Positions 1 through 64,000 of a stretch of 64,000 nucleotides of DNA are shown here, in pieces. Numbering within the stretch: the first letter of the stretch is position 1; each line of letters opens with the position of its first letter. A program made the translations under genes and the position numbers. The DNA comes from Candidatus Avelusimicrobium vaccinum (GTDB taxonomy: Bacteria; Elusimicrobiota; Elusimicrobia; Elusimicrobiales; Elusimicrobiaceae): assembly GCA_902794895.1 (NCBI GenBank), contig CADBIY010000001.1, forward strand, positions 1 through 64,000, read 5' to 3'. The notes beneath the pieces were generated by a model. That model searched no databases, was not told where the DNA came from, and worked only from the letters and a program-made list of their open reading frames with translations.

Positions 1-622
1 CTAGCATGGCTTCACGGGAAACACCGCCCCGGCGCATCCCTACAATATTAAGCCCTACTAAACGGGCGCGTCCGCCTTGCGCAATACAATAAGGGGGGAC
101 ATCTAACGGAGACATGGTTCCTCCGGAAATCATAGCCATGGTTCCCACACGGGAAAATTGGTGCACGCCGACCATGCCGGACATAACCACACGGTCTTCA
201 ATCAGTACGTGCCCCGCAATACCCGTACTGTTTGCAATAATAATGTGGCTCCCCAAATGACAATCGTGCGCGATATGAGAATTGGCCATGAGCAAACAAT
301 AATCTCCAATGACCGTTGGGTGTTCCACGCGGGTAGAACGGTGAATAGTCACACATTCCCGAATTTGGTTACCGTTGCCCATTTGTACGCGGGTTGGTTC
401 ATCTTTATAAGATAAATCTTGTGGTTTTACGCCGATAAAAGCACTGGCGATAATCTGGTTATCATCGCCCATAGTGGTGTTTTCGATCACGCAAAACGGA
501 CCGATTTTATTGTTTTTTCCGATAATTACATTCGGTCCAATCACGGTATAAGGCCCAATACTGGTTGTGGGATCAATTTTTGCCGTTGGGTCAATGACGG
601 CAGTGGGGTGAATGTTAGTCAT
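1..622 (-). CDS. lpxA: Acyl-ACP:UDP-N-acetylglucosamine O-acyltransferase, partial (3' end outside window)
   Basis: First step of lipid A synthesis: transfers a hydroxyacyl chain from ACP to UDP-GlcNAc in the cytoplasm. The minus-strand translation from the ATG at 622 (MTNIHPTAVIDPTAKI) gives left-handed beta-helix hexapeptide repeats. The segment HIAHDCHLG carries the family's catalytic His, and VGVHQFSRVG matches the conserved region that follows. No stop is reached before base 1, so the C-terminus is missing. The ATG overlaps the fabZ stop by 8 bp, which implies translational coupling in the bamA-to-lpxA operon. Identification is firm. Confidence 0.95.
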   Translation of the reverse strand, partial: MTNIHPTAVIDPTAKIDPTTSIGPYTVIGPNVIIGKNNKIGPFCVIENTTMGDDNQIIASAFIGVKPQDLSYKDEPTRVQMGNGNQIRECVTIHRSTRVEHPTVIGDYCLLMANSHIAHDCHLGSHIIIANSTGIAGHVLIEDRVVMSGMVGVHQFSRVGTMAMISGGTMSPLDVPPYCIAQGGRARLVGLNIVGMRRGGVSREAML

Positions 623-1103
623 GGGGAATTTCTCCTAAAATAAAATTGAGTGTTGCTTGGACACATCTTTTTCCGTTTACATACGCTTCTGCATAAATTT
701 TTGAAATTTTACCCAAACGTAAAATTTCCAGCGGCATTTCCAATGTGTCGCCCGGTTTTACCATGCCGCGGAATTTGGCCTCTTCAATACTTAAAAATAA
801 GGGAACGCCTTTGTTTTCCGCAGCTACAAAATGCATGGCAGCCGCCCCAAACGATTGGGACATGCTTTCCACCATCAAAACTCCCGGCATTACCGGCATA
901 CCCGGGAAATGTCCTTGGAAGTAATATTCATCAGCGCGTACATGATGAATCCCTACGTATTTCTTACGTAATTCCAATACATGTACTTCATCTACCAATA
1001 AAAAAGGGAAACGGTGCGGAATGCTTTTTTTGATAAAGTCCGGTCCGTAAATTTCCAAAACGGGTAGCGTAAGGAATTCTTTTAAGTTCGAGTTTGGTTT
1101 CAT
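615..1103 (-). CDS. fabZ: 3-hydroxyacyl-ACP dehydratase
   Basis: Dehydrates 3-hydroxyacyl-ACP in fatty acid elongation, so it competes with LpxA for hydroxyacyl-ACP. The 162-residue hot-dog fold protein has the FabZ signature around HFPGMPVMPGVLMVESMSQ, with the catalytic His in GHFPG and the downstream Glu in MVESM. IPHRFPFLLVDEV near residue 30 is also typical. It has a good SD (cggagg). Its ATG overlaps the lpxC stop by 4 bp and its stop overlaps the lpxA start by 8 bp. The lpxC-fabZ-lpxA order is common in Gram-negative bacteria; in some phyla lpxC and fabZ are fused, but here they are separate. Confidence 0.96.
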   Translation of the reverse strand: MKPNSNLKEFLTLPVLEIYGPDFIKKSIPHRFPFLLVDEVHVLELRKKYVGIHHVRADEYYFQGHFPGMPVMPGVLMVESMSQSFGAAAMHFVAAENKGVPLFLSIEEAKFRGMVKPGDTLEMPLEILRLGKISKIYAEAYVNGKRCVQATLNFILGEIPHD

Positions 1104-1924
1104 TTTTCCTCCGCGTTAGATACTAAAATTTTAGCAAAGATTACGTTATGTTTGTGCCCACCGCATGTACAGGTAATTTTAAGCGGAGGGAGTTTATACC
1201 CGGTTAAACTTAAATCGCCGATTAGGTCCAATAATTTATGGCGGACCAGTTCATCAGGAAAACGTAATTCGTTGATGAATTTATCTTTTCCCACAATTAC
1301 GGCATTTTCCAGGTTGCCCCCTTTGGCTAAGCCATGGGCTTTTAAAAAGGCTAATTCCTCTTCAAATCCAAAAGTCCGTGCGCGGGCAATTTCACGCATA
1401 TAATTTTCTGGCGTAAATTCTAACGTATATTCTTGCCGGGCCACTAAGGGATGTTTATGTAAGAATAAAAACGTAAACGTTAACTTGTCGGCCGGTTCTG
1501 CTGCATACGAAATAGGACCGCTTGTATAAGTAATTTTACGGTTGATTTTTAAGACCGGTTGTTCGGTGGTTAATGAGTGTAAGCCGGCTTTTAACAAGGC
1601 ATCCATATAAACATCACTGGCGCCGTCCGTTACCGGAGGTTCCGGGCCATCCATTTCTACCGCTACGTCTGTAATGCCCAACGCATGTAGGGCTGATAAG
1701 GCGTGTTCTACCGTGCAAACTTCGGCTGTTTCATTTTTTAAATTTGTTCCCCGTAAAGTAGAACTGACATAATCAACCAGTGCCGGAATCGGTTTTGCAC
1801 CGGGGATATCGGTGCGTAAAAAAGTAATTCCGTCTTGGGCGGGCTTAAAGATTAGGGTAGAGGGCAGGCCGGTATGTAAACCAATCCCTTTAACCACTGT
1901 AGCAGTAGCAAGTGTTTTTCGCAT
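1100..1924 (-). CDS. lpxC: UDP-3-O-acyl-N-acetylglucosamine deacetylase
   Basis: Zinc amidase that catalyses the committed step of lipid A synthesis. Zinc ligands expected for LpxC are visible: the His in CTVEHALSAL, and the His and Asp in VRHKLLDLIGDLSL. The C-terminal GGHKHN carries the catalytic His. At 274 residues it is slightly shorter than the roughly 300-residue family norm. It lies 4 bp downstream of lpxD and no strong SD is apparent, so translation is probably coupled. Its stop overlaps fabZ as ATGA. Confidence 0.95.
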   Translation of the reverse strand: MRKTLATATVVKGIGLHTGLPSTLIFKPAQDGITFLRTDIPGAKPIPALVDYVSSTLRGTNLKNETAEVCTVEHALSALHALGITDVAVEMDGPEPPVTDGASDVYMDALLKAGLHSLTTEQPVLKINRKITYTSGPISYAAEPADKLTFTFLFLHKHPLVARQEYTLEFTPENYMREIARARTFGFEEELAFLKAHGLAKGGNLENAVIVGKDKFINELRFPDELVRHKLLDLIGDLSLTGYKLPPLKITCTCGGHKHNVIFAKILVSNAEEK

Positions 1925-1928
1925 AGGT

Positions 1929-3008
1929 TTAACGTCCCAATAGTTTTTTCAATTTTCCCCAAAGAGATAATTTTCGGGATTCTTCTAATTCTTTTTTTAA
2001 GTTTTTAAAATCTTTATACATTTCCGGCAATTTACGCAAAATAGCCAGTTGTTTGAAGGCTTCTTTTTGCGGCATAGCCGGATAGCCAAAATACGTTTTT
2101 CCGCCTTCCAAACTGCCCATAACACCGGATTGTGCTCCAATTTGGGCGCGGTCCCCGATGGTCATATGACCGGCTAATCCGACTTGGCCTGCTAAAATCA
2201 CCCCGTTACCGATTTGGGTGGTTCCTGCAATGCCGACTTGGGCGCAGAAAATACTGGCTTGGCCTACTTGTACATTATGGCCTACTTGAACGAGATTGTC
2301 AATCTTCGTATTGTCGCCAATAATAGTGCTGGCTAATTTAGCGCGGTCGATACACGTGTTCGATTGTACTTCCACGTCGTTTCCTAAAATGACGTTGCCG
2401 ATTTGCGGTATTTTTTGATGGCGACCTTCGTGAAATGTAAACCCAAATCCGTCGGAACCAATGGTGGCTCCGGCTTGCAAAATAACGTAATCTTTCAGCA
2501 CGCAGTCTTCCCGGATGACTACTTGCGGATAAATGTAGCAGTTTTTACCGATGGTTACATCTTTGCCGATATAACATTGCGGAAAAATGACGGTATTATC
2601 GCCGATGGTTGCGCCGTCTTCAATCACAGTATATGCTCCCACAGATACATGGGCCCCCAAGGTGGCTTTTGGGCTGATAACAGCGGTGGGGTGGATTCCG
2701 GCGGTGTGTTTTTGGCGGGAAGCATCCACATATTTCATCAATAAAATAAAGGCCCATTCCGGATTTTTGGAATAAAGCAAGGCCCCGTTAAAGGGAAGTT
2801 CTTGGCCGTTTGCTTCTTCCGGTACGATAAGTGCGGAAGCTTTTACCTCTTTTAAATTTGCTGGTTTTTCCAGAGAGTTTAAATAGCAAATACCGCCGGG
2901 TTGTGCATCTTCCAACGCGCACAGACGATTAATGATTAAATCCGGCTGGGCTGTTGTTTGGGCTCCTGTAATTTTTACAATTTCTGCAAGGGTAAAATCT
3001 TTCATCAT
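1929..3008 (-). CDS. lpxD: UDP-3-O-(3-hydroxyacyl)glucosamine N-acyltransferase
   Basis: Adds the N-linked hydroxyacyl chain after LpxC. It has an N-terminal LpxD domain (residues about 1-100), then a long run of hexapeptide repeats (about 105-320). The conserved QVGHNVQVG carries the catalytic His, and a Lys-rich C-terminal helix follows. At 359 residues it is normal for the family. The first of two tandem ATGs is chosen because agaggtg lies just upstream. It is preceded 12 bp away by the Skp-like gene, the usual skp-lpxD order. Confidence 0.95.
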   Translation of the reverse strand: MMKDFTLAEIVKITGAQTTAQPDLIINRLCALEDAQPGGICYLNSLEKPANLKEVKASALIVPEEANGQELPFNGALLYSKNPEWAFILLMKYVDASRQKHTAGIHPTAVISPKATLGAHVSVGAYTVIEDGATIGDNTVIFPQCYIGKDVTIGKNCYIYPQVVIREDCVLKDYVILQAGATIGSDGFGFTFHEGRHQKIPQIGNVILGNDVEVQSNTCIDRAKLASTIIGDNTKIDNLVQVGHNVQVGQASIFCAQVGIAGTTQIGNGVILAGQVGLAGHMTIGDRAQIGAQSGVMGSLEGGKTYFGYPAMPQKEAFKQLAILRKLPEMYKDFKNLKKELEESRKLSLWGKLKKLLGR

Positions 3009-3020
3009 ACACCTCTATTA

Positions 3021-3938
3021 TTAGCCGCGTTTGCGGTATTTTTTTGATTTTTTTAGCCGGGTGACAAAGTCTTTGGTAACATTCACCGGGGCTTGGCCAT
3101 AAAGCAGTTCATCTTTGCGTACAAGTGCACCGATATTCCGTTTTTTGGCGAAGGATTTAATTTCGCTGTAAATATCTTGCAAAATTTCATTGACTTCTTT
3201 TTTTTCTAAATTCAAAATTTCTTCACGGGTGGTATATTTGTAATTATCAATAAAAAATTCCCGTTCCGCAATTATTTTTTTATTGGAGGAAATATGTGAT
3301 TTTAGATCTTCCAGACGGGCCGGAGTATTTAGCGGACTGGCAGATAAAATCTCCGCCCCGGAAAAAGTCAACCGGTTTAGTAAATTACCCAAAACCAAGG
3401 TATCGGCCGGTTCTTCAATTTTAGGCAGTAACGGTTGCGGTTCTACCACAATGCGTGCATAAAACGGTTTTAATTCCCGAAGTTGGGCGGCTAGCATTTC
3501 GTTTTCACGTTGCAAGATGTTAATCAATTCCTTGGCATTTTGTACTTCGGTTTCTTTGGCTTGAATTTTCAAATGGATTTGTTCTTTAACGGCAATGGTG
3601 CGCGGATGTTCATTAAAAGCCTCATCAATATCAATATAGGCAACGGTTAAGCATTTGGCAGAGGAAACCTCTGTGGTTTCTTCTTGCGCATCATCTGGCA
3701 GGGAATCCTTATTCGGGGTTTGTTGGTGTTCGCTTAAAGTTTCTTTTTTAGTTTGTTCCGGTAACACGATTTTTTCTTCCGGTGTTTGAACGGGGGCCGT
3801 AACAGCGGGTTGCGCTTGCTTGGCTAAAATGGCTGCCACGGCTTTTTCTTCTTCATGAGTAAGGGTATCCGCCGCGTTCGTTTGCGCGTTTAAGAGAGTG
3901 GGAAATAAAAGCAGCCAAATCGCAGCGGTTTTTTTCAT
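3021..3938 (-). CDS. OmpH/Skp-like periplasmic chaperone, N-terminally extended
   Basis: Position between bamA and lpxD and a coiled-coil-rich sequence support a Skp/OmpH family role in carrying unfolded outer-membrane proteins. A signal peptide (MKKTAAIWLLLFPTLLNAQ) is followed by a Pro/Gln/Glu-rich spacer to about residue 90. TVAYIDIDEAFNEHPRT (about 98-114) matches the start of Skp proteins. At 305 residues it is about twice the usual Skp length, owing to this spacer and a middle insertion containing PQPLLPKIEEPAD. It starts 6 bp after the bamA stop without its own SD. The family call is likely; the role of the extension is unknown. Confidence 0.75.
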   Translation of the reverse strand: MKKTAAIWLLLFPTLLNAQTNAADTLTHEEEKAVAAILAKQAQPAVTAPVQTPEEKIVLPEQTKKETLSEHQQTPNKDSLPDDAQEETTEVSSAKCLTVAYIDIDEAFNEHPRTIAVKEQIHLKIQAKETEVQNAKELINILQRENEMLAAQLRELKPFYARIVVEPQPLLPKIEEPADTLVLGNLLNRLTFSGAEILSASPLNTPARLEDLKSHISSNKKIIAEREFFIDNYKYTTREEILNLEKKEVNEILQDIYSEIKSFAKKRNIGALVRKDELLYGQAPVNVTKDFVTRLKKSKKYRKRG

Positions 3939-3944
3939 AGGCCA

Positions 3945-6302
3945 TTACATCATATTCGAGATATTAAAGTAGAAGTGGGAACGGTCTTCTCCCGGGCGGT
4001 GATTCAGCCCGTAACCCCAATCTATACGAATAGGCAGCGAGGGAGTGGTAAAGCGTAAACCTACGCCGACGCCTGCTTTAAATTGGTCGCGTTCCGGCCC
4101 CATGGAAAAATTCAAATCATCAAAATGGTTCCAGGAGTTCCCTAAGTCAAAGAAGAACGCAAATTGAGCCATATTGCGCCGTCCTTCGCGGGCCAGCGGG
4201 AAGCGGAGTTCCGCGTTCATTACATAGTACATGTCTCCCCCGTATTCCGGGCCAATTTCTCCGGCGCGTTCGTATCCGCGCACCGTATCGGCTCCTCCCA
4301 AGAAGAATTTTTCGAAAGGAGGTACTTCTTTGGTTCGGCCATATGCTTGTACGGAGCCGAATTTGTTGGAAAGTACAAAGACAATGGGATAATTCCCGCC
4401 TACATTCCACACGGTGTAGTTAAAAATAGAGCGTGCGTTTAAATACCACAAGTCTAAATCTCCGCCGACCGGTCCGCCGGCCAAGGCGAGCCCTAACGAG
4501 TTGCGCCAACCGGTTGTCGGGTCCCAGATGTTATCGCGGGTATCAATGGCGAAATCGGTACTCAAGGTGGACAAATTTGTTTTTCCTTCCGGGATACATT
4601 CTCCCGGTTTGGAACTCGCAGAACATTTGAATGGGTCTTCAATATCGTATATGTGGATGTTTTCAAACGAGTAACCAAACGAAAGTTGATAAATATCGTC
4701 GTTAAACCGCGGTCCTACGCGTAAGCGTCCGCCGATCCGTTTTTCGGTATAGGCTTGGTTGTCGGTGGAGAACGAACGGTAACGGCGCGTATTGAACAAA
4801 TCTACTCCCAGCGAAGTGGGATGATCGTAAATCCAGGGAGTGGACCAACTGACCGTATAATCTAAAATCTCTTTCCCGAATAACGTACGTAACGAAAGCC
4901 GTTGGGCCCGGCCAAATAAATTCATGTGATTGACGGAAAGTTCTCCATAGAGCCCATCCATGGAACTCATGGCCAGCCCGGCCGTAAACATACCGGGGCG
5001 GCCTTCCACTACGTTAAAATCCAGGTCTACTTTTTGCGGATCTGCCGTTGGTTGCAGGTCAATTTGTACGTCGTTAATAAATCCCAAGTTTAAAATTTTG
5101 GTTTGGCTGCGGCGAATTTTGGCATTATCATATAAATCGCCGGGATGAATCGATAATTCGCGGGTAAAAACATATTTTTTAGTATGTTCATAACCGGTTA
5201 CATCTACATGGTCAATATAGAAAATATGACCTTCGGAAATATCAAACGTAAGGTTTAATTTCCCGCCGGAAATTTCTTTTACCGGTTCCACCCGGGCCTG
5301 TAAATAGCCCTTGTTGGCGTATTGTTCCTGAATGGCGGAAATCGTATCATCAAAATCTTTTTGATTGTATAGATGCCCCTCGCGGAAAAAGACTTGTTTC
5401 TTTAATTCTTCCGGGGTAAATACGTTGTTGCCTTCAAACGAAACAGTACCGAAGTCTACTTTTTCACCTTCGGTCAATTGGTACGAAATGGAGGCTTGCG
5501 TTTTTTGCGTGTTAAAATCGATTTTAGGTTGGGTTAAATTAAATTCGCTATACCCTTTGTTGCGTCCGTAAAGCATCATTTTGACCCAATCTTTTTGTAA
5601 ATTCTGCGGTTTGAATACTTTGCCGGGGCGGTTGGAGGCTTTTTTTATAATTTTCTTGGCAGGCAATTCATCTGCACCGTTAAGTGTAACGTCGGCCACA
5701 CGCACGCGGTCTCCTTCGTTAATGATTAGTTTGACATAAACAATTCCCAATTCTTCTTTGCGGGTTAATTCATAAGAAATTTGCGCATTAATATATCCTT
5801 TTTCGGCATATTTTGCTTTAATACGGTCCAGATCCCCTTGCAGTTTTAATTCGTTGAAGGGGTCTTTGATCTTTAACGTCATGGCTTGGGTAATTGCCCC
5901 CTTGCCTAGGTGTTTGCGGCCTTCGTAAAAAAGATGGTCAAAAATCGGTTTTTCTTTAACGATATATGTTAATTCATGGCAGGGATAAGGTTCTGAAGGA
6001 TCTTCTTTGGCTTTGCGTGAACCGGAAATGGGAGTAATATCCAGTTGGACTTGATCAAAATTACCCAGCGCGGAAATATCCTGGATATCTGCCGCGACCT
6101 GATGGCGTTCGTACAATTCCCCTTTCTTGGCGGAAGCAACTTTGGTTACCGTTTTTTTACGGATATTTTTAAGCCCGCTCACAGAAATCCGGCAAACCAT
6201 CCAGGGCCCGTTAGGATCCAATTCCGCTACGGATTCTTCCGCGCGCGCGTACGAAAAAAGAAATAAACCGGCCAAGGCCAGTGCAGTAAATCGTCGAGAC
6301 AA
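3945..6302 (-). CDS. bamA: Outer membrane protein assembly factor BamA
   Basis: Central beta-barrel of the BAM machine that inserts outer-membrane proteins. A signal peptide ends near AEESV. About five POTRA domains follow (residues about 30-430), including VEGRPGMFTAGL at the junction. The C-terminal Omp85 barrel contains FFLGGADTVRGYE, the family's conserved lid-lock VRGY motif. Length 785 is normal. The start is a TTG with a strong SD (ggggagg about 8 bases upstream); no ATG fits better. It heads the lpx operon. The rpmB terminator lies in the 70 bp upstream, so the promoter must sit inside this short gap or transcription must read through. Confidence 0.96.
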   Translation of the reverse strand: MSRRFTALALAGLFLFSYARAEESVAELDPNGPWMVCRISVSGLKNIRKKTVTKVASAKKGELYERHQVAADIQDISALGNFDQVQLDITPISGSRKAKEDPSEPYPCHELTYIVKEKPIFDHLFYEGRKHLGKGAITQAMTLKIKDPFNELKLQGDLDRIKAKYAEKGYINAQISYELTRKEELGIVYVKLIINEGDRVRVADVTLNGADELPAKKIIKKASNRPGKVFKPQNLQKDWVKMMLYGRNKGYSEFNLTQPKIDFNTQKTQASISYQLTEGEKVDFGTVSFEGNNVFTPEELKKQVFFREGHLYNQKDFDDTISAIQEQYANKGYLQARVEPVKEISGGKLNLTFDISEGHIFYIDHVDVTGYEHTKKYVFTRELSIHPGDLYDNAKIRRSQTKILNLGFINDVQIDLQPTADPQKVDLDFNVVEGRPGMFTAGLAMSSMDGLYGELSVNHMNLFGRAQRLSLRTLFGKEILDYTVSWSTPWIYDHPTSLGVDLFNTRRYRSFSTDNQAYTEKRIGGRLRVGPRFNDDIYQLSFGYSFENIHIYDIEDPFKCSASSKPGECIPEGKTNLSTLSTDFAIDTRDNIWDPTTGWRNSLGLALAGGPVGGDLDLWYLNARSIFNYTVWNVGGNYPIVFVLSNKFGSVQAYGRTKEVPPFEKFFLGGADTVRGYERAGEIGPEYGGDMYYVMNAELRFPLAREGRRNMAQFAFFFDLGNSWNHFDDLNFSMGPERDQFKAGVGVGLRFTTPSLPIRIDWGYGLNHRPGEDRSHFYFNISNMM

Positions 6303-6321
6303 CGTAAATTCCTCCCCTTAA

Positions 6322-6353
6322 CAAAAAGCCCACACTATCAAGTAAGCGTGGGC
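6322..6353 (-). terminator. Intrinsic terminator after rpmB
   Basis: On the minus strand GCCCAC pairs with GTGGGC (6348-6353 with 6328-6333) around a 14-base loop, followed by five T (6323-6327). It sits 20 bp downstream of rpmB and 20 bp upstream of bamA. Confidence 0.75.
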
Positions 6354-6373
6354 CGGGTTTTCATCCAAAAAAC

Positions 6374-6568
6374 TTATTTGGTGGGTCTTTTTGCCAAACC
6401 GCTTTTAATGCAGCTGGTGCAGACATAAGCCGTTTGTGTTTTTCCGTCCAACACCAATTTTTGTTTTTGCAAGTTCGGTTTAAAGGTCCGTTTCGTTCTC
6501 AAGTTGGAGTGGCTGTAAGAACCGCCGGATACGGAGGTTTTTCCACATACTGCACATTTATACGCCAT
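6374..6568 (-). CDS. rpmB: 50S ribosomal protein L28
   Basis: Large-subunit ribosomal protein. The 64-residue sequence starts MAYKCAVCGK and has two CxxC pairs (Cys5/Cys8 and Cys50/Cys53), the zinc-binding type of L28. The motif SHSNLRTKRTFKPNLQ is typical. The SD aaggaagg lies 7 bases upstream. It is a single-gene unit, closed by the hairpin at 6322-6353. Confidence 0.97.
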   Translation of the reverse strand: MAYKCAVCGKTSVSGGSYSHSNLRTKRTFKPNLQKQKLVLDGKTQTAYVCTSCIKSGLAKRPTK

Positions 6569-6631
6569 AGTTTCCTTCCTTAATTAAGATAAAGTTAGTA
6601 TTAATATTCTAGTAAATAATTTAGCGGCTGT

Positions 6632-7573
6632 CTAGCCCCGGACCGTTTTTTGCGGCCAAATTTTACTGGCAGCGATTGAGAGCCCCAAAATTCCCACAAT
6701 AACCCCTAAAGAAACCAATATGGGTATAGCAATAAAATGGGAAAGAAGCATTTTGACACCCACGAAAAATAAAATGACGGAAATGCCGTATTTTAGATAA
6801 GGGAATTTCCCCGCCATGCCGGAAAGTAAAAAGTATAACGAGCGTAAACCAATAATTGCAAAAATGTTGGAAGAATATACTAAAAATGTATCTTGCGTAA
6901 TCGATAACACCGCGGGAATGGAATCCACCGCAAAAATGAGATCACTCATTTCAATCACCAGTACGGCGGCAAACAGCGGGGTGGCAAACCACTTGCTGTT
7001 TTCCCGGATGAAAAAGTTTGGGCCCTGATAGTCTGTTTTCAGCGGTATCAGTTTTTGGAGAATTTTTAAAATAAACGATTGTCCGGGATCAAAGTTGTCA
7101 TCTTCCTTTTGTAACAGCATTTTGGAAGCCGTAAAAATTAATAATACCCCAAACAGGTAAATGGTCCATGTGAACATAGAGATCAGTTGCACACCTACGA
7201 AAATAAAGATAAACCGCAACAGGACTGCTCCCAAAATACCCCAAAGAAGTGCTTTAGGTTGTAATTCATGTGCAATGGCAAAATAACCAAAGATCAGAAT
7301 AAATACAAACATGTTGTCAATGGATAGCGAATATTCCAATACATATCCGGTATAAAATTCCAACGCATGTTGCGGCCCTTCAAAAAGCCAAATGGCTCCC
7401 CCAAATAACAGGGCTAAGGTGATCCATATCCCCACCATGACGGCGGCCTCTTTGATATTTACTTTTCCATGGTGTTTATTAAGTACCGCCAAATCGATAA
7501 ATAAAGCCACAAGTACAATGACCCAAAAGGCCACCCACATCGCAACAGATACAGATGTAGAAACCGGTTCCAT
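6632..7573 (-). CDS. TerC/Alx-family integral membrane protein
   Basis: Polytopic inner-membrane protein of 313 residues with about nine hydrophobic helices. Acidic motifs typical of TerC lie inside membrane segments: EYSLSIDNMFVF (about 80-91) and VIEMSDLIFAVDSIPA (about 202-217). Family members are linked to manganese efflux (Alx) or tellurite resistance; the substrate cannot be read here. The SD agggag precedes the ATG. A -10 box is at 7600-7605. I looked for the yybP-ykoY manganese riboswitch often found before alx and did not find it on this strand. Confidence 0.9.
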   Translation of the reverse strand: MEPVSTSVSVAMWVAFWVIVLVALFIDLAVLNKHHGKVNIKEAAVMVGIWITLALLFGGAIWLFEGPQHALEFYTGYVLEYSLSIDNMFVFILIFGYFAIAHELQPKALLWGILGAVLLRFIFIFVGVQLISMFTWTIYLFGVLLIFTASKMLLQKEDDNFDPGQSFILKILQKLIPLKTDYQGPNFFIRENSKWFATPLFAAVLVIEMSDLIFAVDSIPAVLSITQDTFLVYSSNIFAIIGLRSLYFLLSGMAGKFPYLKYGISVILFFVGVKMLLSHFIAIPILVSLGVIVGILGLSIAASKIWPQKTVRG

Positions 7574-7599
7574 AAAATCTCCCTAAATCAATTTACTTA

Positions 7600-7605
7600 A
7601 TTATA
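7600..7605 (-). promoter_or_regulatory. Probable -10 box of the TerC-family gene
   Basis: TATAAT on the minus strand, 26 bases before the ATG at 7573, with an SD in between. No clear -35 is seen 17 bases upstream. It is divergent from the promoter at 7635-7664. Confidence 0.5.
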
Positions 7606-7634
7606 GCAATTAATCAGGGAAGTCTGTTTGCAAA

Positions 7635-7664
7635 TTGAATCGTAAAATAGTTATTTGATACAAT
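7635..7664 (+). promoter_or_regulatory. Promoter of the structured RNA / small-protein unit
   Basis: TTGAAT (7635-7640), an 18-base spacer and TACAAT (7659-7664) form a good housekeeping-type promoter. Predicted transcription start is near 7671, about 244 bases before the start codon at 7915. Confidence 0.6.
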
Positions 7665-7670
7665 GCTTCT

Positions 7671-7885
7671 GTTAGTTTAACTGTTTTTGGAACCGTATGT
7701 GGAATACGGGGCACTTTTGGATACTCAAAAGTTCTACTCAAGTCCAAGAACAGCCGATATAAGCACAGCATGCACAATCTGATCCATTGGGCATGCTGGG
7801 CTGAATGTCTGCCGCTTTGCGCGGCAGACTACGGCTGTTGCTATGAAGGCCTTGAGTAGACTTTATAGTGTCAGCCGTTTTTGTT
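7671..7885 (+). ncRNA. Structured RNA with mutually exclusive terminator: candidate riboswitch/attenuator or free sRNA
   Basis: This holds most of the 341-bp gap between the TerC gene and the small gene at 7915. Hairpins seen: 7693-7698 with 7704-7709 (6 bp) and 7713-7719 with 7726-7732 (7 bp). Helix P1 pairs 7733-7742 with 7851-7860 (10 bp). Helix P2 pairs 7749-7756 with 7832-7839 (8 bp). Arms inside P2 are 7766-7773 with 7791-7798 (8 bp) and 7807-7815 with 7821-7829 (9 bp). The alternative is 7831-7837 with 7872-7878, extended by 7841-7848 with 7861-7868, followed by T5 (7878-7882): an intrinsic terminator. P2 and the terminator share 7832-7837, so only one can form. The P1 3' strand becomes the terminator loop. 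No known riboswitch consensus was recognised. A 6S-like sRNA of about 215 nt is the main alternative. Confidence 0.6.
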
Positions 7886-7914
7886 GGCCGCCGCGGTTCC
7901 TGAAGGAGGAAAAT

Positions 7915-8175
7915 ATGAATCAACGCCGGCGGCTGCTTGCCGTAGATCCGAAACAGCAAAAAATATTGCGCGATTTAGCCCGGATGGATGCCTGGGTACT
8001 CGCTTGTTTGGATATACTGGAGCAACAACATCTTACTTGTGCCGATACAAGTCCGTTATATAAGAGTTTAAAACAAGTCCGCTTTGAAATTTACCGGGCC
8101 GGGTGTGAAGTATTGGGAGTGGAATATGCCTTGGATAGGTACCCGGATAACAAGGAAAAACAAAAACCCCGCTAA
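7915..8175 (+). CDS. Hypothetical 86-residue protein
   Basis: I do not recognise a family. The ATG at 7915 is chosen over an in-frame ATG at 7843 because gaaggagg sits 5-12 bases upstream and 7843 lies inside the RNA fold. The protein starts MNQRRRLLAVDPKQQ, is largely helical and soluble, has three Cys (near residues 35, 42 and 64) and a basic tail. No signal peptide or membrane segment is seen. Its long structured leader suggests controlled expression. The stop lies within the terminator hairpin shared with tRNA-Thr. Confidence 0.6.
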   Translation: MNQRRRLLAVDPKQQKILRDLARMDAWVLACLDILEQQHLTCADTSPLYKSLKQVRFEIYRAGCEVLGVEYALDRYPDNKEKQKPR

Positions 8176-8186
8176 ACGCGGAGTTT
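8152..8186 (-). terminator. Terminator of tRNA-Thr (hairpin also follows the small gene)
   Basis: Stem 8164-8172 with 8178-8186 (9 bp with one mismatch). On the minus strand it is followed by a U-rich tract (TTTTTGTTTTT including the stem end), so it mainly serves tRNA-Thr. On the plus strand the hairpin overlaps the stop of the 86-residue gene. Confidence 0.7.
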
Positions 8187-8194
8187 AAAATTTT

Positions 8195-8267
8195 AGCCGA
8201 GGATGGGAGTCGAACCCACAACCTACGGTTTACAAAACCGTTGCTCTGCCAGTTGAGCTACCTCGGC
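8195..8267 (-). tRNA. tRNA-Thr (anticodon TGT)
   Basis: Minus-strand cloverleaf of 73 nt: acceptor GCCGAGG pairs with CCTCGGC, the D-arm contains AGCTCAACTGGCAGAGC, anticodon loop TTTGTAA reads ACA codons, and the T-arm has GGGTTCGACTCCC. CCA is not encoded. Confidence 0.95.
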
Positions 8268-8272
8268 AATAC

Positions 8273-8278
8273 ACTATA
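8273..8278 (-). promoter_or_regulatory. Probable -10 box of tRNA-Thr
   Basis: TATAGT on the minus strand, 5 bases before the first base of the mature tRNA. This would start transcription at or very near the mature 5' end. No -35 was recognised. Confidence 0.4.
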
Positions 8279-8329
8279 TCATACCATTTTTCCTTCATTT
8301 TTTTCCACATAATTCCGAATTGATTATGA

Positions 8330-8335
8330 TATAAT
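8330..8335 (+). promoter_or_regulatory. Probable -10 box of the tldD-like operon
   Basis: TATAAT 22 bases upstream of the ATG at 8358, leaving room for the SD ggagagg. The -35 is weak. Confidence 0.5.
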
Positions 8336-8357
8336 GCTATCCTGGAGAGGAAAAAGT

Positions 8358-10067
8358 ATGCGAAAATTCACTTTGTTATTCATTAGTTTGTTATTAGCAA
8401 GCGCTGTTTCTTTTGGGCAAGAAAATTGTGTGGCGGGGGAACAATTGCCTATCCAACTGATGCAACAGGAATTGCGGCGCGGTTGGAAAACATATCAAAA
8501 GCAAAAACCACCGGTTTATTACTTGTCTTATACTTATACCCCCAGTAGCGAAATTACCTTGGAAGCCTCTGCCAATGGTCTTAAGACGAATTATCGAGGA
8601 GGTATGAGGATCGGCGAGGTGTCAGTTCGCGTTGGAAGTCCCGCTATGGATAATACGCGGGTATTGAAAAATACAGGGGCTGAATCGGTGAACTTTGTGG
8701 AAACGTTCTTATTGCCGGAGCCGCGGCCCAACCATTCTTTAGGATTTCGCCGGGCATTTTGGGAGGCGACCAAAATTATGATTGAACGCGCACAAACGGA
8801 TTTTCACCGGGTGCAGGCGGACACGCAAACTTCTTCTTCTCGGCAAGATAATTCAGATGATTTCGTATTTCCGCCGAAATCCAATTTTTGTCATATGGAG
8901 CCGGTTGTTACGGTAGATGTGGCGCGTATCAAATCCCTTTTGTTGCGTTTATCTAATGAGGTGCGCGGGCATCAGGAAGTTTTGGATAGTAGTGTGGACT
9001 TTAGTTTTATCCAGGGGACCCGGTATTTTGTAGATTCGGTAGGGACGGAATTGGTGACTCCTATTTTACGCATGCGCCTATCCTATTATTTTTATGGAAA
9101 AATGTTGGACGGACAGGAACTTTCGCGCGGTAAAACCTATGATGTATTAACCGAACAGGAATTACCGAATGAAGATACAATCCGTGCGGATATGCAACAA
9201 TCGCTTAAAGAGTTAAACGAACTAATTCATGGGGCAGAGGCGGAACCGGTTACAGTCCCGGCTATTTTAAAGAACCGTGCGACTGCTGTTTTTATCCATG
9301 AGGTGCTGGGACACCGGATGGAAGGGCATCGCCAAAAACAAGATTCTTTCGGCAAAACATTTACCGGTAAAATTGGTCAATTGGTTACGGCTCCGTTTAT
9401 TACGATTGTAGATGATGCCACCTTATCTTCTTTTAAAGGCGAACCGCTGCGCGGATTTTATGAGTATGATGATGAAGGGGTAAAAGTGCGTCCGGTAACG
9501 CTGATTGAAAACGGTGTGTTGCGTGAGTTTTTGATGAGTAGCAGTCCGATTGCCGGATTTGCTGCTTCCAATGGTCATGGCCGGCGCAGCAGGGGGTATA
9601 GCCCTGTGGCCCGGATGGGGGTTACCCGGTTGATTGCTTCTCAAACTGTTTCCTATGAAGAACTGGAACAAAAACTGTTAGAGGAAATTAAGCGGCAACG
9701 CAAACCCTACGGTTATGTGATTGATGATTTATCGGGTGGGTTTACCATGACGGAAACTTTTTTCCCGCAAGTGTTCAAGTTACAGCCGAAATATGTATAC
9801 CGCTTGTATCCGGACGGCCGCAAAGAAGTGGTCCGCGGGGCAGATATCGTGGGGACGCCGCTGGTAAGTTTTAGCAAAATTTTGGCGGCGGCAGATGACG
9901 ATGCTGTTTTTAACGGAACCTGCGGGGCAGAATCCGGTTGGGTACCGGTTTCCAGTATTGCTCCGAGTATTTTATTGGAAGCATTAGAAGTTGAAAAAAC
10001 AGAAAAATCATCCCGTAAACCTCCTATTTTACCAGCTCCGATCAGTATATTAAAGGAGGATAAATAA
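8358..10067 (+). CDS. Exported TldD-like metalloprotease
   Basis: TldD/PmbA family zinc protease, 569 residues. The start at 8358 follows ggagagg and gives a clear signal peptide (MRKFTLLFISLLLASAVSFGQE). The family metal site HEVLGH (His314, Glu315, His319) is intact and followed by RMEGHRQ. The C-terminal half carries the Gly-rich TldD features (FAASNGHGRRSRGYSP; IDDLSGGFTM). Cytoplasmic TldD works as a heterodimer with TldE/PmbA, where only TldD carries the metal. The next gene, starting directly after this stop, looks like such a partner. An exported pair is unusual compared with the E. coli enzymes. The substrate is unknown. Confidence 0.85.
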   Translation: MRKFTLLFISLLLASAVSFGQENCVAGEQLPIQLMQQELRRGWKTYQKQKPPVYYLSYTYTPSSEITLEASANGLKTNYRGGMRIGEVSVRVGSPAMDNTRVLKNTGAESVNFVETFLLPEPRPNHSLGFRRAFWEATKIMIERAQTDFHRVQADTQTSSSRQDNSDDFVFPPKSNFCHMEPVVTVDVARIKSLLLRLSNEVRGHQEVLDSSVDFSFIQGTRYFVDSVGTELVTPILRMRLSYYFYGKMLDGQELSRGKTYDVLTEQELPNEDTIRADMQQSLKELNELIHGAEAEPVTVPAILKNRATAVFIHEVLGHRMEGHRQKQDSFGKTFTGKIGQLVTAPFITIVDDATLSSFKGEPLRGFYEYDDEGVKVRPVTLIENGVLREFLMSSSPIAGFAASNGHGRRSRGYSPVARMGVTRLIASQTVSYEELEQKLLEEIKRQRKPYGYVIDDLSGGFTMTETFFPQVFKLQPKYVYRLYPDGRKEVVRGADIVGTPLVSFSKILAAADDDAVFNGTCGAESGWVPVSSIAPSILLEALEVEKTEKSSRKPPILPAPISILKEDK

Positions 10068-11684
10068 ATGAAGAAAAGCATTTTTTTATTTTTTGTTTGT
10101 TTGTTTCCGGCAGTTTCTTTTGGGGCCCCGGCGGAAAACGAAATGTATTTCCGGGCTATGCAAGATGAAATGAAACGGACTTTAAAAGAATTACATTTGC
10201 CGGGTGAATTAAAACCCTATTATGTGGCTTATGTGATCTCGGAAACGTTTTCCAAGCGGGTACAAGCCTCATTAGGAGATCGTATACAAGGGAACTCGCA
10301 GATGATATGGGAGGATGAACCCCAGGTAGATGTTACGAGTATTGTGAGTATAGGGAATAACCAAAATAATAATACCGGATTTTTTGATGGAGAAAAACAA
10401 TTATGGCGGGGATATGCCCGGGCCATCAGCACCAAGAGTTATGAGGGAATCCGGCAAAATTTGTGGAAGACTTCCAATACGATGTATTTGGAGGCTATCG
10501 ACCAATATAAGCAAAAACAAGCGTTTGCACAACAAAAAAATATTCAAAAAAAATTGCCGGATGTCGTTCCTGCTGCGCAAGGTATTTACCTAGAAGAAAT
10601 TCCGGCCTGGCAACCTTTTGAAGAGGAACAAATGTACCGTTGGGTGGAAAAAGTATCTGCATTCGGAAAGGAAAAGAAATTTATAGATAACTTTTATGTG
10701 ACGGCTTGGCAACAACAGTCCAATACGTATTACTTGAATAGCCGGGGCGCAAAAAATCAAGATTCCAATGTGTTTTATCAGATCAAAATAGAGGCTGAAT
10801 TTCGCCAGCCGGACGGATATGAAGAAAAGGAAGAATCTACGATTCGTTTAAAAGATTTTTCCGAGGAAGAATTAGTGCGGGCCGAACAGGAGATCACTTC
10901 TTTTTTGGATCTCTTGCAAGGATTATACGGCGCACCGGAAGCGGAATTTTATTTAGGTCCGGTTTTGTATAAACCGGAAAGAGCGGCCAGGTTTATCCGT
11001 GCGGTATTCTTGGATGATTTGTCTGAAACGGTGGCGTGGTGGAACGCCTACTCAGATGACGATTATACGGCCAGCCTCTGGCGCAAAAAATTGGGCCAGC
11101 GGATTATTTCCCCCGGTATTACTATTTATGACCGTCCTCATGAAAAAAACTATGAAGGGATTGCCTTGTCTGGGTTTTGCCGGATCGACTGGGAGGGGGT
11201 CCCTACGGAAGAATTGACGTTAGTTAGTGACGGCCGTCTACAAACCCTTCCGTTTTCCCAACGGCCTTTTACTTCCAAAAAACATAAAAGTAACGGGCAT
11301 GCACTCTCATTGAATAGTTTCGGTATTCGGGAAGGATATTCAAATATATTTGTGGAACCGGAAGATGCTTGGACGGACGAACAGATGGAAGAAAAATTAT
11401 TAGCCCGATGCAAGGAATTGAAATTGCCCTACTGCTATATTTTACATGAGAATGGAATCCAGCGCATTTATACTCAAGACGGACGCAAGGAATGGGTTGT
11501 TGGTTTAGCATACGCTTTAAACATGGCATCAACCCGCCCCTTGCGGGATATCCTTGCGGTAGGCGGAAAGAGGAAATTAGTGAATGGAAACATTGTAATT
11601 CCGTCTATATTAGTAGATGAAATAGAACTGGAGCCGCTGGATCGGAAGCCTAACCGCAAACCGTTAATTCCCAAACCGGAATAA
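10068..11684 (+). CDS. Exported TldE/PmbA-like paralogue lacking the metal motif
   Basis: A 538-residue protein that begins directly after the TldD-like stop, with SD aaggagg. The signal peptide is MKKSIFLFFVCLFPAVSFGA. The overall layout parallels the upstream gene: an N-terminal YYVAYVISE strand region and a C-terminal YCYILHENGIQRIYTQDGR resembling the partner's KYVYRLYPDGRKE. Where the partner has HEVLGH, this one has FLDDLSE, so zinc cannot bind in the same way. The inference is an inactive subunit of an exported TldD/TldE-like heterodimer. Confidence 0.7.
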   Translation: MKKSIFLFFVCLFPAVSFGAPAENEMYFRAMQDEMKRTLKELHLPGELKPYYVAYVISETFSKRVQASLGDRIQGNSQMIWEDEPQVDVTSIVSIGNNQNNNTGFFDGEKQLWRGYARAISTKSYEGIRQNLWKTSNTMYLEAIDQYKQKQAFAQQKNIQKKLPDVVPAAQGIYLEEIPAWQPFEEEQMYRWVEKVSAFGKEKKFIDNFYVTAWQQQSNTYYLNSRGAKNQDSNVFYQIKIEAEFRQPDGYEEKEESTIRLKDFSEEELVRAEQEITSFLDLLQGLYGAPEAEFYLGPVLYKPERAARFIRAVFLDDLSETVAWWNAYSDDDYTASLWRKKLGQRIISPGITIYDRPHEKNYEGIALSGFCRIDWEGVPTEELTLVSDGRLQTLPFSQRPFTSKKHKSNGHALSLNSFGIREGYSNIFVEPEDAWTDEQMEEKLLARCKELKLPYCYILHENGIQRIYTQDGRKEWVVGLAYALNMASTRPLRDILAVGGKRKLVNGNIVIPSILVDEIELEPLDRKPNRKPLIPKPE

Positions 11685-11702
11685 TCCAATCCCTGCTTAT
11701 TA

Positions 11703-11731
11703 AAAAATCCCCGGTTGTACCGGGGATTTTT
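11703..11731. terminator. Bidirectional terminator between the tldD-like operon and the envelope operon
   Basis: A 12-bp perfect stem (11703-11714 with 11720-11731), A-rich on one side and T-rich on the other, so it works for both converging transcripts. Confidence 0.85.
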
Positions 11732-11746
11732 AAGATCTGTAAGAAC

Positions 11747-12715
11747 TTATTTTCCCAAGGATTTTTGTGCGATACGTCCAATGAAAGAGGCGCAATCCAT
11801 TTGCACAATCTGTTTTCGTAAACGGAGGGCTTGCTGTTCTTTGTTCTGTTGTAACGCGATTAAACTTTGAATCCAAAGGGCCAATTGGCTTTGCGGATTT
11901 ACTTGCAGGAGGCGTTGGGTAGTTTGTTGGGCTTCTTCTAAGGCTCCCGTTTCAAAAAGCCAGAGTGCTTGTTGGCCTAACAAGTCGGGGCGTTGCGGTG
12001 CTAGCATAAGTGCGGCTTGCAGGTCCAGTAAGGCTTGTGGGAGTTGCTTTAACCCATAACGCGCTTGGGCACTTAAAAACCAAAAATCGGGATTATTTTT
12101 TTCTTCGGCCAACGCCATCGTGATATTAATAAATGCCTGTTCATAATTACGTTGTTCTAAAAAGGTATGGGCATAGCGAGCCCGGTATTGTGCCGGTGCA
12201 GTTGGGTTTACTTCAAAAAAACGGTCATAGAAATGACGCGCTTGCGAGTAGAACCCCATGGCCGTATAATTGACGGCTTGTCCGGCCAATGCTTCCGGAT
12301 TATTGGGCTCTTGCTGGAGAGCCCGCTCGTATAATTGCATAGAACGGGAAGTTAAATTTGTCTGTTGGTATAGACGGGCGGCTTCCAAAAGTAACGGCAC
12401 GTTATCGGGGTGAAATTCCAGGGCTTCTAAATAAGTTTCTAAGGCTTTACTGAATTGTCCTTTTTTCTCATAACTAAGCCCCAGGAGGCGGTAGGCCCGT
12501 GCTTCCCGCCGGCGTACATTTTTTGTTTTGTAAATATAATCCTGAAGTTCAGTAATGGCCAAATCATAATTTCCGTGTTCATACAAGGTACGCGCATGGG
12601 AATATTCTTTACGGTCTCCTGCGGGTGCGAGTCCCAAGAGCCCGGAAGAACAACCCCAACCTCCCAAAAGGATTCCAAGGTACATCAAAAAAATAAATAG
12701 TTTATTTTTTTTCAT
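11747..12715 (-). CDS. TPR-repeat lipoprotein
   Basis: 322 residues from the ATG at 12715. An upstream TTG in the same frame would add four residues inside the patatin gene and has no SD. The signal peptide ends in LGGWGC, a lipobox-like site. Residues about 40-310 are tetratricopeptide repeats (for example ARAYRLLGLSYEKKGQFSKA, with LEFHPDN and QEPNNPEALAG linkers). Likely a scaffold at the inner face of the outer membrane. Last gene of the six-gene operon; its start overlaps the patatin stop. Confidence 0.8.
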   Translation of the reverse strand: MKKNKLFIFLMYLGILLGGWGCSSGLLGLAPAGDRKEYSHARTLYEHGNYDLAITELQDYIYKTKNVRRREARAYRLLGLSYEKKGQFSKALETYLEALEFHPDNVPLLLEAARLYQQTNLTSRSMQLYERALQQEPNNPEALAGQAVNYTAMGFYSQARHFYDRFFEVNPTAPAQYRARYAHTFLEQRNYEQAFINITMALAEEKNNPDFWFLSAQARYGLKQLPQALLDLQAALMLAPQRPDLLGQQALWLFETGALEEAQQTTQRLLQVNPQSQLALWIQSLIALQQNKEQQALRLRKQIVQMDCASFIGRIAQKSLGK

Positions 12716-13658
12716 AGGGCCATGCAAAAAGCAAAATATCTTCTTGTAAATTTTTTAAATTTTTATGGGCTTCCAACACGCCTACCTCACCGGCTTTATG
12801 TAGTTTATCCAGTTCCAAGGTACCAATATCGAGTACACGGTTGGTAAGTACAAAATTTGCCTTTTGGGCGGCAAATTCAATCATGGCGGCTCCGCGCACA
12901 TCTCCCACCCGCAGTAAATAGGCGGCAACGGTTTGCGGAGTGTGGGAGAAAAAGTCAGGGGGGGTAACGGAGGCGATAATATAATCGGCTCCCATAGAAC
13001 GAACGGATTCCACGGGCAAATAGTCTACTACCGCGCCATCTACCAGAGCCCGGTGGCGGTATTGAACCGGTTCAAAGACACCTGGCAAATTCATGCTAGC
13101 GCGGACGGCAATGGCTAAAGGGCCGGAATTAAATACCACCCGCTCCCCGGTTTTTATGTCCATGGCCGCACAGGAAAATGGAATTTTCATATCTTCAAAT
13201 TGGATATCACCCAACTGCTGGTGAAAAAAATTTACTAAATTAGAGGAAGAGGGTAATTTTTTTGAAAACAAGATACGGAATAAACCCATTAAATTAAAAT
13301 CCGGAGAAATATTTCCTATGGTGATATGAGAACTAATGTCCCATAATTTATCGGTAGGAAGCCCCGCCGCATATAAGGAGCCGACAACGGCTCCCATCGA
13401 GGTTCCGGCTACGGCATCAATGGGCAGACCGGCATTATCTAATACTTCTAAAATACCTACATGGGCAAATCCGCGCACGCCGCCAGCGGATAAGGCTAAC
13501 CCTATTCGGGGGCGTTCTTCTTTAGGCAGTTGAATGAATTTCTGCCACATGAATTGGCGCAAGAGATCATCTTCCGTGCGGACCGGTAAAGCATGTAGCA
13601 AGTTGCCTCCAAAAAGAAGGGGCAATATAAGAAGTGCAGTCCGCAAATAGGTTATCAT
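12702..13658 (-). CDS. Patatin-like phospholipase, exported
   Basis: Serine lipid acyl hydrolase of the patatin family, 318 residues. Visible parts: glycine-rich oxyanion loop SAGGVRGFAH (about 57-66), nucleophile elbow GTSMG (Ser87) and DGA (Asp207), forming the Ser-Asp dyad. A hydrophobic N-terminus (MITYLRTALLILPLLFGG) suggests export or anchoring. The ATG at 13658 overlaps the TolC-like stop as ATGA. It lacks the C-terminal barrel of type Vd autotransporters, but the operon has a separate barrel and a TolC-like protein. Confidence 0.88.
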   Translation of the reverse strand: MITYLRTALLILPLLFGGNLLHALPVRTEDDLLRQFMWQKFIQLPKEERPRIGLALSAGGVRGFAHVGILEVLDNAGLPIDAVAGTSMGAVVGSLYAAGLPTDKLWDISSHITIGNISPDFNLMGLFRILFSKKLPSSSNLVNFFHQQLGDIQFEDMKIPFSCAAMDIKTGERVVFNSGPLAIAVRASMNLPGVFEPVQYRHRALVDGAVVDYLPVESVRSMGADYIIASVTPPDFFSHTPQTVAAYLLRVGDVRGAAMIEFAAQKANFVLTNRVLDIGTLELDKLHKAGEVGVLEAHKNLKNLQEDILLFAWPYEKK

Positions 13659-14959
13659 TGTAAATCCTGACCAATGGCCCATTCCAAATCCGCCTTAGCC
13701 AGCCGGTTTTGCCGAATGGCTTCTAAATAATTGTGGGCGGTATTCCAATAAGCGAGTAAGGCTTCTAAGGGGGCAACCCCTGCTTTGGAGGAAGATTTCT
13801 GTGCGCGTTGCATTAAAGATTCCAACTCTTGAGCCTCCTGTTGGCGGGAAAAAACTTCTTCCTGCCAAAATTGCATGGCAGCGAAACTGTTGGCTACCTG
13901 GTGGCGAATCGTATCCTCTATTGCACTGCGGCGTAAGGCGCTTTGCCGTTGTTCGGCTTTTTTTTGCGTTAATTGGGAAGACCAGTTATAGGGAATAGGC
14001 AGACGAATAGCCAGCGAGATTTGTTTATTGGTATCTCCCAAGGTATCAGTGCCCAGTTGCTCGTAAGACCCGTTTAAAATAATATCGGGGTATCGTTTGG
14101 AAAGGGCTAAATCAATCGCGATGTTATCGGCTTCCAATTCGTAAAGTGCGGATTTTAGTTCCGGGCGAAACTCCATGGCCCATAAATTTAAATGAGGTAA
14201 ATCCCAATCGGTTTTAACCGGTTCAAAATTGCCTTTAATAGTTAGGGAGGCATTTAATTCTTTATTTAAACTGACCAGCATAGCCAGTTTATTTTGTTGC
14301 AATTCGCGGGCGGCTTGATTACGTTGGGCTTTCAATTGAGCCAATAAGGCACGCACGCGGATTTGAGTCCATAAATCGGCCGCATTTTTTGAGTTCCAGG
14401 TTTGAGCCTTATCCAAAATTTCTGCGGCTAATTTATCTTTCTGTTGGGCAAATAAGAGATTATTAAATGCTATTTTAATGTTTCTTACCACGCTATTTTT
14501 GACGGTTTCATAATGGCTTTGGGTTTGTTTTAAGTGGGCACGTGCCATTTGAAGGGTGCCGTGAATTCGTCCGCCGGAATAAATATATTGAGTAGCGGTA
14601 ATTCCAATTCCGTAAAATTGGTCTTCGCTTTTTGCAATGGTGCGGCCGGGTAAAAAGCGGTTCGCCACCGAGTCGGAAAGAACCATCGGGTAATCCAGAT
14701 CATAAGCGGTGGCGGTTCCTTGCAAAGCAAATTGCGGTAAATAACGGAACTTAGCCTCGTTTACTTTTTGTTCGGCAATAATAATTTGTTGGCGGGCTGC
14801 TAAGAACTCCGTATTATTCTCTAACCCGAGGCGGATGGCATTTTCGAGAGATAAATCGTCATTTACTAAACTAGAGAATTGAAGCCCATACTCTTTTTGG
14901 GCAAAAGAAGGCACTGCCGCAAAACAAACGGCAAGACAACATAAAAAGATACGTTTCAT
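13655..14959 (-). CDS. TolC-family outer membrane channel protein
   Basis: 434 residues with signal peptide MKRIFLCCLAVCFAAVPSFAQ and two long coiled-coil halves typical of outer membrane efflux proteins (LENAIRLGLENNTEFLAARQ near residue 40; PDIILNGSYEQLG repeating the first-half strand). No adaptor, RND or ABC partner lies beside it. The start has SD aagga and overlaps the HAMP gene stop as ATGA. Confidence 0.88.
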   Translation of the reverse strand: MKRIFLCCLAVCFAAVPSFAQKEYGLQFSSLVNDDLSLENAIRLGLENNTEFLAARQQIIIAEQKVNEAKFRYLPQFALQGTATAYDLDYPMVLSDSVANRFLPGRTIAKSEDQFYGIGITATQYIYSGGRIHGTLQMARAHLKQTQSHYETVKNSVVRNIKIAFNNLLFAQQKDKLAAEILDKAQTWNSKNAADLWTQIRVRALLAQLKAQRNQAARELQQNKLAMLVSLNKELNASLTIKGNFEPVKTDWDLPHLNLWAMEFRPELKSALYELEADNIAIDLALSKRYPDIILNGSYEQLGTDTLGDTNKQISLAIRLPIPYNWSSQLTQKKAEQRQSALRRSAIEDTIRHQVANSFAAMQFWQEEVFSRQQEAQELESLMQRAQKSSSKAGVAPLEALLAYWNTAHNYLEAIRQNRLAKADLEWAIGQDLQ

Positions 14960-15435
14960 TTGGTTTCCTTAGAGGCCGGATTTTTATTGATTTCGGATTC
15001 GATCCGGTCCATCATTTTATTGAATTCGTCCTGTAATTCGGTAAATTGATCTCCTTCGCGCAGATGAACACGTTGGGAAAAATCACCTTTGGCAATTGCT
15101 TTACAGGTTTGTTCAAAACGATATACGGGGCCAGCCATTTTATGGGACAGGATGGCTGAAATCAATACAACAAATAATAAATAAATAATAATTTTATAAA
15201 AGAAGGAAGATACAATAGGGAGAAACTGGTCGTAAATCGGTTGTACCAGCACCGGATACGTATCAAATAAATCATTAAGGGTGGCTGTGAGTTCCAGGGC
15301 CATAATACTTAGCCCACAAAGCACGCTTAAAATTATTAAAAGCATATACCGCAGTTGCAATTTCTTTTTAATAAAAATTGTGCGCCTTTTTAAGACCGGG
15401 GCAGGGGTGCTTTGTTTTGTTACTTGTTCGGGCAT
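14956..15435 (-). CDS. Small HAMP-domain membrane protein
   Basis: 159 residues: a basic N-terminus, TM1 (about 29-50), a short periplasmic loop of about 25 residues, TM2 (about 76-95), then a HAMP domain (MAGPVYRFEQTCKAIAKGDF and DEFNKMMDRI). There is no kinase, cyclase or chemotaxis output domain. It may be a signalling adaptor or a membrane scaffold within this operon. SD agagg is present. Confidence 0.75.
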   Translation of the reverse strand: MPEQVTKQSTPAPVLKRRTIFIKKKLQLRYMLLIILSVLCGLSIMALELTATLNDLFDTYPVLVQPIYDQFLPIVSSFFYKIIIYLLFVVLISAILSHKMAGPVYRFEQTCKAIAKGDFSQRVHLREGDQFTELQDEFNKMMDRIESEINKNPASKETK

Positions 15436-15444
15436 AGAACCTCT

Positions 15445-16176
15445 TTAAAAAGTAGTTACATAGCGGATTTGTAAAATCCGTTCACTTTCGTCTCCACGTC
15501 CAATACGCCGTACAGCGCCGTCCAAGGCAAGTGAAGGGTGCAGATAAAAACGGGCACCCGCATTCCAACGGGAATCGCGCATATTGTGGATGTTATCCCA
15601 TTCCATCATTAAACTGACTTGATCGAGTAGCGTATAGAAAACGCCGGCAAATCCGTAAAATTTATCCCATTCGAAATCAGATAAGTTTACCCCGGCGGAA
15701 GCATGTAAACCGGGCACAATCACTTCGCGGGTGAAGGTTAAGTAGCCCCCTTTCCGATCATCTAAATATTTTTTGGTGCGGTTATAAATGCGGTTGTGGT
15801 CATAGCCGTATCCGTAGCGGCGGCCGTCATAACCGATCGCGATAGCCGGTAAATATAAGTTCCCGTCATAAATTTTCCATTTTACTTGAAAATCGGGGTC
15901 CAATACCCGGACGGAGGAAGAAGAGCCCAGCAATTCATGGACGGCCAGGGATACCCCGATATTAATACGCGGATATACCCCGAAATCAATGGATTCCATC
16001 ACCGTTCCATGATCATAAGCCCGGGTTTGAAATGAAGTTTGATACCTGTCTAATGCCAAAGCGGTAGGCACATCAATCAGGGTTGTTTGAACGCTGATAG
16101 GGTCTCCGTCTGCGGCACAGAGCGTTAAGGGTAAAAGTAAACTGCTTAAAATAATTAATGTAATACGACGGATCAT
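15445..16176 (-). CDS. Outer membrane beta-barrel protein (YjbH-like), hypothetical
   Basis: 243 residues with signal peptide (MIRRITLIILSSLLLPLTLCAAD) and alternating-hydrophobicity strands through to a C-terminal aromatic Phe (RILQIRYVTTF), typical of barrels. PTALALDRYQTSFQTRAYDHG and the strand pattern resemble YjbH-type exopolysaccharide barrel proteins, but I cannot confirm this. SD aaggag. Confidence 0.6.
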   Translation of the reverse strand: MIRRITLIILSSLLLPLTLCAADGDPISVQTTLIDVPTALALDRYQTSFQTRAYDHGTVMESIDFGVYPRINIGVSLAVHELLGSSSSVRVLDPDFQVKWKIYDGNLYLPAIAIGYDGRRYGYGYDHNRIYNRTKKYLDDRKGGYLTFTREVIVPGLHASAGVNLSDFEWDKFYGFAGVFYTLLDQVSLMMEWDNIHNMRDSRWNAGARFYLHPSLALDGAVRRIGRGDESERILQIRYVTTF

Positions 16177-16185
16177 AGGTTCTCC

Positions 16186-16740
16186 TTAATGAATAAATTG
16201 CCGGACATCTTTTACCTGGGGGGTAACAATGTAGCGTGTGTTATGTAAATAAATTCCTTCCCGCGCGGGGGCAAAATCATTTTTATCACGAGGAAATGCT
16301 AAATCAACAATCCCTTGGTTGAGGCGGGAATTATTTGTTACTACCCCCACATTCCAACGGTCTGTTTTTTCCTGGTTAAAAGGTTCTTTGGGGTTCCAGT
16401 AATTGCGTAGTAACACGGTACCGGTGGGCAATTCGTCCGCGCCGACAGGTTCTGTTTTTAAAATTACCTGTTTGGTCCAACGCACCTGGCCTTTACACGG
16501 TCCATTGGTAAAAGTAATTTTGTAATGATCACTATTTTTGGAAGGGCGTTTGTTCAGTTTCGCCAATGAATAGGTGGCATAAGGCTGGCCTTCATTTAAA
16601 CAGGCTGCAAAAATATGGGAATTTATAAAATGTTCGTAATCTTGTTTATCGTCCGTCCGGTTATAAGGCGAATTTTTATGTTGGCACGCAGTCAGGCAGA
16701 GAACGATACTTAATGCAAACCAGGGCAAAATTTTTTTCAT
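16186..16740 (-). CDS. Hypothetical lipoprotein
   Basis: 184 residues. The lipobox LTAC lies at about residues 16-19 after MKKILPWFALSIVLC. The mature part has no recognised domain; it contains TNGPCKGQVRWTKQVILKTE, suggesting a small beta-rich domain. First gene of the six-gene envelope operon, SD aaggag, with a promoter about 60 bases upstream. Confidence 0.65.
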   Translation of the reverse strand: MKKILPWFALSIVLCLTACQHKNSPYNRTDDKQDYEHFINSHIFAACLNEGQPYATYSLAKLNKRPSKNSDHYKITFTNGPCKGQVRWTKQVILKTEPVGADELPTGTVLLRNYWNPKEPFNQEKTDRWNVGVVTNNSRLNQGIVDLAFPRDKNDFAPAREGIYLHNTRYIVTPQVKDVRQFIH

Positions 16741-16799
16741 ACAGGCACTCCTTACAGGTAAAATCGTAAAACTTCGTGCTTCTTAAAAACTACTCTCTT

Positions 16800-16828
16800 A
16801 TTATACCCGTTTTTGGCAGAAATGAAAA
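16800..16828 (-). promoter_or_regulatory. Promoter of the six-gene envelope operon
   Basis: Minus strand TTTTCA (16823-16828), 17-base spacer, TATAAT (16800-16805), about 60 bases upstream of the lipoprotein start at 16740. Confidence 0.55.
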
Positions 16829-16844
16829 TAGATTTTAGAAGAAG

Positions 16845-16872
16845 AAAAATCCCCCGGTTTTTAGCCGGGGGA
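16845..16872 (-). terminator. Terminator of the 668-residue protein gene
   Basis: Minus-strand stem TCCCCCGG/CCGGGGGA (8 bp, 16865-16872 with 16850-16857), loop of 7, then TTTTTCTTCTTC. Confidence 0.88.
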
Positions 16873-16878
16873 AAAGTG

Positions 16879-18885
16879 TTACTTGGGCAAGGAAATAACA
16901 GGCGTTTGCCCGGTTTTGCCAAATTGTTTGATGCCCTCGTCCAGTTCTTGCTGCAATTGGGTAGCAACCGGTTTTAAGTGGTTGGCAGTACTTTCTTGAG
17001 TAGCCATTGATTTTATATCACGTACTAATTCTTTTACAAACTGGGCAGAAGCAATTAAATCATCCGTTAATTGGTTTGCCCGGTCTGCCGTGGTAGGCTT
17101 CACTTCAGAATTTAGTACTTGGTTGTTTTGTCCGTAAAAGAAATAGGGCTCCCCTAAATCCTGCGAGAGTTGCAAAGCCGTTTGGGCAGATCCCGCATAG
17201 AGCGCGCGGCCTTGCCGGATTAAGTCTTCTTTGTTGGCATTGGGATCTCTGAACCCTTGCATGAGCAATTGTTTATTATGTTCTTGGATGTCTCTTATTT
17301 CATGCAGATCCACTAAAACATAGGGAGTAAACGTGTTACTGACGGCTTGTTCCAGTTGTTGATGTTGCTCTTGGGTAGCATCCTGTGGCAACAAGGCAAG
17401 TTGTTGTTCCAGGAAGGCTTGGTTAAGTTGTTTCGTTTCTTCGCTTCTATACGGCCGATATGTTACCCCTGCTGCGTTAATGGTTTGCCTTAACCGGGGG
17501 ACCGGTTGTTGCTCCTGTTGTAAATTTTGTTCACTATTATGTTGGGGCGGCATGGGGGCGGCAATCCAATAACAGGGGTTTTTATCCGAACATTGTTTCT
17601 GTTCCAGCATAAATTGGTATTTTTTGGCCATTAACACCAGGGGATTCGTGCTGGAAGAATTGGTTTCTTGTCCGATGATACCTGTTAAATACGGTTGCAG
17701 TTTATCTGGTTCCGTCCGTGATAAAATCACAGAGAGCGGTGCTTCCGGGAGAGGAAGTTCCACTGCCTGTTCAAAGCGTTGTTGGTTTAAGTTGCGGAGT
17801 TGATTTACATTGGAAGTGTCCGGAGTAGAATTTGCCTCGCAACTATCCAAAAACGGACTTTTCCCGCTGTGGCATCCGTTTTCTATTAAAGCCGGCATGA
17901 GATCCGGAGCGGGCTGCCCTTCGGCGAGTCGTATCATTCGTTCCTCTAAGCGTTGGTTTAAATATCGGGTATATTGAGCCTTTTTTTCATCCCGCAAGGC
18001 TTTGCGTGCCTTTTGTTGCTTAGCGTCTTGCGGATTGGGAAATTTGGATTCTGCTACCATATCAGCGGCTTCATCAATGCTGCGTTGCGGAAAAAGCATA
18101 TTGAACATTTCTGCTGCCGGGTTTTGGCCGGAAGACCCGCCGCCTCCGTTAATAGATACATTGATAGAAGGGGCGGTAGGATTTTGAAATTTTGCCAAGT
18201 TGCTATTGGAATGATTCCGTCCCAAACTATCGGAAGAGCCGTGTTTGGCCGCAGCAAGCGTATCCTCTGGCAGGGAACTGGGGGTGTCTTTGTCAATTCC
18301 TAAGAAACGTTTAACGGGTTGAACAAAACGGGCCCACTTGGAATCGGGCACTTCGTGTTTTTGGGAGGGCTTGGCAATTGGATTAAAACGGGCAGAACGT
18401 TCTTGCTTGACATAACGGTCGTACGCATTATCTTTGACATTAATCTCATGCATGCCGGATGCGCTGCCGGTTGGTGCCGTTTGTGGAATTAATACCCATT
18501 CGTTTTCTTCGGAATCAGAATAGTTAGTAGGATTATATGAAGAGTTTGAATCAAAATCATCCTCTTCTTCCCAATCTGCTTGTGATTCATAATCTTCCGG
18601 CATATCTTTCCCGAAGCGGGCCTTGGCTTGGGTTTCAGCGAGTGCCGCCGAAGGCAATTGCTGATGGGGAGTTTTGTTCTCTTTTCCAAATAAACGGGCT
18701 AAACTTTTTACGAGTTTAGTAAGCGGATTAGAAGTAAAAATTTGGGGTTGTGCAGCGGTTTGCGCCTCTTCTTGAGAAGTGGACGTTCCATTCGTGCCAT
18801 TACCGGGTACCAGGAATGGAAGTAAGAAAAATAAAAGTAATAAACAGCCCAGAACAACTCCAATAATTTTTGCGGTTTTCTTCAT
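16879..18885 (-). CDS. Large membrane-anchored low-complexity protein, unknown function
   Basis: 668 residues from the ATG at 18885; the purine-rich ggggag upstream fits it better than the in-frame GTG at 18894. One N-terminal membrane segment (about 5-27) with no clear cleavage site, then a long hydrophilic body rich in Gln, Asn, Ser and Pro. A DSDS/EEDD acidic tract lies near residue 90-120, and a Gly/Ser patch SINGGGGSSGQNP near residue 240. Several Cys occur in pairs in the middle (ENGCHSGKSPFLDSCE; KQCSDKNPCYWIAAP). No catalytic motif is recognised. Monocistronic with its own promoter and terminator. Confidence 0.6.
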   Translation of the reverse strand: MKKTAKIIGVVLGCLLLLFFLLPFLVPGNGTNGTSTSQEEAQTAAQPQIFTSNPLTKLVKSLARLFGKENKTPHQQLPSAALAETQAKARFGKDMPEDYESQADWEEEDDFDSNSSYNPTNYSDSEENEWVLIPQTAPTGSASGMHEINVKDNAYDRYVKQERSARFNPIAKPSQKHEVPDSKWARFVQPVKRFLGIDKDTPSSLPEDTLAAAKHGSSDSLGRNHSNSNLAKFQNPTAPSINVSINGGGGSSGQNPAAEMFNMLFPQRSIDEAADMVAESKFPNPQDAKQQKARKALRDEKKAQYTRYLNQRLEERMIRLAEGQPAPDLMPALIENGCHSGKSPFLDSCEANSTPDTSNVNQLRNLNQQRFEQAVELPLPEAPLSVILSRTEPDKLQPYLTGIIGQETNSSSTNPLVLMAKKYQFMLEQKQCSDKNPCYWIAAPMPPQHNSEQNLQQEQQPVPRLRQTINAAGVTYRPYRSEETKQLNQAFLEQQLALLPQDATQEQHQQLEQAVSNTFTPYVLVDLHEIRDIQEHNKQLLMQGFRDPNANKEDLIRQGRALYAGSAQTALQLSQDLGEPYFFYGQNNQVLNSEVKPTTADRANQLTDDLIASAQFVKELVRDIKSMATQESTANHLKPVATQLQQELDEGIKQFGKTGQTPVISLPK

Positions 18886-18930
18886 AGTTAACACTCCCCC
18901 TCGTGCAAACGAATTATATTTCTCATATCA

Positions 18931-18960
18931 AGTATACTCTAAATTAAATTTAAATAGCAA
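18931..18960 (-). promoter_or_regulatory. Promoter of the 668-residue protein gene
   Basis: Minus strand TTGCTA (18955-18960), 18-base spacer, TATACT (18931-18936). Confidence 0.5.
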
Positions 18961-18993
18961 GAGTCCTTGGACCTAAGGGCGGGCTGGGTCTTT

Positions 18994-19734
18994 TTAATGA
19001 AACCATCCGGTTATAATGGACCACGATTTACGGATATGATTGATAAGAGGATGTTCCGGGGCATTTACTTGGTCGGGATTTTTTAGCGGATCCGGTAGGG
19101 TGTAACCGGCTTTCCGGACCAGTTCTAACAAATAATTGGACGGAACGGCAAAATTCAAATTCTGGTTATTTTCCCCCGGATAACTGGCAAACGCAACGGA
19201 TATTACTTCCCCATTTTTATTGAAGACAGGGCTTCCGCTGGAACTGGGAGATATAGGAGCGCTAATTTGATGCCAAATAATACCATCCGCTTTTTGGCGG
19301 ACTTGACTGATAAGGCCGGAGGTAACAGTATTTTGTAATCGCCGGGGATTACCGATTACCGTGATGGATTCTCCCGGACGGACATACGATGAATCGGCCA
19401 CGTGAACCGTGGGGAGATTTTTTGCTTCGATTTTAAGTAGTGCCAAATCTACATTCCCGGCTGCCGCTACCGGAACGGCTTGTCCGGATACGCTTCCGTT
19501 ACTAAAGGTAATATTCATGTAAAGGGTGTGTTCTACCACATGGCGGCTCGTAGCGATAAGGCCGTCTGCAGTCAGTACAAACCCTGTACCCGTAAAAGTG
19601 GAAGCATCCTCTTTGACGGCATTAATGGCTACGATCGCGGGAGCGTTTTGTTGGTTAATTCGGATGTGGTCATTTTCCGCGTATGCGTAGTAAGCAGAGC
19701 CTAATAAAAAAACAGTAAGCCAAAAAAATCTCAT
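18994..19734 (-). CDS. Exported trypsin-like serine protease (HtrA-like, no PDZ)
   Basis: 246 residues with signal peptide MRFFWLTVFLLGSAYYAYAE. Catalytic triad of family S1C-type proteases: His65 (ATSRHVVE), Asp96 (GNVDLALL) and Ser166 (SSSGSPVF). HtrA proteins usually continue into one or two PDZ domains; this one ends after about 35 further residues, so it lacks them. No SD precedes the ATG; a perfect -10 box ends 6 bases before it. Confidence 0.85.
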   Translation of the reverse strand: MRFFWLTVFLLGSAYYAYAENDHIRINQQNAPAIVAINAVKEDASTFTGTGFVLTADGLIATSRHVVEHTLYMNITFSNGSVSGQAVPVAAAGNVDLALLKIEAKNLPTVHVADSSYVRPGESITVIGNPRRLQNTVTSGLISQVRQKADGIIWHQISAPISPSSSGSPVFNKNGEVISVAFASYPGENNQNLNFAVPSNYLLELVRKAGYTLPDPLKNPDQVNAPEHPLINHIRKSWSIITGWFH

Positions 19735-19740
19735 AATTTG

Positions 19741-19746
19741 ATTATA
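19741..19746 (-). promoter_or_regulatory. -10 box giving a probable leaderless protease mRNA
   Basis: TATAAT on the minus strand followed by six bases (caaatt) and the ATG at 19734. Initiation at the usual distance would start at or next to the A of the start codon. Confidence 0.55.
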
Positions 19747-19765
19747 TAAAAAACGAATAGGACCA

Positions 19766-19794
19766 TTGAAATAAATAATGATAAATTGTAAACT
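19766..19794 (+). promoter_or_regulatory. Promoter of greA
   Basis: TTGAAA (19766-19771), 17-base spacer, TAAACT (19789-19794). Leader of about 20 bases containing SD aaaggag. Confidence 0.6.
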
Positions 19795-19821
19795 TGTAAA
19801 AGCAGTAAAGGAGTAGAAATT

Positions 19822-20295
19822 ATGTCTGAAGTATATTATGTAAGTCGTAAAAAATATGAATCGCTCGTTAATGAGTTGAAAAATTTAAAAGAGATAAAAG
19901 CACAATTGTCTAATGAAATCGGAGAAGCCGCGGCTCAGGGAGATTTGAAAGAAAATGCAGAGTATCATGCGGCGAAAGAAAAACAGGCGGAAACATTAAT
20001 CCGTATTCAGGAGTTGGAAACCCGCTTGCGCAATGCCCAAATTACAGATGATTTAACGGTGGATAAAAGTGAAGCGCGTATTGGTGCTACGGTAACGATT
20101 GCGGATATGGATGCCGGTATTGAATTTACATATACCTTAGTAGGGTCCATGGAATCCAATCCGGACAAAGGATTGCTTTCTGTTAAATCCCCTTTGGCAA
20201 ATGGGGTACTTGGTAAGAAAGAGGGAGAAACGTTTGAAGCGGTTCTTCCGCGCGGTCCCAAAAAATACAAATTGGTAAAATTGGAATACAAATAA
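19822..20295 (+). CDS. greA: Transcription elongation factor GreA
   Basis: Rescues backtracked RNA polymerase by stimulating transcript cleavage. 157 residues: N-terminal coiled coil with the acidic tip in QGDLKENAEYHAAKE (about 39-53) and C-terminal FKBP-like domain (GATVTIADMD; SPLANGVLGKKEGE). Length and motifs are standard. Monocistronic, closed by a strong hairpin. Confidence 0.97.
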   Translation: MSEVYYVSRKKYESLVNELKNLKEIKAQLSNEIGEAAAQGDLKENAEYHAAKEKQAETLIRIQELETRLRNAQITDDLTVDKSEARIGATVTIADMDAGIEFTYTLVGSMESNPDKGLLSVKSPLANGVLGKKEGETFEAVLPRGPKKYKLVKLEYK

Positions 20296-20310
20296 AAAAG
20301 TTCCGAGATA

Positions 20311-20346
20311 AAATAAAACCCGGCTGTTAAAAGCCGGGTTTTATTT
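20311..20346 (+). terminator. Terminator of greA
   Basis: A 15-bp perfect stem (20311-20325 with 20332-20346) ending in TTTTATTTT. Confidence 0.88.
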
Positions 20347-20355
20347 TGTGAGAAA

Positions 20356-20376
20356 ACCTCGCGCTAGGCGTGAGGT
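20356..20376. repeat. Palindrome in the greA downstream gap
   Basis: ACCTCGCGC (20356-20364) pairs with GCGTGAGGT (20368-20376) with one G-T pair. It lies just after the greA terminator in a 400-bp stretch without a gene. Confidence 0.5.
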
Positions 20377-20423
20377 TCCGTTAAGGTTCGAGCGATGAAC
20401 AGGTTGTTAAGATAAATCATAAA

Positions 20424-20521
20424 GTCATCCTGAACTTGATTCAGGATCTTCAACGTATGTTGTGGTAGTTACGAAACAGCAACGGCAAAAGCGGAAGATT
20501 CCAAATCAAGTTTGGAATGAC
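20424..20521. repeat. 98-bp element with inverted terminal repeats (MITE/REP-like)
   Basis: The ends start GTCATCCTGAACTTGATTC and, read from the other strand, GTCATTCCAAACTTGATTT. They run on into GGATCTTC and GGAATCTTCC. Each end is itself a palindrome (CCTGAA/TTCAGG; ATTCCAAA/TTTGGAAT). Related sequences are known as dispersed intergenic repeats in various bacteria (general knowledge). No transposase is present. The rest of 20347-20663 is non-coding, with a small hairpin near 20580. Confidence 0.6.
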
Positions 20522-20663
20522 ACTTTGTTTAAAAACAGCAAGCACAAAGCGTGGGAAGTCGCGCGTGGCAGGTAGTTAAGAAGGGACTAAGCCCTTAGGT
20601 GAAATAGGTCCTGAATAAAGAAATTTTCAAGACTCCGCTTTACTTCGGTTTTACCCGTATTGT

Positions 20664-20690
20664 GAAAAACCCCCCGCCTTTGCGGGGGGG
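20664..20690 (-). terminator. Terminator of the exported unknown-protein gene
   Basis: Minus-strand stem CCCCCCGC/GCGGGGGG (20682-20689 with 20670-20677) followed by TTTTTC. Confidence 0.85.
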
Positions 20691-20702
20691 TATTTTTACC
20701 AA

Positions 20703-21860
20703 TTAAAGACGTGTTCCCGGAGGGAACAAAGGCCGGATAATAGGGATAATGGCCTGATAAAATTTTTCAGGGTCCTGTTTTTGATAATATTCGTAGGAAT
20801 CGTATAAGATATTATCTTCCGGAGACGCAAAGTTTTCCATGGTAGGATAGACCGGTGTGGTGCGATTGGTTTCTTTTACATACGCACGGAATTTTTCCAC
20901 AAACAGATCAAACGGTAAAATCTCTACCGGATATAATTCGCGCAAAAGTTGAAGATGCTTAATTTCGCTGCGAATTGGTTCGAATTGGTATAAATGAGAT
21001 TGTTTAAGCAATAAATCAACTTTAACAGCCAAGGTATGTTCATCCGGGTTACCGACTATCCGGGGAAAGCGGCCCATTTGGGCGGTAAAGTGTGTAAGGG
21101 CTGCTACTACTTCGGTATATGTTTGATAGATTTGTTGTATTTCCGGTTCTTGGGTCGCGTTGAATAGATTGGTGCGATATTGGTCATAGGCGGACTTTAA
21201 AAGTTTTTCCAATTGTTGTTGATCTTCCAGGGAAAGTCTGTCTTTGCCGATAAAGGAAGTTATATTGGCTTTTAATTCTGCGTCAATCATGGATGATTTT
21301 AACACTTCACGCAAACGCAAGTTGATTTTATGCGGATGGCGAACCATATAGCCAATGGCCGAGGAAACAAAGAGGTCTGCCGGAAGATCAATAAAAGAGT
21401 GGTTGCCGGATCCTCTTAAGCCATAATATTCGGTTAATTCTTTTCGAACGGCTTCGTAATCTTCCGCTTTAACCGCGGCTTGCACATAACGGTTTAAACT
21501 GTTGTTCACGATAAAATCGGCCCATTGGGGATTCTGTGCTACAAAATTAGTGAGTGAGTTTTTTGGGCCGACTTCTTGTAGTCTAAAGGAAGCAATGTCT
21601 GCCTGGGTTATTTCTCGTCTATAATTAGAAGCACGGAGAAGTTGTTTTTGTAAAGTGGTTGCCTCAAGCGCGGGAAAATTAGGAATCGTGATATGGTGTA
21701 ATGCGGTGCTACTAATTGTGCGTATCGTTGCCGGCGGTAAATTTTTAATGCTCGATTTGGTTACGATACGGATAGGGGCCAAAGCGCGTTGGCCCAGCGC
21801 AGAGATTGGCGTAAGAAAACAAATGACAGACAATATAAAAAATAAGCGTAAGTTTTTCAT
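20703..21860 (-). CDS. Exported hypothetical protein, 385 residues
   Basis: No family recognised. The start at 21860 gives signal peptide MKNLRLFFILSVICFLTPISALGQ; the longer in-frame start would put 34 implausible residues before it. The mature protein is mostly helical and hydrophilic (for example SLEDQQQLEKLLKSAYDQYRT) with no Cys and a Pro-rich end (IIRPLFPPGTRL). A helical segment resembling FVAQNPQWADFIVNNSLNRYV sits near residue 105. There is no SD; TATGAT ends six bases before the ATG. Confidence 0.6.
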   Translation of the reverse strand: MKNLRLFFILSVICFLTPISALGQRALAPIRIVTKSSIKNLPPATIRTISSTALHHITIPNFPALEATTLQKQLLRASNYRREITQADIASFRLQEVGPKNSLTNFVAQNPQWADFIVNNSLNRYVQAAVKAEDYEAVRKELTEYYGLRGSGNHSFIDLPADLFVSSAIGYMVRHPHKINLRLREVLKSSMIDAELKANITSFIGKDRLSLEDQQQLEKLLKSAYDQYRTNLFNATQEPEIQQIYQTYTEVVAALTHFTAQMGRFPRIVGNPDEHTLAVKVDLLLKQSHLYQFEPIRSEIKHLQLLRELYPVEILPFDLFVEKFRAYVKETNRTTPVYPTMENFASPEDNILYDSYEYYQKQDPEKFYQAIIPIIRPLFPPGTRL

Positions 21861-21866
21861 ATATAT

Positions 21867-21872
21867 ATCATA
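21867..21872 (-). promoter_or_regulatory. -10-like box directly before the 385-residue gene
   Basis: TATGAT on the minus strand, then atatat and the ATG at 21860; no SD. Confidence 0.45.
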
Positions 21873-21948
21873 AAATTTAAAGGGGAATGGCGCGAGAGTC
21901 TTTAGACCTAATCGGAAGTAGGCCTTTGGGCCCAACGGGTAAACCTGT

Positions 21949-21979
21949 AAAAAACCCGACAATCTATGCCGGGTTTTTT
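21949..21979 (-). terminator. Terminator of the GH57 operon
   Basis: Stem AAAAAACCCG/CGGGTTTTTT (21949-21958 with 21970-21979), usable on the minus strand after the branching enzyme gene. Confidence 0.82.
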
Positions 21980-21997
21980 ATAAGTCTTGCAGACAGA

Positions 21998-23620
21998 TTA
22001 ATATTTTTTCAGGACGGTTTCTTTGGCCGCTGAAGAATATACATTGTAGTCCATTTGTTGGAAAATAGAATCTTTTAACTCCAATTCATAAACATACGCT
22101 TCATTAATTCGGTTCCCTTGAACTTGCTCATAAAGTTCATTGAAGCGTTTGATATGATCTTTGGTCCGTTTGGTGGAATATTCTTTGGCGGTTCCGGTGG
22201 TCATGAGGAAAGCCCAGTCCGAAGATTGCATAAGTACCAGTTCACGTGCTAATTGATTGAGGGCCCGCCGCAGCAGTCCGCTGGCATTAGGAAATTTATT
22301 GGCCAGTTCCATCATACGTTCGGCAGATTTGATCAAGTGCCGGTAAATCCAGTCATTTCCGCTATTGAGCCACACGTCGTGGTATCCTTTGTCTCCCCAA
22401 GAAGACATGGACGGTTGTACTACTTGGTTTTGCGGATACATTTCCAAATATTCGCTGGGCGTAACGAGTTTGATTTCGTCTTGGTCGTAATAGATTTTTT
22501 TGAATAAATATTCCAAGAAATCAATTCCTTCATACCACCAATGCCCATAGAGTTCCGCATCATACATAGACACAACTAACGGTTTGCGGTCAATAATTGT
22601 GCTTAAATATTCAATTTGTTTTTGGCGGTTGAACATAAAGTTCCCGGCATGTTGGGCGGCTACTTCGCGCGCAGCATATGGATCATAGGCTTGCTTTTGA
22701 TTGAGTGCCACTTTGCCGGTAATTTTATGGTACTTCATGCCAATGTTGCGGCGAACGCCGTCGCTATGCAGGTACGGTTTGATATAGTCGTAATCTAAGT
22801 CGTATCCTAAATCGCGGTAAAATTCGCGGTAGCGCGGATCGCCGGGGTAACCGGATTCGGCACTCCAAACTTGTTGGGCCGATTCCATATCGCGTGCAAA
22901 AGCGGCTACACCGGTTTGCGGGCAATACACTGGCGCGTAAATACCATATTTTGGGCGGGGCGTACCGTGTAAAATACCGTGCGATTCGGTAAAGAAGAAA
23001 CGGATGCCTTCGTCGCGTAAAAATTTATCATCTCCGGGGTTGTAGGCACATTCGGCTAACCAAATTCCGCGCGGATTGCGGCCGAAGCGGCTGCGATAAT
23101 CGGTTGCGGCAATTTTAATTTGAGCGTTCACACTTTCTTTGTGTACCATCAAGGGTAAGTAACCGTGCGTAGCGCAGCAAGTAATAATTTCTAACTTGCC
23201 CATATCCTGGAATTTTTTAAAGCCTTCTAACACGTGTCCGTGATAGCGGTGTTCAAATAATTCTTGGTAGCGGCGGAATTTATTAAAATACATCCGCGCA
23301 ACGCCTTCGAATTCCGTTCCTTGGGTACGGTTGAGTTCCTTTTGGGAAAGTTCCACGCGCTGGTTTAAGTAATGGCGGAAGCGTTCAATCAGTAGCGGAT
23401 CCTCCATCATGTTGCATAACGGCGGAGTGAGCGACATGGTTAAGCGGAAATCGGTGCCTTCTTCGGTTAAATTTTCAAACACATTTAACAACGGAATATA
23501 CGTTTCCACCATGGCTTCGTAGAACCAGTCTTCTTCCAAAAAGTCCGGGTATTCCGGGTGTTTAATAAACGGCAAATGTGCGTGAAGTACAAGTGCTAAA
23601 TAACCTTTTTCGTTTCCCAT
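21998..23620 (-). CDS. Glycoside hydrolase family 57, 1,4-alpha-glucan branching enzyme
   Basis: Makes alpha-1,6 branches in glycogen. 540 residues, typical for GH57 branching enzymes. HAHLPFIKHPE at the N-terminus is the first GH57 motif. Nucleophile Glu190 lies in GIWLAECAYNPG and acid/base Asp354 in MYDAELYGHWWYEG. A C-terminal helical domain carries the conserved SSDWAFLMTTGTAKEYS. Two bases separate it from the DUF4912 gene upstream; SD aagga. Points to glycogen storage although no other glycogen gene is in the window. Confidence 0.93.
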   Translation of the reverse strand: MGNEKGYLALVLHAHLPFIKHPEYPDFLEEDWFYEAMVETYIPLLNVFENLTEEGTDFRLTMSLTPPLCNMMEDPLLIERFRHYLNQRVELSQKELNRTQGTEFEGVARMYFNKFRRYQELFEHRYHGHVLEGFKKFQDMGKLEIITCCATHGYLPLMVHKESVNAQIKIAATDYRSRFGRNPRGIWLAECAYNPGDDKFLRDEGIRFFFTESHGILHGTPRPKYGIYAPVYCPQTGVAAFARDMESAQQVWSAESGYPGDPRYREFYRDLGYDLDYDYIKPYLHSDGVRRNIGMKYHKITGKVALNQKQAYDPYAAREVAAQHAGNFMFNRQKQIEYLSTIIDRKPLVVSMYDAELYGHWWYEGIDFLEYLFKKIYYDQDEIKLVTPSEYLEMYPQNQVVQPSMSSWGDKGYHDVWLNSGNDWIYRHLIKSAERMMELANKFPNASGLLRRALNQLARELVLMQSSDWAFLMTTGTAKEYSTKRTKDHIKRFNELYEQVQGNRINEAYVYELELKDSIFQQMDYNVYSSAAKETVLKKY

Positions 23621-23622
23621 AG

Positions 23623-24489
23623 TTATTTTCCTTGCTCGCGCAGAGCCTTAATTTGAATATGACGCGTTTTATCGCCTTTTGCATTACGCGCGTGAATTGG
23701 CAAATCAATTACACTGCCGGCTGGTAACGGTTGCCGAATAGAGAATTTTCCTTCCTTGAGTTCAATTTCTTTTCCGTTAATCGTTACAATGGCATTTTTG
23801 GAAGCAGAGCCGTAAATGATAATTTCGCAGTCTGCTTTGAGCCAAATATCTTCCTCTTCCACTTTATCCAAATGCAAACTGAAAGAAGACCAGGAACTGG
23901 GAGCCCCGGAAGGGGTCAGTTCCGTTAGTTTCCAGCGTTCACCGATTACATGCATCCGTTCGCTGGATCCCAAGCCGATGTAATCGGCCCCGGCCAGTTT
24001 AAGTAATTTTTGGAAGTCGCCCTCCACAATCATCCATTTGTCATCAATAATATTGGATATATGTCCGGGCGGGAGTGTGGTTGGGTTACTGCGGGAAACC
24101 AAAATAAATTGACCGTCTGCTGTTACATAGCCTAAATCAGCGATATAGGTCCGTCCGGTTTGGGGAGCATTGATATACCAACTGCGCGCTTCGAAAATAA
24201 CGGGCATGTCATAGTAGCAAATGGAATTAGTCCCGTCGAAAAAGGCCACGTCTGTTATATCATGTAGCCGGATAACCGTATGGGCCTGTTTTAAAGTATT
24301 TTCGGAATATTGTTGTTTGATGCAATCTAAGGTATTTTGGGTAATTTCCCAAAATAAAAATAACCATGCCGGATCTTTCGGTAAAAGGTAACTTTCCGTT
24401 TTTCCGTAACCGGAAGGAATATCGGCTTCGGCAGCCGGATCTTTAAGAATCGGTTCTTTAATAGAACCAGAAGAAACATGTTGTGACAT
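23623..24489 (-). CDS. DUF4912 domain protein
   Basis: 288 residues. DUF4912 region about 30-165, with PKDPAWLFLFWEIT near the start (the aromatic AWLFLFWE is typical) and a beta-sandwich-like C-terminal segment. DUF4912 proteins are often encoded next to GH57 enzymes, as here. The domain has been proposed to bind sugar or polysaccharide; this is not shown. SD ggtgagg. First gene of the two-gene unit. Confidence 0.8.
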   Translation of the reverse strand: MSQHVSSGSIKEPILKDPAAEADIPSGYGKTESYLLPKDPAWLFLFWEITQNTLDCIKQQYSENTLKQAHTVIRLHDITDVAFFDGTNSICYYDMPVIFEARSWYINAPQTGRTYIADLGYVTADGQFILVSRSNPTTLPPGHISNIIDDKWMIVEGDFQKLLKLAGADYIGLGSSERMHVIGERWKLTELTPSGAPSSWSSFSLHLDKVEEEDIWLKADCEIIIYGSASKNAIVTINGKEIELKEGKFSIRQPLPAGSVIDLPIHARNAKGDKTRHIQIKALREQGK

Positions 24490-24565
24490 AAAAACCTCAC
24501 CCTGTAAATTTTGTTCGTTCGTTAAGCCTATTTTATCTATTCTATTCTACCATTTTTAAGAGTGC

Positions 24566-24603
24566 AAAAAAAGCACCGCTAAATAGGAGGCGGTGCTTTT
24601 TTT
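24566..24603 (-). terminator. Bidirectional-looking terminator after the EamA transporter
   Basis: Stem 24566-24579 with 24590-24603 (A7GCACCGC / GCGGTGCT7), loop of 10, ideal for the minus-strand transcript ending at 24618. Confidence 0.88.
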
Positions 24604-24617
24604 AATTAGTAAGGAAG

Positions 24618-25511
24618 TCAATTGACTTGCTTCTGAATCAGCCACAAACTGATAAAAATAAATATCATTCCTACCAGTTCGGGTAAATGCGGGGTGCGGC
24701 CGCGGAATAAAATATCTGTTCCCATGGCAATAATGGGAGAAAAATAAGTAACCGAAGCCATACGGGTAGCGCCCCATCGTTTTATCAGTGCAATCATTAG
24801 TAAGAAGGCAACCGCTGAAGAAAATACACCGGCGCAAATAATGGAAAGAACGAGTTTTGTATTAAAAACCGCCCAAGAAGGAGTTGCCTCCGTTCCCAAA
24901 GAAATCAGTAGTAGGGCAACTGCTGCAAACAGATATTGGTAAAACGTGTTTGCTTCCCAGGCAACCGTGTGATTATCTACCATAATTTTTTTCGTCATCA
25001 CATTTCCCAAACCATAAGATAAAGCCATTACCAACAAAGCCCCGTATCCCCACAAGGCCATTTTTCCGGCAGGAACATGGAGGGCGGCTTGCCACTGGGG
25101 GTGCATAATGACGAGTAGCCCGGCTAAGCCAATTAGCACGCCGGCGGCCCGGCGCCAGGTAAAGCGGTCTTCCCCCTTAAGTAAAAGGGCTCCGCCGATA
25201 AAACTCCAAATCGGCACAGTGCCGTTAAAAATTCCGGCAATGGTGGGCACGGTATATTGAATCCCCCAAGAAAGTGCCGCAAACGGGAGTAAAATGAGCA
25301 TAAAACTAATCGCAATAGGCCGCCACAGTTCTTTGATAGGGCATTTGAAAGAAGCACGCCGTACGGTAAAAAATACGGTAAAGAATAACAGCCCGGCCAA
25401 TACCCGGTAGAATGCACCCCAATAAGGAGGCAGTACATCTACAATATTTTTAGAAGCCAAAAAGGCCGTTCCCCAACACAAGGCCAAACAAAATGCTAAA
25501 AAATAACTCAT
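24618..25511 (-). CDS. EamA/DMT-family transporter
   Basis: 297 residues with ten hydrophobic helices in two EamA repeats (about 5-135 and 148-293). CWGTAFLASKNIV is the typical first-helix motif. Family members export metabolites or amino acids; the substrate is not evident. SD aaaggag. Divergent from the znu-type operon. Confidence 0.88.
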   Translation of the reverse strand: MSYFLAFCLALCWGTAFLASKNIVDVLPPYWGAFYRVLAGLLFFTVFFTVRRASFKCPIKELWRPIAISFMLILLPFAALSWGIQYTVPTIAGIFNGTVPIWSFIGGALLLKGEDRFTWRRAAGVLIGLAGLLVIMHPQWQAALHVPAGKMALWGYGALLVMALSYGLGNVMTKKIMVDNHTVAWEANTFYQYLFAAVALLLISLGTEATPSWAVFNTKLVLSIICAGVFSSAVAFLLMIALIKRWGATRMASVTYFSPIIAMGTDILFRGRTPHLPELVGMIFIFISLWLIQKQVN

Positions 25512-25580
25512 CTCAAATCTCCTTTTTTATATTGTAGTAAATTTTGAAAACTTCCGGCTCTCACGGGTCTTGATAATTCG

Positions 25581-25586
25581 TATAAT
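25581..25586 (+). promoter_or_regulatory. -10 box before znuA-like gene, probable leaderless start
   Basis: TATAAT, seven bases, then the ATG at 25594, with no SD between them. Confidence 0.5.
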
Positions 25587-25593
25587 ATAACAT

Positions 25594-26478
25594 ATGCGGA
25601 AAATTTATTTATTAGTACTCGGGATATTGCTTATAGGCGGACTTATCTATTGGGACGCTCGACAAAAAAACCCGCCCCCGCGAGGCCGTTTGCAGGTGGT
25701 GGTTTCCGGGTATGTTCCTTATACGATCGTGAAACAAATTGCCGGAGAAACGGTAAGCGTGCGGATGTTACTTCCTCCCGGGGCCGAACCGCACTCTTTT
25801 GAACCCACGCCGGGTGCGTTAGTAGATTTGCATCATGCGGATGCTTTTATATATGTTTCCCATGATTTAGAACCTTGGGCGGCCGATTTAGCCAAAGTAA
25901 CTGATGCCCAAACCCATGTCCTTGAACTGGGCAACTCGTTACACCCGGAAGAAGACCCCCATGTATGGATGAATTTCAAAAAGGCCCGCTTAATGGGCTA
26001 TCAAGTGACAGCACTATTGGCGGAGATGGCGCCGGAAAGCCGTAAAGAGACTGATCAAAATTGGTTTGTGTTTGAAAAACAATTGGACCAGTTAGAATAC
26101 GATTTTGCGCAAGGCCTTTCTAACTGCCGCTATCACGAGGTGGTGCATATTGGACATTTGGCCTTTGGCGGGTTGCTGTCCCCGTACGGAATTAAATTAA
26201 CCGCGCTTTCCGGTTCCTCTCATGAGGGGGAACACTCGGCGAAGAAGTTGGTTCGGCTGGTTATGCAGATGAAGGCCCGGAAACTGCCTGCCATTTTTAC
26301 GGAGGAATCGGTTTCTGCGCGTTTGGCGCAAACGGTGGCCGCGGAGACCGGTACGGAAATTTTACCGCTTTATTCTATTGAACATATTTCTAAGCGAGAT
26401 TTTGAAAATCACCTTTCTTATGATGCCTTGATGCGCCGTAATTTAGACAGTTTAAAACGGGGGCTTGTATGTCGGTAA
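25594..26478 (+). CDS. Metal ABC transporter substrate-binding protein (ZnuA-like)
   Basis: 294 residues, cluster 9 binding protein for Zn or Mn. N-terminal membrane/signal segment (about 4-20) without a lipobox. Metal-ligand His are in GAEPHSFEP, EDPHVWMN and VVHIGHLAFGG; a Glu/Asp near the end completes the set. It lacks the long His-rich loop of many ZnuA proteins, though SSHEGEHS is present. First gene of the znuA-znuC-znuB-nth cluster. Confidence 0.88.
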   Translation: MRKIYLLVLGILLIGGLIYWDARQKNPPPRGRLQVVVSGYVPYTIVKQIAGETVSVRMLLPPGAEPHSFEPTPGALVDLHHADAFIYVSHDLEPWAADLAKVTDAQTHVLELGNSLHPEEDPHVWMNFKKARLMGYQVTALLAEMAPESRKETDQNWFVFEKQLDQLEYDFAQGLSNCRYHEVVHIGHLAFGGLLSPYGIKLTALSGSSHEGEHSAKKLVRLVMQMKARKLPAIFTEESVSARLAQTVAAETGTEILPLYSIEHISKRDFENHLSYDALMRRNLDSLKRGLVCR

Positions 26479-27266
26479 TTTTAAAAGCGCAAGAGGTTTG
26501 TTTCGGTTATACGCGTTTGCCAGTGCTTGAAAATGTATCGTTTGAAATAGAATCCGGCGATTATATCGGCATTATCGGTCCAAACGGCGGCGGGAAAACA
26601 ACGCTGCTTAAATTGATTCTTGGGTTAGAAAAAGGACATGGAAAAATTACTTGGTTCGGTGCTCCGATCGCGCAATTTAAAGAATGGCACAAAATCGGTT
26701 ATCTGGCGCAGAAAAGCCCGGTTTCACAAACGCGTTTTCCGGTTTCGGCCGAAGAAGTGGTGCTGATGGGACTGGCTGAACATCACGGAAGCCGGGTAAC
26801 GATTCAGGAACTTAAACAAGTGCAGGAAGCCATGCAACAAACCAATACGCGCGAATATGCCGGAAGGATTTTTCAGGATTTATCTATTGGGCAACAACAG
26901 CGTGTTTTGCTGGCGCGTGCACTGGTCAGTCGTCCGCAAATTTTAATTTTAGATGAACCGTCTACGGCGTTAGATGCTTCTTCGCGGGAAATGTTTTTTG
27001 GGTTACTGGGTACCCTCAACAAAAAACACGGAGTTACTATTTTACTTATCACCCACGATACCGGCGAAGTCGGCAAACATATTTCCAAATTTATGTATAT
27101 TGATAAACGGCTCGTATTTTTCGGCACCAAAGAGGAATTTTGCCACTCGGCGGAAGTAGCCAAACAATTAGGTGTGTTTGCACAACATACCATTGACCAT
27201 TTGCATAATCACCACGGGCATTGTCCGTTGGGGGAGACCTGTACGGAGTGTCATCATGATGAGTGA
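26469..27266 (+). CDS. Metal ABC transporter ATP-binding protein (ZnuC-like) with His/Cys tail
   Basis: 265 residues. Walker A GPNGGGKTTL (about 38-47), signature LSIGQQQRVLLARAL, Walker B ILILDEPSTALD and the switch His in LLITHDTGE. The last about 26 residues (HTIDHLHNHHGHC then PLGETCTECHHDE) hold many His and three Cys, a likely metal-binding tail not needed for the ABC fold. It overlaps the znuA-like gene by 10 bp and the permease gene by 11 bp. Confidence 0.92.
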   Translation: MSVILKAQEVCFGYTRLPVLENVSFEIESGDYIGIIGPNGGGKTTLLKLILGLEKGHGKITWFGAPIAQFKEWHKIGYLAQKSPVSQTRFPVSAEEVVLMGLAEHHGSRVTIQELKQVQEAMQQTNTREYAGRIFQDLSIGQQQRVLLARALVSRPQILILDEPSTALDASSREMFFGLLGTLNKKHGVTILLITHDTGEVGKHISKFMYIDKRLVFFGTKEEFCHSAEVAKQLGVFAQHTIDHLHNHHGHCPLGETCTECHHDE

Positions 27267-28074
27267 ATTTTTAAGTTACGGTTTTGTGCAAAAAGGACTT
27301 GTAGCCGGTAGTTTAGTGGCGGCATCGTGTGCGCTGTTGGGAGTTTTTTTAATATTAAAACGCTTGTCTTTGATTGGTGACGGGATGAGCCATGTATGTT
27401 TAACCGGAGTGGCACTAGCGCTCCTAACGTCTGCGAACCCGGTATATGTATCGATTCCGGTGGTAATGGTTTCGTCACTAGGTATTATGAAACTCATGCA
27501 AAAAATTCGCCTAAACGGGGATGCTGCCATTGGTATAGTCAGTGCGGCGGGGCTATCGGTAGGGCTTGTGATTACGGCCCTAGCGGGGGGATTTAATACT
27601 GATTTACTCAGTTTTTTGTTTGGTAGTATTTTGACCGTGTCTTGGATAGAAGCCGCTTTATGCGGTATTTTGCTAGCGGTAATTTTAGTATTACTGCGCT
27701 GTTTCTATCGTGATTTGACATCGGCGTGTTTTGACGAGCCGTTTGCCAAAACGCGCGGCATTTCGGTACAAACTGTCCAAACGGTACTGGTGATAATTAC
27801 ATCCGTAGCGGTGGTGCTGGCGTTTAAAGTAGTGGGAATTTTTTTAATTTCTGCCTTGTTGATTATTCCGCCGATATCAGCCCTGTTGGTTTCCCGAACG
27901 TTCAAACAAGTGTTATGGAAGTCTGTTTTGTTTAGTGTGGTCAGCGTGTGGGCGGGGGTATTTGTTTCTTTTCTATTGGATATTCCGTCCGGTGCGGCTA
28001 TTATTTTGATCAATTTACTGGTGTTAGTAAGTTGTTTTAGTTGGATGAAATTAGGAAATACCCATGACCGCTAA
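27256..28074 (+). CDS. Metal ABC transporter permease (ZnuB-like)
   Basis: 272 residues with eight or nine membrane helices of the ABC-3 family (RLSLIGDGMSHVCLTGVALA is the conserved cytoplasmic loop). The start at 27256 is chosen: ggag lies 8-11 bases upstream, and an earlier in-frame start would run through the znuC tail. A second ATG follows at once. Overlaps nth by 11 bp. Confidence 0.9.
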   Translation: MMSEFLSYGFVQKGLVAGSLVAASCALLGVFLILKRLSLIGDGMSHVCLTGVALALLTSANPVYVSIPVVMVSSLGIMKLMQKIRLNGDAAIGIVSAAGLSVGLVITALAGGFNTDLLSFLFGSILTVSWIEAALCGILLAVILVLLRCFYRDLTSACFDEPFAKTRGISVQTVQTVLVIITSVAVVLAFKVVGIFLISALLIIPPISALLVSRTFKQVLWKSVLFSVVSVWAGVFVSFLLDIPSGAAIILINLLVLVSCFSWMKLGNTHDR

Positions 28075-28699
28075 AAAAGATATTTTGCCGTTGATCCGCG
28101 AATTAAAACGGTTATACCCAAAACATGTGATCCCGCTTCATCACGAAAATGCATGGCAGTTACTCTGTGCGGTAATTTTATCGGCCCAATGCACGGATGC
28201 GCGCGTCAACACGATTACTCCTCATTTATTTAAAAAATATCCTACCGTTTACGATTTAGCCAACGCCAAAGTGACGGATGTGGAAAAAATTATCCACTCC
28301 GCGGGTTTTTTTCACAGTAAAGCATTGTCTTTAATAGAAATGTCCAAGCGGATTTGCGAAGTGTACGGCGGCGAAGTGCCGCAAACCATGGAAGATTTGC
28401 TCACCCTGCGCGGCGTAGCGCGTAAAACGGCTAATGTGATGTTGGGGGACTATTTTAAAAAACCGGCCGGCATTGTGGTAGATACACACGTCAAACGCTT
28501 AGCGTTTCGGTTAGGGCTAACCAAAAATACCGACCCGGTTAAAATAGAAAAAGATTTAACAAAAATTATTCCTTACGAGTATTGGGGCTGGATAGCCATT
28601 GCGCTTATTTTACATGGACGTAGCATTTGCCCGGCCCGCAAGCCAAATTGCGCGCAGTGTACACTAGCTAAATCTTGTAAGCGGCATGGTGTCGCTTAA
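28064..28699 (+). CDS. nth: Endonuclease III
   Basis: Base excision repair glycosylase/AP lyase for oxidised pyrimidines. 211 residues. Helix-hairpin-helix LLTLRGVARKTANVMLG with catalytic Lys121, then Asp140 in IVVDTHVKRLA. [4Fe-4S] Cys189, 196, 199 and 205 in the standard C-X6-C-X2-C-X5-C spacing. Coupled to the metal importer by an 11-bp overlap. Confidence 0.97.
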   Translation: MTAKKDILPLIRELKRLYPKHVIPLHHENAWQLLCAVILSAQCTDARVNTITPHLFKKYPTVYDLANAKVTDVEKIIHSAGFFHSKALSLIEMSKRICEVYGGEVPQTMEDLLTLRGVARKTANVMLGDYFKKPAGIVVDTHVKRLAFRLGLTKNTDPVKIEKDLTKIIPYEYWGWIAIALILHGRSICPARKPNCAQCTLAKSCKRHGVA

Positions 28700-28724
28700 A
28701 AACAACATTGATTGTAAAAATAAT

Positions 28725-28752
28725 AAAGGCCTGAACTTTTATTCAGGCCTTT
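28725..28752. terminator. Bidirectional terminator between nth and the HEGAH gene
   Basis: An 11-bp perfect stem (28725-28735 with 28742-28752), AAAGGCCTGAA / TTCAGGCCTTT, between converging genes. Confidence 0.75.
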
Positions 28753-28757
28753 GTCTA

Positions 28758-29855
28758 TTAATAATATCCGGTCGGAGCGGGCGGTGCTGGGTAGGGTTGT
28801 AGTAGATTTAGCAAGAGTTCTTTTATTTTGCTTGTATTCTTTTGCAAGTACTTTTCATAACTGTCAGAATACTTTTTCCATTCCCGACTCTTAGATCCTT
28901 TAGGCAGTGAAGCAACTTGGTCTAGTTGATTTAAAAAATCATCCAAAAAACCAGCCACATTTTCCTGTTCCTCCGGAAGTACATTAATCAATTTAACGTA
29001 CTTTCTTAAGGAGACGGGCTGCCCGTTGAACAACAATTTGCCACGATAAATATCTATAAGATCCGTTAGCAAAACATCCAAGGTAAAGGAAGAAAGTTCC
29101 AACTTCGCAGCTGTAACAGGACGCAAATTTTGAGCATCTAACATATCGGCAAAGGTATCTTGTTGTAATAGAGCAAAAAGTCCCTGGGCATAAGACCAAG
29201 ACAAACTTTGTGTGCCACGCAGCTCGTTGACCAAATTGCGGGTACCTTGTGGTGAGTCAGAAGGATGGGTTGGTAAGCCATAAAAGAGCTGGGCAGATAA
29301 AGGCACTAATTCGGATAAATTATCTTCCGGGGACTCGGAAACAATCCCATAACAGATGAAGGGAATCATATGGGCCCCTTCGTGGATGCCGCTGTCGACA
29401 GTTTGTACAAAAGAATTTTCCAGGGAAATATTGATTTGCCGTGTACCGGCAGATGAATTATATGCCGGAAGGAGAGCTACTTTATGTACTTGATTTAGGT
29501 TCTCTTTACAATGAGAAGCTGTATAATATACACCTAAAAAACCGGCGAGTATTGTTACATCCTCGGAATTTTTCGGGGGGAATGAAGTATATTCATCTAT
29601 GTATTTTTCATTAAAAATTTTTGTTAGAGTGGCTTCATTTTGTTTCACCCATTTCAAAAAATTATCTACCCGATACCATCCGTTGGTATGGCTCGGATCT
29701 GAAAAATTGTTATGTTTATAATAGGATTCAATGTTCTTGCGCGTGAATCGATACAGCGAAAAATCTTCGCGTGTTTGGGCGGCCGACCGCTGGGCATTCA
29801 CAGCCGCCGGGAAGAGAGATAGTATCACGATAAAATAAATAATTCTTTTTAGCAT
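28758..29855 (-). CDS. Exported protein with HEGAH metallopeptidase-like motif
   Basis: 365 residues from the ATG at 29855, giving signal peptide MLKRIIYFIVILSLFPAAVNAQ. HEGAH at 158-162 fits HExxH, and Glu182 in LSELVPLS is placed like a third zinc ligand in gluzincins. The remainder is helical and ends in a Pro-rich tail. I do not recognise the family. It may be a secreted zinc peptidase, but one motif is not proof. A perfect -35/-10 pair lies upstream and no SD is seen. Confidence 0.6.
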   Translation of the reverse strand: MLKRIIYFIVILSLFPAAVNAQRSAAQTREDFSLYRFTRKNIESYYKHNNFSDPSHTNGWYRVDNFLKWVKQNEATLTKIFNEKYIDEYTSFPPKNSEDVTILAGFLGVYYTASHCKENLNQVHKVALLPAYNSSAGTRQINISLENSFVQTVDSGIHEGAHMIPFICYGIVSESPEDNLSELVPLSAQLFYGLPTHPSDSPQGTRNLVNELRGTQSLSWSYAQGLFALLQQDTFADMLDAQNLRPVTAAKLELSSFTLDVLLTDLIDIYRGKLLFNGQPVSLRKYVKLINVLPEEQENVAGFLDDFLNQLDQVASLPKGSKSREWKKYSDSYEKYLQKNTSKIKELLLNLLQPYPAPPAPTGYY

Positions 29856-29861
29856 ACACTT

Positions 29862-29890
29862 ATTATAAGAGTTCTTTTTTGTATTTTCAA
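29862..29890 (-). promoter_or_regulatory. Promoter of the HEGAH gene, probable leaderless start
   Basis: Minus strand TTGAAA (29885-29890), 17-base spacer, TATAAT (29862-29867), six bases, ATG. This is the clearest promoter among the leaderless candidates. Confidence 0.65.
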
Positions 29891-29895
29891 GTGTC

Positions 29896-29930
29896 AAAAA
29901 GGCAGAGGCAAAAGTATTATGCCCCTGCCT
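29896..29930 (-). terminator. Terminator of the birA-oad operon
   Basis: Minus-strand stem 29920-29930 with 29900-29910 (11 bp, one mismatch) followed by TTTTT. Confidence 0.78.
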
Positions 29931-29949
29931 ATAAAACATGAAGGAATTT

Positions 29950-31116
29950 TTATTTCCCCAGTAACGCCAGGAGTACGCCTGCTGCTACCGCACTACCGAT
30001 AACCCCCGCCACGTTAGGTCCCATGGCGTGCATTAAGAGGTAGTTTTGTTTATCGTATTCCAACCCTACTTTGTTGGACACGCGCGCCGCCATCGGTACG
30101 GCAGACACACCGGCAGAGCCGATAAGCGGGTTGATTTTGGTTTTGCTAAAGCAGTTCATCAGTTTGGCCAGGAGTACGCCCGAAGCCGTCGCCACAGAGA
30201 AGGCAATAATACCTAACACCAAAATACCTAAAGTTTCGGTAACGAGGAAATGATCGTATTGCAATTTGGAGCCGACCGACAGGCCGAGCAAAATCGTAAC
30301 GATATTGCAAAATTCGTTTTGCAACGTTTTGCTCAAACGTTCAGCCACGCCGGATTCTTTGACTAAGTTACCAAACGTAAGTGCGCCGATTAAGGGAGCC
30401 GCGGAAGGCAGTAAAAATGCACACAAAAGCAAAATCACGAGCGGGAATAAGATTTTTTCCCGTTTAGATACGTTACGAAGTTGCGTCATGCGGATTTTGC
30501 GTTCGGCGTCCGTCGTTAAGAGTTTCATAATCGGCGGTTGAATAACCGGCACGAGTGCCATGTAAGAATAAGCCGCTACCGCAATAGAACCGAGTAACTG
30601 CGGGGCCAGGCGCGAGGTTAGATAAATAGACGTCGGGCCGTCCGCTCCACCGATAATACCGATAGAGGCCGCTTCTTTAAGCCCGAAAGCAAAGAGTTGC
30701 TTGTCGCCTATATAAATATAGGATAAAGCCACCGCACCAATGAGCGTAGCAAAAATACCGAACTGCGCCGCTCCGCCTAAGAGTGCCATTTTCGGGTTGG
30801 CAATTAAGGGACCGAAGTCCGTCATCGCACCTACCGCCATGAAGATAAAAAGCGGAAATAAGCCCGAGTTAATCCCGGCATTAAACACAATCCCCAGAAA
30901 ACCATTAGGCCCGGCTATTTCTTCACCGGCCGGCATCGGGATATTGGCCAAAAGTCCGCCAAAGGCAATCGGGATTAAAAGTAGCGGTTCAAACTGCTTT
31001 TTAATTCCTAGCCATAACAGAAACAAACAGACGGCAATCATAACCCCTTGTTGCCATACCATGGAATAGATCCCGGTTGTTTGCCAAATTTGGAAAAATG
31101 CTTGTGTAAAGTCCAT
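29950..31116 (-). CDS. oadB: Sodium-translocating decarboxylase beta subunit
   Basis: 388 residues, polytopic. Catalyses decarboxylation of carboxybiotin coupled to Na+ export. [20 protein letters not shown] is the family's conserved functional loop, and [15 protein letters not shown]-like glycine helices end the protein ([22 protein letters not shown]). SD aagggga. The beta subunit is shared by oxaloacetate, methylmalonyl-CoA and glutaconyl-CoA pumps; the alpha subunit next door favours oxaloacetate. Confidence 0.93.
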
Positions 31117-31127
31117 AGCGTTTCCCC

Positions 31128-32924
31128 TTATTTAATTTCCGCCAAAGCATGGCCGGTTTGTACTTGGTCGCCTTGTTTGGCAAGGAAGTGTACCGTTCCG
31201 GCGGCAGGCGCCGCAACGGGGGTTTCCATTTTCATGGCTTCCATCACTAAGATTTCCTGACCTTCGGCTACGCTATCGCCTTCTTTAACCGATAAACGTA
31301 ATACCGCACCCGGAACCGGTGCATTTACGGTAGCCCCTGTGCCATTGGCAGCAGCCGGTTTAGCGGCCGCGGCAGGAGCCGCACCCGTACCAACCGTGTA
31401 GCGTTTACCATTGACGACGGCGGTGGAATCGTTTTCAAACGAAACAGTGTATGTTTTCCCTTCTACTGTTACGCTGACCGGGCCATCTTGTTTGGCTGCG
31501 GCAGGTTTAACGTCTGCGGCCCAGCGGATGCCGTTTACTTTGGCTTCGCCTTTCAAATACATAATCCCTTTATCGGCACAAGTGGCTACGATAAAAGCAT
31601 TTTCTTCATTCACCGGAAGACCCGCTTCGCGCAATTTTGCTTCGGCTACTTTAAGGCCTTTTTTGGGATCGGCGTTGTTGATTTCCAAAACGGTTTTCTT
31701 CGTCGGTTCTAAGCCTAATTGTTCGCTGGCGGCTTTGACTACTTCCGGCGCCGGTTCTACCGGGGTTTTGCCGAAATAACCCAGTACCATTTTTCCATAA
31801 CCGGGGGTAATTTTTTTCCAGCGGCCGAACATCACGTTGGAATAGGCTTGTTGGAAATAGAACTGGGAGACCGGGGTAACGGAAGTCCCGAATCCACCGA
31901 GTTTTACACATTCACCCATCGCTTCTACCACTTCGGGGAATTTATCAAAGGTGCCGTTATCGCGCATCATTTGCGTGTTAGCCGTTAACGCGCCGCCGGG
32001 TAAAGGCGAGAACGGAATAATCGGGTTGACTTTTTTGGCTTCGGGCGGTAAGAAGTATTTCGCCATGCAATCTTGGAATACGTTTTCGGCTTCTTGAATT
32101 TTCTTCGGATCAATATCCAAGGTGTATTCCGTGCCGCGTAAAGCATGCCACATGGTTAAAATATCGGGTTGGCAGGTGCCACCGGAAACGGGTTGCATGG
32201 AAAGATCCAAACTGTCGGCTCCGTTTTCAATGGCGGCTAAACAGCAAGCAATGGCGTTGCCGGCCGTTTCGTGCGTGTGGAACACAATTTTGGTGCCGGC
32301 AGGCAAAATGCGGCGGGCCATGGCCATGGTTTCACCGACGGTTTTGGGTGTAGAGGTGCCGGAGGCATCTTTAAAGCACACGGAGTCAAACGGAACGCCG
32401 GATTTTAAAATGTCGCGCAATACTTTTTCGTAAAACTGGGCCGTGTGAATTTTGCCGGTGCTGTCCCATCCCGGGGCTAACGACATCATGGTTACGCAGA
32501 CTTCGTGTTTGAGTCCCGCGTCGTGAATGCATTGGCCGGAATAGATGAGGTTGTTTACGTCGTTTAACGCATCAAAGTTGCGAATGGTGGTGGTGCCATG
32601 TTTTTTAAATAACTGGGCATGGGCTTTAATAACGTCGCTGGATTGGCTTTCCAAACCGACTACGTTTACCCCACGGGCCAACGTTTGCAAGTTGGCATCC
32701 GGGCCGGCAGTTTTGCGGAAAGTGTCCATCATATCAAATGCATTTTCATTGCAATAGAAGAACAAGGCCTGAAAGCGGGCGCCGCCTCCAAATTCCATGT
32801 GGTTGATTCCGGCATGGCGGGCTGCTTCTACGGCCGGCATAAAGTCTTTGGTGAGTACACGCGCCCCATAGACGGATTGAAACCCGTCGCGGAAAGCGGT
32901 TAACATAAAGTTTACTTTTTTCAT
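31128..32924 (-). CDS. oadA: Oxaloacetate decarboxylase alpha subunit (carboxyltransferase + biotin carrier)
   Basis: 598 residues. N-terminal DRE-TIM-like carboxyltransferase domain with [15 protein letters not shown] (about 8-22, RDG motif) and metal-site [10 protein letters not shown]. It continues into the PYC/OADA domain, then an Ala/Pro linker (about 495-525). The C-terminal biotinyl domain has EAMKMET (biotinyl Lys565). Transfers carboxyl from oxaloacetate to biotin for the OadB pump. SD agagga. Confidence 0.93.
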
Positions 32925-32936
32925 AATGATCCTCTT

Positions 32937-33161
32937 TTATTTACCTTGAAATTTTTTAGCAGCGGCAATTGCTACAGCAATGAGTGCATTGTCAGCACCG
33001 GCTACGGCAGGAACTGCATCCGGCCAGCGTTTTTCGGCCCATTGCACCAACTGCCCAAGTAGCGAAACAACTACAATCAAAAGCACTAAAAATGCGAATA
33101 CAATTAACATCCCGATCACCGTCATATTGACGGCCTGCATGATCAAACTATCTGCACTCAT
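32937..33161 (-). CDS. oadG: Decarboxylase gamma subunit
   Basis: 74 residues: one membrane helix (about 10-36) and a charged tail, as in OadG, which anchors and assembles the alpha-beta complex. Position before oadA supports this. SD taggag lies inside the end of birA, and the ATG overlaps the birA stop by 4 bp. Confidence 0.82.
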   Translation of the reverse strand: MSADSLIMQAVNMTVIGMLIVFAFLVLLIVVVSLLGQLVQWAEKRWPDAVPAVAGADNALIAVAIAAAKKFQGK

Positions 33162-33862
33162 ACGATAACGTCTCCTATATATATTTCTTTTAATTGTCCG
33201 GCACTACGCAATAATAACGTACCGCGCGGGGAAATATCCTCGGCAGTGCCTGAAATCGTTTGGGTCCCGTTACGAACGGAAATTGGTTTGCCCAACGCGG
33301 CAAACCGTCTTAAATAGGCGGCGCGGATCGTGTCAAAACCGTGCGCCAATAAATTGTCATAATCCTTCCAAAAATAATCCAGCACATTGGACAAGAGTAC
33401 TAATTTGTCGGCTTGGGCCCCTAATTCTTTTAAGGAAGTTGCCGGCTGACCTACTTGATCTAACCCGTCTTGCGAAATGTTAACCCCTACCCCTAAAATA
33501 ACAGTAGCGCAGTTTGGGTTCGTAAATAAGGCCTCACTTAAAATACCGCAAATTTTTTGTCCGTTTACTTGCACATCATTAGGCCACTTCAGCGCCGGAG
33601 ATAAATCCAATTCCTCTAACGCACAACAGACGGACAAGGCCATCAGTTGGGTTAAATTTGGTAAATAATCCGTTTTTACCGGTTGTAATAAAATGGAAAA
33701 GTAAAGCCCGCCCTGCGCCGAGACCCATTTGCGGTCATAACGTCCGCGTCCGGCTGTTTGGCGATCGGCACAGACCACAGTTCCATGGTGCAAAGCGGAA
33801 GCGTGTTCTTTGAGGTAGGTTTGGGTAGAATCTAACTCCTCAAAATAAAGCAAATTTTCCAT
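33158..33862 (-). CDS. birA: Biotin-[acetyl-CoA-carboxylase] ligase
   Basis: Attaches biotin to carrier lysines such as OadA Lys565. 234 residues, catalytic domain only (no N-terminal DNA-binding domain, so not a repressor). Motifs: ADRQTAGRGRYDRKW, GLYFSILLQP, LKWPNDVQVNGQKICGIL. First gene of the birA-oadG-oadA-oadB operon. No SD; TATAAT ends six bases before the ATG. Confidence 0.94.
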   Translation of the reverse strand: MENLLYFEELDSTQTYLKEHASALHHGTVVCADRQTAGRGRYDRKWVSAQGGLYFSILLQPVKTDYLPNLTQLMALSVCCALEELDLSPALKWPNDVQVNGQKICGILSEALFTNPNCATVILGVGVNISQDGLDQVGQPATSLKELGAQADKLVLLSNVLDYFWKDYDNLLAHGFDTIRAAYLRRFAALGKPISVRNGTQTISGTAEDISPRGTLLLRSAGQLKEIYIGDVIV

Positions 33863-33868
33863 ATTTTA

Positions 33869-33874
33869 ATTATA
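33869..33874 (-). promoter_or_regulatory. -10 box of the birA-oad operon, probable leaderless start
   Basis: TATAAT on the minus strand, taaaat, then the ATG at 33862. No recognisable -35. Confidence 0.5.
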
Positions 33875-33974
33875 TCAAATTTAGAAGAGGCATTGGGTAA
33901 AAGTCGGGGCATATAAAGAGGAAACTCCTTTTTGGGCGAATTTTCTATTTGCAGAAAAAAGACGAGCCAAACAC

Positions 33975-34000
33975 TTGACTTGTTTTTTTCTTGATATACT
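33975..34000 (+). promoter_or_regulatory. Promoter-like boxes before the pilin pseudogene
   Basis: TTGACT (33975-33980) and TATACT (33995-34000) are close to consensus, but the spacer is only 14 bases, so this is weak. SD aaggag is further down. Confidence 0.35.
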
Positions 34001-34037
34001 GCTTATGTTGTTACTATTCAAAAACTAAGGAGTGTGT

Positions 34038-34547
34038 ATGAAAAATCAAAATACGGGCCGGTTAAGGTTTACCTTAATTGAATTATTAGTGGTCGTGCTG
34101 ATCGTGGGTATTTTGATTGCGGTGGCACTTCCACAATATAATAAGGCCGTGGAGAACACACAATTGATGATGATGGTTCAACTTATCAAACCCATAGCGG
34201 CGGCCAAGCAAGCACACTTTTTGGAAACAGAAGAATATGCCCGGAAATTTGAAGAATTATCGGTTACGTTGCCGGATCATTTCAGTATCTTAGACGATAA
34301 TTATTACGGACAAATTGCCAGTTGGAAAAAACACATATTTTATTAGATGCCGGGAAACATGAGGTATCTGGATGGATGGTTTATTCCGACACCTCCCGGA
34401 TATACGTTTATATTTCGGTTACCGGTGGGCGGAATATTTGCTATGGTCTTGCAAATAGTAAAGCGGATGGGGGGATGCCGTTCGTTACCGCAAGCCGCTT
34501 TGCAACGTCAATTAGAAGATGGACGAAATGAGTATTATATTTTTTAA
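34038..34547 (+). pseudogene. Type IV pilin-like protein, frameshifted twice
   Basis: The ATG at 34038 has SD aaggag. The leader MKNQNTGRLR is followed by prepilin motif FTLIELLVVVLIVGILIAVA with Glu at +5. Frame 1 stops at 34346 (102 residues). The next frame continues pilin-like from the A6 run at 34326-34331 (WMVYSDTSRIYVYISVTG, then NICYGLANSKADGG). The original frame resumes after the G6 run at 34469-34474 (CRSLPQAAL to NEYYIF, stop 34545-34547). One extra A and one fewer G would give a single pilin of about 168 residues. Could be a true pseudogene, homopolymer phase variation, or sequencing error. Confidence 0.75.
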
Positions 34548-35470
34548 CGTATAAAATGGGCGGCTGTTAAAATAGCGGAAATCATACTGCTGGGGTCTGC
34601 TTGATTTTTGCCGGCTATGTCAAAGGCCGTGCCGTGGGTGGGGGAAACGCGCAGAAACGGCAGCCCGGCTGTAATATGAACAATCGGTTCATGTGCGGCC
34701 AGTTTTAAGGGAAGTAACGCCTGATCGTGATACATACACAAAATCCCGTCGAATTGTCCGCGGGCATGTGCTTGCCATAAACTATCACATGGAAACGGGC
34801 CTTCTAGTAAAATTTTTTCTTTCGCTAATGCGCGCAAAGCCGGTAAAATACGGGTCTTTTCTTCGGAGCCAAATTGCCCATTATCTCCGGCGTGCGGATT
34901 GAGGGCACATACGGCTATTTTCGGCTTTTTAATGCCCAGTTGTTGTAAGGCATTATAAAAAGTTTTAGCCCGCGTACAAATTAAATTTTTGGTAAGTATA
35001 TGTGGTAAATCGGCGATGGCAAAATGTTCCGTGACCAACGCGCAACGCACATTTCCGCTGATAAACATCATCAGTCCGTTTGCTTGCGCCATTGTGCGTA
35101 AAACTTCCGTATGCCCGGTAAACGGAACGCGGGCTTTGGCCCAACTTTGTTTGTTAATAGGAGCCGTTACCAAGGGAAGATTTTTTTCAAGGGCCCATTT
35201 AATCCCCAATTTGACGGCTTGAAAACTGACTCGTCCTGCCGAGGCATCCGGTTGTGCATGTGCCGGAAGCGGCCCTGGAATTTCTAACGCTACAAGCCGT
35301 GCTAAATCTTCCGTAAACCCGGCCTGTTTTAATGAGGTCGGCTCTCCAATGACTACGGCTTTGCCTGCACGGCGCACACGCGGGTCTTTTAGGGCTTTGA
35401 CGGTTACTTCCGGGCCGATTCCTAACGGGTCACCGGCGGTAATTAAAATTGTTTTTGGGGTCATATTCAT
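34544..35470 (-). CDS. pdxA: 4-hydroxythreonine-4-phosphate dehydrogenase
   Basis: Pyridoxal phosphate biosynthesis (DXP-dependent route). 308 residues. Motifs ITAGDPLGIGPEVTVKAL, NPHAGDNGQFGSEE, MYHDQALLPLKL and SPTHGTAFDIAGK are diagnostic, with metal-binding His in each. The ATG (35470) sits 2 bases after the T-tract of the preceding terminator with no SD; a second ATG follows at 35464. Its stop codon and that of the convergent pilin share TTAA. Confidence 0.95.
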   Translation of the reverse strand: MNMTPKTILITAGDPLGIGPEVTVKALKDPRVRRAGKAVVIGEPTSLKQAGFTEDLARLVALEIPGPLPAHAQPDASAGRVSFQAVKLGIKWALEKNLPLVTAPINKQSWAKARVPFTGHTEVLRTMAQANGLMMFISGNVRCALVTEHFAIADLPHILTKNLICTRAKTFYNALQQLGIKKPKIAVCALNPHAGDNGQFGSEEKTRILPALRALAKEKILLEGPFPCDSLWQAHARGQFDGILCMYHDQALLPLKLAAHEPIVHITAGLPFLRVSPTHGTAFDIAGKNQADPSSMISAILTAAHFIR

Positions 35471-35471
35471 A

Positions 35472-35500
35472 AAAAAGGGAAGAGGTTTCTCTTCCCTTTT
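35472..35500 (-). terminator. Terminator between the parvulin gene and pdxA
   Basis: Minus-strand stem AAAAGGGAAGAG/CTCTTCCCTTTT (35489-35500 with 35473-35484), loop of 4, T-rich tail that runs directly up to the pdxA ATG. Confidence 0.82.
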
Positions 35501-35518
35501 ACTTGCAAATAGTACGGC

Positions 35519-36679
35519 TTATTTTTTAGCCGGTTCTTGTTGGGCCTTGGCTTGTTCTTCTATTAATTTATCCGATTCAAACGTTTTTGTAATTTTGACG
35601 TCGGCTTTGTTATACAAGTCTTCAATATATTCTGCCATGGCAAGTTGCACACGTTGTTGCGCCAGGTATTGGCCTAAATCGCGGGCAATGTCCTCATAAG
35701 TAATTGTTTTTTCGGCCCGTTTTTCTTTTATTTTAATTAAATGATAGCCCACTTCGCTTTTGATGGGGGCACTTACTTTCCCTACCGGTAAAGAAAATGC
35801 TTTATCGTCAATTGCTTTCGGGGCCACCCCTTTAATTAAAATCATATCGCCGCCGGTGGTAACTGCAGCAGGATCTTCGGTATATTTTTTAACTGCGGCG
35901 GAAAAATCTAAACCTCCGTCAATTTCCTTTTTGATTTGATTGGCGAGGGCTTCTTTTTTCTTGACGTCTTCGGGTTTCATCTCTTTGGTGATAGCCAAAT
36001 AAATATGACCCACGCGGACTTGTTCGGCGGTTAATTGTTTCAGTTTCGCGGCAATTAACTGTGCTTCTTTTAGTTTTGCCGGATCTTCTTTTTCAATTTC
36101 TTTGATTTTTTTAGTGTTGTTTTTTAAAACGGCTTCCACCCGGTTATAAAGTTCTTTCGCATCGGCTTCTTCTACCGGTTTAATGGTTTGGCGCAATTTA
36201 TCTTCCATGAGTTTGCGTACCGCTATGTCTTTTTTAATTTTTTCCCGGTAGCGTTTTAACGTCATACCTTGTTTTTTAAGGGCTTCATTAAAGCGTTTAT
36301 CAGCCCCTTTGGGATCTTCTTTCCCGGTAACTTCGTCTACGATAAAGCGGCTTTTAATTTCGTTAATACCTTGGTCAATTTCGGAATCTTTTACAATCAC
36401 TTTTGCTTCGTCTGCGGCTTGATATAAGAGTTCCTTGGAAATTAGTTCTTTAAGTACTTCCCGCCCTAAAATATCCTGTGCGTAAGGTTGTTGCAATACT
36501 TCCGGCGCGGCTGCTTTGTATTGGTCTATGACTCCTTCCAAATAAGCATCATATTCCGTGGAAAGTACCGGTTGGCCGTTGACGGTTGCTACGGATGATT
36601 CCATCAGTTTGGCGTTGGCAGTTAAACCAAGCATGGCCACGAAAGCGGCAGATAACAAAACTTTATTCATTTTTATCAT
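35519..36679 (-). CDS. Periplasmic peptidyl-prolyl isomerase (SurA/PpiC type)
   Basis: 386 residues with signal peptide (KVLLSAAFVAMLGLTANAK). SurA-like N-terminal helical domain (VNGQPVLSTEYDAYLEG) and one parvulin domain (about 215-325; RVGHIYLAITKEM, FSAAVKKYTEDPAA, GDMILIKG, VGYHLIKIKEKR). Folds outer-membrane proteins. The start at 36679 is favoured by gagg nine bases upstream; the ATG at 36670 is also possible. Overlaps the upstream parvulin lipoprotein gene by 17 bp. Confidence 0.9.
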   Translation of the reverse strand: MIKMNKVLLSAAFVAMLGLTANAKLMESSVATVNGQPVLSTEYDAYLEGVIDQYKAAAPEVLQQPYAQDILGREVLKELISKELLYQAADEAKVIVKDSEIDQGINEIKSRFIVDEVTGKEDPKGADKRFNEALKKQGMTLKRYREKIKKDIAVRKLMEDKLRQTIKPVEEADAKELYNRVEAVLKNNTKKIKEIEKEDPAKLKEAQLIAAKLKQLTAEQVRVGHIYLAITKEMKPEDVKKKEALANQIKKEIDGGLDFSAAVKKYTEDPAAVTTGGDMILIKGVAPKAIDDKAFSLPVGKVSAPIKSEVGYHLIKIKEKRAEKTITYEDIARDLGQYLAQQRVQLAMAEYIEDLYNKADVKITKTFESDKLIEEQAKAQQEPAKK

Positions 36680-37523
36680 AAATGACTACCTCGTATTTGT
36701 TTTGTAAGGATTCTATGAGTTTATCTAATTTTTTATTTTCTAAAACAGAACGGATGCGCGGTTCTGCTTCAGCCCGTGAAAGTTTCTTTTCACTTGTTTT
36801 CATTATTATATGAAATCCATACGCGGTTTTAAAGAAGCCCTGTACACTGCCGGTCGCACTATTAGCGGCAATCACTTCCAAATCCGGCAGAAATTCACCC
36901 GGCATAAAAGAAATTTCGCCGCGTAAAGTTTCCGGGGCCCTATTGTATTGTCTGGACAATTCTTTCCAGCGGGAACGGTTCGATTTTAGCGTGCGCAACA
37001 GTTGGTCGGCTTGTTCGGCATTATCTACAATAATTTGCCGAATAGTCATTTCGTAAGGGTATTTTTTATAGTATTCGTTAATTTCTTCTTCAGTAATTTG
37101 CAGGGCCCCTTGTTTCCGTTGTTTGGCATACCAAAACTCTTGCAAAGTTTGGGCCGCATAATCCTGAAAAATGTCGTCCAGTTGTATCCGCTTTTGTGTT
37201 AGTTGGGCCAAATAATCGGGATCTTGGTTAATATGTTGGGCTTGTGCATCCAATGCGATTAACTTTTCGCGTGCAATGAGTTGAAGCAAATTTTGCCGCC
37301 CGATTAACGTATTTACAAATTGTTGGTCTTCTTTGGATAAGAAGGGGTAACGTCTGTCTATGTCTGCTTGTGAAACGGTTTTATCCATATCGGTTGTCCG
37401 CGCCTGGGAAACCGGTACAACAGGCCGCGGCGGAGTGGCAGCAGTTTCTTCTTCCTGCGGTTGCGGCGGTTGGCAGGCAGCCAATAACAAAGCCAAGGGT
37501 ACAAACCATAAGCCTTTTTTCAT
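36663..37523 (-). CDS. Parvulin-type lipoprotein (PrsA-like)
   Basis: 286 residues, lipobox LAAC (about 13-16), Pro/Thr-rich linker, SurA-like helices, then a parvulin domain (TIRQIIVDNAEQADQLLRTL, WKELSRQYNRAPE, YGFHIIMKTSEKK). Probably anchored in a membrane facing the periplasm, working with the next gene. No SD; TATAGT ends six bases before the ATG, although mfd lies upstream on the same strand. Confidence 0.85.
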   Translation of the reverse strand: MKKGLWFVPLALLLAACQPPQPQEEETAATPPRPVVPVSQARTTDMDKTVSQADIDRRYPFLSKEDQQFVNTLIGRQNLLQLIAREKLIALDAQAQHINQDPDYLAQLTQKRIQLDDIFQDYAAQTLQEFWYAKQRKQGALQITEEEINEYYKKYPYEMTIRQIIVDNAEQADQLLRTLKSNRSRWKELSRQYNRAPETLRGEISFMPGEFLPDLEVIAANSATGSVQGFFKTAYGFHIIMKTSEKKLSRAEAEPRIRSVLENKKLDKLIESLQNKYEVVIYDKNE

Positions 37524-37529
37524 ATCTAT

Positions 37530-37535
37530 ACTATA
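37530..37535 (-). promoter_or_regulatory. -10-like box before the parvulin lipoprotein gene
   Basis: Minus-strand TATAGT, then atagat and the ATG at 37523. It would give an internal leaderless promoter after mfd. Confidence 0.4.
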
Positions 37536-40500
37536 TCATTTTTGAGGCATTAGTAACGTTGAAAAAAAGGCCATTACCGCTTGGGTAAACGCAATAGGAG
37601 AAGTGCCTGCGGGAGGTGTTATGTGTAAACCGTCTCCGTTTTTAGAAGTGATAAATTTTACGCATTGCGTCCCAAAACGGTTAAACAGTTCCCCGGGGAA
37701 ATTGGCCGGCATGTGGAAGCGGTGCGTAAACAATAGTTCCAGTTGACCGTCTATCCAATCTACATGATAAATTTCCAAAGATCCGGCTTGGGTGGAAAAA
37801 GCAAACAGTTGCACCAAATTTTTAATTTCTTGCGGGACCGGTCCGCACAGTTGGATTAACCGCGCTAAAATTTCGTGGGTTTTTGCAGGATCGGCTCCCA
37901 TTAACTCTTTATAGTATTTTAAGCGGTCGGCTTCATCCGGTAGGTAATCGGGCGGAATATACGCGGGAACGGGTAGATTTACCGTGGCGCGTAAGGTGCG
38001 TTGCGGGGTTTCTCCGCGCAATTTTTTCACTTCGGCAGCCACTAAATCACAATATAAGGAAAGGCCGACTTCGTTTACATATCCATGTTGTTTTACGCCC
38101 ATTAATTCGCCGGCACCACGGATTTCCATATCGCGCAAGGCCAAACGGAAACCGCTTCCCAAATCACTAAATTCCATGAGGGCAGACAATCGCTTTTTGG
38201 CTTCTTCGGTAGGATCTTTTTCTTCTTTCGGTTTCCAATACATGGCGGCTAAATTGGCAAAATTATCTTCACTCTGTTCCGGTTTTTTAAATAACCAATC
38301 GGGGTGAAATAAATAACAATAGGCTTTGGTATCTCCCCGGCCGATCCGGCCGCGCAGTTGGTAGAGTTGGGCTAAACCGAAGTTTTGGGCATCTTCTACA
38401 ATTAAGGTATTGGCATTGGTAATATCAATACCTGATTCAATAATGGTAGAGGCGAGTAGTAAATCATATTTTCCGTTGTTAAAATCCCACAAAGTTTGTT
38501 CCAGTTCTTTTTCATCCATTTGCCCGTGTGCCATGCAAATACGTGCTTGCGGTACTAATTTTTTTAAAAATAACAGGCGCGATTCCATACTCTGCACGCT
38601 GTTATAAACATAATAAATTTGTCCGCCCCGGGCTAATTCTTGGTTGATGGCGGCAGCGGCCAATTCATTATCCCAGGCGGTAACGACTGTTTTAATCGGA
38701 GTGCGTCCGCGCGGTGGGGTATCAATGAGAGAAATATCCCGTAACGAAGAAAGAGATTGGTTGAGCGTACGCGGAATCGGAGTGGCACTAAGCATTAAAG
38801 AATGAACCCCGGCGCTTTTAGCGCGGATTTTCTCTTTTTGTTTAACGCCAAAGCGGTGTTCCTCATCGATGATGACAAGTCCTAAATCGTGAAAGGAAAT
38901 ATCTTTACTCATTAAACGGTGTGTTCCGATAATAATGTCGCACACGCCGTTTTTAAGTTCGCTAATTACTTGACGTTGTTCTTTTGGCGTTTGGAAGCGG
39001 CAAAGCATTTGGGTATAAACCGGAAATCCAGCCAAACGTTTGGTAAATGTTTTATAATGTTGGGCTGCTAAAATAGTGGTTGGAACCAACAGCATGACTT
39101 GTTTGCCGGATAAAACTACTTTTAAAGCGGCGCGTAAAGCAACTTCTGTTTTTCCGAAACCCACATCTCCTACCAACACGCGGTCCATGGGTTTGGGCAA
39201 ATCTAAATCATGCAAGACGGCTTGAATGGCTTGCTGTTGCCCTGGAGTCAGCGCATAAGGGAAAGAGTCCGCAAATTCTTGTTCAATACGGGCATCTCCG
39301 GTAATTTGCGGAGCCGGAGTGGCTTGGCGGAGTGCTTCTAATTTTAAAATTTCTTTGGCGGTTTTTTGTGCTTCTTCTTTGACGCGTTTTTTGACTTCTT
39401 TCCAAGTAATTCCGCCCAATACCGAAAGCGTGGGCCGCTTGCCTCCGGCACCAATATATTTCTGTACCTTTTTAAAATCATACATAGGTACATAGAGGCG
39501 GCTGCCGCGGCGATACTCAATTTTAAGGCAATCAGTAGGATTGTTTTCCGGGTCCAGTATTTCCAGCCCTAAATAACGTCCGATCCCGTGTTCTTGATGC
39601 ACGACAAAATCTCCCACTTCCAATTCCTTAAAACGGACCCGTCTCGCATTTTCTACGTCAAACCGACGAAAAACACGGGCCGCGTTGTAACGGCGGTTCA
39701 AAATTTCATTGGAAGTAATCAATGCCAGTTTTTCTGCAGGGCTGTAAAATCCTTCCGTTAAAGGCGAGAGGACAATCGGAAGTACCCGTAAGTGGGGATA
39801 GTCGGCAAACAGTTCACTCAACCGGTCCAGTTCTCCTTTATTTAAGCAACAAATTTTTGTAGAAAAACCTTGTTGTTGGAAGGACGAAACTTCGCGGTCT
39901 AACAGATCCCAATTTCCTTGAAAATTCAGATGTGCTTTTAAGCCACAATCCGTAGCGTTCGCGTGAGGAAGTTGCGTCAGTACGGCTCGTGCCTGAAAAT
40001 CTTGCCAGGGGAATTCTTTATCGGGTTCGTCTAAAATAAAAGCGGCATGGGACAGATAATCTGTAAGTACAGACGGGGTTTGTTCAAAGACAAGCGGAAT
40101 CAGAACGGCTTCATCTTCTGCCTGCTGAATTTGTTGGGTATCTATATCAAACGAGTGTATCGCTTCAATGCGGTTGCCGGAAAAATACAGGCGCAGCGGT
40201 TGGGAACGTGTCAATGTAAAAATATCTACTACACTGCCGCGGGCCGCGTACTCGCCCGGGGTTTCGGTATAATCCGTGCGGGTGTATCCGGCGGCCTCCA
40301 GGCGGTCCAATAAATCTTGCCGCCGCAACGTATCATTTCGGCGCAGTTTGAAAATACGGTGGCGGAATAAGTCCGGTTCCGGAAGAGGGACTTGTAACGT
40401 GCTGTAGGAAGCGCATATTAGAAAACGCCCTGTGGGGTTACGTAACAGTTCGTACAATGCGGCAAGCCGGCCGGATTCGTGATCCGGAAAAGAAATAACC

Positions 40501-40679
40501 TGTGTGCCCTGGGGAGCAAAAGTTTGGGCAGCCGATTCAAAATCAGTCGTATCTGTATGAGATATAAAGAGTACTTGCGGCTGGCTTGTTACGAATTTTT
40601 TGCAAATAAAGTACGCTTTGGCGGCGCCATTTGGCAGGCCGTAGAAAAGAGGGGGAAACGGCGGTTGTTGACTGCTCAT
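37536..40679 (-). CDS. mfd: Transcription-repair coupling factor
   Basis: Removes RNA polymerase stalled at lesions and recruits UvrA. 1047 residues: UvrB-like N-terminal part, RNA polymerase-interacting CarD-like domain (about 350-420, VGDFVVHQEHGIGRYLGLEI), translocase with Walker A VGDVGFGKTE, DEEH box, LSATPIPRTL and QLRGRIGRGD, and a C-terminal TRCF domain. It is on the short side for Mfd (often 1100-1200). It starts 21 bp after the PBP1A gene. Confidence 0.96.
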   Translation of the reverse strand: MSSQQPPFPPLFYGLPNGAAKAYFICKKFVTSQPQVLFISHTDTTDFESAAQTFAPQGTQVISFPDHESGRLAALYELLRNPTGRFLICASYSTLQVPLPEPDLFRHRIFKLRRNDTLRRQDLLDRLEAAGYTRTDYTETPGEYAARGSVVDIFTLTRSQPLRLYFSGNRIEAIHSFDIDTQQIQQAEDEAVLIPLVFEQTPSVLTDYLSHAAFILDEPDKEFPWQDFQARAVLTQLPHANATDCGLKAHLNFQGNWDLLDREVSSFQQQGFSTKICCLNKGELDRLSELFADYPHLRVLPIVLSPLTEGFYSPAEKLALITSNEILNRRYNAARVFRRFDVENARRVRFKELEVGDFVVHQEHGIGRYLGLEILDPENNPTDCLKIEYRRGSRLYVPMYDFKKVQKYIGAGGKRPTLSVLGGITWKEVKKRVKEEAQKTAKEILKLEALRQATPAPQITGDARIEQEFADSFPYALTPGQQQAIQAVLHDLDLPKPMDRVLVGDVGFGKTEVALRAALKVVLSGKQVMLLVPTTILAAQHYKTFTKRLAGFPVYTQMLCRFQTPKEQRQVISELKNGVCDIIIGTHRLMSKDISFHDLGLVIIDEEHRFGVKQKEKIRAKSAGVHSLMLSATPIPRTLNQSLSSLRDISLIDTPPRGRTPIKTVVTAWDNELAAAAINQELARGGQIYYVYNSVQSMESRLLFLKKLVPQARICMAHGQMDEKELEQTLWDFNNGKYDLLLASTIIESGIDITNANTLIVEDAQNFGLAQLYQLRGRIGRGDTKAYCYLFHPDWLFKKPEQSEDNFANLAAMYWKPKEEKDPTEEAKKRLSALMEFSDLGSGFRLALRDMEIRGAGELMGVKQHGYVNEVGLSLYCDLVAAEVKKLRGETPQRTLRATVNLPVPAYIPPDYLPDEADRLKYYKELMGADPAKTHEILARLIQLCGPVPQEIKNLVQLFAFSTQAGSLEIYHVDWIDGQLELLFTHRFHMPANFPGELFNRFGTQCVKFITSKNGDGLHITPPAGTSPIAFTQAVMAFFSTLLMPQK

Positions 40680-40700
40680 AAAATTTAGCGGTCCGGGTGG

Positions 40701-42839
40701 CTAAAAACTCTGCGGCTCCGTGCCGGAAATAAATGCTTCCAAAAATTTGTTACGGTCTGTGGGCATTGCCAATTTCCCCGTGGTGGGGTTGATGTATGCA
40801 AAAGAAATTCCTTCCGGAACCGCAAAATCATCATTGGGTTCATCTTTGAGAATTTGTTCCATAATATCGGTCCACCAGCGGGCAGTAGTGCTTCCTGTAA
40901 AACGGGCTCCGTTTTCATGGGAGGTATCATCATCATATCCCATCCAGGCCGCCGCGGCGGTATAGGGACTCATGCCCACAAACCACATGTCGCGGTGGCT
41001 TTGGGTCGTTCCGGTTTTACCGGCGATATTTCGGCCTAACCGGTTGACGGTGGCTCCGCTACCGCGTTGGGTTACTCCTTTCATCATATTAATCAAGAGG
41101 TATGAATTTTGCGGGGTAAATTGGGCGGTTTCTATAGGGATGTGCTGCTCTAAAATGCGGCCGTTGGCATCTTCCACACGGTCAATATAATAGTTATCGG
41201 TATGAATTCCTCCGTTGGCAAAGGTAGTCAAAGCCGCTAAATGCTCATCCAGTTCTACTACACTAACGCCCAGTGCAAGAGCAGGAACGCGGGGTAGATT
41301 GGTGGTAATACCGGCCCTGCGGGCCACCCGAATTACTGCGGCCGGAGAAACCGCATCAATTAAATTGACGGCTACCAGGTTTTTAGATTTTTCCAAGGCG
41401 CGCCGTAACGTAATCCAACCGTCACTGCGGCCTCCATAGTTTTGCGGAACCCATACATTAAAATCTTTTGCGGCAATAAAATTCTGTTTGGCAAGATCTA
41501 ACGAATAGAGATCGGCATTTTCGTCAAAAGCATGCCAATTTCTTCCGTCGTAATAGAACATAGTGGGCAAGTCTTTGACCAACGTGGCGGGCGTGTAGCC
41601 TTTTTCCAAAGCCGCCATCCATACATATGGTTTGAAAGAAGACCCGGGTTGGCGTTTGGCCTGGGTCGCGCGGTTAAATTTGCTTTCATCAAAACCCCGT
41701 CCTCCCACCAGTACACGCACGGCACCGGTTTTTACATCTCGCACCATAAAAGCCCCTTGTAAACGCGGATATTCGGCTTTCGGATCCGCGGGAGTTTCTT
41801 CTTCGTCCTCATTAGGATTGGGGGCGTCTGCTTCCGAGTCATTCGGGTCAATTTCAATGCCTAATCCTTTAGCCACTTGTTCATCATATTCTTGCAGTTT
41901 CTGGTTCATGATTTTTTCAGCCAGTTCCTGCTGTTTAATATCCAGGGTGGTATAAATGTTTAAACCGGCTTTCCATAATACTTCCATGCCGTATTTGGGT
42001 TCCAAAATCCGGCGGATATATTCAATAAAGTATTGGCCCGGTTTGGATTCAGTCGGGGCAGGTGGTTTGATAGGCAGGGCTTCCTGTTTGGCTTGTTTCA
42101 GTTCTTCATCCGAAATATACCCTTGTTCATGCATGACGTCTAACACTAAATTGCGTCGTTGGCGGGATATATCCGGATTGGCAAACGGATTATACCGCCC
42201 CGGGGCCGGAATTAAACCGACCAACAAAGCGGCCTCCCCAGTGGTAATTTGTTCTAAATCCTTATCAAAATATTTTTTGGCAGCGGCTTTTACCCCATAC
42301 GCTCCGCTTCCCAAATAAATTTCGTTTAAATAGAGTTGTAAAATTTCTGGTTTACTGAACCGGTGTTCAATTTGAATCGCCAAAATAATTTCACGGATTT
42401 TACGGATAAACTTTTTTTCTTGGGTTAAAAATACCCCGCGTGACAGTTGTTGCGTGAGAGTGGAAGCCCCTTGTTTGGCACGTCCGGTAGCCAGGTCGTG
42501 TAATAAAGCGCGCACAATACCGCGCAGGGAAAACCCCGCATGTTTGAAAAAATCGCGGTCTTCCATGGCTACTACGGCGTTTTGAAGGTCTACCGGAATA
42601 TCTTCCAGGGGAACCATGGTCCTTTTTTCAATAGAAAATTCGTGAATTAACTGGTTGTTACGGTCATATACTTTGGTTGTCAGAGAAGGAGTATATTCCT
42701 CCATTTCGTACACGGGAGGCAATCCGGAAAAAATATAACGCATAAAGGCGGCTGCCAGTAAAATAAACAGCGTTACCCCGGCCAGTCCCAAAAAAAGGAC
42801 TGGTTTTGAAAAAAGGATTTTCCGAATAAAGCGTCCCAT
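40701..42839 (-). CDS. Class A penicillin-binding protein (PBP1A family)
   Basis: Bifunctional peptidoglycan synthase, 712 residues. N-terminal membrane anchor (about 12-35). Glycosyltransferase 51 domain (VVAMEDRDFFKHAGFSLRGI with catalytic Glu, GASTLTQQLSRGVFLT). Transpeptidase with SSFK (near residue 399), SKN, and KTGTTQSHRD. An acidic Pro-rich insertion (DPNDSEADAPNPNEDEEETP) lies between domains. No SD; TATAAT ends six bases before the ATG. Confidence 0.95.
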   Translation of the reverse strand: MGRFIRKILFSKPVLFLGLAGVTLFILLAAAFMRYIFSGLPPVYEMEEYTPSLTTKVYDRNNQLIHEFSIEKRTMVPLEDIPVDLQNAVVAMEDRDFFKHAGFSLRGIVRALLHDLATGRAKQGASTLTQQLSRGVFLTQEKKFIRKIREIILAIQIEHRFSKPEILQLYLNEIYLGSGAYGVKAAAKKYFDKDLEQITTGEAALLVGLIPAPGRYNPFANPDISRQRRNLVLDVMHEQGYISDEELKQAKQEALPIKPPAPTESKPGQYFIEYIRRILEPKYGMEVLWKAGLNIYTTLDIKQQELAEKIMNQKLQEYDEQVAKGLGIEIDPNDSEADAPNPNEDEEETPADPKAEYPRLQGAFMVRDVKTGAVRVLVGGRGFDESKFNRATQAKRQPGSSFKPYVWMAALEKGYTPATLVKDLPTMFYYDGRNWHAFDENADLYSLDLAKQNFIAAKDFNVWVPQNYGGRSDGWITLRRALEKSKNLVAVNLIDAVSPAAVIRVARRAGITTNLPRVPALALGVSVVELDEHLAALTTFANGGIHTDNYYIDRVEDANGRILEQHIPIETAQFTPQNSYLLINMMKGVTQRGSGATVNRLGRNIAGKTGTTQSHRDMWFVGMSPYTAAAAWMGYDDDTSHENGARFTGSTTARWWTDIMEQILKDEPNDDFAVPEGISFAYINPTTGKLAMPTDRNKFLEAFISGTEPQSF

Positions 42840-42845
42840 AGTTTC

Positions 42846-42851
42846 ATTATA
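42846..42851 (-). promoter_or_regulatory. -10 box of the PBP1A-mfd unit, probable leaderless start
   Basis: Minus-strand TATAAT, then gaaact and the ATG at 42839. Confidence 0.55.
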
Positions 42852-42957
42852 TCAAAAATAAGTAAATATAATGCTTGAGCGCAAGGAAAGGAAGGACTAA
42901 AATAGTAAAATAGGTCTAATTTATAGTAAAATATAAGTAGAAATAAAGCCTCAGACT

Positions 42958-44043
42958 ATGAAAAAGAAAACAAATACAACCATTTCTTCTAAAGAGTCCC
43001 GTTTCATTCGTTCCAGGGCTGCGGTACAGTCTGTAGAAACGGGGTTTCACGGCTATGATTTTATTTTATTGGTAGACGTAGCAACCCGGAAAGCCGATAT
43101 ATTAGCCGGAACAAATGCGGTTTCGTTTACCCATTTATATAAGAAAGAGAAATTCCATCAGCAAGCGTTGGCCCAAGCGATAGAGCGGGGGGTATATCAC
43201 TATGAATGGAATATGCCGGTTTCGCGGAGTACAACCTGGTTTCAAACAACTTGTGTGGCGCTGGCACAACCGGATGGAAAAGTAAAGGACGTGCTTTGTT
43301 TATCGCGGGATATTTCCCGGTTGGGCCGTATTTATGCAGCCGGAAAAAACTTACAGGAATGGTCTTCTCCTAAAACCTTTTCGCAGATTTTGTTAGCCAC
43401 CCGGGAAGCAGAAAAAAAAGAAATTTCAAAAGCATTACATGATGAAGTAGGGTCATCCTCTGTTATTTTGACTGCTTTGCTGAGTTTAGTAAAAGCCAAT
43501 GTCAAAAAAGGCAACACGAAACGTGCGTTGCGGGATATTGAACAGTTAGATAAACAACTGAAACAGGGCATGGAACGGCTACGCGGAATCATTGTTTCTA
43601 TGCGTCCACCCACGTTGGATAACCCGGGCGGATTATGTGGTGCCTTGCGCGATTTGTTGGAAAATATCGGCCATTTAAGTCATTTACCTTATGAATTTCA
43701 TTGCAAAGCAGAAGATGAAGAGATGGGACTGACGGAAAATGTACGGATCTTATTATTTAGAATTGTGCAAGAAGCACTGACCAATGTGGTTAAACATGCC
43801 CGCGCAAAGCATATTGTCGTGTCGCTTAAACGGACAGGAAGTAAAGTATGTTTGCAGGTAAAGGATGACGGAATTGGATTTAATCCCAAACAGACGGTTT
43901 CAATTACCCATGTGGGGTTATTAGCCATGAAAGACAGTGTAGAACTTTTGGGTGGGAAATTGATTATTAAGAGTGCACCGGGCAAAGGCACGCGAATTGA
44001 GGTGGAATGCCCGAGTGTTGTTTATGGGGGAGAAGAAAAATGA
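42958..44043 (+). CDS. Sensor histidine kinase, NarX/DesK type (HisKA_3)
   Basis: 361 residues, no membrane segment. The N-terminal region (about 30-130) looks PAS-like (FHGYDFILLVDVATRKADIL; LCLSRDISRL). Dimerisation helix EKKEISKALHDEVGSSS with phospho-acceptor His161. HATPase_c with N-box QEALTNVVKHARA and G-boxes DDGIGFNP and GKGTRIEVE. Cytosolic sensing is inferred. Its stop overlaps the response regulator start as ATGA. No SD is visible; TATAAG near 42932 may be the -10. Confidence 0.9.
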   Translation: MKKKTNTTISSKESRFIRSRAAVQSVETGFHGYDFILLVDVATRKADILAGTNAVSFTHLYKKEKFHQQALAQAIERGVYHYEWNMPVSRSTTWFQTTCVALAQPDGKVKDVLCLSRDISRLGRIYAAGKNLQEWSSPKTFSQILLATREAEKKEISKALHDEVGSSSVILTALLSLVKANVKKGNTKRALRDIEQLDKQLKQGMERLRGIIVSMRPPTLDNPGGLCGALRDLLENIGHLSHLPYEFHCKAEDEEMGLTENVRILLFRIVQEALTNVVKHARAKHIVVSLKRTGSKVCLQVKDDGIGFNPKQTVSITHVGLLAMKDSVELLGGKLIIKSAPGKGTRIEVECPSVVYGGEEK

Positions 44044-44684
44044 AGAAAATTGTACTCGCAGATGATCATGCCATTGTACGTCAGGGGGTACGTGCCGTGG
44101 TGGAAAACTTAGGCAAAAATATGCAAATTGTTGCGGAAGTTTCTAATGGAAAAGAATTAGTAGACTATGCAAAAAAACACCAAGCCGACGTATATGTAGT
44201 GGATATTTCTATGCCGGTATTAAACGGAATAGAAGCCGTAGAACGGATGGTGAAAAATGATCCGCAAGTTAAAGTAGTGATACTCAGCATGTATGATGAC
44301 CGGTTATCTGTAGAAAAATCGCTGAAGGCGGGGGCTAAAGGGTTTATTGTAAAAGTGTCCGCAGCGGACGAAATTGTAGATGCTATTGAAGAAGTTTGTG
44401 CCGGTCGTTTTTATTTATGCAGTAAAGTTTCTAAATATATTGTACAAGGTTTTTTGGGAAAAACAGGTGGCCGCCGCCGAGACTCTTCCGGCTTAACGCC
44501 CAAAGAAAAAGAAGTGTTGCAATTGATTGCCGAAGGGTATAGCAGTAAACAAATTGCCAAAAATTTTAATTTATCGCTCAATACAATTCATGTGCACCGG
44601 AACAATATCATGAAAAAACTTGGGATTCATAAACAAGCCGAGTTAGTCCGATACGCATTGAAAGAAGGAATAGCACAATTATAG
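44040..44684 (+). CDS. NarL/FixJ-family response regulator
   Basis: 214 residues from the ATG at 44040 (SD gggggag). Receiver domain with acidic pair in ADDH, phospho-acceptor Asp55 (VVDISMP) and conserved Lys (FIVKVSA). LuxR-type HTH in the last 65 residues (LTPKEKEVLQLIAEGYSSKQIA; VHRNNIMKKLGI). Cognate of the preceding kinase. Target genes are unknown. Confidence 0.94.
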   Translation: MKKIVLADDHAIVRQGVRAVVENLGKNMQIVAEVSNGKELVDYAKKHQADVYVVDISMPVLNGIEAVERMVKNDPQVKVVILSMYDDRLSVEKSLKAGAKGFIVKVSAADEIVDAIEEVCAGRFYLCSKVSKYIVQGFLGKTGGRRRDSSGLTPKEKEVLQLIAEGYSSKQIAKNFNLSLNTIHVHRNNIMKKLGIHKQAELVRYALKEGIAQL

Positions 44685-44691
44685 GGATTAT

Positions 44692-45279
44692 ATGCGAATT
44701 ATTGCTGGAACCGCCCGAGGACGGAAAATATTCTCGGTATCTAAAAATTTACCGGTTAAACCGATATCGGACCGGATTAAACAGTCGGTGTTTGATATCA
44801 TCCGTCCCCGTATTACCGGGGCGTATATGCTGGATTTGTTTGCAGGAACGGGAAACGTATCCTTGGAAGCACTCTCTCGCGGGGCTGCCAAAACGGTGAT
44901 GGTAGACCGTGAACCGGCCTGTATTAAAAATATGCACCGCAATTTGGTGCATTTAGGTTTTGAAGACCGGGCTAACGTGTTGCGCGGGGATGTATTAAAA
45001 CCTTTGGATTGGTTGCTTGCATACAGTAACAATGAAGGATATGACCTCATTTTTATGGGGCCGCCTTACCGGGATATTAACAATAAAATGCTTTCTTTTT
45101 CGCAACCGGCATTGCACAATGTGGCGCAGGCGAAGTTACTTGCCAAGAACGGTATTATCATCTTGCAAACGCATAAAACAGAAGCCTTTGAAGTGCCCGA
45201 AAGTTTAGAAATTTACCGCGTCGAAAAATACGGGGATACCCTCGTGCATTTTTTACGTGCGGCATCTACTGAAAAATAA
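44692..45279 (+). CDS. rsmD: 16S rRNA (guanine966-N2)-methyltransferase-like, altered NPPY motif
   Basis: 195 residues of the RsmD family: MRIIAGTARGRKI start, SDRIKQSVFDII, SAM-binding LDLFAGTGNVSLEALSRGA, and motif IV at 120-126. The family normally has [D/N]PPY/F as the catalytic motif; here it is GPPY (Gly123). This may impair activity or be a lineage variant. It starts 7 bases after the response regulator stop; SD is weak. Confidence 0.88.
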   Translation: MRIIAGTARGRKIFSVSKNLPVKPISDRIKQSVFDIIRPRITGAYMLDLFAGTGNVSLEALSRGAAKTVMVDREPACIKNMHRNLVHLGFEDRANVLRGDVLKPLDWLLAYSNNEGYDLIFMGPPYRDINNKMLSFSQPALHNVAQAKLLAKNGIIILQTHKTEAFEVPESLEIYRVEKYGDTLVHFLRAASTEK

Positions 45280-45280
45280 T

Positions 45281-46003
45281 ATGTATAGCGATATTTATGA
45301 ATTAAATTTTTCCAAAATTAAAACGTACCGGGAATGTCCGCTGGAGTATTATCTTAAATACGTGCAGGGCAAACGGGAAGGATTGGTGCCGGCCTCGTCG
45401 CTGGGAGTATCCATTCACCGCACGTTAGAGGAATATCACCGCAACAGTAATGACCCTTCCGAACTTCTTTCGTATTATGATGATTGCTGGTTAGGGGCCG
45501 GATATTCCAGTGCCGGCGAACAAATGGAATGGTACTTGAAAGGGAAAAAAATGTTGGAAATATATGCCCAGCGGGAGTATGAGCGCAAAACAACGGTAGA
45601 TAGTACAGAACGGGAATTTATTTTTGAAGAAAAACCGTGGACTTTCCGCGGGAAGATTGACCGTATTGATAAGCATCCGGACGGAAGTTGGGAAGTGATT
45701 GATTATAAAACCGGAACGGATGTGGATCTGTCGTTAGATATTACCGGTTCGTTGCAATTAGGTATTTATGCCGTAGGGGCCCGGCGGGCGTGGAATTTAA
45801 AGAAAGGAAAAGCCACTTTTTATTATGTGGCTTTTGATCAAACAGTCAGTGCTCCGTTTGAAGCCTTTGATGAACGTAAAATTTTAGATACTTTTATTGA
45901 GGTGGGTAAAAAAATAGAAGTCAATGATTTTGAACCCAATCTGGCCCAATGCGAGCATTGTCCTTTTAATACGCGGTGTAATAAAACAGCTCCTCAAATT
46001 TAG
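45281..46003 (+). CDS. Small PD-(D/E)XK nuclease with Fe-S cysteines (RecB/Cas4-like)
   Basis: 240 residues. The ATG at 45281 is chosen because the upstream in-frame GTG lies within rsmD and has no SD. FSKIKTYRECPLEYYLKYV near the start is typical of the RecB-family nuclease domain. Catalytic core: GKIDRIDKHPDGSWEVIDYKTG (Asp, then Asp-Tyr-Lys). The first Cys plus CEHCPFNTRC near the end fit a [4Fe-4S] site. Resembles the nuclease domain of AddB or Cas4; no cas genes are nearby. Probably DNA repair. Confidence 0.85.
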   Translation: MYSDIYELNFSKIKTYRECPLEYYLKYVQGKREGLVPASSLGVSIHRTLEEYHRNSNDPSELLSYYDDCWLGAGYSSAGEQMEWYLKGKKMLEIYAQREYERKTTVDSTEREFIFEEKPWTFRGKIDRIDKHPDGSWEVIDYKTGTDVDLSLDITGSLQLGIYAVGARRAWNLKKGKATFYYVAFDQTVSAPFEAFDERKILDTFIEVGKKIEVNDFEPNLAQCEHCPFNTRCNKTAPQI

Positions 46004-46014
46004 GGGCTGTTTTT
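45986..46014. terminator. Bidirectional terminator between the nuclease gene and uppP
   Basis: Stem 45986-45994 with 46002-46010 (9 bp, one G-T), T5 on the plus side and TTTATT on the minus side. It overlaps the end of the nuclease reading frame. Confidence 0.75.
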
Positions 46015-46801
46015 ACTTCCAAAAGTAAAACCCGATAATAAAAAGTCCCAGCAGAATCCGGTAATACACAAACACGTCAAAGCGGTGTGTTTTAATGTAT
46101 TTCATCAATCCGCCAATTACAAATAATGCTGCCACGAACGTCGTGATAAATCCGGCCAAAAGCGGAAGGTTAAAATCCGCAGGGGCAAGTTTGCCCGCTT
46201 CTAAGATAGCAGCCCCGGCGATAATGGGGGCCGATAATAAAAACGAAATGCGTGCGCTGGTTGGGCGGGCCAATCCTAAAAATAGGGCTGCGGTGATTGT
46301 AATACCGCTACGGGAAACACCGGGCATAATTGCCAAGGCTTGTGCACACCCAATGAGCAGTATGGTTTTAAAAGATAGGTCAAAAATATCAGCAGGTGCT
46401 GCTTCACGGTTGTGATGATCTGCCCAACCTAACATACAGGCAAACGCGATTAAACAACCCGCAATCATGAGCGGACTGCGAAACGTATGTTCGGCCCAAT
46501 CGTTCAACAAAAAACCGGCGATGGCCGCGGGTAAGGTCGCGGCGGCCAAATACCATAGTAATTTTCCTTCCCGGCGGGTGGGGTGGGTCAGCCCCTGTTG
46601 AAGTAACACCCACCAGTCTTTCCAAAAATAGAGCAATACCGCAAGTAACGTAGCGGCATGCAACATAACATCAAATGCAATGCCTTGATAGACTTGTCCC
46701 CGGAAATAGGGCAGTAACACAAGATGAGCAGAACTGGAAATAGGTAAAAACTCTCCCAGCGCTTGTAATAAACCTAATAGAACGGCATCAAAAATCGTCA
46801 T
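46013..46801 (-). CDS. uppP: Undecaprenyl-diphosphatase
   Basis: Recycles the lipid carrier for cell wall and LPS synthesis. 262 residues, about eight membrane helices. BacA motifs GLLQALGEFLPISSSAHL (Glu-rich site; residues about 9-26) and PGVSRSGITITAALFLGL (catalytic Ser/Arg). No SD seen. Divergent from addB. Confidence 0.96.
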   Translation of the reverse strand: MTIFDAVLLGLLQALGEFLPISSSAHLVLLPYFRGQVYQGIAFDVMLHAATLLAVLLYFWKDWWVLLQQGLTHPTRREGKLLWYLAAATLPAAIAGFLLNDWAEHTFRSPLMIAGCLIAFACMLGWADHHNREAAPADIFDLSFKTILLIGCAQALAIMPGVSRSGITITAALFLGLARPTSARISFLLSAPIIAGAAILEAGKLAPADFNLPLLAGFITTFVAALFVIGGLMKYIKTHRFDVFVYYRILLGLFIIGFYFWK

Positions 46802-46857
46802 ATTCTTTGAAAGTTAGTCCAAAAATGCAATAATTAAGATACATCTATTTTACTATT

Positions 46858-46863
46858 TATAGT
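46858..46863 (+). promoter_or_regulatory. -10-like box directly before addB
   Basis: TATAGT, then tggggt and the ATG at 46870. Near-leaderless; the G run could be a weak SD only on a longer transcript. Confidence 0.4.
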
Positions 46864-46869
46864 TGGGGT

Positions 46870-49800
46870 ATGGAACTTTTTTACGCACACTATCCGGATT
46901 TGGAAAAATCTTTCTTACAGTATGTGTCCTCGGAGCGAAAGCAGGCGTTGGAACCGTGGCTGGTGGTGTGCTCGTCCCGTTTTTTGTCTAAACGGCTATC
47001 TACCTTATTGGCCCAACAGCAGGGTGCGGTGGCAAATATTCATTTTGTAACCAGTAATACACTCTTGATGAAATTGGATGAAGAAGCCGGCCCGGGGTTG
47101 CCGGTTTTCCCTCAAGATCATTTGCGTGATTTTCTCATTAAGGAGATTTTAGCGGAACCGGCCCTGAATCGGTATCCTGTTTCACGCAGTTTTGTGCAAG
47201 CGCTCAAATCTTCCTTGCGTGATTTAGCAGATTGTTTGGTGGAGCCGGACGTCATGGCGGAACATTTACTCACTTCGCAGGATCCGGTTTTTACGCAAGA
47301 TTATGAACGGATGGAATGGCTTACGAGTCTCTATCGCCGTTATTTAGAGAGGGAAGGGCATGTTTCGGGATTTCGCCCCTACCAGCAATTATTTGAAAGG
47401 GCCCTGAAACAAATTGAAAAATCAACGTATCTAACCCATTTCAACCGGATTGTCTGGTATGGATTTTACGATATGCCGGGCCGGTTGTTGGAGTTTGTAA
47501 ACCAGTTAAAAATACATAAGAGGCTTGTTGTTTTTGCCCCCTATGCGGCGGTGCCTGCCTATCAATTTGCAAAGAAATTTTTTGAAACAAACTGGTTAGG
47601 TAATACGCAAGCAAAACCGCTTGATACGCAAAGTTCTTTTGTTTTGCAGCCGGCGATGCCGTATTTATTTGCTTCGCAAGGAAGTGCTCCGGTAGAAGGG
47701 TTGGAAATTGTTCCGGCAGGGGATCTTTCCGGGGAAGTTTTTTTTACAGCCAAAAAAATTTTACAGTTAGTGGAAGAACAGGGATTCCAGTTCCGTGATA
47801 TTGCGGTGCTATGTCGGGAAACGGCTCCCTTCCAAGATGAAATCCGGCGCACGTTTTCTCAAAATTGTATTCCGCTCAATACTTCTTTTTCTTATCCGCT
47901 TGTCAAATTTCCCTTAGGGGTGTTTTGTTTGAATTTACTTTCGTTGGCTTTGAACGGCTTTGAACGGGAAACCGTACTTGCGGTATTGGGCTCTCCTTAT
48001 TTTAGTGCCCCGGATAAATCTTCCTGGTATCGGCAGGCGGCACAATCATTAGCCAACCGGGATTTGAACCAATGGCGTGATTTGTTGCCACAGGTATCCA
48101 ATTACGATCCGGCCTTGCTTGCATGGTTGGAACATTGCCGGCAGATATTACAGCAGTTAGAGGAAAGCCGCGCATGGCAAGAACAAGTGAACCGGGCGCT
48201 CACCTTTTTGAAAGGACAAATTGAACCAACGATTTTGGACGCAAAAGAAGCCGCGTTGTTTGAATCGGTTTGTAATTGTATCCGGTCTTTAGCAAATTTT
48301 TCGGCAGTGCGTGCGTATAGCCAACCGGGTGAATTTATTCGGGAGTTAATCAGTGCCTTGAACGGTCTTACCTTCCACGAAGTGGAAAACGTGCAAGAGG
48401 GAGTGACTTTTACAGATGTGCAGCGCGCACGCGGGGTATCGTTTAAAGTGGTATTTTTACTGGGAATGAACGAAAAGAATTTTCCGTTACTTCAACCGGA
48501 AGATCCTATTTTGCGGGACCGTTACCGGTATATTTTACGGGATGTGTTAGGTTATTGGATTAATCAGCAAACGGAACGCGCGGAAGAAGAACGATTATTG
48601 TTTTTTAGCGCAATTACATCCGCGAGGGATAAACTGTTCGTTACTTATGCACACGCGGGAGCGGACGGAAAGGAAGCGGTCCCTTCGGTTTATGTGGCAG
48701 AATTAGCCCGTGCTACACAGACGGATTGGAAAGCCGACAGCGCGTTAAAAATTAGCGGGCGTATGAGCGAAAGAATCGGCGCCGTTCCGGTCCGTTTACT
48801 GACCTTCAAAGAACTATCTTATTGCTTAATTCTTACCCCGCAAGAAGCGGCGGAACGGTATGAACAGGCCGGTTTATGGACGGATGAAAAGGCCCGTGCG
48901 CTTTCTTTTGCGCTGGGAATTCGTCGGTTGGGAAGTCCCTCCGGGCAAGACGGATTTATCCAAAGCGGAAATGAAATTTTTGAACAGATCAATCAAACGG
49001 CGGGCTTTTCTCCTTCTGCTTTACAGGAACTGGCCGCCTGTCCGATGAAATATTTCTTTCATAAAGGGTTACATTTAGAAGAACCGGACGAAAAACTTAG
49101 TCGGTGGGAATGGTCGGCGGACAAGCGCGGTACGGCGTATCATGAAATTATGGAAGAATTTTATAAAACGCTTTTAAAATTGGGGCTTACCCACCAACTT
49201 TTTGACACGGGGATCGCCGAATATGTGCAACGGGCTTTGTCCCGCCGGTATACGGTTCAAAGCGCAGCCCGTTTTGGGATTTATCCGTTGGTGTGGGAAC
49301 TGATTTTAACACAACTGCGCGAACAACTGATTGCCTTCGCACAGGCAGACATAAAAAAATTAGGAGATTTTACACCGGAGTTATTTGAAAAAGAATTTTC
49401 TCATATTCAAATACCAAAAATTCCGTTTGTGTTACAGGGAATTATTGACCGTATTGATATAGACCGTGTACATAAACAGTTTATTGTAGCGGATTATAAA
49501 TCGTCTAAAAAGGGCGGAAAAGATTTATCAAAGGCATTTTTTACCCATTTAATTTTTCAACCTTTCTTATATATTTTAGCGGCCCAACAACTGCCCCAAT
49601 TAGCCGGATTTTCTTCGGCGGGATCGTGCTTGCTTGCCGTACGTCCGAACTATTCCCGCCGTGATTTGTCGCCGCAAGAAGTTGAAGCCATGCGCCCGCA
49701 GGCGGAGAAATTTTTAACGCAATTGGCTCATTTAATAAAGCAGGGATCTTTTTTCTTAAATCCAACGGATTTATGTGCTTATTGTCCGTATGCCCTGATT

Positions 49801-49890
49801 TGCCGCAAAGACAGTTTTACCTGTTTAATGCGTGCGCGCCGCAGTGCGCCCAGCCGCCGGTTAGAGGAGGCACGTTATGGTGTATCATGA
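46870..49890 (+). CDS. addB: AddB-like exonuclease/helicase subunit
   Basis: 1006 residues; partner of AddA in double-strand break resection. Inactive-helicase-like N-terminal region with GVSFKVVFLLGMNEKNFPLL, then a C-terminal PD-(D/E)XK nuclease (ALQELAACPMKYFFHK; GIIDRIDIDRVHKQFIVADYKSS). Fe-S Cys in CPMKYFF and CAYCPYALIC. No clear Walker A is seen. Its stop overlaps the addA start by 14 bp. Confidence 0.88.
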   Translation: MELFYAHYPDLEKSFLQYVSSERKQALEPWLVVCSSRFLSKRLSTLLAQQQGAVANIHFVTSNTLLMKLDEEAGPGLPVFPQDHLRDFLIKEILAEPALNRYPVSRSFVQALKSSLRDLADCLVEPDVMAEHLLTSQDPVFTQDYERMEWLTSLYRRYLEREGHVSGFRPYQQLFERALKQIEKSTYLTHFNRIVWYGFYDMPGRLLEFVNQLKIHKRLVVFAPYAAVPAYQFAKKFFETNWLGNTQAKPLDTQSSFVLQPAMPYLFASQGSAPVEGLEIVPAGDLSGEVFFTAKKILQLVEEQGFQFRDIAVLCRETAPFQDEIRRTFSQNCIPLNTSFSYPLVKFPLGVFCLNLLSLALNGFERETVLAVLGSPYFSAPDKSSWYRQAAQSLANRDLNQWRDLLPQVSNYDPALLAWLEHCRQILQQLEESRAWQEQVNRALTFLKGQIEPTILDAKEAALFESVCNCIRSLANFSAVRAYSQPGEFIRELISALNGLTFHEVENVQEGVTFTDVQRARGVSFKVVFLLGMNEKNFPLLQPEDPILRDRYRYILRDVLGYWINQQTERAEEERLLFFSAITSARDKLFVTYAHAGADGKEAVPSVYVAELARATQTDWKADSALKISGRMSERIGAVPVRLLTFKELSYCLILTPQEAAERYEQAGLWTDEKARALSFALGIRRLGSPSGQDGFIQSGNEIFEQINQTAGFSPSALQELAACPMKYFFHKGLHLEEPDEKLSRWEWSADKRGTAYHEIMEEFYKTLLKLGLTHQLFDTGIAEYVQRALSRRYTVQSAARFGIYPLVWELILTQLREQLIAFAQADIKKLGDFTPELFEKEFSHIQIPKIPFVLQGIIDRIDIDRVHKQFIVADYKSSKKGGKDLSKAFFTHLIFQPFLYILAAQQLPQLAGFSSAGSCLLAVRPNYSRRDLSPQEVEAMRPQAEKFLTQLAHLIKQGSFFLNPTDLCAYCPYALICRKDSFTCLMRARRSAPSRRLEEARYGVS

Positions 49891-52800
49891 AGACCGTGAA
49901 AAAGTGCAAACGCTGCTTCATAAAAATTTAGTGGTGGAAGCCGGGGCAGGAACTGGGAAAACTACCTTGCTTATTACCCGTTTATGTACCGCGGTACTTG
50001 CCCAAGGAATTGCAGTGGAAAAGATGGTCGCTTTAACATTTACGGAAAAAGCCGCCGCCGAAATTAAAACGCGTCTTATTATGCAGTTACATTCGGTACT
50101 TGCCGAATTGGAGGCGCCGGAACAAACGCGGTTGGTACGTTTATTGACTGAATTTTTTTCTATACGCAAAGACCTCATTCGCAGCCGGGCCGAAGCCGCG
50201 TTGGCACGGCTGGATCATGCACATATCGGCACCATTCACAGTTTTTGCGCGGATATTTTAAAAACATTTCCGTTAGAAGCCGGATTAGCCCCTCAGGCTG
50301 AAATTGATTCCGGTCAAAAAGCCCAACACGTTTTTGATGCGCATTGGCATACTTTTTTAGACCGGGAGTTAGGAGTCCAGGCACCGCGTGCGGAACAGTG
50401 GAAACGTGTTTTGCCGGAAATATCTTTGGAAGACTTAAAAGCATTTGCACAAGAGTTATGCAGCGGTAAAATTGCTTCTTATAATTATTTTTCCCATGCG
50501 GATTTATTGGCCGCTTTATGTGAAGAAAAAGCCAAGCAAGCCGCCGCTTGGAGTACCGCATTTCTGGGAGGAGCCAAATCCCCCAGAAATTGTGAAAAGG
50601 CGTTATCTTGGGCGGCCGTCTCCCTGCGCCGTTCGGCTTTGTTTTTGCGGAAACAGGAATTTCCATCTGCCCCGGAAAACGATCCGCCTGCTTTTCCGGC
50701 TGAAGCGGTAAAAGGGTGGGAACCGGAAATTTTTGAACAGGCCCGTGCGCTGGTGGCTTTCGCCAAAAAACTGGTTGTTGAAAAACAACAATGCTTTTTG
50801 GATGCGTTTGAACTGGTGCATCCGATTGTGGAACAAATCCGAAATGATTATTTACAAGAAGGAATTTTGAGTTTTGATGATTTAATTGTTAAAACGCGTG
50901 ATCTGCTTCAAAAAGATTTATACGTCCGCCGCTTGTTAAAAGAGAAATTTGATCTGTTATTTATTGATGAATTTCAAGATACAGATCCCGTCCAGGGAGA
51001 ACTGTTGTTACTGCTTGCGGAAGAAAAAACCGGCTCGGCTCCGCGTTGGCAGGAGGTGCGTTTAGCACCGGGAAAACTGTTTGTAGTGGGGGACCCCAAA
51101 CAATCCGTTTACCGCTTTCGGGGAGCCGATATTACCGCGTATGAATTATTTACCGATCTTATCTTAAAACAAGGCGGGGAAAAATGTTTTTTACAGCAAA
51201 ATTTTAGATGCGCGCCGGATATTGTAACGGTAGCCAATGAAGTTTGCCGCCGGGCTATGGTGCAGGAAACCTCTTTTCAGCCGGCCTATGTGCCTATTTT
51301 TGCGGCAAAACCGAATCGCGGTCAGGCCGTGCAATGGCTATTTATTCTGCCTCCCGACAAAATTGTACAGGCAGATGATTATCGGCATAATCAAGCGGAG
51401 CAGATTGCCCGTTGGATTGAAGCCCATGTGGGTAAAGATGTATTAGCAAACGGGAAAAAAATGACGTATGGAGATATTGCGATTTTATCGCGTGCCTCCA
51501 CCACGGCATGGCCGTATACGGATGCATTGCGCCGTCATGGTATTGCTTTTAATATCGAAAAAGATAAAGACTATTACCGTAAGCAGGAAATTAATGATTT
51601 CTTGAATCTGTTGCAAGTAATTGCAGATCCTGTTAACCAGACGGCTTTAGTGGGGGTTTTGCGCAGTCCTTTGGGTGGATTTAGTGATGAGGCTATTTAT
51701 CAAATCGTCAAGCGGGGAGAACTAAATCTCAAGGCAAAGACACAAGATCCTGCCCTTCGTGCTTGCTACCAACTGCTTCAGTATTTTGTACAAAAAGCCG
51801 GACGAACCCCTTTAAAAGATTTATTACACGAGATTCTGGACCGAACCTTTTTCCCGGAAGTATGTGCTGCCGCATATGATGGGGAACGTTCATTGGCGGT
51901 TTTGCAGCGTTTTGTGCGTTTGGCAGAAGGATATGCCGCGCAAAACCCGACTTCTTTGGGACAGTTTTTGGCGGAACTGCGGGAACGCCTGTTTGAGAAA
52001 CCGGAGTTGCTGGATGAAGGCATCAAAGACGATATTAAAGATGCTGTTTCTGTGATGTCCATTCACAAATCTAAAGGATTGGAGTTTCCTGTTGTTATTT
52101 TAGCCGATTTATCCAAACGGGAAGGAGGAACGTCGTCCAAACCTACCGGGCATATTTTTTCTTGGCAATATAATATGCACGGGTTACGGGCCGGTAAAAT
52201 TTGTGACGCAAACCTGGCTTTTTTGGAAGAAGAACAAAAAAAACATGCCCGGTGCGAGGAAATTCGTATTTTGTATGTGGCGTTAACACGTGCTCGGGAA
52301 AAAATGCTTTTGGTGGCAGATCCGCGTAAAGGAGCGGATAAAGCCGCCGGTGCTTTTAGTGCGGCCGGACTATTCCCAACCGGGAAAGAAAAAATGATTG
52401 AATCGGAAGAAGTACAAATTCCAGTGCAATCGTTTCCGTATGTCGAGCCGGACAGTTTCATCTATCAACAAACTCCGGTTCCGGTTTCCGGGGTGGACTC
52501 CGGGACTGTGATTGCTTGGAAGCAGGCCGCTGCGGCACGCTTAGCACGTTATGAGCAAATAAAAAGAGAAACTGTATTATCGCCCAGTGAACAAGTGCAG
52601 GAATCGGCCTCCCTTTCACCCCAACAACGTATTGGTGCCGAAGTAGGGACGGTTTGCCATCGTGCGTTGGAATATTTACTGACTCACCCGGACGGAGAAC
52701 TCCGGCAGGCAGTTGCGTATGCGGCCTCAGGGGAAAGTACTTCTCAAGCGCATGCATTGGAACTGTTACAACCTTTTGTTAAAACACCTCTTTGGAAACA

Positions 52801-53086
52801 AATAAATCAATCCCGTGTGTTGGCAACGGAAATGCCTTTTACACTGCAGACACGGCAAGGGGCTGTTTCGGGTATTGTAGATGCAGTTTTGCAACAGGAG
52901 GACGGTTGCCTTTGGGTAGTAGACTATAAAACCGATCAAGTAGAAAACAAAAATACAAAAGGTCTTCTTGAAAAATATCGCCCCCAATTAACCGTGTACC
53001 GGCAGGCCCTGCGGCAACTTTTCCCGGGCACAAAAATCCGGGTATCCGCGGTGTTTATTCGGGCATTTGCGGCAGAAGATTTATAA
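49877..53086 (+). CDS. addA: AddA/RecB-like UvrD helicase-nuclease
   Basis: 1069 residues. UvrD-type motor: Walker A EAGAGTGKTT (21-30), DEFQDTDPVQ, GDPKQSVYRFRGAD, MSIHKSKGLEFPVVIL, YVALTRAREKMLLV. C-terminal nuclease with IVDAVLQQEDGCLWVVDYKTDQ. With AddB forms the break-processing complex that loads RecA. The same operon continues with ybaB. Confidence 0.93.
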   Translation: MVYHEDREKVQTLLHKNLVVEAGAGTGKTTLLITRLCTAVLAQGIAVEKMVALTFTEKAAAEIKTRLIMQLHSVLAELEAPEQTRLVRLLTEFFSIRKDLIRSRAEAALARLDHAHIGTIHSFCADILKTFPLEAGLAPQAEIDSGQKAQHVFDAHWHTFLDRELGVQAPRAEQWKRVLPEISLEDLKAFAQELCSGKIASYNYFSHADLLAALCEEKAKQAAAWSTAFLGGAKSPRNCEKALSWAAVSLRRSALFLRKQEFPSAPENDPPAFPAEAVKGWEPEIFEQARALVAFAKKLVVEKQQCFLDAFELVHPIVEQIRNDYLQEGILSFDDLIVKTRDLLQKDLYVRRLLKEKFDLLFIDEFQDTDPVQGELLLLLAEEKTGSAPRWQEVRLAPGKLFVVGDPKQSVYRFRGADITAYELFTDLILKQGGEKCFLQQNFRCAPDIVTVANEVCRRAMVQETSFQPAYVPIFAAKPNRGQAVQWLFILPPDKIVQADDYRHNQAEQIARWIEAHVGKDVLANGKKMTYGDIAILSRASTTAWPYTDALRRHGIAFNIEKDKDYYRKQEINDFLNLLQVIADPVNQTALVGVLRSPLGGFSDEAIYQIVKRGELNLKAKTQDPALRACYQLLQYFVQKAGRTPLKDLLHEILDRTFFPEVCAAAYDGERSLAVLQRFVRLAEGYAAQNPTSLGQFLAELRERLFEKPELLDEGIKDDIKDAVSVMSIHKSKGLEFPVVILADLSKREGGTSSKPTGHIFSWQYNMHGLRAGKICDANLAFLEEEQKKHARCEEIRILYVALTRAREKMLLVADPRKGADKAAGAFSAAGLFPTGKEKMIESEEVQIPVQSFPYVEPDSFIYQQTPVPVSGVDSGTVIAWKQAAAARLARYEQIKRETVLSPSEQVQESASLSPQQRIGAEVGTVCHRALEYLLTHPDGELRQAVAYAASGESTSQAHALELLQPFVKTPLWKQINQSRVLATEMPFTLQTRQGAVSGIVDAVLQQEDGCLWVVDYKTDQVENKNTKGLLEKYRPQLTVYRQALRQLFPGTKIRVSAVFIRAFAAEDL

Positions 53087-53123
53087 AAGATACAATATAT
53101 TCATTCTAATTAAGGGGAAAATT

Positions 53124-53420
53124 ATGTTTGATAAATTAGGACAACTTAAAGATTTGTGGAAACTAAAAAACCAAATGGAAGAAATTAAAAAACGGCTGGA
53201 TAATATGGTAATTAAAGTAGACAGCCCCCGTCATTTGGTAGAAATTACTATTTCCGGTTCACAAGAAGTAAAGGAAGTACGTGTAGAACCGATTGCCAAG
53301 AATTTTACGGAAGCGGAAATTGCCGAAGATTTAAAAGCCGTTATCAATAAGGCCGTGCGCGACAGTCAAATGATGGCTGCCCAAGCCATGGGTAATTTTG
53401 GCGGAATTCCTCAAGCCTAG
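53124..53420 (+). CDS. YbaB/EbfC-family nucleoid-associated protein
   Basis: 98 residues from the ATG at 53124 (SD aagggga). Coiled-coil start (LKDLWKLKNQMEEIKKRL), central EITISGSQEVKEVRVEP and a C-terminal Met/Gly tail match YbaB/EbfC DNA-binding dimers. These genes commonly sit beside recombination genes (recR, dnaX); here it follows addAB. Confidence 0.92.
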   Translation: MFDKLGQLKDLWKLKNQMEEIKKRLDNMVIKVDSPRHLVEITISGSQEVKEVRVEPIAKNFTEAEIAEDLKAVINKAVRDSQMMAAQAMGNFGGIPQA

Positions 53421-53423
53421 CGT

Positions 53424-53789
53424 ATGTATCCACCTAAAACTATTGCCGTAATCGGTGCCTCCCAAAATCCGGAAAAATACGGATACAAAATTATGAAAAC
53501 CCTATTGGATGCAGGGCTGGAAGTTTATGGCATTAATCCCAAAGGCGGCGCTATTGGAAAACATACTTTTTTTAATTCTTTACAAGCCGTTACGGGTCCT
53601 ATAGACGTTGCTATTTTAGTGATTCCCCCGGCTGGGTTAGTGCAAGCGGTAAAAGCGTGTATTGAAAAAAATGTCCGCGAAATTTGGTTTCAACCGGGAG
53701 CACGTGATCCGTTGGCTTTTGAAAAAGCCGCTTCCGCAGGTATTCAAGCCGTAAACGGTTGTTTTATGGCGGAAAACGGTTTTTGGTAA
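53424..53789 (+). CDS. CoA-binding domain protein (YccU-like)
   Basis: 121 residues, one Rossmann CoA_binding_2 domain: TIAVIGASQNPEKYGYKIMK (about 6-25) and INPKGG, ending IQAVNGCFMAE with the family's conserved Cys. Physiological role is not known for the family. It starts 3 bases after the ybaB stop. Confidence 0.9.
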   Translation: MYPPKTIAVIGASQNPEKYGYKIMKTLLDAGLEVYGINPKGGAIGKHTFFNSLQAVTGPIDVAILVIPPAGLVQAVKACIEKNVREIWFQPGARDPLAFEKAASAGIQAVNGCFMAENGFW

Positions 53790-53794
53790 TTACC

Positions 53795-54727
53795 ATGCGT
53801 TTTAACGAGTTAGGCACAACGGGAATTAAAGCCTCTGTAATTGGCTTGGGAACGTGGCCGTTTGGCGGTGGTTATGATTGGGGAACTGTAGATGAAACCG
53901 AATTGCTAAATACCGTTTCTGCAGCGTTAGACCAAGGCATTAATTTAATAGATACCGCTCCTATTTACGGAGACGGATCCAGTGAAACACTACTAGGCCG
54001 TGCCTTAACCGGAAGACGTTCCCACGTGGTGCTTGCCGGTAAATGCGGACTTGTTAAAAAGGGGAGTTGGACCGATCATGACTTGCGTCCGGAAACCATT
54101 CGCCGACAGTTGACCGAATCCCTTTCCCGCTTAAAAACGGATTATTTAGATCTTTATTTGATTCACTACCCCGATCCGCTTATTCCTCTGGAGCAAGCGG
54201 CGCTGACGTTGTTGCGTTTACAAGAAGAAGGAAAAATCCGTGCGATTGGTTTATGTAATGTGTCCGGCGGGGAAATTGCCCGTGTGGCGCAAATGGTACC
54301 GTTAGCCTGCGTGCAAAATGAATATTCCTATTTGCGGCCCCAGGCAGGGAGAAGGGTGGCTGAAATAAGTCGTCAATATCACATTTCATTGATGGGGTAT
54401 GGTACGCTAGCCGGCGGATTATTGAGCGGGAAGTATAAACGGGAACCTAATTTTCGCCGGGCGGATGCACGCAATTATTTTTATAAGGATGCCCGGGGAG
54501 ACGGATTTGTTCAGGCGGATTACTTGGCGCGTCAACTTGCGCAAGTGGCTCAAAAATATAATAAAACTCCGGCCATAGTCGCGGGTGCATGGGCGCTAAA
54601 TCAAGCCAATTTTGTATTGTGCGGAGCCAAACAACCTGCACAAATTGTAGAAAATGCCCAAGCGGCAGATCTTATTTTATCACCGGAAGATTTGATTTTT
54701 TTGGAGAAACAACGTGAAAGAAACTGA
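53795..54727 (+). CDS. Aldo/keto reductase
   Basis: 310 residues, NADPH-dependent TIM barrel. Catalytic tetrad visible as Asp and Tyr in LIDTAPIYGDGSSE, Lys in GKCGL and His in YLIHYPDP. Start at 53795; the earlier in-frame start overlaps the CoA-binding gene. Substrate not evident. Overlaps the next gene by 14 bp. Confidence 0.9.
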   Translation: MRFNELGTTGIKASVIGLGTWPFGGGYDWGTVDETELLNTVSAALDQGINLIDTAPIYGDGSSETLLGRALTGRRSHVVLAGKCGLVKKGSWTDHDLRPETIRRQLTESLSRLKTDYLDLYLIHYPDPLIPLEQAALTLLRLQEEGKIRAIGLCNVSGGEIARVAQMVPLACVQNEYSYLRPQAGRRVAEISRQYHISLMGYGTLAGGLLSGKYKREPNFRRADARNYFYKDARGDGFVQADYLARQLAQVAQKYNKTPAIVAGAWALNQANFVLCGAKQPAQIVENAQAADLILSPEDLIFLEKQRERN

Positions 54728-56009
54728 GTTAGAGCAATACGTTTGTTCGTTATTGCCGCGGGTAGGTATTAACAAACTACGCGAGTTAACGCGTCTTGTG
54801 TATGAAATTTGTAAGCGCGAGCGTGTTGCGGCATCACAAGTTTTACAGCCATCCGAAAACCTCACGTTTGAATCTGCCAAAAAAGCATTGCTTCAACGTC
54901 GATATCCAATCAATTTTAAAACGGCTTCTAAAAATCAGTTTTATTTACCGAAGTTGGACTTAACAAGTGTGGCCCCGGCTGATTTAACGCCGCGGCCGTT
55001 TTCTCCCAAAACCGTTTATATAGAGCAGTCGGTCAGGCACTCTGCCTTGGCACAACGCGCGCGGGAATTTTTTCCGCATGCAACGTTTCGGGAAACAGAC
55101 GGTAAAACGCAAGTGGGAAGTCACGATTTTTCACAGCGGACCGAAACTCTTTTGATTCACCGGGAAAAATATGATTTTTTAAAACCCTGCCCTTGTAGTT
55201 GCGGTTCGGCGGGCTGCGGATACAATTTGATTAATTTAGGATTTGGCTGCCGGTTCGAGTGTGAGTATTGCTTCTTGCAACAGTATCAAAATTTACATGC
55301 GGTTTTACTGCCGGCAAACGTAGATGAATTTCTAGCCAAGATTGAACAGGGAGTGTTTCGCAAAGGACCTTTTGCTCGCCCCCGTATTGGGAGTGGTGAA
55401 TTTACGGATTCTTTGGTGTTCGACGATTTAACACAGTATTCCCGGCAGATTGTTCCGTTTTTCCAAAAACACCCGCAGTGGGATTTTGAATTTAAGACAA
55501 AAAGTGTGAATATCGGCGGACTTTTGCAAGCAGGCGGTTGTGAGAATGTAGTAGTTTCCTGGTCGGTAAATGCACAAAAAATTACGGACCAAGTGGAACA
55601 TTTTACGCCGCCGCTTTCCCAACGTTTACAGGCCGCGTGTGAAGTTGCCAAAGCCGGATACCGGTTGGGTTTTCATTTCGATCCGGTGATTATTTACGAC
55701 GGTTATCAAAACGATTACGCCCGCACCATTGAGGAAATGGCCGATACGCTGCCCAAGGATAAAATCGCTTGGATCAGTGTAGGCACATTACGTTTTAGCC
55801 GGGAACTCAAAAAACAGATTGAATCCCGTTTTCAAACTAATTTTATTTTAGATGGTGAATTTTTGTTGGACTTTGACGGAAAAATGCGTTACAGCGAGCA
55901 GCAACGGTTGGAAGTTTACCGTTTTTTATTGCCGCTACTGCGTAAAACATTTCCGAAAGCGGTTGTATATTTATGTATGGAAGATCCGCAGATAGTTCGG
56001 CAATTTTAG
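54714..56009 (+). CDS. SPL-family radical SAM protein (spore photoproduct lyase-like)
   Basis: 431 residues. CRFECEYC (about 178-185, CxxxCxxC) binds the radical-SAM [4Fe-4S] cluster. Preceded by a Cys-rich CPCSCGSAGCGYN and followed by SWSVNAQKITDQVEHFTPP, GYRLGFHFDPVI and WISVGTLRF, all found in the SplB superfamily. Spore photoproduct repair is unlikely as no sporulation genes are seen; family members in non-spore formers are of unknown function. The N-terminal 60 residues are helical. Confidence 0.82.
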   Translation: MKETELEQYVCSLLPRVGINKLRELTRLVYEICKRERVAASQVLQPSENLTFESAKKALLQRRYPINFKTASKNQFYLPKLDLTSVAPADLTPRPFSPKTVYIEQSVRHSALAQRAREFFPHATFRETDGKTQVGSHDFSQRTETLLIHREKYDFLKPCPCSCGSAGCGYNLINLGFGCRFECEYCFLQQYQNLHAVLLPANVDEFLAKIEQGVFRKGPFARPRIGSGEFTDSLVFDDLTQYSRQIVPFFQKHPQWDFEFKTKSVNIGGLLQAGGCENVVVSWSVNAQKITDQVEHFTPPLSQRLQAACEVAKAGYRLGFHFDPVIIYDGYQNDYARTIEEMADTLPKDKIAWISVGTLRFSRELKKQIESRFQTNFILDGEFLLDFDGKMRYSEQQRLEVYRFLLPLLRKTFPKAVVYLCMEDPQIVRQF

Positions 56010-56018
56010 GGACGAAAA

Positions 56019-57251
56019 ATGATGACACGGAAAATAAATAAAAATTCTTCTTGGAAATACTCGCTAGTGTTTGCGCTTGCCATTGGGTTAGGGATTTTGA
56101 ATGGTTGGTGGCCGACGGAACTTGGCATGAAGGGCGCACAATTTTTATCTGACGTATTTGTACGTTTATTTAAGTTTATCAGTGTGCCGATTATTGGGGT
56201 AACGATTTGTTTAACGATTGCCACCATGGGAAGTTCATCGGCTGAAAAATCATTATGGAAGCGCACTTTGATGTACACGTTAGGAACGACTTTAATCGCT
56301 GCTTTTGCCGGTGCGGCTTTATATTATGTGTTTACGCCTGAAAATGTAACTGTTTCCACGGCAGTGCTTTCCACCGGTGTGGAGGCACAAAAAAGTTATT
56401 TGGACTATTTTTTAACGGTCATTCCGGATAATCCGTTGGGGCCTTTTGTGCAAGGGAATGTATTAAGCGTGTTACTGATTGCGATTGTGGTAGGCATTGC
56501 CATTCGCTATATTTCGCAACAGGTGCAACGGCAGACCATGATAAATTTTCTGGGGGCCGTTCAATCTGTTTTGTTTTTTATTGTGAAGGGAATTATCTTT
56601 TTATTGCCGCTGGGGATTTTTGGTTTTACCTCTATTTGCGTGCGTGATTTTCAGCAAGGAATTACCTTGAACGGATTGGGAAAATATTTTATGGTGGTGG
56701 TTTCATCCAACTTATTGCAAGGGCTTATTATATTGCCTGTTCTGTTGGCGGTCCGCCGTATTAATCCATTTAAAACCATGCGTCATATGTCCAAAGCATT
56801 ATTGGTGGCATTTTTCTCTAAATCTTCCGCAGGTACGTTGCCGGTTACTATGACGTGTGCCGAACAGAATAATCATATCCATCCGACGGTATCCCGTTTT
56901 GTGTTGCCCATTTGCACGACGATTAACATGAACGGATGTGCTTCGTTTATTTTAATTACCGTGGTGTACCTGATGCAAAATAACGGCATGGTCATCACGA
57001 TCCCAACGTTACTGGTGTGGTGTTTTATTGCCACCGTTGCCGCTGTTGGAAATGCAGGCGTTCCTATGGGGTGCTACTTTTTGGCGGCCAGTTTACTTTC
57101 TTCCATGAATATACCGATTCAATTATTAGGCATTATTCTGCCTTTTTATACGGTGCTGGATATGGTGGAAACGGCGTTAAATGTATGGTCGGACTCGTGC
57201 ATTGCTACATTGGTGAATCACGATTTGCGCCAAAAATTAAGTACCAAATAG
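56019..57251 (+). CDS. Dicarboxylate/amino acid:cation symporter (DAACS)
   Basis: 410 residues, eight helices with two re-entrant hairpins of the GltP/SLC1 fold. SKSSAGTLPVTMTCAEQN corresponds to the first serine-rich hairpin, and INMNGCASFILITV to the NMDGT-like TM7 motif (here NMNGC). Substrate probably glutamate, aspartate, serine/threonine or C4-dicarboxylate; the changed NMNGC argues against a standard glutamate profile. Confidence 0.9.
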   Translation: MMTRKINKNSSWKYSLVFALAIGLGILNGWWPTELGMKGAQFLSDVFVRLFKFISVPIIGVTICLTIATMGSSSAEKSLWKRTLMYTLGTTLIAAFAGAALYYVFTPENVTVSTAVLSTGVEAQKSYLDYFLTVIPDNPLGPFVQGNVLSVLLIAIVVGIAIRYISQQVQRQTMINFLGAVQSVLFFIVKGIIFLLPLGIFGFTSICVRDFQQGITLNGLGKYFMVVVSSNLLQGLIILPVLLAVRRINPFKTMRHMSKALLVAFFSKSSAGTLPVTMTCAEQNNHIHPTVSRFVLPICTTINMNGCASFILITVVYLMQNNGMVITIPTLLVWCFIATVAAVGNAGVPMGCYFLAASLLSSMNIPIQLLGIILPFYTVLDMVETALNVWSDSCIATLVNHDLRQKLSTK

Positions 57252-57450
57252 CGGAGAAAATTACGCTATTCCGACGAAGTTGCAAAAAATTTGGACTTGC
57301 CCTGCGTAAATTTCCTGACGGAAATTCCGCCCGGGTCCGCCCTCGCGGTTTTTGCCTTTCGCGGCTGGTGCACGCTCAAACAAAAACATCGCTGCGCCTT
57401 TCAAGTCCCTTATGCAGACAAAGTAGTTTGCCTACTTCCTGACTAAAAAT
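57252..57450. other. Non-coding gap between the symporter and tRNA-Leu
   Basis: About 200 bp without a supportable gene. It holds small hairpins (AATTTCC/GGAAATT near 57312; AAGTAG/CTACTT near 57422) and TTCAAGTCCCTT near 57400, a 12-base match to the tRNA-Leu T-arm in opposite orientation. Confidence 0.4.
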
Positions 57451-57477
57451 AAAAACCACCTTTTCCAGGTGGTTTTT
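57451..57477. terminator. Bidirectional terminator (tRNA-Leu / symporter)
   Basis: A 10-bp stem AAAAACCACC/GGTGGTTTTT (57451-57460 with 57468-57477), T-tracts on both strands, just downstream of tRNA-Leu. Confidence 0.85.
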
Positions 57478-57484
57478 ATATTTT

Positions 57485-57568
57485 TACCGGGGAAGGGACT
57501 TGAACCCTTAAGCCCGTGCGGGCAATAGTTTTTGAGACTATCCTGTATACCAATTCCAGCACCCCGGC
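57485..57568 (-). tRNA. tRNA-Leu (anticodon CAA)
   Basis: 84-nt class II tRNA on the minus strand: acceptor GCCGGGG/CCCCGGT with a G-U at the first pair, anticodon stem ATAGT/ACTAT around CTCAAAA (anticodon CAA, reads UUG), long variable arm GCCCGCACGGGC, T-arm GGGTTCAAGTCCC. CCA not encoded. Confidence 0.94.
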
Positions 57569-57587
57569 ATAAAATCGGCTACACTTT

Positions 57588-57593
57588 ATTATA
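57588..57593 (-). promoter_or_regulatory. Probable -10 box of tRNA-Leu
   Basis: Minus-strand TATAAT about 20 bases before the mature 5' end. Confidence 0.45.
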
Positions 57594-57675
57594 GCAAATT
57601 TTACTCGTAAATCCCAGAAGTATCTTTTGGACTTCCGTTTTGCTATTACTGCCCATTTTTGGCAGCAACTAAAAA

Positions 57676-58584
57676 CTAAAAGCACAACATGCCGGTATAT
57701 TCTTTTAACCGTTTTTTAATATCCCGTTGTGTCAGTCCCGCTAAACGGTTGACACTAAACGATTCAATGGTAAACGACGCCATTACGTTTCCAATCATCA
57801 TGGCACGTTTAATAGATTGGAGCGTGTTCCAATTTTTTTGGCTGGCTAAATACCCGGTAAATCCGCCGCCGAAGGTATCCCCGGCTCCGGTAGTATCGTG
57901 GACGTGTTCCATAATATAGGGCGGTTGTTGGGCGATTCCTTTTTTGCTTACCAGCATAGAACCGTTAGAACCCAACTTAATGATTACATATTTCACGCCC
58001 TTTTTGAGTAATATCCGCCCGGCTTTGATCAGGTTATATTCTCCCGTCAATAAGCGTGCTTCGGTTTCGTTTAAAAAGAAAATGTCAATTTTTTTGACTA
58101 CTTCCATCAACGCATCTTTCTTGGAGGAAATCCAATAGTTCATGGTATCGCAAGCCACTAAACGCGGTTTTTTAACCTGTTTTAAAACAGATAGTTGCAG
58201 TTCCGGGTCAATGTTCGCCAAAAAAACGGCCTTTGCTTTTTGTTGTTCCGGTGAGAGCGTGGGGTTGAAATCTTGAAACACATTTAAATCCGTAAATTTA
58301 GTAACGGCGGTATTAAAATCTTTATCGTAACTTCCGCCCCAGTGAAACGTTTTTCCCTTTTTTACTTCTAATCCGGATAAATCAACTCCGCGTTTAATAA
58401 AGGGTGCGCGGTCTTCATCCGTAAAATCGGTGCCGACAACGGCCACAATAGAGGGTTGTGCAAAATAACTTGCACAAATAGAAGCGTAACTGGCAGCACC
58501 TCCTAACACTCGTTGGACACTACCGTTCGCATTGTCAATAGAATCAAAAGCCACAGAGCCTACAATTAATACTTCGTTAGACAT
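57676..58584 (-). CDS. PfkB-family carbohydrate/nucleoside kinase
   Basis: 302 residues, ribokinase fold. GGAASYASI near the N-terminus and the PfkB signature HDTTGAGDTFGGGFTGYL with catalytic Asp. FLNETEARLLTGE is also typical. Sugar or nucleoside substrate not evident (adenosine/ribose types are possible). Two bases after the PpiD-like gene stop. Confidence 0.88.
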   Translation of the reverse strand: MSNEVLIVGSVAFDSIDNANGSVQRVLGGAASYASICASYFAQPSIVAVVGTDFTDEDRAPFIKRGVDLSGLEVKKGKTFHWGGSYDKDFNTAVTKFTDLNVFQDFNPTLSPEQQKAKAVFLANIDPELQLSVLKQVKKPRLVACDTMNYWISSKKDALMEVVKKIDIFFLNETEARLLTGEYNLIKAGRILLKKGVKYVIIKLGSNGSMLVSKKGIAQQPPYIMEHVHDTTGAGDTFGGGFTGYLASQKNWNTLQSIKRAMMIGNVMASFTIESFSVNRLAGLTQRDIKKRLKEYTGMLCF

Positions 58585-58586
58585 AA

Positions 58587-59270
58587 TTAATCCTGCAAGT
58601 ACGTTTTGATAGAAACTTCTTGATTGAAACGGTCAAAGAACGCTTGTTGGGCCGTTTCCATTTTTGTGTCTAACAATTGTTCGGCAAAATCTTGTTTGTT
58701 TTGATCGAAGTTTTTCAAATTGCCATGTTGGGTTTGATAGGCATGTTTGATTTCTGCCGGAGTTAATTTGTAATACGCGTAAAGGACTCCGCGAAAACGG
58801 TTGGACAATTTACCGCGGCGTAATTGTTCTTCAAATTCCGCCGGAGACATATGCGTAGCGCGGCGGATACTGTTTTCATACGCAACCTTATTAAACTGAC
58901 CGCCTTGGTTGAATAAGGGGGAGCGGCGGATATCGTAAGCAATTTCATAATCGGACACCGCTATATCGGCTTTTTGTGCGGATTGGATTAATACTTCCTC
59001 TCCAATCAGAGCGGCTAACATTTGCTGGCGTACTAATGCGAGTAAGTTTTCATCCAAGTCAATGCCTTGATTGCGCAACTGGCTGGCTTGTTCGTCTGTG
59101 ACACGGTAAAGCGTGCGGTTGGTAATAGTTTTAGAGCCGACTTTGGCCGCTATTTGGGCTCCACCGCTGCGGCTATATGCATTGGCTCCTAAATAAACAA
59201 TACTTCCCAGGAAAAACGCTAAGGTAATAATAAGAATAATTTTTTTATATTTAATTAAAAACGAAATCAT
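58587..59270 (-). CDS. PpiD/SurA-N-like membrane-anchored protein without isomerase domain
   Basis: 227 residues: cytoplasmic start, membrane helix (about 9-28), then a SurA_N-like helical chaperone domain (AAKVGSKTITNRTLYRV; SDYEIAYDIRRSPLFNQGGQ matches the PpiD N-terminus closely). It stops before any parvulin domain. Full PpiD is about 620 residues. Inference: a truncated membrane foldase-like chaperone. Confidence 0.78.
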   Translation of the reverse strand: MISFLIKYKKIILIITLAFFLGSIVYLGANAYSRSGGAQIAAKVGSKTITNRTLYRVTDEQASQLRNQGIDLDENLLALVRQQMLAALIGEEVLIQSAQKADIAVSDYEIAYDIRRSPLFNQGGQFNKVAYENSIRRATHMSPAEFEEQLRRGKLSNRFRGVLYAYYKLTPAEIKHAYQTQHGNLKNFDQNKQDFAEQLLDTKMETAQQAFFDRFNQEVSIKTYLQD

Positions 59271-59286
59271 ATAAGAACAGTCTCCT

Positions 59287-59670
59287 TTATTGGTTTGTTT
59301 CAGTAGTTTTATTTTCTACCGGTTCGCCTATAATACATTGCCCGGCAATGCGTCCGCCTTCTTCTACAATCATTTTTTTGGCCCGGATGTCTCCTTTAAT
59401 AGAAGCCGGGGCTAAAATTTCCAACATGTCTGCGCAAACGTTTCCTTCAATTTCGCCGCCGCAAACCACAATTTGGGCACTCACGTCCCCGATAATTTTC
59501 CCGTCGGTGCCAACCACTACATGCCGGGCATTATCTACACTTCCTTCCAGGGTACCGTCTACCCGCAACGATCCCTGTACACTTAACGTGCCTTGAAAAT
59601 AACATTCCGCACTGACCACGGAATAATGTTCCCCGGAAGCAAAATCAGAGTCTTTTTTCAAAAATCCCAT
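59287..59670 (-). CDS. Bactofilin
   Basis: 127 residues; polymer-forming cytoskeletal protein with a right-handed beta-helix (about 20-115: GTLSVQGSLRVDGTLEGSV, GKIIGDVSAQIVVCGGEIEG). Organises cell-wall enzymes in several bacteria. The M23 peptidase gene lies directly upstream, a pairing seen in other phyla (established). SD aggagg. Confidence 0.94.
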   Translation of the reverse strand: MGFLKKDSDFASGEHYSVVSAECYFQGTLSVQGSLRVDGTLEGSVDNARHVVVGTDGKIIGDVSAQIVVCGGEIEGNVCADMLEILAPASIKGDIRAKKMIVEEGGRIAGQCIIGEPVENKTTETNQ

Positions 59671-59684
59671 ACTTCCTCCTAAAA

Positions 59685-60605
59685 TTATTTAAAATAGTTA
59701 CGCGGATTGACGGCTTGACCGTCTTTCCACACTTCATAATGTAAATGGGTACCGGTGGAATGGCCGCTAGAACCCATTGTAGCAATTTTATCGCCCCGTT
59801 TGACTACATCTCCGGACTTAACCTGAATTTGGGTCGTATGCGCATAGAGCGTAGAATAACCAAACCCATGGTCCACCAAAATAGCCTGCCCGTAACTGGG
59901 AACCCAGCCCGCATGGCGGACTACACCGTCTGCTGTAACCACAATCGGGCTATCGGGTTTACCCGCAAAATCAACTCCATTGTGGCGCTTGGACAAGCGT
60001 CTTCCAAATGGATCCAACCGATACCCAAAACCGGAACTGATGGGGGCCGAAGACGGACGAATAGATGGGGTGGAGTTAAATCCTTCCCGCCGGTTGGCAT
60101 AGTACCAGGCAATTTCCTGAAAACTGGCCAGCCGTTCTTTGGCATGGTCTTCAATGGTATCAATATACGATTCAAATTCCTCGGCCGATAAATCTTTCAG
60201 GTCTTTGCTAAATAATTCCCGGGCGCGTAAATTTTCTTTCTCTTTTTCGTTTTCCCAACCTTTGGGGAGATTGATTAATTTGTTGCCGGGCATACCGAGC
60301 ATTTGCCGCATTTGTTGGTCTGTCGTGTGAGTTAAATCTAAATAACGGCGTCCGCGTTCCAATTCATCCGCAATTAAACGCATTTTCAGTTGCATTAACT
60401 GGTTATCGGCTTTTGTGATATGATAGTCATATCCCCGTACGAAGAAAAATAAACTTCCTAAAGTAATAGTTACCCATAGAAGTCCTATTATAATCAGCGT
60501 AACTATCCGTACTTTAAATTTTAACGAGGAACCCAGGCGGGGCATAATTAGAATGTCCACCCGTTCTCCCAACGTACGGCTTAAGGAATTGATTATTTTC
60601 CTCAT
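59685..60605 (-). CDS. M23-family membrane-anchored peptidase (LytM domain)
   Basis: 306 residues. N-terminal membrane helix (about 32-55), coiled coil (about 60-100), then a LytM domain in the last 125 residues: SGFGYRLDPFG, RHNGVDF (zinc His and Asp), HTTQIQVKSGD and HLHYEVW (His-x-His). All zinc and catalytic residues appear present, so probably an active peptidoglycan endopeptidase. First gene of the four-gene unit ending with the PfkB kinase. No SD. Confidence 0.92.
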   Translation of the reverse strand: MRKIINSLSRTLGERVDILIMPRLGSSLKFKVRIVTLIIIGLLWVTITLGSLFFFVRGYDYHITKADNQLMQLKMRLIADELERGRRYLDLTHTTDQQMRQMLGMPGNKLINLPKGWENEKEKENLRARELFSKDLKDLSAEEFESYIDTIEDHAKERLASFQEIAWYYANRREGFNSTPSIRPSSAPISSGFGYRLDPFGRRLSKRHNGVDFAGKPDSPIVVTADGVVRHAGWVPSYGQAILVDHGFGYSTLYAHTTQIQVKSGDVVKRGDKIATMGSSGHSTGTHLHYEVWKDGQAVNPRNYFK

Positions 60606-60612
60606 CTTTTGT

Positions 60613-60618
60613 ATTCTA
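60613..60618 (-). promoter_or_regulatory. -10-like box directly before the M23 gene
   Basis: Minus-strand TAGAAT, seven bases (acaaaag), ATG at 60605. An overlapping TATGAT lies at 60618-60623. Confidence 0.4.
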
Positions 60619-60665
60619 TCATATACGGAGCCCTTCGGGGCAGATTTTTACAAAAGGAGTGCATC

Positions 60666-61148
60666 ATGAAGAAACTATTCGCACTGGTTGTAGTGTCGTT
60701 AGGACTCACGGCTTGTCTAAAATCTATTCCGCCGGTACCGACGTTAGGAGAAGTTCAGTTGCCGGTCGTTGGAGAAGAAACGATATGGACTTCTACCGAT
60801 TATAAAGGAAAACCTGTTTTTGTGGTATTCATGGGATCTTGGTGTCCGTATTGCAAAATGACGATGCCGGCTATTACAGCGGTGGCGGAGGAATTTGGTG
60901 ACCGGGTGGAAATTGTGGGCATTTTTATGGATAATGATGCCGAAGAAGTAAAAGCGGTTGCTAAAGAACACGGTTTAACGGTAAAAGCCTTGTATGATGG
61001 GAGTGATGTGGCACAGAGTTTAGGAGTGAACGGATTGCCGCATGCGATTGTCTTTGATAAAAAGCACCGTGCTATCAAAACGTGGGAAGGTTTCAAACCG
61101 ACCTTAGCAGATGAATATAAAGAAGCACTGGCAAAAGTAGTTAAATAA
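60666..61148 (+). CDS. TlpA-like thioredoxin-fold lipoprotein
   Basis: 160 residues from the ATG at 60666 (SD aaaggag); the longer in-frame start has no SD. Lipobox LTAC (about 15-18). Thioredoxin domain with redox site WCPYC (Cys58/Cys61 region) and the cis-Pro in NGLPHAIVFD. Periplasmic thiol-disulfide reductase of the TlpA/AhpC-TSA group. Closed by its own terminator. Confidence 0.9.
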   Translation: MKKLFALVVVSLGLTACLKSIPPVPTLGEVQLPVVGEETIWTSTDYKGKPVFVVFMGSWCPYCKMTMPAITAVAEEFGDRVEIVGIFMDNDAEEVKAVAKEHGLTVKALYDGSDVAQSLGVNGLPHAIVFDKKHRAIKTWEGFKPTLADEYKEALAKVVK

Positions 61149-61161
61149 AATGAGAGTTTAT

Positions 61162-61192
61162 TTCCCACGGATTTATCCGTGGGAATTTTTTT
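61162..61192 (+). terminator. Terminator of the TlpA-like gene
   Basis: Perfect 10-bp stem TTCCCACGGA/TCCGTGGGAA (61162-61171 with 61176-61185), loop of 4, T7. Confidence 0.9.
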
Positions 61193-61204
61193 CAAGGAGA
61201 TTGT

Positions 61205-62770
61205 ATGGCGTTACTTCTATTATGTGTTTTATTGGCTCCACTGATTGGATTAGCGTGGCTGATATCTTTGCAAAGTGAAGTAAGTAACCTTAAATTACGG
61301 TTATCTAAATTAGAAAAATCCGAAGCGGACGTTTCATTACCCACTTCTGTTCAAATGCCTTCTACCCCTGTGCCGCCCGCTCCTGTACAAAAAGTTTCTA
61401 CCCTTTCGGTAAATTCTGTTTCACCTGCACCTATAGAATCGGTTTCTGTCGTACAGATTTTTTCATGGGTAGGAGGATTTGCCCTGCTTTTGGGTATTGG
61501 TTTTGTAATTAAATATGCCTTGGATAACCAACTGCTTTCGCCGCAAATTCGTATTACGGGTAGTGTAATTTTTGGACTTGGATTATGGCTAACTGGGTTA
61601 TTGCTTAAAAAGCAAATCCATCAGACAACGGCTTGTACATTGTGTGCCAGTGGGTTATCCATTGTTTATCTTGCTTTTTTTGCCGCGCATGCTTATTATG
61701 CTTTTGTGGGGTTACATCTTGCGTTTATCTTGTTACTGATTACTTCTCTTCTTGCTTTTGGAACGTCCTTGTGGAAAAATGCACAGGGTATTGGTATTTT
61801 TGCACAGATAATCGGCTTTATGGTGCCGTTTCTGTTGCATGCCGAAAATCCAAATTATTTTTTCTTGTTATCTTATACGGCATTTATTGCGTTAGCATCT
61901 ATTGGTGCTGCTTGGAAGAGACAATGGAATGGGTTGTTGGTAGGGTCATTGGTGTTTGTGGGTATTTCGCAATTAGTCGTGTTGTGCCAAATGTCTCTTT
62001 CGCAACTCAATCTTCTATTTGGTTTTTGTGTTTTATTTGGACTTCTGTTTATAGGGATTTCTTATCAAAAAAAAGAAGGAACTTTTCTCATTGCTTTTGC
62101 TGCAGTGACATGGTTTTTAGTGGGTGGCTATGTGGCCCGTTGTGTGGGAGATATTCCGGCTGTACATGTTATTAGTTTTTTGAGTTGGACGATCCTGTTA
62201 ATGCTACTGTATTCGTTGCCTGTTTTCCTGTTTTTCAAAAGATGGGGAGCGAGTATCTCGGCGTGGATCTCCTTGCTACTTAGCGCAGGTGCAGGGGCTC
62301 TTTATGTTTATATTGTTTGCTATTGTACCTACCATGTGAAAGACGGGAGCATTCCATTCCTGTTTATGTGTATTTATGGGTTAGTGCAGTATGGGGTACA
62401 ACGGAAATTACTTCCTGCGGGAGCACCGTGTCAAGTTGGGTTAGTGGGGTTAGGACTTCTTAATATTTTCTTTTTAACGTGGGGTATTATCTGCCAGTTT
62501 GAGCATGCTTATTTAACGTTACTTTTGGCTACGGAAGGATGTGTATTTTTATTCTTGGCTAAAATCAAACAAATGTCGTGGTTGCATGGGGTGAGTTTGG
62601 GTTTAGTAGGCATTGCATTAGCCAAATTATTTTTAGCCGATATTTGGATCTTGGAGATGTTGACTCGTATTGCAGTGCTAATTGGGGTTGCGATTGTATT
62701 AATTGTAGGTGCGTTTATTTACCAAAATCTAAGATCACATAGAGTTGAAAAAAAAGCAGATCCTAAATAG
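61205..62770 (+). CDS. DUF2339 multi-spanning membrane protein
   Basis: 521 residues: N-terminal helix, coiled coil (SLQSEVSNLKLRLSKLEKSE), Pro/Ser/Val-rich linker (about 45-85), then some 13-14 membrane helices starting with VVQIFSWVGGFALLLGIGFVIKYALDN, the conserved DUF2339 start. Function of the family is unknown. SD aaggag. Codons look richer in U and the protein richer in Cys than its neighbours, which may be only membrane composition. Confidence 0.85.
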   Translation: MALLLLCVLLAPLIGLAWLISLQSEVSNLKLRLSKLEKSEADVSLPTSVQMPSTPVPPAPVQKVSTLSVNSVSPAPIESVSVVQIFSWVGGFALLLGIGFVIKYALDNQLLSPQIRITGSVIFGLGLWLTGLLLKKQIHQTTACTLCASGLSIVYLAFFAAHAYYAFVGLHLAFILLLITSLLAFGTSLWKNAQGIGIFAQIIGFMVPFLLHAENPNYFFLLSYTAFIALASIGAAWKRQWNGLLVGSLVFVGISQLVVLCQMSLSQLNLLFGFCVLFGLLFIGISYQKKEGTFLIAFAAVTWFLVGGYVARCVGDIPAVHVISFLSWTILLMLLYSLPVFLFFKRWGASISAWISLLLSAGAGALYVYIVCYCTYHVKDGSIPFLFMCIYGLVQYGVQRKLLPAGAPCQVGLVGLGLLNIFFLTWGIICQFEHAYLTLLLATEGCVFLFLAKIKQMSWLHGVSLGLVGIALAKLFLADIWILEMLTRIAVLIGVAIVLIVGAFIYQNLRSHRVEKKADPK

Positions 62771-62796
62771 TTTATTTTCTATGTTTGTTTTATCAT

Positions 62797-62822
62797 CGCC
62801 CCGGGATCCCCCGGGGTGTTTT
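62797..62822 (+). terminator. Terminator of the DUF2339 gene
   Basis: Stem 62797-62805 with 62810-62818 (9 bp, one G-T), loop of 4, then TTTT. Confidence 0.75.
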
Positions 62823-62864
62823 ATCTAATCAAAACAGCATATTTTATCCTAAATCATATCTTGC

Positions 62865-62870
62865 TAAAAT
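62865..62870 (+). promoter_or_regulatory. -10-like box directly before the barrel gene
   Basis: TAAAAT, six bases (aaaagg), ATG at 62877. The agg could act as a weak SD only if transcription starts further upstream. Confidence 0.4.
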
Positions 62871-62876
62871 AAAAGG

Positions 62877-63482
62877 ATGAAAAAATGGCAAGCATTATTT
62901 TTAGTTAGTTTTTTGATAGGAACTGCTTTGCAGGCGCAGGAAGTATACCATGCCGGGGAATATATACCTGCCGTGGAAAAGCGCAATTGGGTAGAAATTT
63001 CAGCCGCCGCGACCCGTTCTTTTTACCGTTTGCAAGATGTCGGGAAGCAAGACCAACTTACCCATCAAACGGGTTTATCCGGGCGTGCATTACTGGTGTT
63101 AACCCCGTGGCTGGGAATAGGAGCGGAAGGGACTTGGTTTGAAAAGGAAAAATCAATTGCCTATGTTCCCGGTTATAAGACTATCCGTTACGGATTGATT
63201 GGGAAATTCACGTTAACTCCGGATACACAACCCAGCGTTTATGTATTAGCCGGGACCGGAAAGACCAAGCGGGAGTTTTCGTATGCTTTTAATTTGCAAG
63301 AAACAGATACAACTTCGTATATATTGTCCGGGGTTGGATTAGAGGTTTCTGTTTTTCGCGGACTATTTATAGCGGCAGAAGTGGACGGCGTTTACAATTT
63401 ACATAGGCACGTAAGCCGCTTTTTTGCGTTGAACCGCCGTTGGGAAATAGAAGTTTCCGCCCGGGCCGGAATTCGCTTTTAA
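62877..63482 (+). CDS. Small outer membrane beta-barrel protein
   Basis: 201 residues with signal peptide MKKWQALFLVSFLIGTALQAQ. Alternating strands (ISAAATRSFYRL; GLSGRALLVLTPWLGIGAEG; YVLAGTGKTKREFSY) and terminal Phe (SARAGIRF) fit an eight-stranded OmpA/OmpX-like barrel. Function unknown. Confidence 0.72.
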   Translation: MKKWQALFLVSFLIGTALQAQEVYHAGEYIPAVEKRNWVEISAAATRSFYRLQDVGKQDQLTHQTGLSGRALLVLTPWLGIGAEGTWFEKEKSIAYVPGYKTIRYGLIGKFTLTPDTQPSVYVLAGTGKTKREFSYAFNLQETDTTSYILSGVGLEVSVFRGLFIAAEVDGVYNLHRHVSRFFALNRRWEIEVSARAGIRF

Positions 63483-63502
63483 TCGTTGGACTTTTCAAGA
63501 GT

Positions 63503-63538
63503 AACCGCCGCCGAAGCACTCTGGCGGTTATTTTTTTT
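63503..63538 (+). terminator. Terminator of the barrel gene
   Basis: Stem AACCGCC/GGCGGTT (63503-63509 with 63523-63529), loop of 13, then ATTTTTTTT. It overlaps the stop of the convergent amidase gene. Confidence 0.78.
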
Positions 63539-64000
63539 GAGGAGCGGCCTTTAATACAGGTTTAGGGGCGGCTTTTAAATACGTTGTTTTTGAAGCCGGC
63601 GGAGTAATTCCATAAAATTTTAAAATGCCCTCATATAATGCTTGTACAAACGGTGCTCGGCCCTGTACGGATTGAGCCATTTCTTCCTGCTCCGGCAAAA
63701 TGATAAATGCATTTTCTACCAAAATACTGGGCATTGGTGAAATGCGCGGAATAAATAAAACGTCGTTGTGAACTAGTCCATTATCGGCCACGGGAGCCAG
63801 TCGGTTATATGCTTGATAAACGGCTTGGGCCAATCCGAAACTGTGCGGATAAGTGTAGTAAATAGAATATCCGCGCGGTTTTTCCAACGGGTTTAACGTA
63901 TCGGGTAACGCGTTATAATGCAGACTAACAAAAATGTGGGCATTTTCCTCCAGGGCTTTTTGGTAACGGGCTTGTAAACTCATTTTATTGTTTCCTTGGC
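63528..64000 (-). CDS. N-acetylmuramoyl-L-alanine amidase (Amidase_3), C-terminal part
   Basis: The frame is open to the window edge (base 64000) without a stop, so the ATG at 63983 is probably internal and the gene continues to the right. Visible: QGNNKMSLQARYQKALEE, zinc His in FVSLHYNALPD, and catalytic Glu in SILVENAFI, as in AmiC-type zinc amidases that cleave peptide stems from peptidoglycan. The tail is Lys/Pro/Ala-rich. Confidence 0.85.
   Translation of the reverse strand, partial: QGNNKMSLQARYQKALEENAHIFVSLHYNALPDTLNPLEKPRGYSIYYTYPHSFGLAQAVYQAYNRLAPVADNGLVHNDVLFIPRISPMPSILVENAFIILPEQEEMAQSVQGRAPFVQALYEGILKFYGITPPASKTTYLKAAPKPVLKAAPQKK

What the first reader, a model, noticed from the sequence alone, without database searches (positions are those of the whole stretch)
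7671..7885. Structured RNA with two exclusive folds, one a terminator, before an 86-residue unknown gene
Seen in the sequence: a good promoter at 7635-7664, five nested or adjacent helices, and a second fold whose 5' arm (7831-7837) uses the 3' strand of helix P2 (7832-7839). That second fold is an intrinsic terminator: 15 pairs in two perfect blocks plus flanking wobbles, then T5. The 12-base terminator loop contains the full P1 3' strand. This is the logic of a transcriptional riboswitch or attenuator, with an unknown ligand and unknown target protein. The alternative is a free sRNA of about 215 nt such as a divergent 6S RNA. I recognise no known riboswitch class.
Basis: partly seen in the sequence, partly recalled or inferred. 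Interest (0 to 1): 0.82.

Follow-up and report, generated by a model that had tools for sequence, protein, structure and literature searches.

The report
Barcoded two-fold leader RNA family
The window holds one copy of an uncatalogued RNA switch that rumen and gut bacteria of the phylum Elusimicrobiota carry in one to more than a hundred copies, mostly in front of pilus-protein genes; each copy can fold into a stop signal or a read-through form, carries its own 10-letter pairing code, and has a self-complementary loop that looks built for pairing with another copy.

Summary
The two exclusive folds are real and belong to a large RNA family that Rfam lacks. Covariance model R1 finds 16 credible copies in this genome, 133, 53 and 46 in three relatives, and hits in 93 of 341 Elusimicrobiota genomes from two families. 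In 60 aligned copies, 57 of 76 pairs of the terminator fold and 50 of 61 of the antiterminator fold change on both sides.

Four strands exchange partners: a:a* plus terminator b:b* is OFF; a*:b is ON. (1) The helix beside a* is a locus barcode: all 200 copies self-pair (7 bp or more, usually 10), and the 81 copies sampled in three genomes are all distinct within their genome. (2) Past the terminator, strand c* can pair with freed a and tips the predicted fold from OFF to ON. (3) The P4 loop is palindromic in 189/198 copies and changes palindrome to palindrome, as kissing-loop dimers would.

Two thirds of downstream genes are pilin-like. Best reading: a cis-acting transcription attenuator working by toehold strand displacement, with private toeholds limiting cross-talk. 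The trigger is unknown and nothing is tested experimentally.

The parts
7635..7664 (+). promoter-like site, TTGAAT 7635-7640, 18 nt, TACAAT 7659-7664; in most relatives a TACAAT-like box lies 5-7 nt before strand a
   Evidence: read; upstream sequences of relatives; -10-like match upstream of 159 of 200 copies by a loose pattern
7681..7699 (+). strand a (CUGUUUUUGGAACCGUAUG): pairs with a* in OFF, with c* after read-through
7693..7709 (+). hairpin P2 (CCGUAU/AUACGG)
   Evidence: 4 of 5 pairs with two-sided changes
7713..7732 (+). hairpin P3
   Evidence: 7 of 7 pairs with two-sided changes
7733..7742 (+). barcode B (UCUACUCAAG), proposed toehold
7743..7756 (+). strand a* (UCCAAGAACAGCCG): pairs with a (OFF) or b (ON)
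7762..7802 (+). hairpin P4
   Evidence: 17 of 17 counted pairs with two-sided changes
7779..7785 (+). P4 apical loop CUGAUCC with palindrome GAUC 7781-7784, proposed kissing loop
7807..7829 (+). hairpin P5
   Evidence: 9 of 9 pairs with two-sided changes
7831..7850 (+). strand b: 5' arm of terminator (OFF) or partner of a* (ON)
7851..7860 (+). barcode complement B* in the terminator loop
7861..7882 (+). strand b*, 3' arm of the terminator, and U tract 7878-7882
   Evidence: U-rich tail in 188 of 200 copies
7893..7900 (+). strand c* (GCGGUUCC), complementary to a (GGAACCGU); abuts the ribosome site in this copy
7903..7909 (+). ribosome-binding site AAGGAGG
7915..8175 (+). downstream gene, 86 aa, no Pfam match; related small proteins follow the element beside TerC in two congeners

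Best explanation
One copy of a multi-copy cis-acting transcription attenuator. Shown from sequence: strands a, a*, b and b* are built so that a:a* and b:b* (terminator, OFF) compete with a*:b (antiterminator, ON), and a barcode helix B:B* lies directly beside a*:b. Inferred: P1 (a:a*) forms first and leaves B exposed as a toehold; when B* emerges it captures B, and b displaces a from a* by branch migration; whether this happens before b* closes the terminator decides the outcome. The freed a strand is caught by c* downstream, which locks the read-through fold and in many copies opens a hairpin over the ribosome site. Because tens of copies per cell share nearly the same switch strands, each needs a private toehold so that leaders do not exchange strands in trans; this would explain barcodes that are distinct within a genome yet stable at a locus. 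The palindromic P4 loop probably lets leader RNAs pair as kissing dimers, possibly the input that biases the switch. The physiological signal is unknown. Output: pilin-like and other, mostly accessory, genes.
For: Two-sided changes in 57 of 76 OFF pairs and 50 of 61 ON pairs, far above shuffled and slid controls. Barcode: 200 of 200 copies self-pair over 7 bp or more; 47/47, 20/20 and 14/14 distinct within genomes; it is not part of model R1, so it was not selected for. Terminated RNAs fold OFF in 136 of 147 cases; read-through leaders fold ON in 93, falling to 29-34 when c* is shuffled and 14 when the barcode is shuffled. a:c* duplex -13.1 against -6.2 kcal/mol shuffled; ribosome-site hairpin z below -2 in 79 of 146. 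Placement before genes, median 42 nt. Palindromic P4 loops, 128 of 198 with 6 nt or more against 11 expected, switching palindrome to palindrome at the same locus.
Against: No transcript, 3'-end or probing data. The conserved switch strands hardly covary, so their pairing rests on conserved complementarity. Barcodes inside a genome are no less cross-complementary than chance, so selection for orthogonality is inferred from uniqueness and block replacement only; random 10-mers would also be distinct. Read-through is predicted ON for only 63% of copies. In the window copy c* abuts the ribosome site, so release of translation is doubtful here; c* is not clear in family f21. Energy models ignore kinetics and pseudoknots.
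Confidence: 0.7

Rival explanations
1. A metabolite riboswitch: the P1-P2-P3 junction or P4 is an aptamer whose ligand stabilises one fold.
For: Terminator/antiterminator layout, strong conservation of GGAACCGUAUG, many copies per genome controlling one regulon.
Against: Conservation is explained by multi-partner strands; P2 and P3 loops vary; the conserved loop is a palindrome of many different sequences, unlike an aptamer; no Rfam class.
Confidence: 0.15
2. A protein-dependent antiterminator or terminator leader: a homodimeric RNA-binding protein reads the P4 loop or the P1 region.
For: Fixed P4 architecture and loop geometry; conserved 5' strand.
Against: A single protein would not read a dozen different palindromes; no candidate regulator was sought or found.
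Confidence: 0.12
3. The terminated leaders of about 200 nt are themselves trans-acting small RNAs; the downstream gene matters less.
For: A strong terminator in 188 of 200 copies; palindromic loops could pair in trans.
Against: c* and the ribosome-site hairpin tie the element to the downstream gene; leader and gene occur as a unit at the TerC locus; 12 of 200 copies lack a clear gene, the rest have one.
Confidence: 0.1
4. A mobile or cassette-like element whose folded RNA or DNA guides insertion, the barcode being a target address (bridge-RNA or attC-like).
For: Leader plus 86-residue gene is present or absent as a unit between TerC and tRNA-Thr; the barcode follows the locus rather than the downstream gene.
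Against: Promoter, terminator and ribosome-site coupling are conserved; no recombinase among the predicted downstream genes inspected; no match in phage, plasmid or viral collections. Whether barcodes match flanking DNA was not tested.
Confidence: 0.05

Closest known systems
Transcription attenuators and transcriptional riboswitches working by strand exchange (trp-type; yxjA purine riboswitch, PMC9756952; pbuE, PMC7707468)
   Same: Terminator and antiterminator share strands; cotranscriptional strand displacement decides.
   Different: No leader peptide, aptamer or known ligand; a 10-bp locus-specific barcode beside the shared strand; a fifth strand (c*) beyond the terminator; up to 133 copies per genome.
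Homo-oligomeric ornate RNAs OLE, ROOL, GOLLD (PMC12286853)
   Same: Palindrome-to-palindrome change in an apical loop as evidence of symmetric kissing; OLE L9.3 changes GGCC to GAUC or AGCU.
   Different: About 205 nt, an mRNA leader with a terminator, multi-copy; dimerisation here is not shown experimentally.
HIV-1 dimerisation initiation site (reviewed in PMC7357161)
   Same: Six-base palindrome in a 9-nt hairpin loop, 2 nt before and 1 nt after it (typical of the UAAUUA and UUAUAA loops).
   Different: Viral genome dimerisation; here a bacterial leader family with many different palindromes, GAUC (4 bases) in the window copy.
Synthetic toehold switches (general knowledge; PMC7288988)
   Same: A unique toehold next to a shared branch-migration domain gives orthogonality.
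   Different: Natural, intramolecular, coupled to transcription termination.

Membership tests
Any Rfam 15 family (riboswitches, T-box, 6S, leaders) | covariance-model match at or near gathering score | tested here: not met
   No relevant match for the window or for 8 further loci with divergent copies, also at permissive E-values.
Transcription attenuator | mutually exclusive terminator and antiterminator, both supported by comparative evidence | tested here: met
Transcription attenuator | regulated termination in the cell | not testable with these tools
   Needs in vitro transcription or term-seq.
Riboswitch | conserved ligand-binding core and a ligand | tested here: inconclusive
   Conserved strands have several pairing partners; no ligand test possible.
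6S RNA | Rfam 6S match, typically one to a few copies, not a cis leader | tested here: not met
Symmetric kissing-loop RNA dimer | self-complementary apical loop that covaries as a palindrome | tested here: met
Symmetric kissing-loop RNA dimer | dimer formed in solution | not testable with these tools
   Needs native gel, mass photometry or cryo-EM.
Bridge-RNA or attC-like recombination element | associated recombinase and a target match in flanking DNA | not tested
   No recombinase seen among downstream genes; flank matches were not searched.

The most novel reading that the evidence does not exclude
An RNA-only expression network: leader RNAs from many pilin and surface-gene loci sense one another through palindromic P4 kissing loops, so that leader abundance biases which loci read through, while locus-specific toehold barcodes keep each switch acting only on itself. 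This would give choice or rationing among tens of pilin genes without a protein regulator.
Probability: 0.25. Interest if true: 0.95.

Novelty: new variant of a known kind. Interest (0 to 1): 0.86.

Why it matters
A regulatory RNA with up to 133 copies in one 1.7-Mb genome, absent from Rfam, would be among the most expanded cis-regulatory RNAs in a bacterium (my judgement), and would supply a control layer for the many pilin-like genes of gut Elusimicrobiota. It also looks like a natural case of toehold barcoding, a possible answer to how many near-identical RNA switches avoid cross-talk in one cell, and a strong comparative case for RNA dimerisation in mRNA leaders. Each claim can be tested in vitro with a few mutants.

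Tried and rejected
Rfam at gathering and permissive thresholds: only unrelated or chance matches. 6S RNA: rejected on copy number, placement and lack of a match. Phage, plasmid and viral collections: no match. Literature on Elusimicrobia pilins, riboswitches and conserved upstream elements: nothing on this element in the titles and abstracts returned; only open-licence papers are held, so the Elusimicrobium minutum genome paper could not be checked. Barcode as plain drift: rejected, since identical barcodes recur (41 pairs, simulations give at most 3) and many recurrences are the same locus. Barcode as tag of the downstream gene: not supported, since pilin tails at same-barcode loci are often at background identity. 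Avoidance of cross-complementarity inside a genome: not detected. In one search the forced antiterminator coordinates were off, so the forced-ON energies there are not used; the unconstrained folds and searches are.

Full report
Observation. The sequence at 7671-7885 is as described: a promoter, a nested fold with helices 7733-7742/7851-7860 and AACAGCCG/CGGCUGUU, and an intrinsic terminator at 7831-7878 followed by T5. The 215-nt RNA folds at -88.1 kcal/mol, 6.25 standard deviations below shuffles.

It is a large family. BLAST of the element finds other copies in the same genome and in 37 of 101 genomes searched, own included. A 19-base pattern in a named genome collection gave 71 stretches, nearly all from rumen or gut Elusimicrobiota assemblies (L061, labelled Alphaproteobacteria, did not match the model). 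Covariance model R1, built from 60 copies, finds 16 credible copies in this genome (two further rows are antisense or partial), 133, 53, 46, 21 and 13 matches in five congeners (not individually checked), and hits in 93 of 341 genomes of the phylum: most genomes of the window's genus, all 18 listed genomes of genus g15, and 13 genomes of another family, f21. Genus g12 lacks it. Rfam 15 has no matching family.

Both folds are under selection. On 60 copies the OFF fold (P1 a:a*, P2, P3, P4, P5, terminator b:b*, barcode as pseudoknot) has 91.6% of cells paired, 57 of 76 pairs with two-sided changes and 685 such cells against 219 in shuffles. The ON fold (barcode plus a*:b, enclosing P4 and P5) has 91.2%, 50 of 61 and 630 against 195. 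P1, a*:b and the base of the terminator vary little. I read this as the cost of several partners: a must fit a* and c*, a* must fit a and b, b must fit a* and b*. A divergent copy in the same genome, L116, shows a coordinated change of a, a* and b.

The barcode. Ten bases between P3 and a* pair with ten bases in the terminator loop. Nine pairs were counted; all change on both sides, most with all four Watson-Crick types. In 200 distinct copies every one self-pairs over at least 7 bp, usually 10; other copies' partners reach about 5.7 on average. Within single genomes 47 of 47, 20 of 20 and 14 of 14 sampled barcodes are distinct. This helix is not part of R1, so it was not selected for. Identical barcodes recur between genomes (41 pairs; simulations give at most 3), and many of these pairs share flanking genes at high identity although the downstream pilin has turned over. 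Other recurrences share no flanking gene in the DNA held. Among loci with the same upstream gene, barcodes tend to be nearly identical or wholly different. L025 and L041 are about 96% identical elsewhere yet differ at 7 of 10 barcode bases, with matching changes on the other strand. So the barcode is usually a stable property of a locus that is occasionally replaced as a block.

Beyond the terminator. Strand c*, between the U tract and the ribosome site, is complementary to a: mean duplex energy -13.1 against -6.2 kcal/mol for shuffled sequence in 146 copies. The same region often pairs with the ribosome site and start codon (hairpin z below -2 in 79 of 146; examples L035, L036, L266). Predicted folds switch accordingly: 136 of 147 terminated RNAs fold OFF and 93 of 147 read-through leaders fold ON; with shuffled c* only 29-34 are ON, and with a shuffled barcode 14. 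For the window copy the read-through leader has its global minimum in an ON-type fold (-102.2; forced OFF -98.4). In this copy c* abuts the ribosome site, so the translational layer is unclear here, and no clear c* is seen in family f21.

The P4 loop. 189 of 198 copies have a self-complementary stretch of at least 4 bases in the apical loop (76 expected from shuffled loops), 128 of at least 6 (11 expected); over 43 distinct loops 23 against 2.2. P2, P3 and P5 loops show no excess. Palindromes include UAAUUA, GAUC, UUAUAA, UCAUGA, UUCGAA, AGCU, GGCC and UUGCAA, and several occur in both families. At one and the same locus, with the same barcode, the loop can change from one palindrome to another. 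The same type of change (GGCC to GAUC or AGCU) was used as evidence for symmetric kissing loops in OLE RNA (PMC12286853), and HIV-1 DIS is the classical case (PMC7357161). Dimerisation is therefore likely but not shown.

Genes. Of 200 copies, 125 precede pilin-like genes by a motif test, 63 other genes (lipoproteins, outer-membrane-like proteins, glycosyltransferases, zinc-ribbon proteins, small proteins) and 12 no clear gene; the median distance to the start codon is 42 nt (the sample is weighted towards genomes with many copies). The N_methyl domain was confirmed for two pilins. The 86-residue protein of the window has no Pfam match; related small proteins follow the element beside TerC in G031 and G038, and the leader-gene unit is missing at that place in at least ten congeners, where TerC is followed by tRNA-Thr and TldD.

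Mechanism. Shown from sequence: the strands, their alternative partners, their conservation, the distinct barcodes and the palindromic loops. Inferred: P1 forms first; B stays exposed as a toehold; when B* emerges it captures B and b displaces a from a*; whether this beats closure of b:b* decides termination; c* traps a and locks read-through. Unique toeholds would keep dozens of near-identical leaders from exchanging strands in trans. P4 kissing is the best candidate for an input, with the signal unknown. Riboswitch, protein-dependent, trans-acting small-RNA and cassette readings remain possible at lower probability.

Noticed in passing
L110 (own genome C7:36009), L080, L094, L096, L051, L052 and other pilin ORFs: Many pilin ORFs carry an in-frame insert, apparently encoded by short dispersed repeats (e.g. 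VILNLIQDL...FGMT, SPLEGEDVRRTDEGV, HAELDSASRCYN), between the start Met and the prepilin GFTLIEL site, i.e. in the part that would be cleaved off.
   Followed up: no
L088 and L104: Leaders and flanking genes nearly identical, yet the pilin tails are only 38% identical: the pilin body turns over faster than its leader.
   Followed up: partly
L107 260-466: The two barcode halves do not match each other; the 5' half is of the L070 type and the 3' half of the L045/L158 type: a natural recombinant or an assembly chimera near a contig end.
   Followed up: partly
L025 and L041: Barcode and complement replaced together in otherwise about 96% identical elements at the same locus; mechanism unknown.
   Followed up: partly
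L121 and L122 (own genome C4:61577, C2:184035): Two divergent copies share a distinct P5 region and begin ACTGTTTTTGGTGG, perhaps a subfamily of the element.
   Followed up: no
L212 1228-1333: Rfam match to STnc490 (RF01405, 64.3 bits, above gathering) in an Elusimicrobiota genome, outside the element; possibly a repeat.
   Followed up: no
G118 (genus g12, 1.6 Mb, one contig): Same family as the window but without the element; from its size it may be Elusimicrobium minutum, which I could not confirm.
   Followed up: no

Follow-up and report, generated by a model that had tools for sequence, protein, structure and literature searches.

The analysis revealed a conserved core of three genes, encoding a TolC-like channel, an exported patatin and a TPR protein, which is found almost throughout the phylum Elusimicrobiota. 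In the window, the 64,000-nucleotide stretch of Candidatus Avelusimicrobium vaccinum DNA that was analysed, the core belongs to a unit of six ORFs, all on the minus strand. An ORF check placed these genes, together with one promoter and one strong terminator, in the region 11747-16828, in agreement with the initial annotation, and Pfam confirmed patatin, OEP/TolC, HAMP and TPR domains in the unit, which comprises the following features:

16800..16828, minus strand: promoter-like site TTTTCA-17-TATAAT, with 10/12 matches, a consensus match alone
16186..16740, minus strand: 184-aa lipoprotein with lipobox LTAC, accessory
15445..16176, minus strand: 243-aa predicted outer-membrane barrel of 12 strands and FapF/KdgM-like shape, accessory, in the window's class
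14956..15435, minus strand: 159-aa membrane HAMP protein lacking an output domain, belonging to a family of short HAMP proteins encoded at many further loci
13655..14959, minus strand: core gene 1, 434-aa outer-membrane channel of the TolC fold whose adaptor-docking tips are degenerate
12702..13682, minus strand: core gene 2, 326-aa exported, putative PlpD-type patatin phospholipase without POTRA or Omp85
11747..12727, minus strand: core gene 3, 326-aa exported TPR protein
11702..11731, minus strand: intrinsic terminator behind the TPR gene, its CCCCGG/CCGGGG stem flanked by A and T runs

The genes are closely packed, with 9-bp gaps on either side of the barrel gene (lipoprotein/barrel and barrel/HAMP) and a 4-bp ATGA overlap between the HAMP and TolC genes. 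Two further overlaps hinge on the start codon chosen, namely 4 bp (ATGA) for TolC/patatin if the patatin ATG at 13658 is taken, and 14 bp for patatin/TPR if the TPR ATG at 12715 is taken. The gaps of about 9 bp noted earlier were thus recovered, whereas the overlaps span 4-14 bp instead of 4-17 bp. The promoter-like site lies directly behind a terminator-like hairpin at 16872-16850. The terminator at the other end folds at -22.6 kcal/mol (z -3.7), and 0/200 shuffles were equally stable; it probably also serves the convergent tldD-like genes. This terminator was missed by a simple scan and is plain from reading and folding.

The tight coupling of the six genes had been taken to suggest a single machine. 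This coupling proved to be conserved for the TolC, patatin and TPR genes, while a machine of six parts was unsupported. The order TolC-patatin-TPR on one strand was observed at 63/72 Elusimicrobiota loci at a 20-bit threshold (64 including L195), showing that the core is not scattered among relatives, and 4-bp overlaps among its genes occur in many loci and lineages. The patatin itself was detected at E<=1e-30 in 210/247 genomes of the phylum. Upstream, the neighbours depend on the class, with HAMP, phosphofructokinase (PFK) and barrel genes in one and argG-argH in the other, and the trio stays together in both. The downstream genes lysA, dapF and dapA also remain close in many loci, and part of the synteny may therefore be due to plain vertical inheritance. 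Neighbours identified by Pfam at other loci were argG, argH, PFK and lysA, along with an MFS gene in L093. Genes of ~400-450 aa preceding TolC in the other class, considered as possible pump parts, turned out to encode an argD-like aminotransferase, argG and argH.

Losses of the core were also observed. The reduced genomes G116 and G189 carry remnants of the TolC and patatin genes between intact argH and lysA, with a TPR remnant also present in G189, and channel and patatin have decayed jointly in both. The cassette patatin is missing from family f19, genus g3, most of family f4 and several small genomes; g3 has kept barrel-PFK-HAMP with TolC-patatin-TPR absent there, and one genome (G108) has patatin-TPR without an adjoining TolC. 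These patterns bear on the view that only synteny is conserved, in which an old three-gene operon would encode a channel acting as a passive pore and a patatin working alone in the periplasm. Such a view draws on the likewise conserved vicinity of functionally unrelated genes (lysA, dapF, dapA, PFK and argH), contact between the three products being our interpretation. It fits less well with a trio that holds together while both flanks change, that has 4-bp overlaps in many lineages, and that decayed jointly in two genomes with intact flanks and is jointly absent from the g3 locus. Moreover, a passive pore would not account for how strongly the equatorial belt of the channel is conserved (see below), and we consider this explanation unlikely, albeit the strongest of the competing ones.

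The order TolC-patatin-TPR was not seen in other phyla among the best 80 of 576 confirmed non-phylum loci, with neighbours judged by custom profiles; rarer cases may exist. A plasmid search with one TolC-like protein gave five weak matches of 20-23% identity. One 'Clostridia' metagenome-assembled genome (L104) appeared to hold the cassette outside the phylum; since its cassette and gene order resemble those of the other Elusimicrobiota class, a misnamed assembly is the likelier explanation. An apparent patatin-TPR fusion in L060 (a 784-aa ORF) was resolved by remapping into two overlapping frames in GC-rich DNA. Among the papers listed in literature searches, none described a patatin-TolC operon or a patatin in Elusimicrobia.

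Judged by sequence, the patatin is a relative of the PlpD lipase domain that carries the catalytic motifs. In a profile search against solved structures, PlpD (5fqu) was matched at E 8e-53, while the next best match reached 5e-7. The window protein contains GTSMG and DGA, and by pattern GxSxG is present in 62/65 and DG[GAS] in 64/65 cassette patatins (two patatins of family f5 lack the GxSxG pattern). A hydrophobic N-terminus in 59/65 of these proteins is consistent with the earlier description of an exported patatin. In the patatin tree, the 66 cassette patatins group together in a single clade (SH-aLRT 99). L103 and L111, seemingly the contigs of L094 and L085, were left out of both the tree and the motif counts, where L194 and L201 were not treated as members of the cassette set. 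The nearest relatives outside the phylum are mostly long proteins, and those tested contained patatin plus Omp85 in 4/4 cases, with POTRA as well in 3/4. In the 326-aa window protein, by comparison, POTRA and Omp85 are absent and Pfam shows patatin alone above cut-off, whereas in control PL-Omp85 proteins Omp85 was detected, and POTRA in most. Second patatins of 670-740 aa in other families of the class were considered as PL-Omp85 candidates, and the one tested, L201, was a cyclic-nucleotide-binding patatin. It forms a long branch in the patatin tree, where it is wrongly labelled OMP85.

The channel retains the complete TolC architecture, with two OEP repeats in Pfam and a structure model (pLDDT 91.5) that aligns to the E. 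coli TolC model with a Z of 29.6 over 384 residues. The Gly motif at the hairpin tips of TolC is the adaptor site (PMC7683400, PMC3391258). The tip pattern [YF]xxG occurs in only 3/49 and 2/49 cassette channels at the two tips, compared to 24/24 and 22/24 pump-type TolCs, showing that the cassette channel has lost this pump-docking motif. Tip information amounts to 1.12 and 1.27 bits in the cassette and 1.98 and 2.17 bits in pump-type proteins, while the equatorial region shows the reverse, with 2.40 and 2.48 bits versus 2.02 and 1.82 bits. The hairpins span 81-104 and 77-107 residues, compared to 106-107 and 107-109 in pump-type TolCs. Strong shortening is confined to families other than that of the window, whose genus has hairpins of nearly normal length and a Gly near tip 2.

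These features support the notion that the cassette protein appears unlike a pump subunit. Neither an adaptor nor an inner-membrane pump gene was found beside it in the window unit, as had been noted initially, and its tips lack the adaptor motif. With altered tip chemistry, the channel could still work for a pump or a type I secretion system whose genes lie elsewhere, the patatin then being a bystander or substrate modifier; the complete TolC fold would agree with this, as would the RND_mfp adaptors matched in 21/22 genomes tested (20/22 over cut-off). This is rather improbable, given docking tips that show the lowest conservation within the channel and have deletions, in contrast to those of the 24 pump-type TolCs. 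In addition, the two strong RND pump matches of the window genome already adjoin two TolCs. G140 has kept the cassette with no RND_mfp match, this being the adaptor type searched, and one further TolC in the genome, while G116, which has lost the cassette, retains a TolC next to an adaptor-like match that scores below cut-off.

A possible explanation for the pairing, for which we see about even chances, is that a periplasmic PlpD-type phospholipase works at the outer membrane with a pump-freed TolC homologue as platform or product exit and the TPR protein as adaptor. Sec would carry the patatin into the periplasm, where it may act on inner-leaflet lipids of the outer membrane. Whereas the PlpD lipase is anchored by its own POTRA-Omp85 barrel, the cassette patatin would depend on the TolC-fold trimer, which may have ceased to dock a pump and replaced that anchor, and through which fatty acids or lyso-lipids could also leave. 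Lipase and channel might be tied together by the TPR protein, near the conserved equatorial belt of the channel. We infer the physical complex, its substrate, the direction of transport and the role in lipid metabolism. That this amounts to a phylum-wide lipid-processing complex, with a TolC homologue off pumps as anchor and product exit of a TPR-joined PlpD-type phospholipase, is a more tentative proposal. TolC-family channels are regarded as exit ducts that work once an adaptor docks at their tips. If true, the proposal would give the TolC fold a second job, in a deeply conserved tip-less branch tied to a lipase, and would divide between separate proteins a task that PlpD accomplishes within a single chain. 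The needs of PlpD-type lipases at the outer membrane would become testable with separate, exchangeable parts, and the pairing suggests an unrecognised way of outer-membrane lipid handling.

Known systems match the cassette in part. PlpD/FplA (PL-Omp85, formerly type Vd secretion) shares the closest patatin by profile, the signal peptide, the Ser-Asp dyad and a lipase that is likely periplasmic at the outer membrane; the cassette patatin differs by having neither POTRA nor a 16-stranded Omp85 barrel in its chain, and at the outer membrane it would pair with a separate protein of the TolC fold, with a TPR protein in addition. The outer membrane factors of tripartite pumps and type I secretion share the OEP domain pair and full fold, but have the tip Gly motif where the cassette tips are variable or shortened, and the cassette includes no pump or adaptor gene. 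The TolC-YbjP complex of E. coli is a precedent for a periplasmic partner on the equatorial, membrane-near part of TolC; YbjP, however, is a DUF3828 lipoprotein and neither a lipase nor a TPR protein, and the TolC of that complex still works with pumps (PMC13082787). OMPLA/PldA is comparable in its proposed role in outer-membrane lipid homeostasis, but is a barrel enzyme of unrelated type whose substrates are lipids of the outer leaflet (PMC11116518).

Among the roles suggested initially, lipid turnover is the better supported, while no finding speaks for polysaccharide export or surface delivery, the barrel scoring 17.4 bits against the YjbH Pfam model (cut-off 24). Deletion of plpD raises phospholipid levels (PMC11116518). 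By analogy with type Vd PlpD and type I secretion, the channel might pass the patatin or its product to the cell surface, since an exported patatin gene is tied to an outer-membrane channel gene and PlpD was formerly classed as secreted, but newer work places the PlpD lipase domain in the periplasm only (PMC11116518). Furthermore, an ATP-driven component was not recognised beside the core genes, and a folded enzyme of this size would hardly fit through a TolC duct, leaving secretion very unlikely.

The barrel, HAMP and 184-aa lipoprotein genes appear to be lineage-specific neighbours of the cassette. Their inclusion in a six-part machine would agree with the look of a single transcription unit and with an order that holds in the genus, but HAMP relatives sit at many unrelated loci in other families of the phylum, and the lipoprotein was recognised in the window's own family f1 only. 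The barrel and HAMP genes travel together, in several families with PFK between them, and occur in g3 without the cassette, while no barrel was recognised at the G113 locus; a six-part machine is thus the least credible reading, and extremely improbable. The 184-aa protein gave no significant match in a PDB profile search. Of the two lipoproteins described initially, this one has its lipobox, while the poorly conserved TPR protein is doubtful, because its GWGC site (read by eye) is poor and a Cys is missing at this position in most of the relatives aligned. The HAMP domain ends near residue 146 of 159, which confirms the lack of an output domain (kinase, cyclase or methyl-accepting). A PDB profile search with the barrel yielded mostly designed propellers and chance matches, and the outer-membrane barrel noted earlier was recovered as a predicted 12-stranded beta barrel, with FapF/KdgM-like proteins among the top 1000 Foldseek matches.

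The six genes proposed to form a single envelope operon all lie on one strand, separated by 9-bp gaps or short overlaps as first described, and the unit is bounded as follows:

16828-16800, minus strand, promoter-like site
11702-11731, minus strand, terminator

Pfam searches assigned the patatin gene product to the patatin family (107 bits), the TolC-like product to OEP (103 bits), the HAMP product to HAMP (31.5 bits) and the last product to the TPR families, and gave no model above cut-off for the barrel and the first lipoprotein.

Of 101 genomes sampled from the genus and order, 99 have the patatin and all 101 the HAMP protein. Gene maps were drawn for 20 loci, 20 more across the phylum, named loci and 20 further loci. 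In 63 of the 72 loci (threshold 20 bits), the TolC-like, patatin and TPR genes followed one another in that order on one strand, a count that measures adjacency rather than frequency, since the loci were picked for carrying patatin or HAMP. L094 and L103 are apparently one contig, as are L085 and L111. Frequency is given by the patatin itself, present at E<=1e-30 in 210 of 247 genomes. Among the nine remaining loci, L195 also displays the order once the threshold is lowered, L199 and L200 are one cassette split across two contigs, and L198 holds a decayed cassette. L192 has patatin and TPR genes and lacks TolC, two loci of genus g3 carry barrel, phosphofructokinase and HAMP genes without the cassette, L194 has a solitary patatin of a different type, and L201 has a cyclic-nucleotide-binding patatin unrelated to the cassette. 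The gene order of the window recurs in metagenome-assembled genomes (MAGs) of Elusimicrobiaceae and Elusimicrobiales (L112, L115), which agrees with Elusimicrobiota as the phylum. In the other class, the core sits after argG-argH, often with lysA or dap genes downstream, which indicates that the locus is old and its order partly a matter of simple inheritance; adjacency alone was therefore not taken as proof. One MAG named Clostridia (L104) carries the cassette in Elusimicrobiota gene order and is probably a misnamed record.

The three-gene TolC-patatin-TPR unit is real and phylum-wide, whereas the wider six-gene machine suggested by the initial annotation did not hold at that scale: beside the core, HAMP was recognised at 36 of the 72 loci and the barrel at 33, all of them in the window's class, and the 184-aa lipoprotein was recognised in family f1 only. 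Any gene between barrel and HAMP was a phosphofructokinase in all Pfam-tested cases (L051, L053, L084, L085, L092), and was read as such by eye from sequence in L052, L054 and L089. The HAMP profile also matched at E<=1e-8 in 18 of 20 genomes of other families, many matches being in short frames, and the flanking genes at the nine such loci mapped were read as unrelated, which places the HAMP protein, as judged from sequence, in a separate family of short membrane proteins. Members of this family (L231-L242, L243-L251) share a conserved N-terminal KxxLQxxY-like stretch and a (S/F)HxxxGPxxxFE-like motif, and in some families a single genome can have as many as eight matches, adjoining unrelated housekeeping genes. 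The barrel, predicted with 12 strands and with FapF (Z 18.0) and KdgM (Z 17.5) as its best structural matches, may be a separate pore in its own right.

The AlphaFold model of the TolC-like protein is a TolC protomer (mean pLDDT 91.5), which aligned with an E. coli TolC model over 384 residues (VIA-align Z 29.6, rmsd 3.8). We compared 49 cassette TolCs with 24 others of the phylum, 20 selected for a match to the adaptor family RND_mfp within approximately 3.5 kb and four coming from the window genome, two of which adjoin RND pumps. The glycine column at the tips was occupied in both repeats of 24/24 pump-type proteins, in contrast to 0/49 and 1/49 cassette proteins (0/49 and 4/49 under a second alignment), though both sets include close relatives and the counts are not independent. 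Independently of columns, [YF]xxG occurred in the turn in 24/24 and 22/24 pump types compared to 3/49 and 2/49 cassette proteins. The tips rank among the best-conserved parts of the pump types but are the least conserved in the cassette proteins, whose equatorial parts are better conserved than those of the pump types; that the pump-type set spans several subfamilies works against the contrast. Hairpin lengths are near-constant in pump types and range from 77 to 107 in cassettes, the shortest belonging to small-genome lineages. The genus of the window itself retains a glycine near tip 2. PMC3391258 and PMC7683400 describe TolC tips as binding adaptors, with a Val-Gly-Leu/Thr motif as the site. 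From its sequence, the cassette TolC looks unfit for pumps.

Against solved structures, the patatin profile matched PlpD (5fqu), a patatin lipase with POTRA and Omp85 barrel in one chain, at 8e-53, and the next patatin at 5e-7. In the best 80 of 576 loci from a whole-collection scan, relatives from other phyla were mostly the N-terminal part of proteins >700 aa; in the long relatives tested, Omp85 was found in 4/4 (one below the Pfam cut-off) and POTRA in 3/4. Cassette patatins formed one clade in a quick tree (66 rows, SH-aLRT 99), and most retain the catalytic patterns and hydrophobic N-termini. According to PMC11116518, the PlpD lipase is located in the periplasm and phospholipids are raised in a deletion strain lacking PlpD. 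In another family of the window's class, L201:5374-7398, the one tested among frames of 670-740 aa, joins a patatin to a cyclic-nucleotide-binding domain.

Cassette genes were lost jointly in two genomes whose flanking argininosuccinate lyase and diaminopimelate decarboxylase-like genes are intact: remnants of TolC and patatin persist at this site in genome G116, and of all three genes in G189. A second TolC is retained in G116, adjoining an adaptor-like match below the family cut-off. Genome G140 is the reverse of G116: the cassette is intact, one other TolC is present, and a search for adaptors of the RND_mfp type gave no match. YbjP on TolC, as described in PMC13082787, offers a precedent for a periplasmic partner at the equatorial side; contacts among the cassette proteins are putative. 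Each of the two main parts comes from a known family, and it is their complex that we infer. The finding goes beyond a list of six genes, in that three of them form a unit found phylum-wide whose TolC is apparently unfit for pumps.

Two TldD/PmbA-like genes (8334-11684, plus strand; 577 and 538 aa; Pfam PmbA_TldD_3rd) run convergent to the cassette terminator and adjoin the cassette in several genomes of the genus. TldD/TldE are usually cytosolic; both proteins here have apparent N-terminal Sec signal peptides. On the other side lies a gene for a 671-aa protein (16879-18894, minus strand) with no Pfam family above cut-off, which evolves fast and keeps its position in the genus, preceded by a trypsin-like protease gene (18994-19734).
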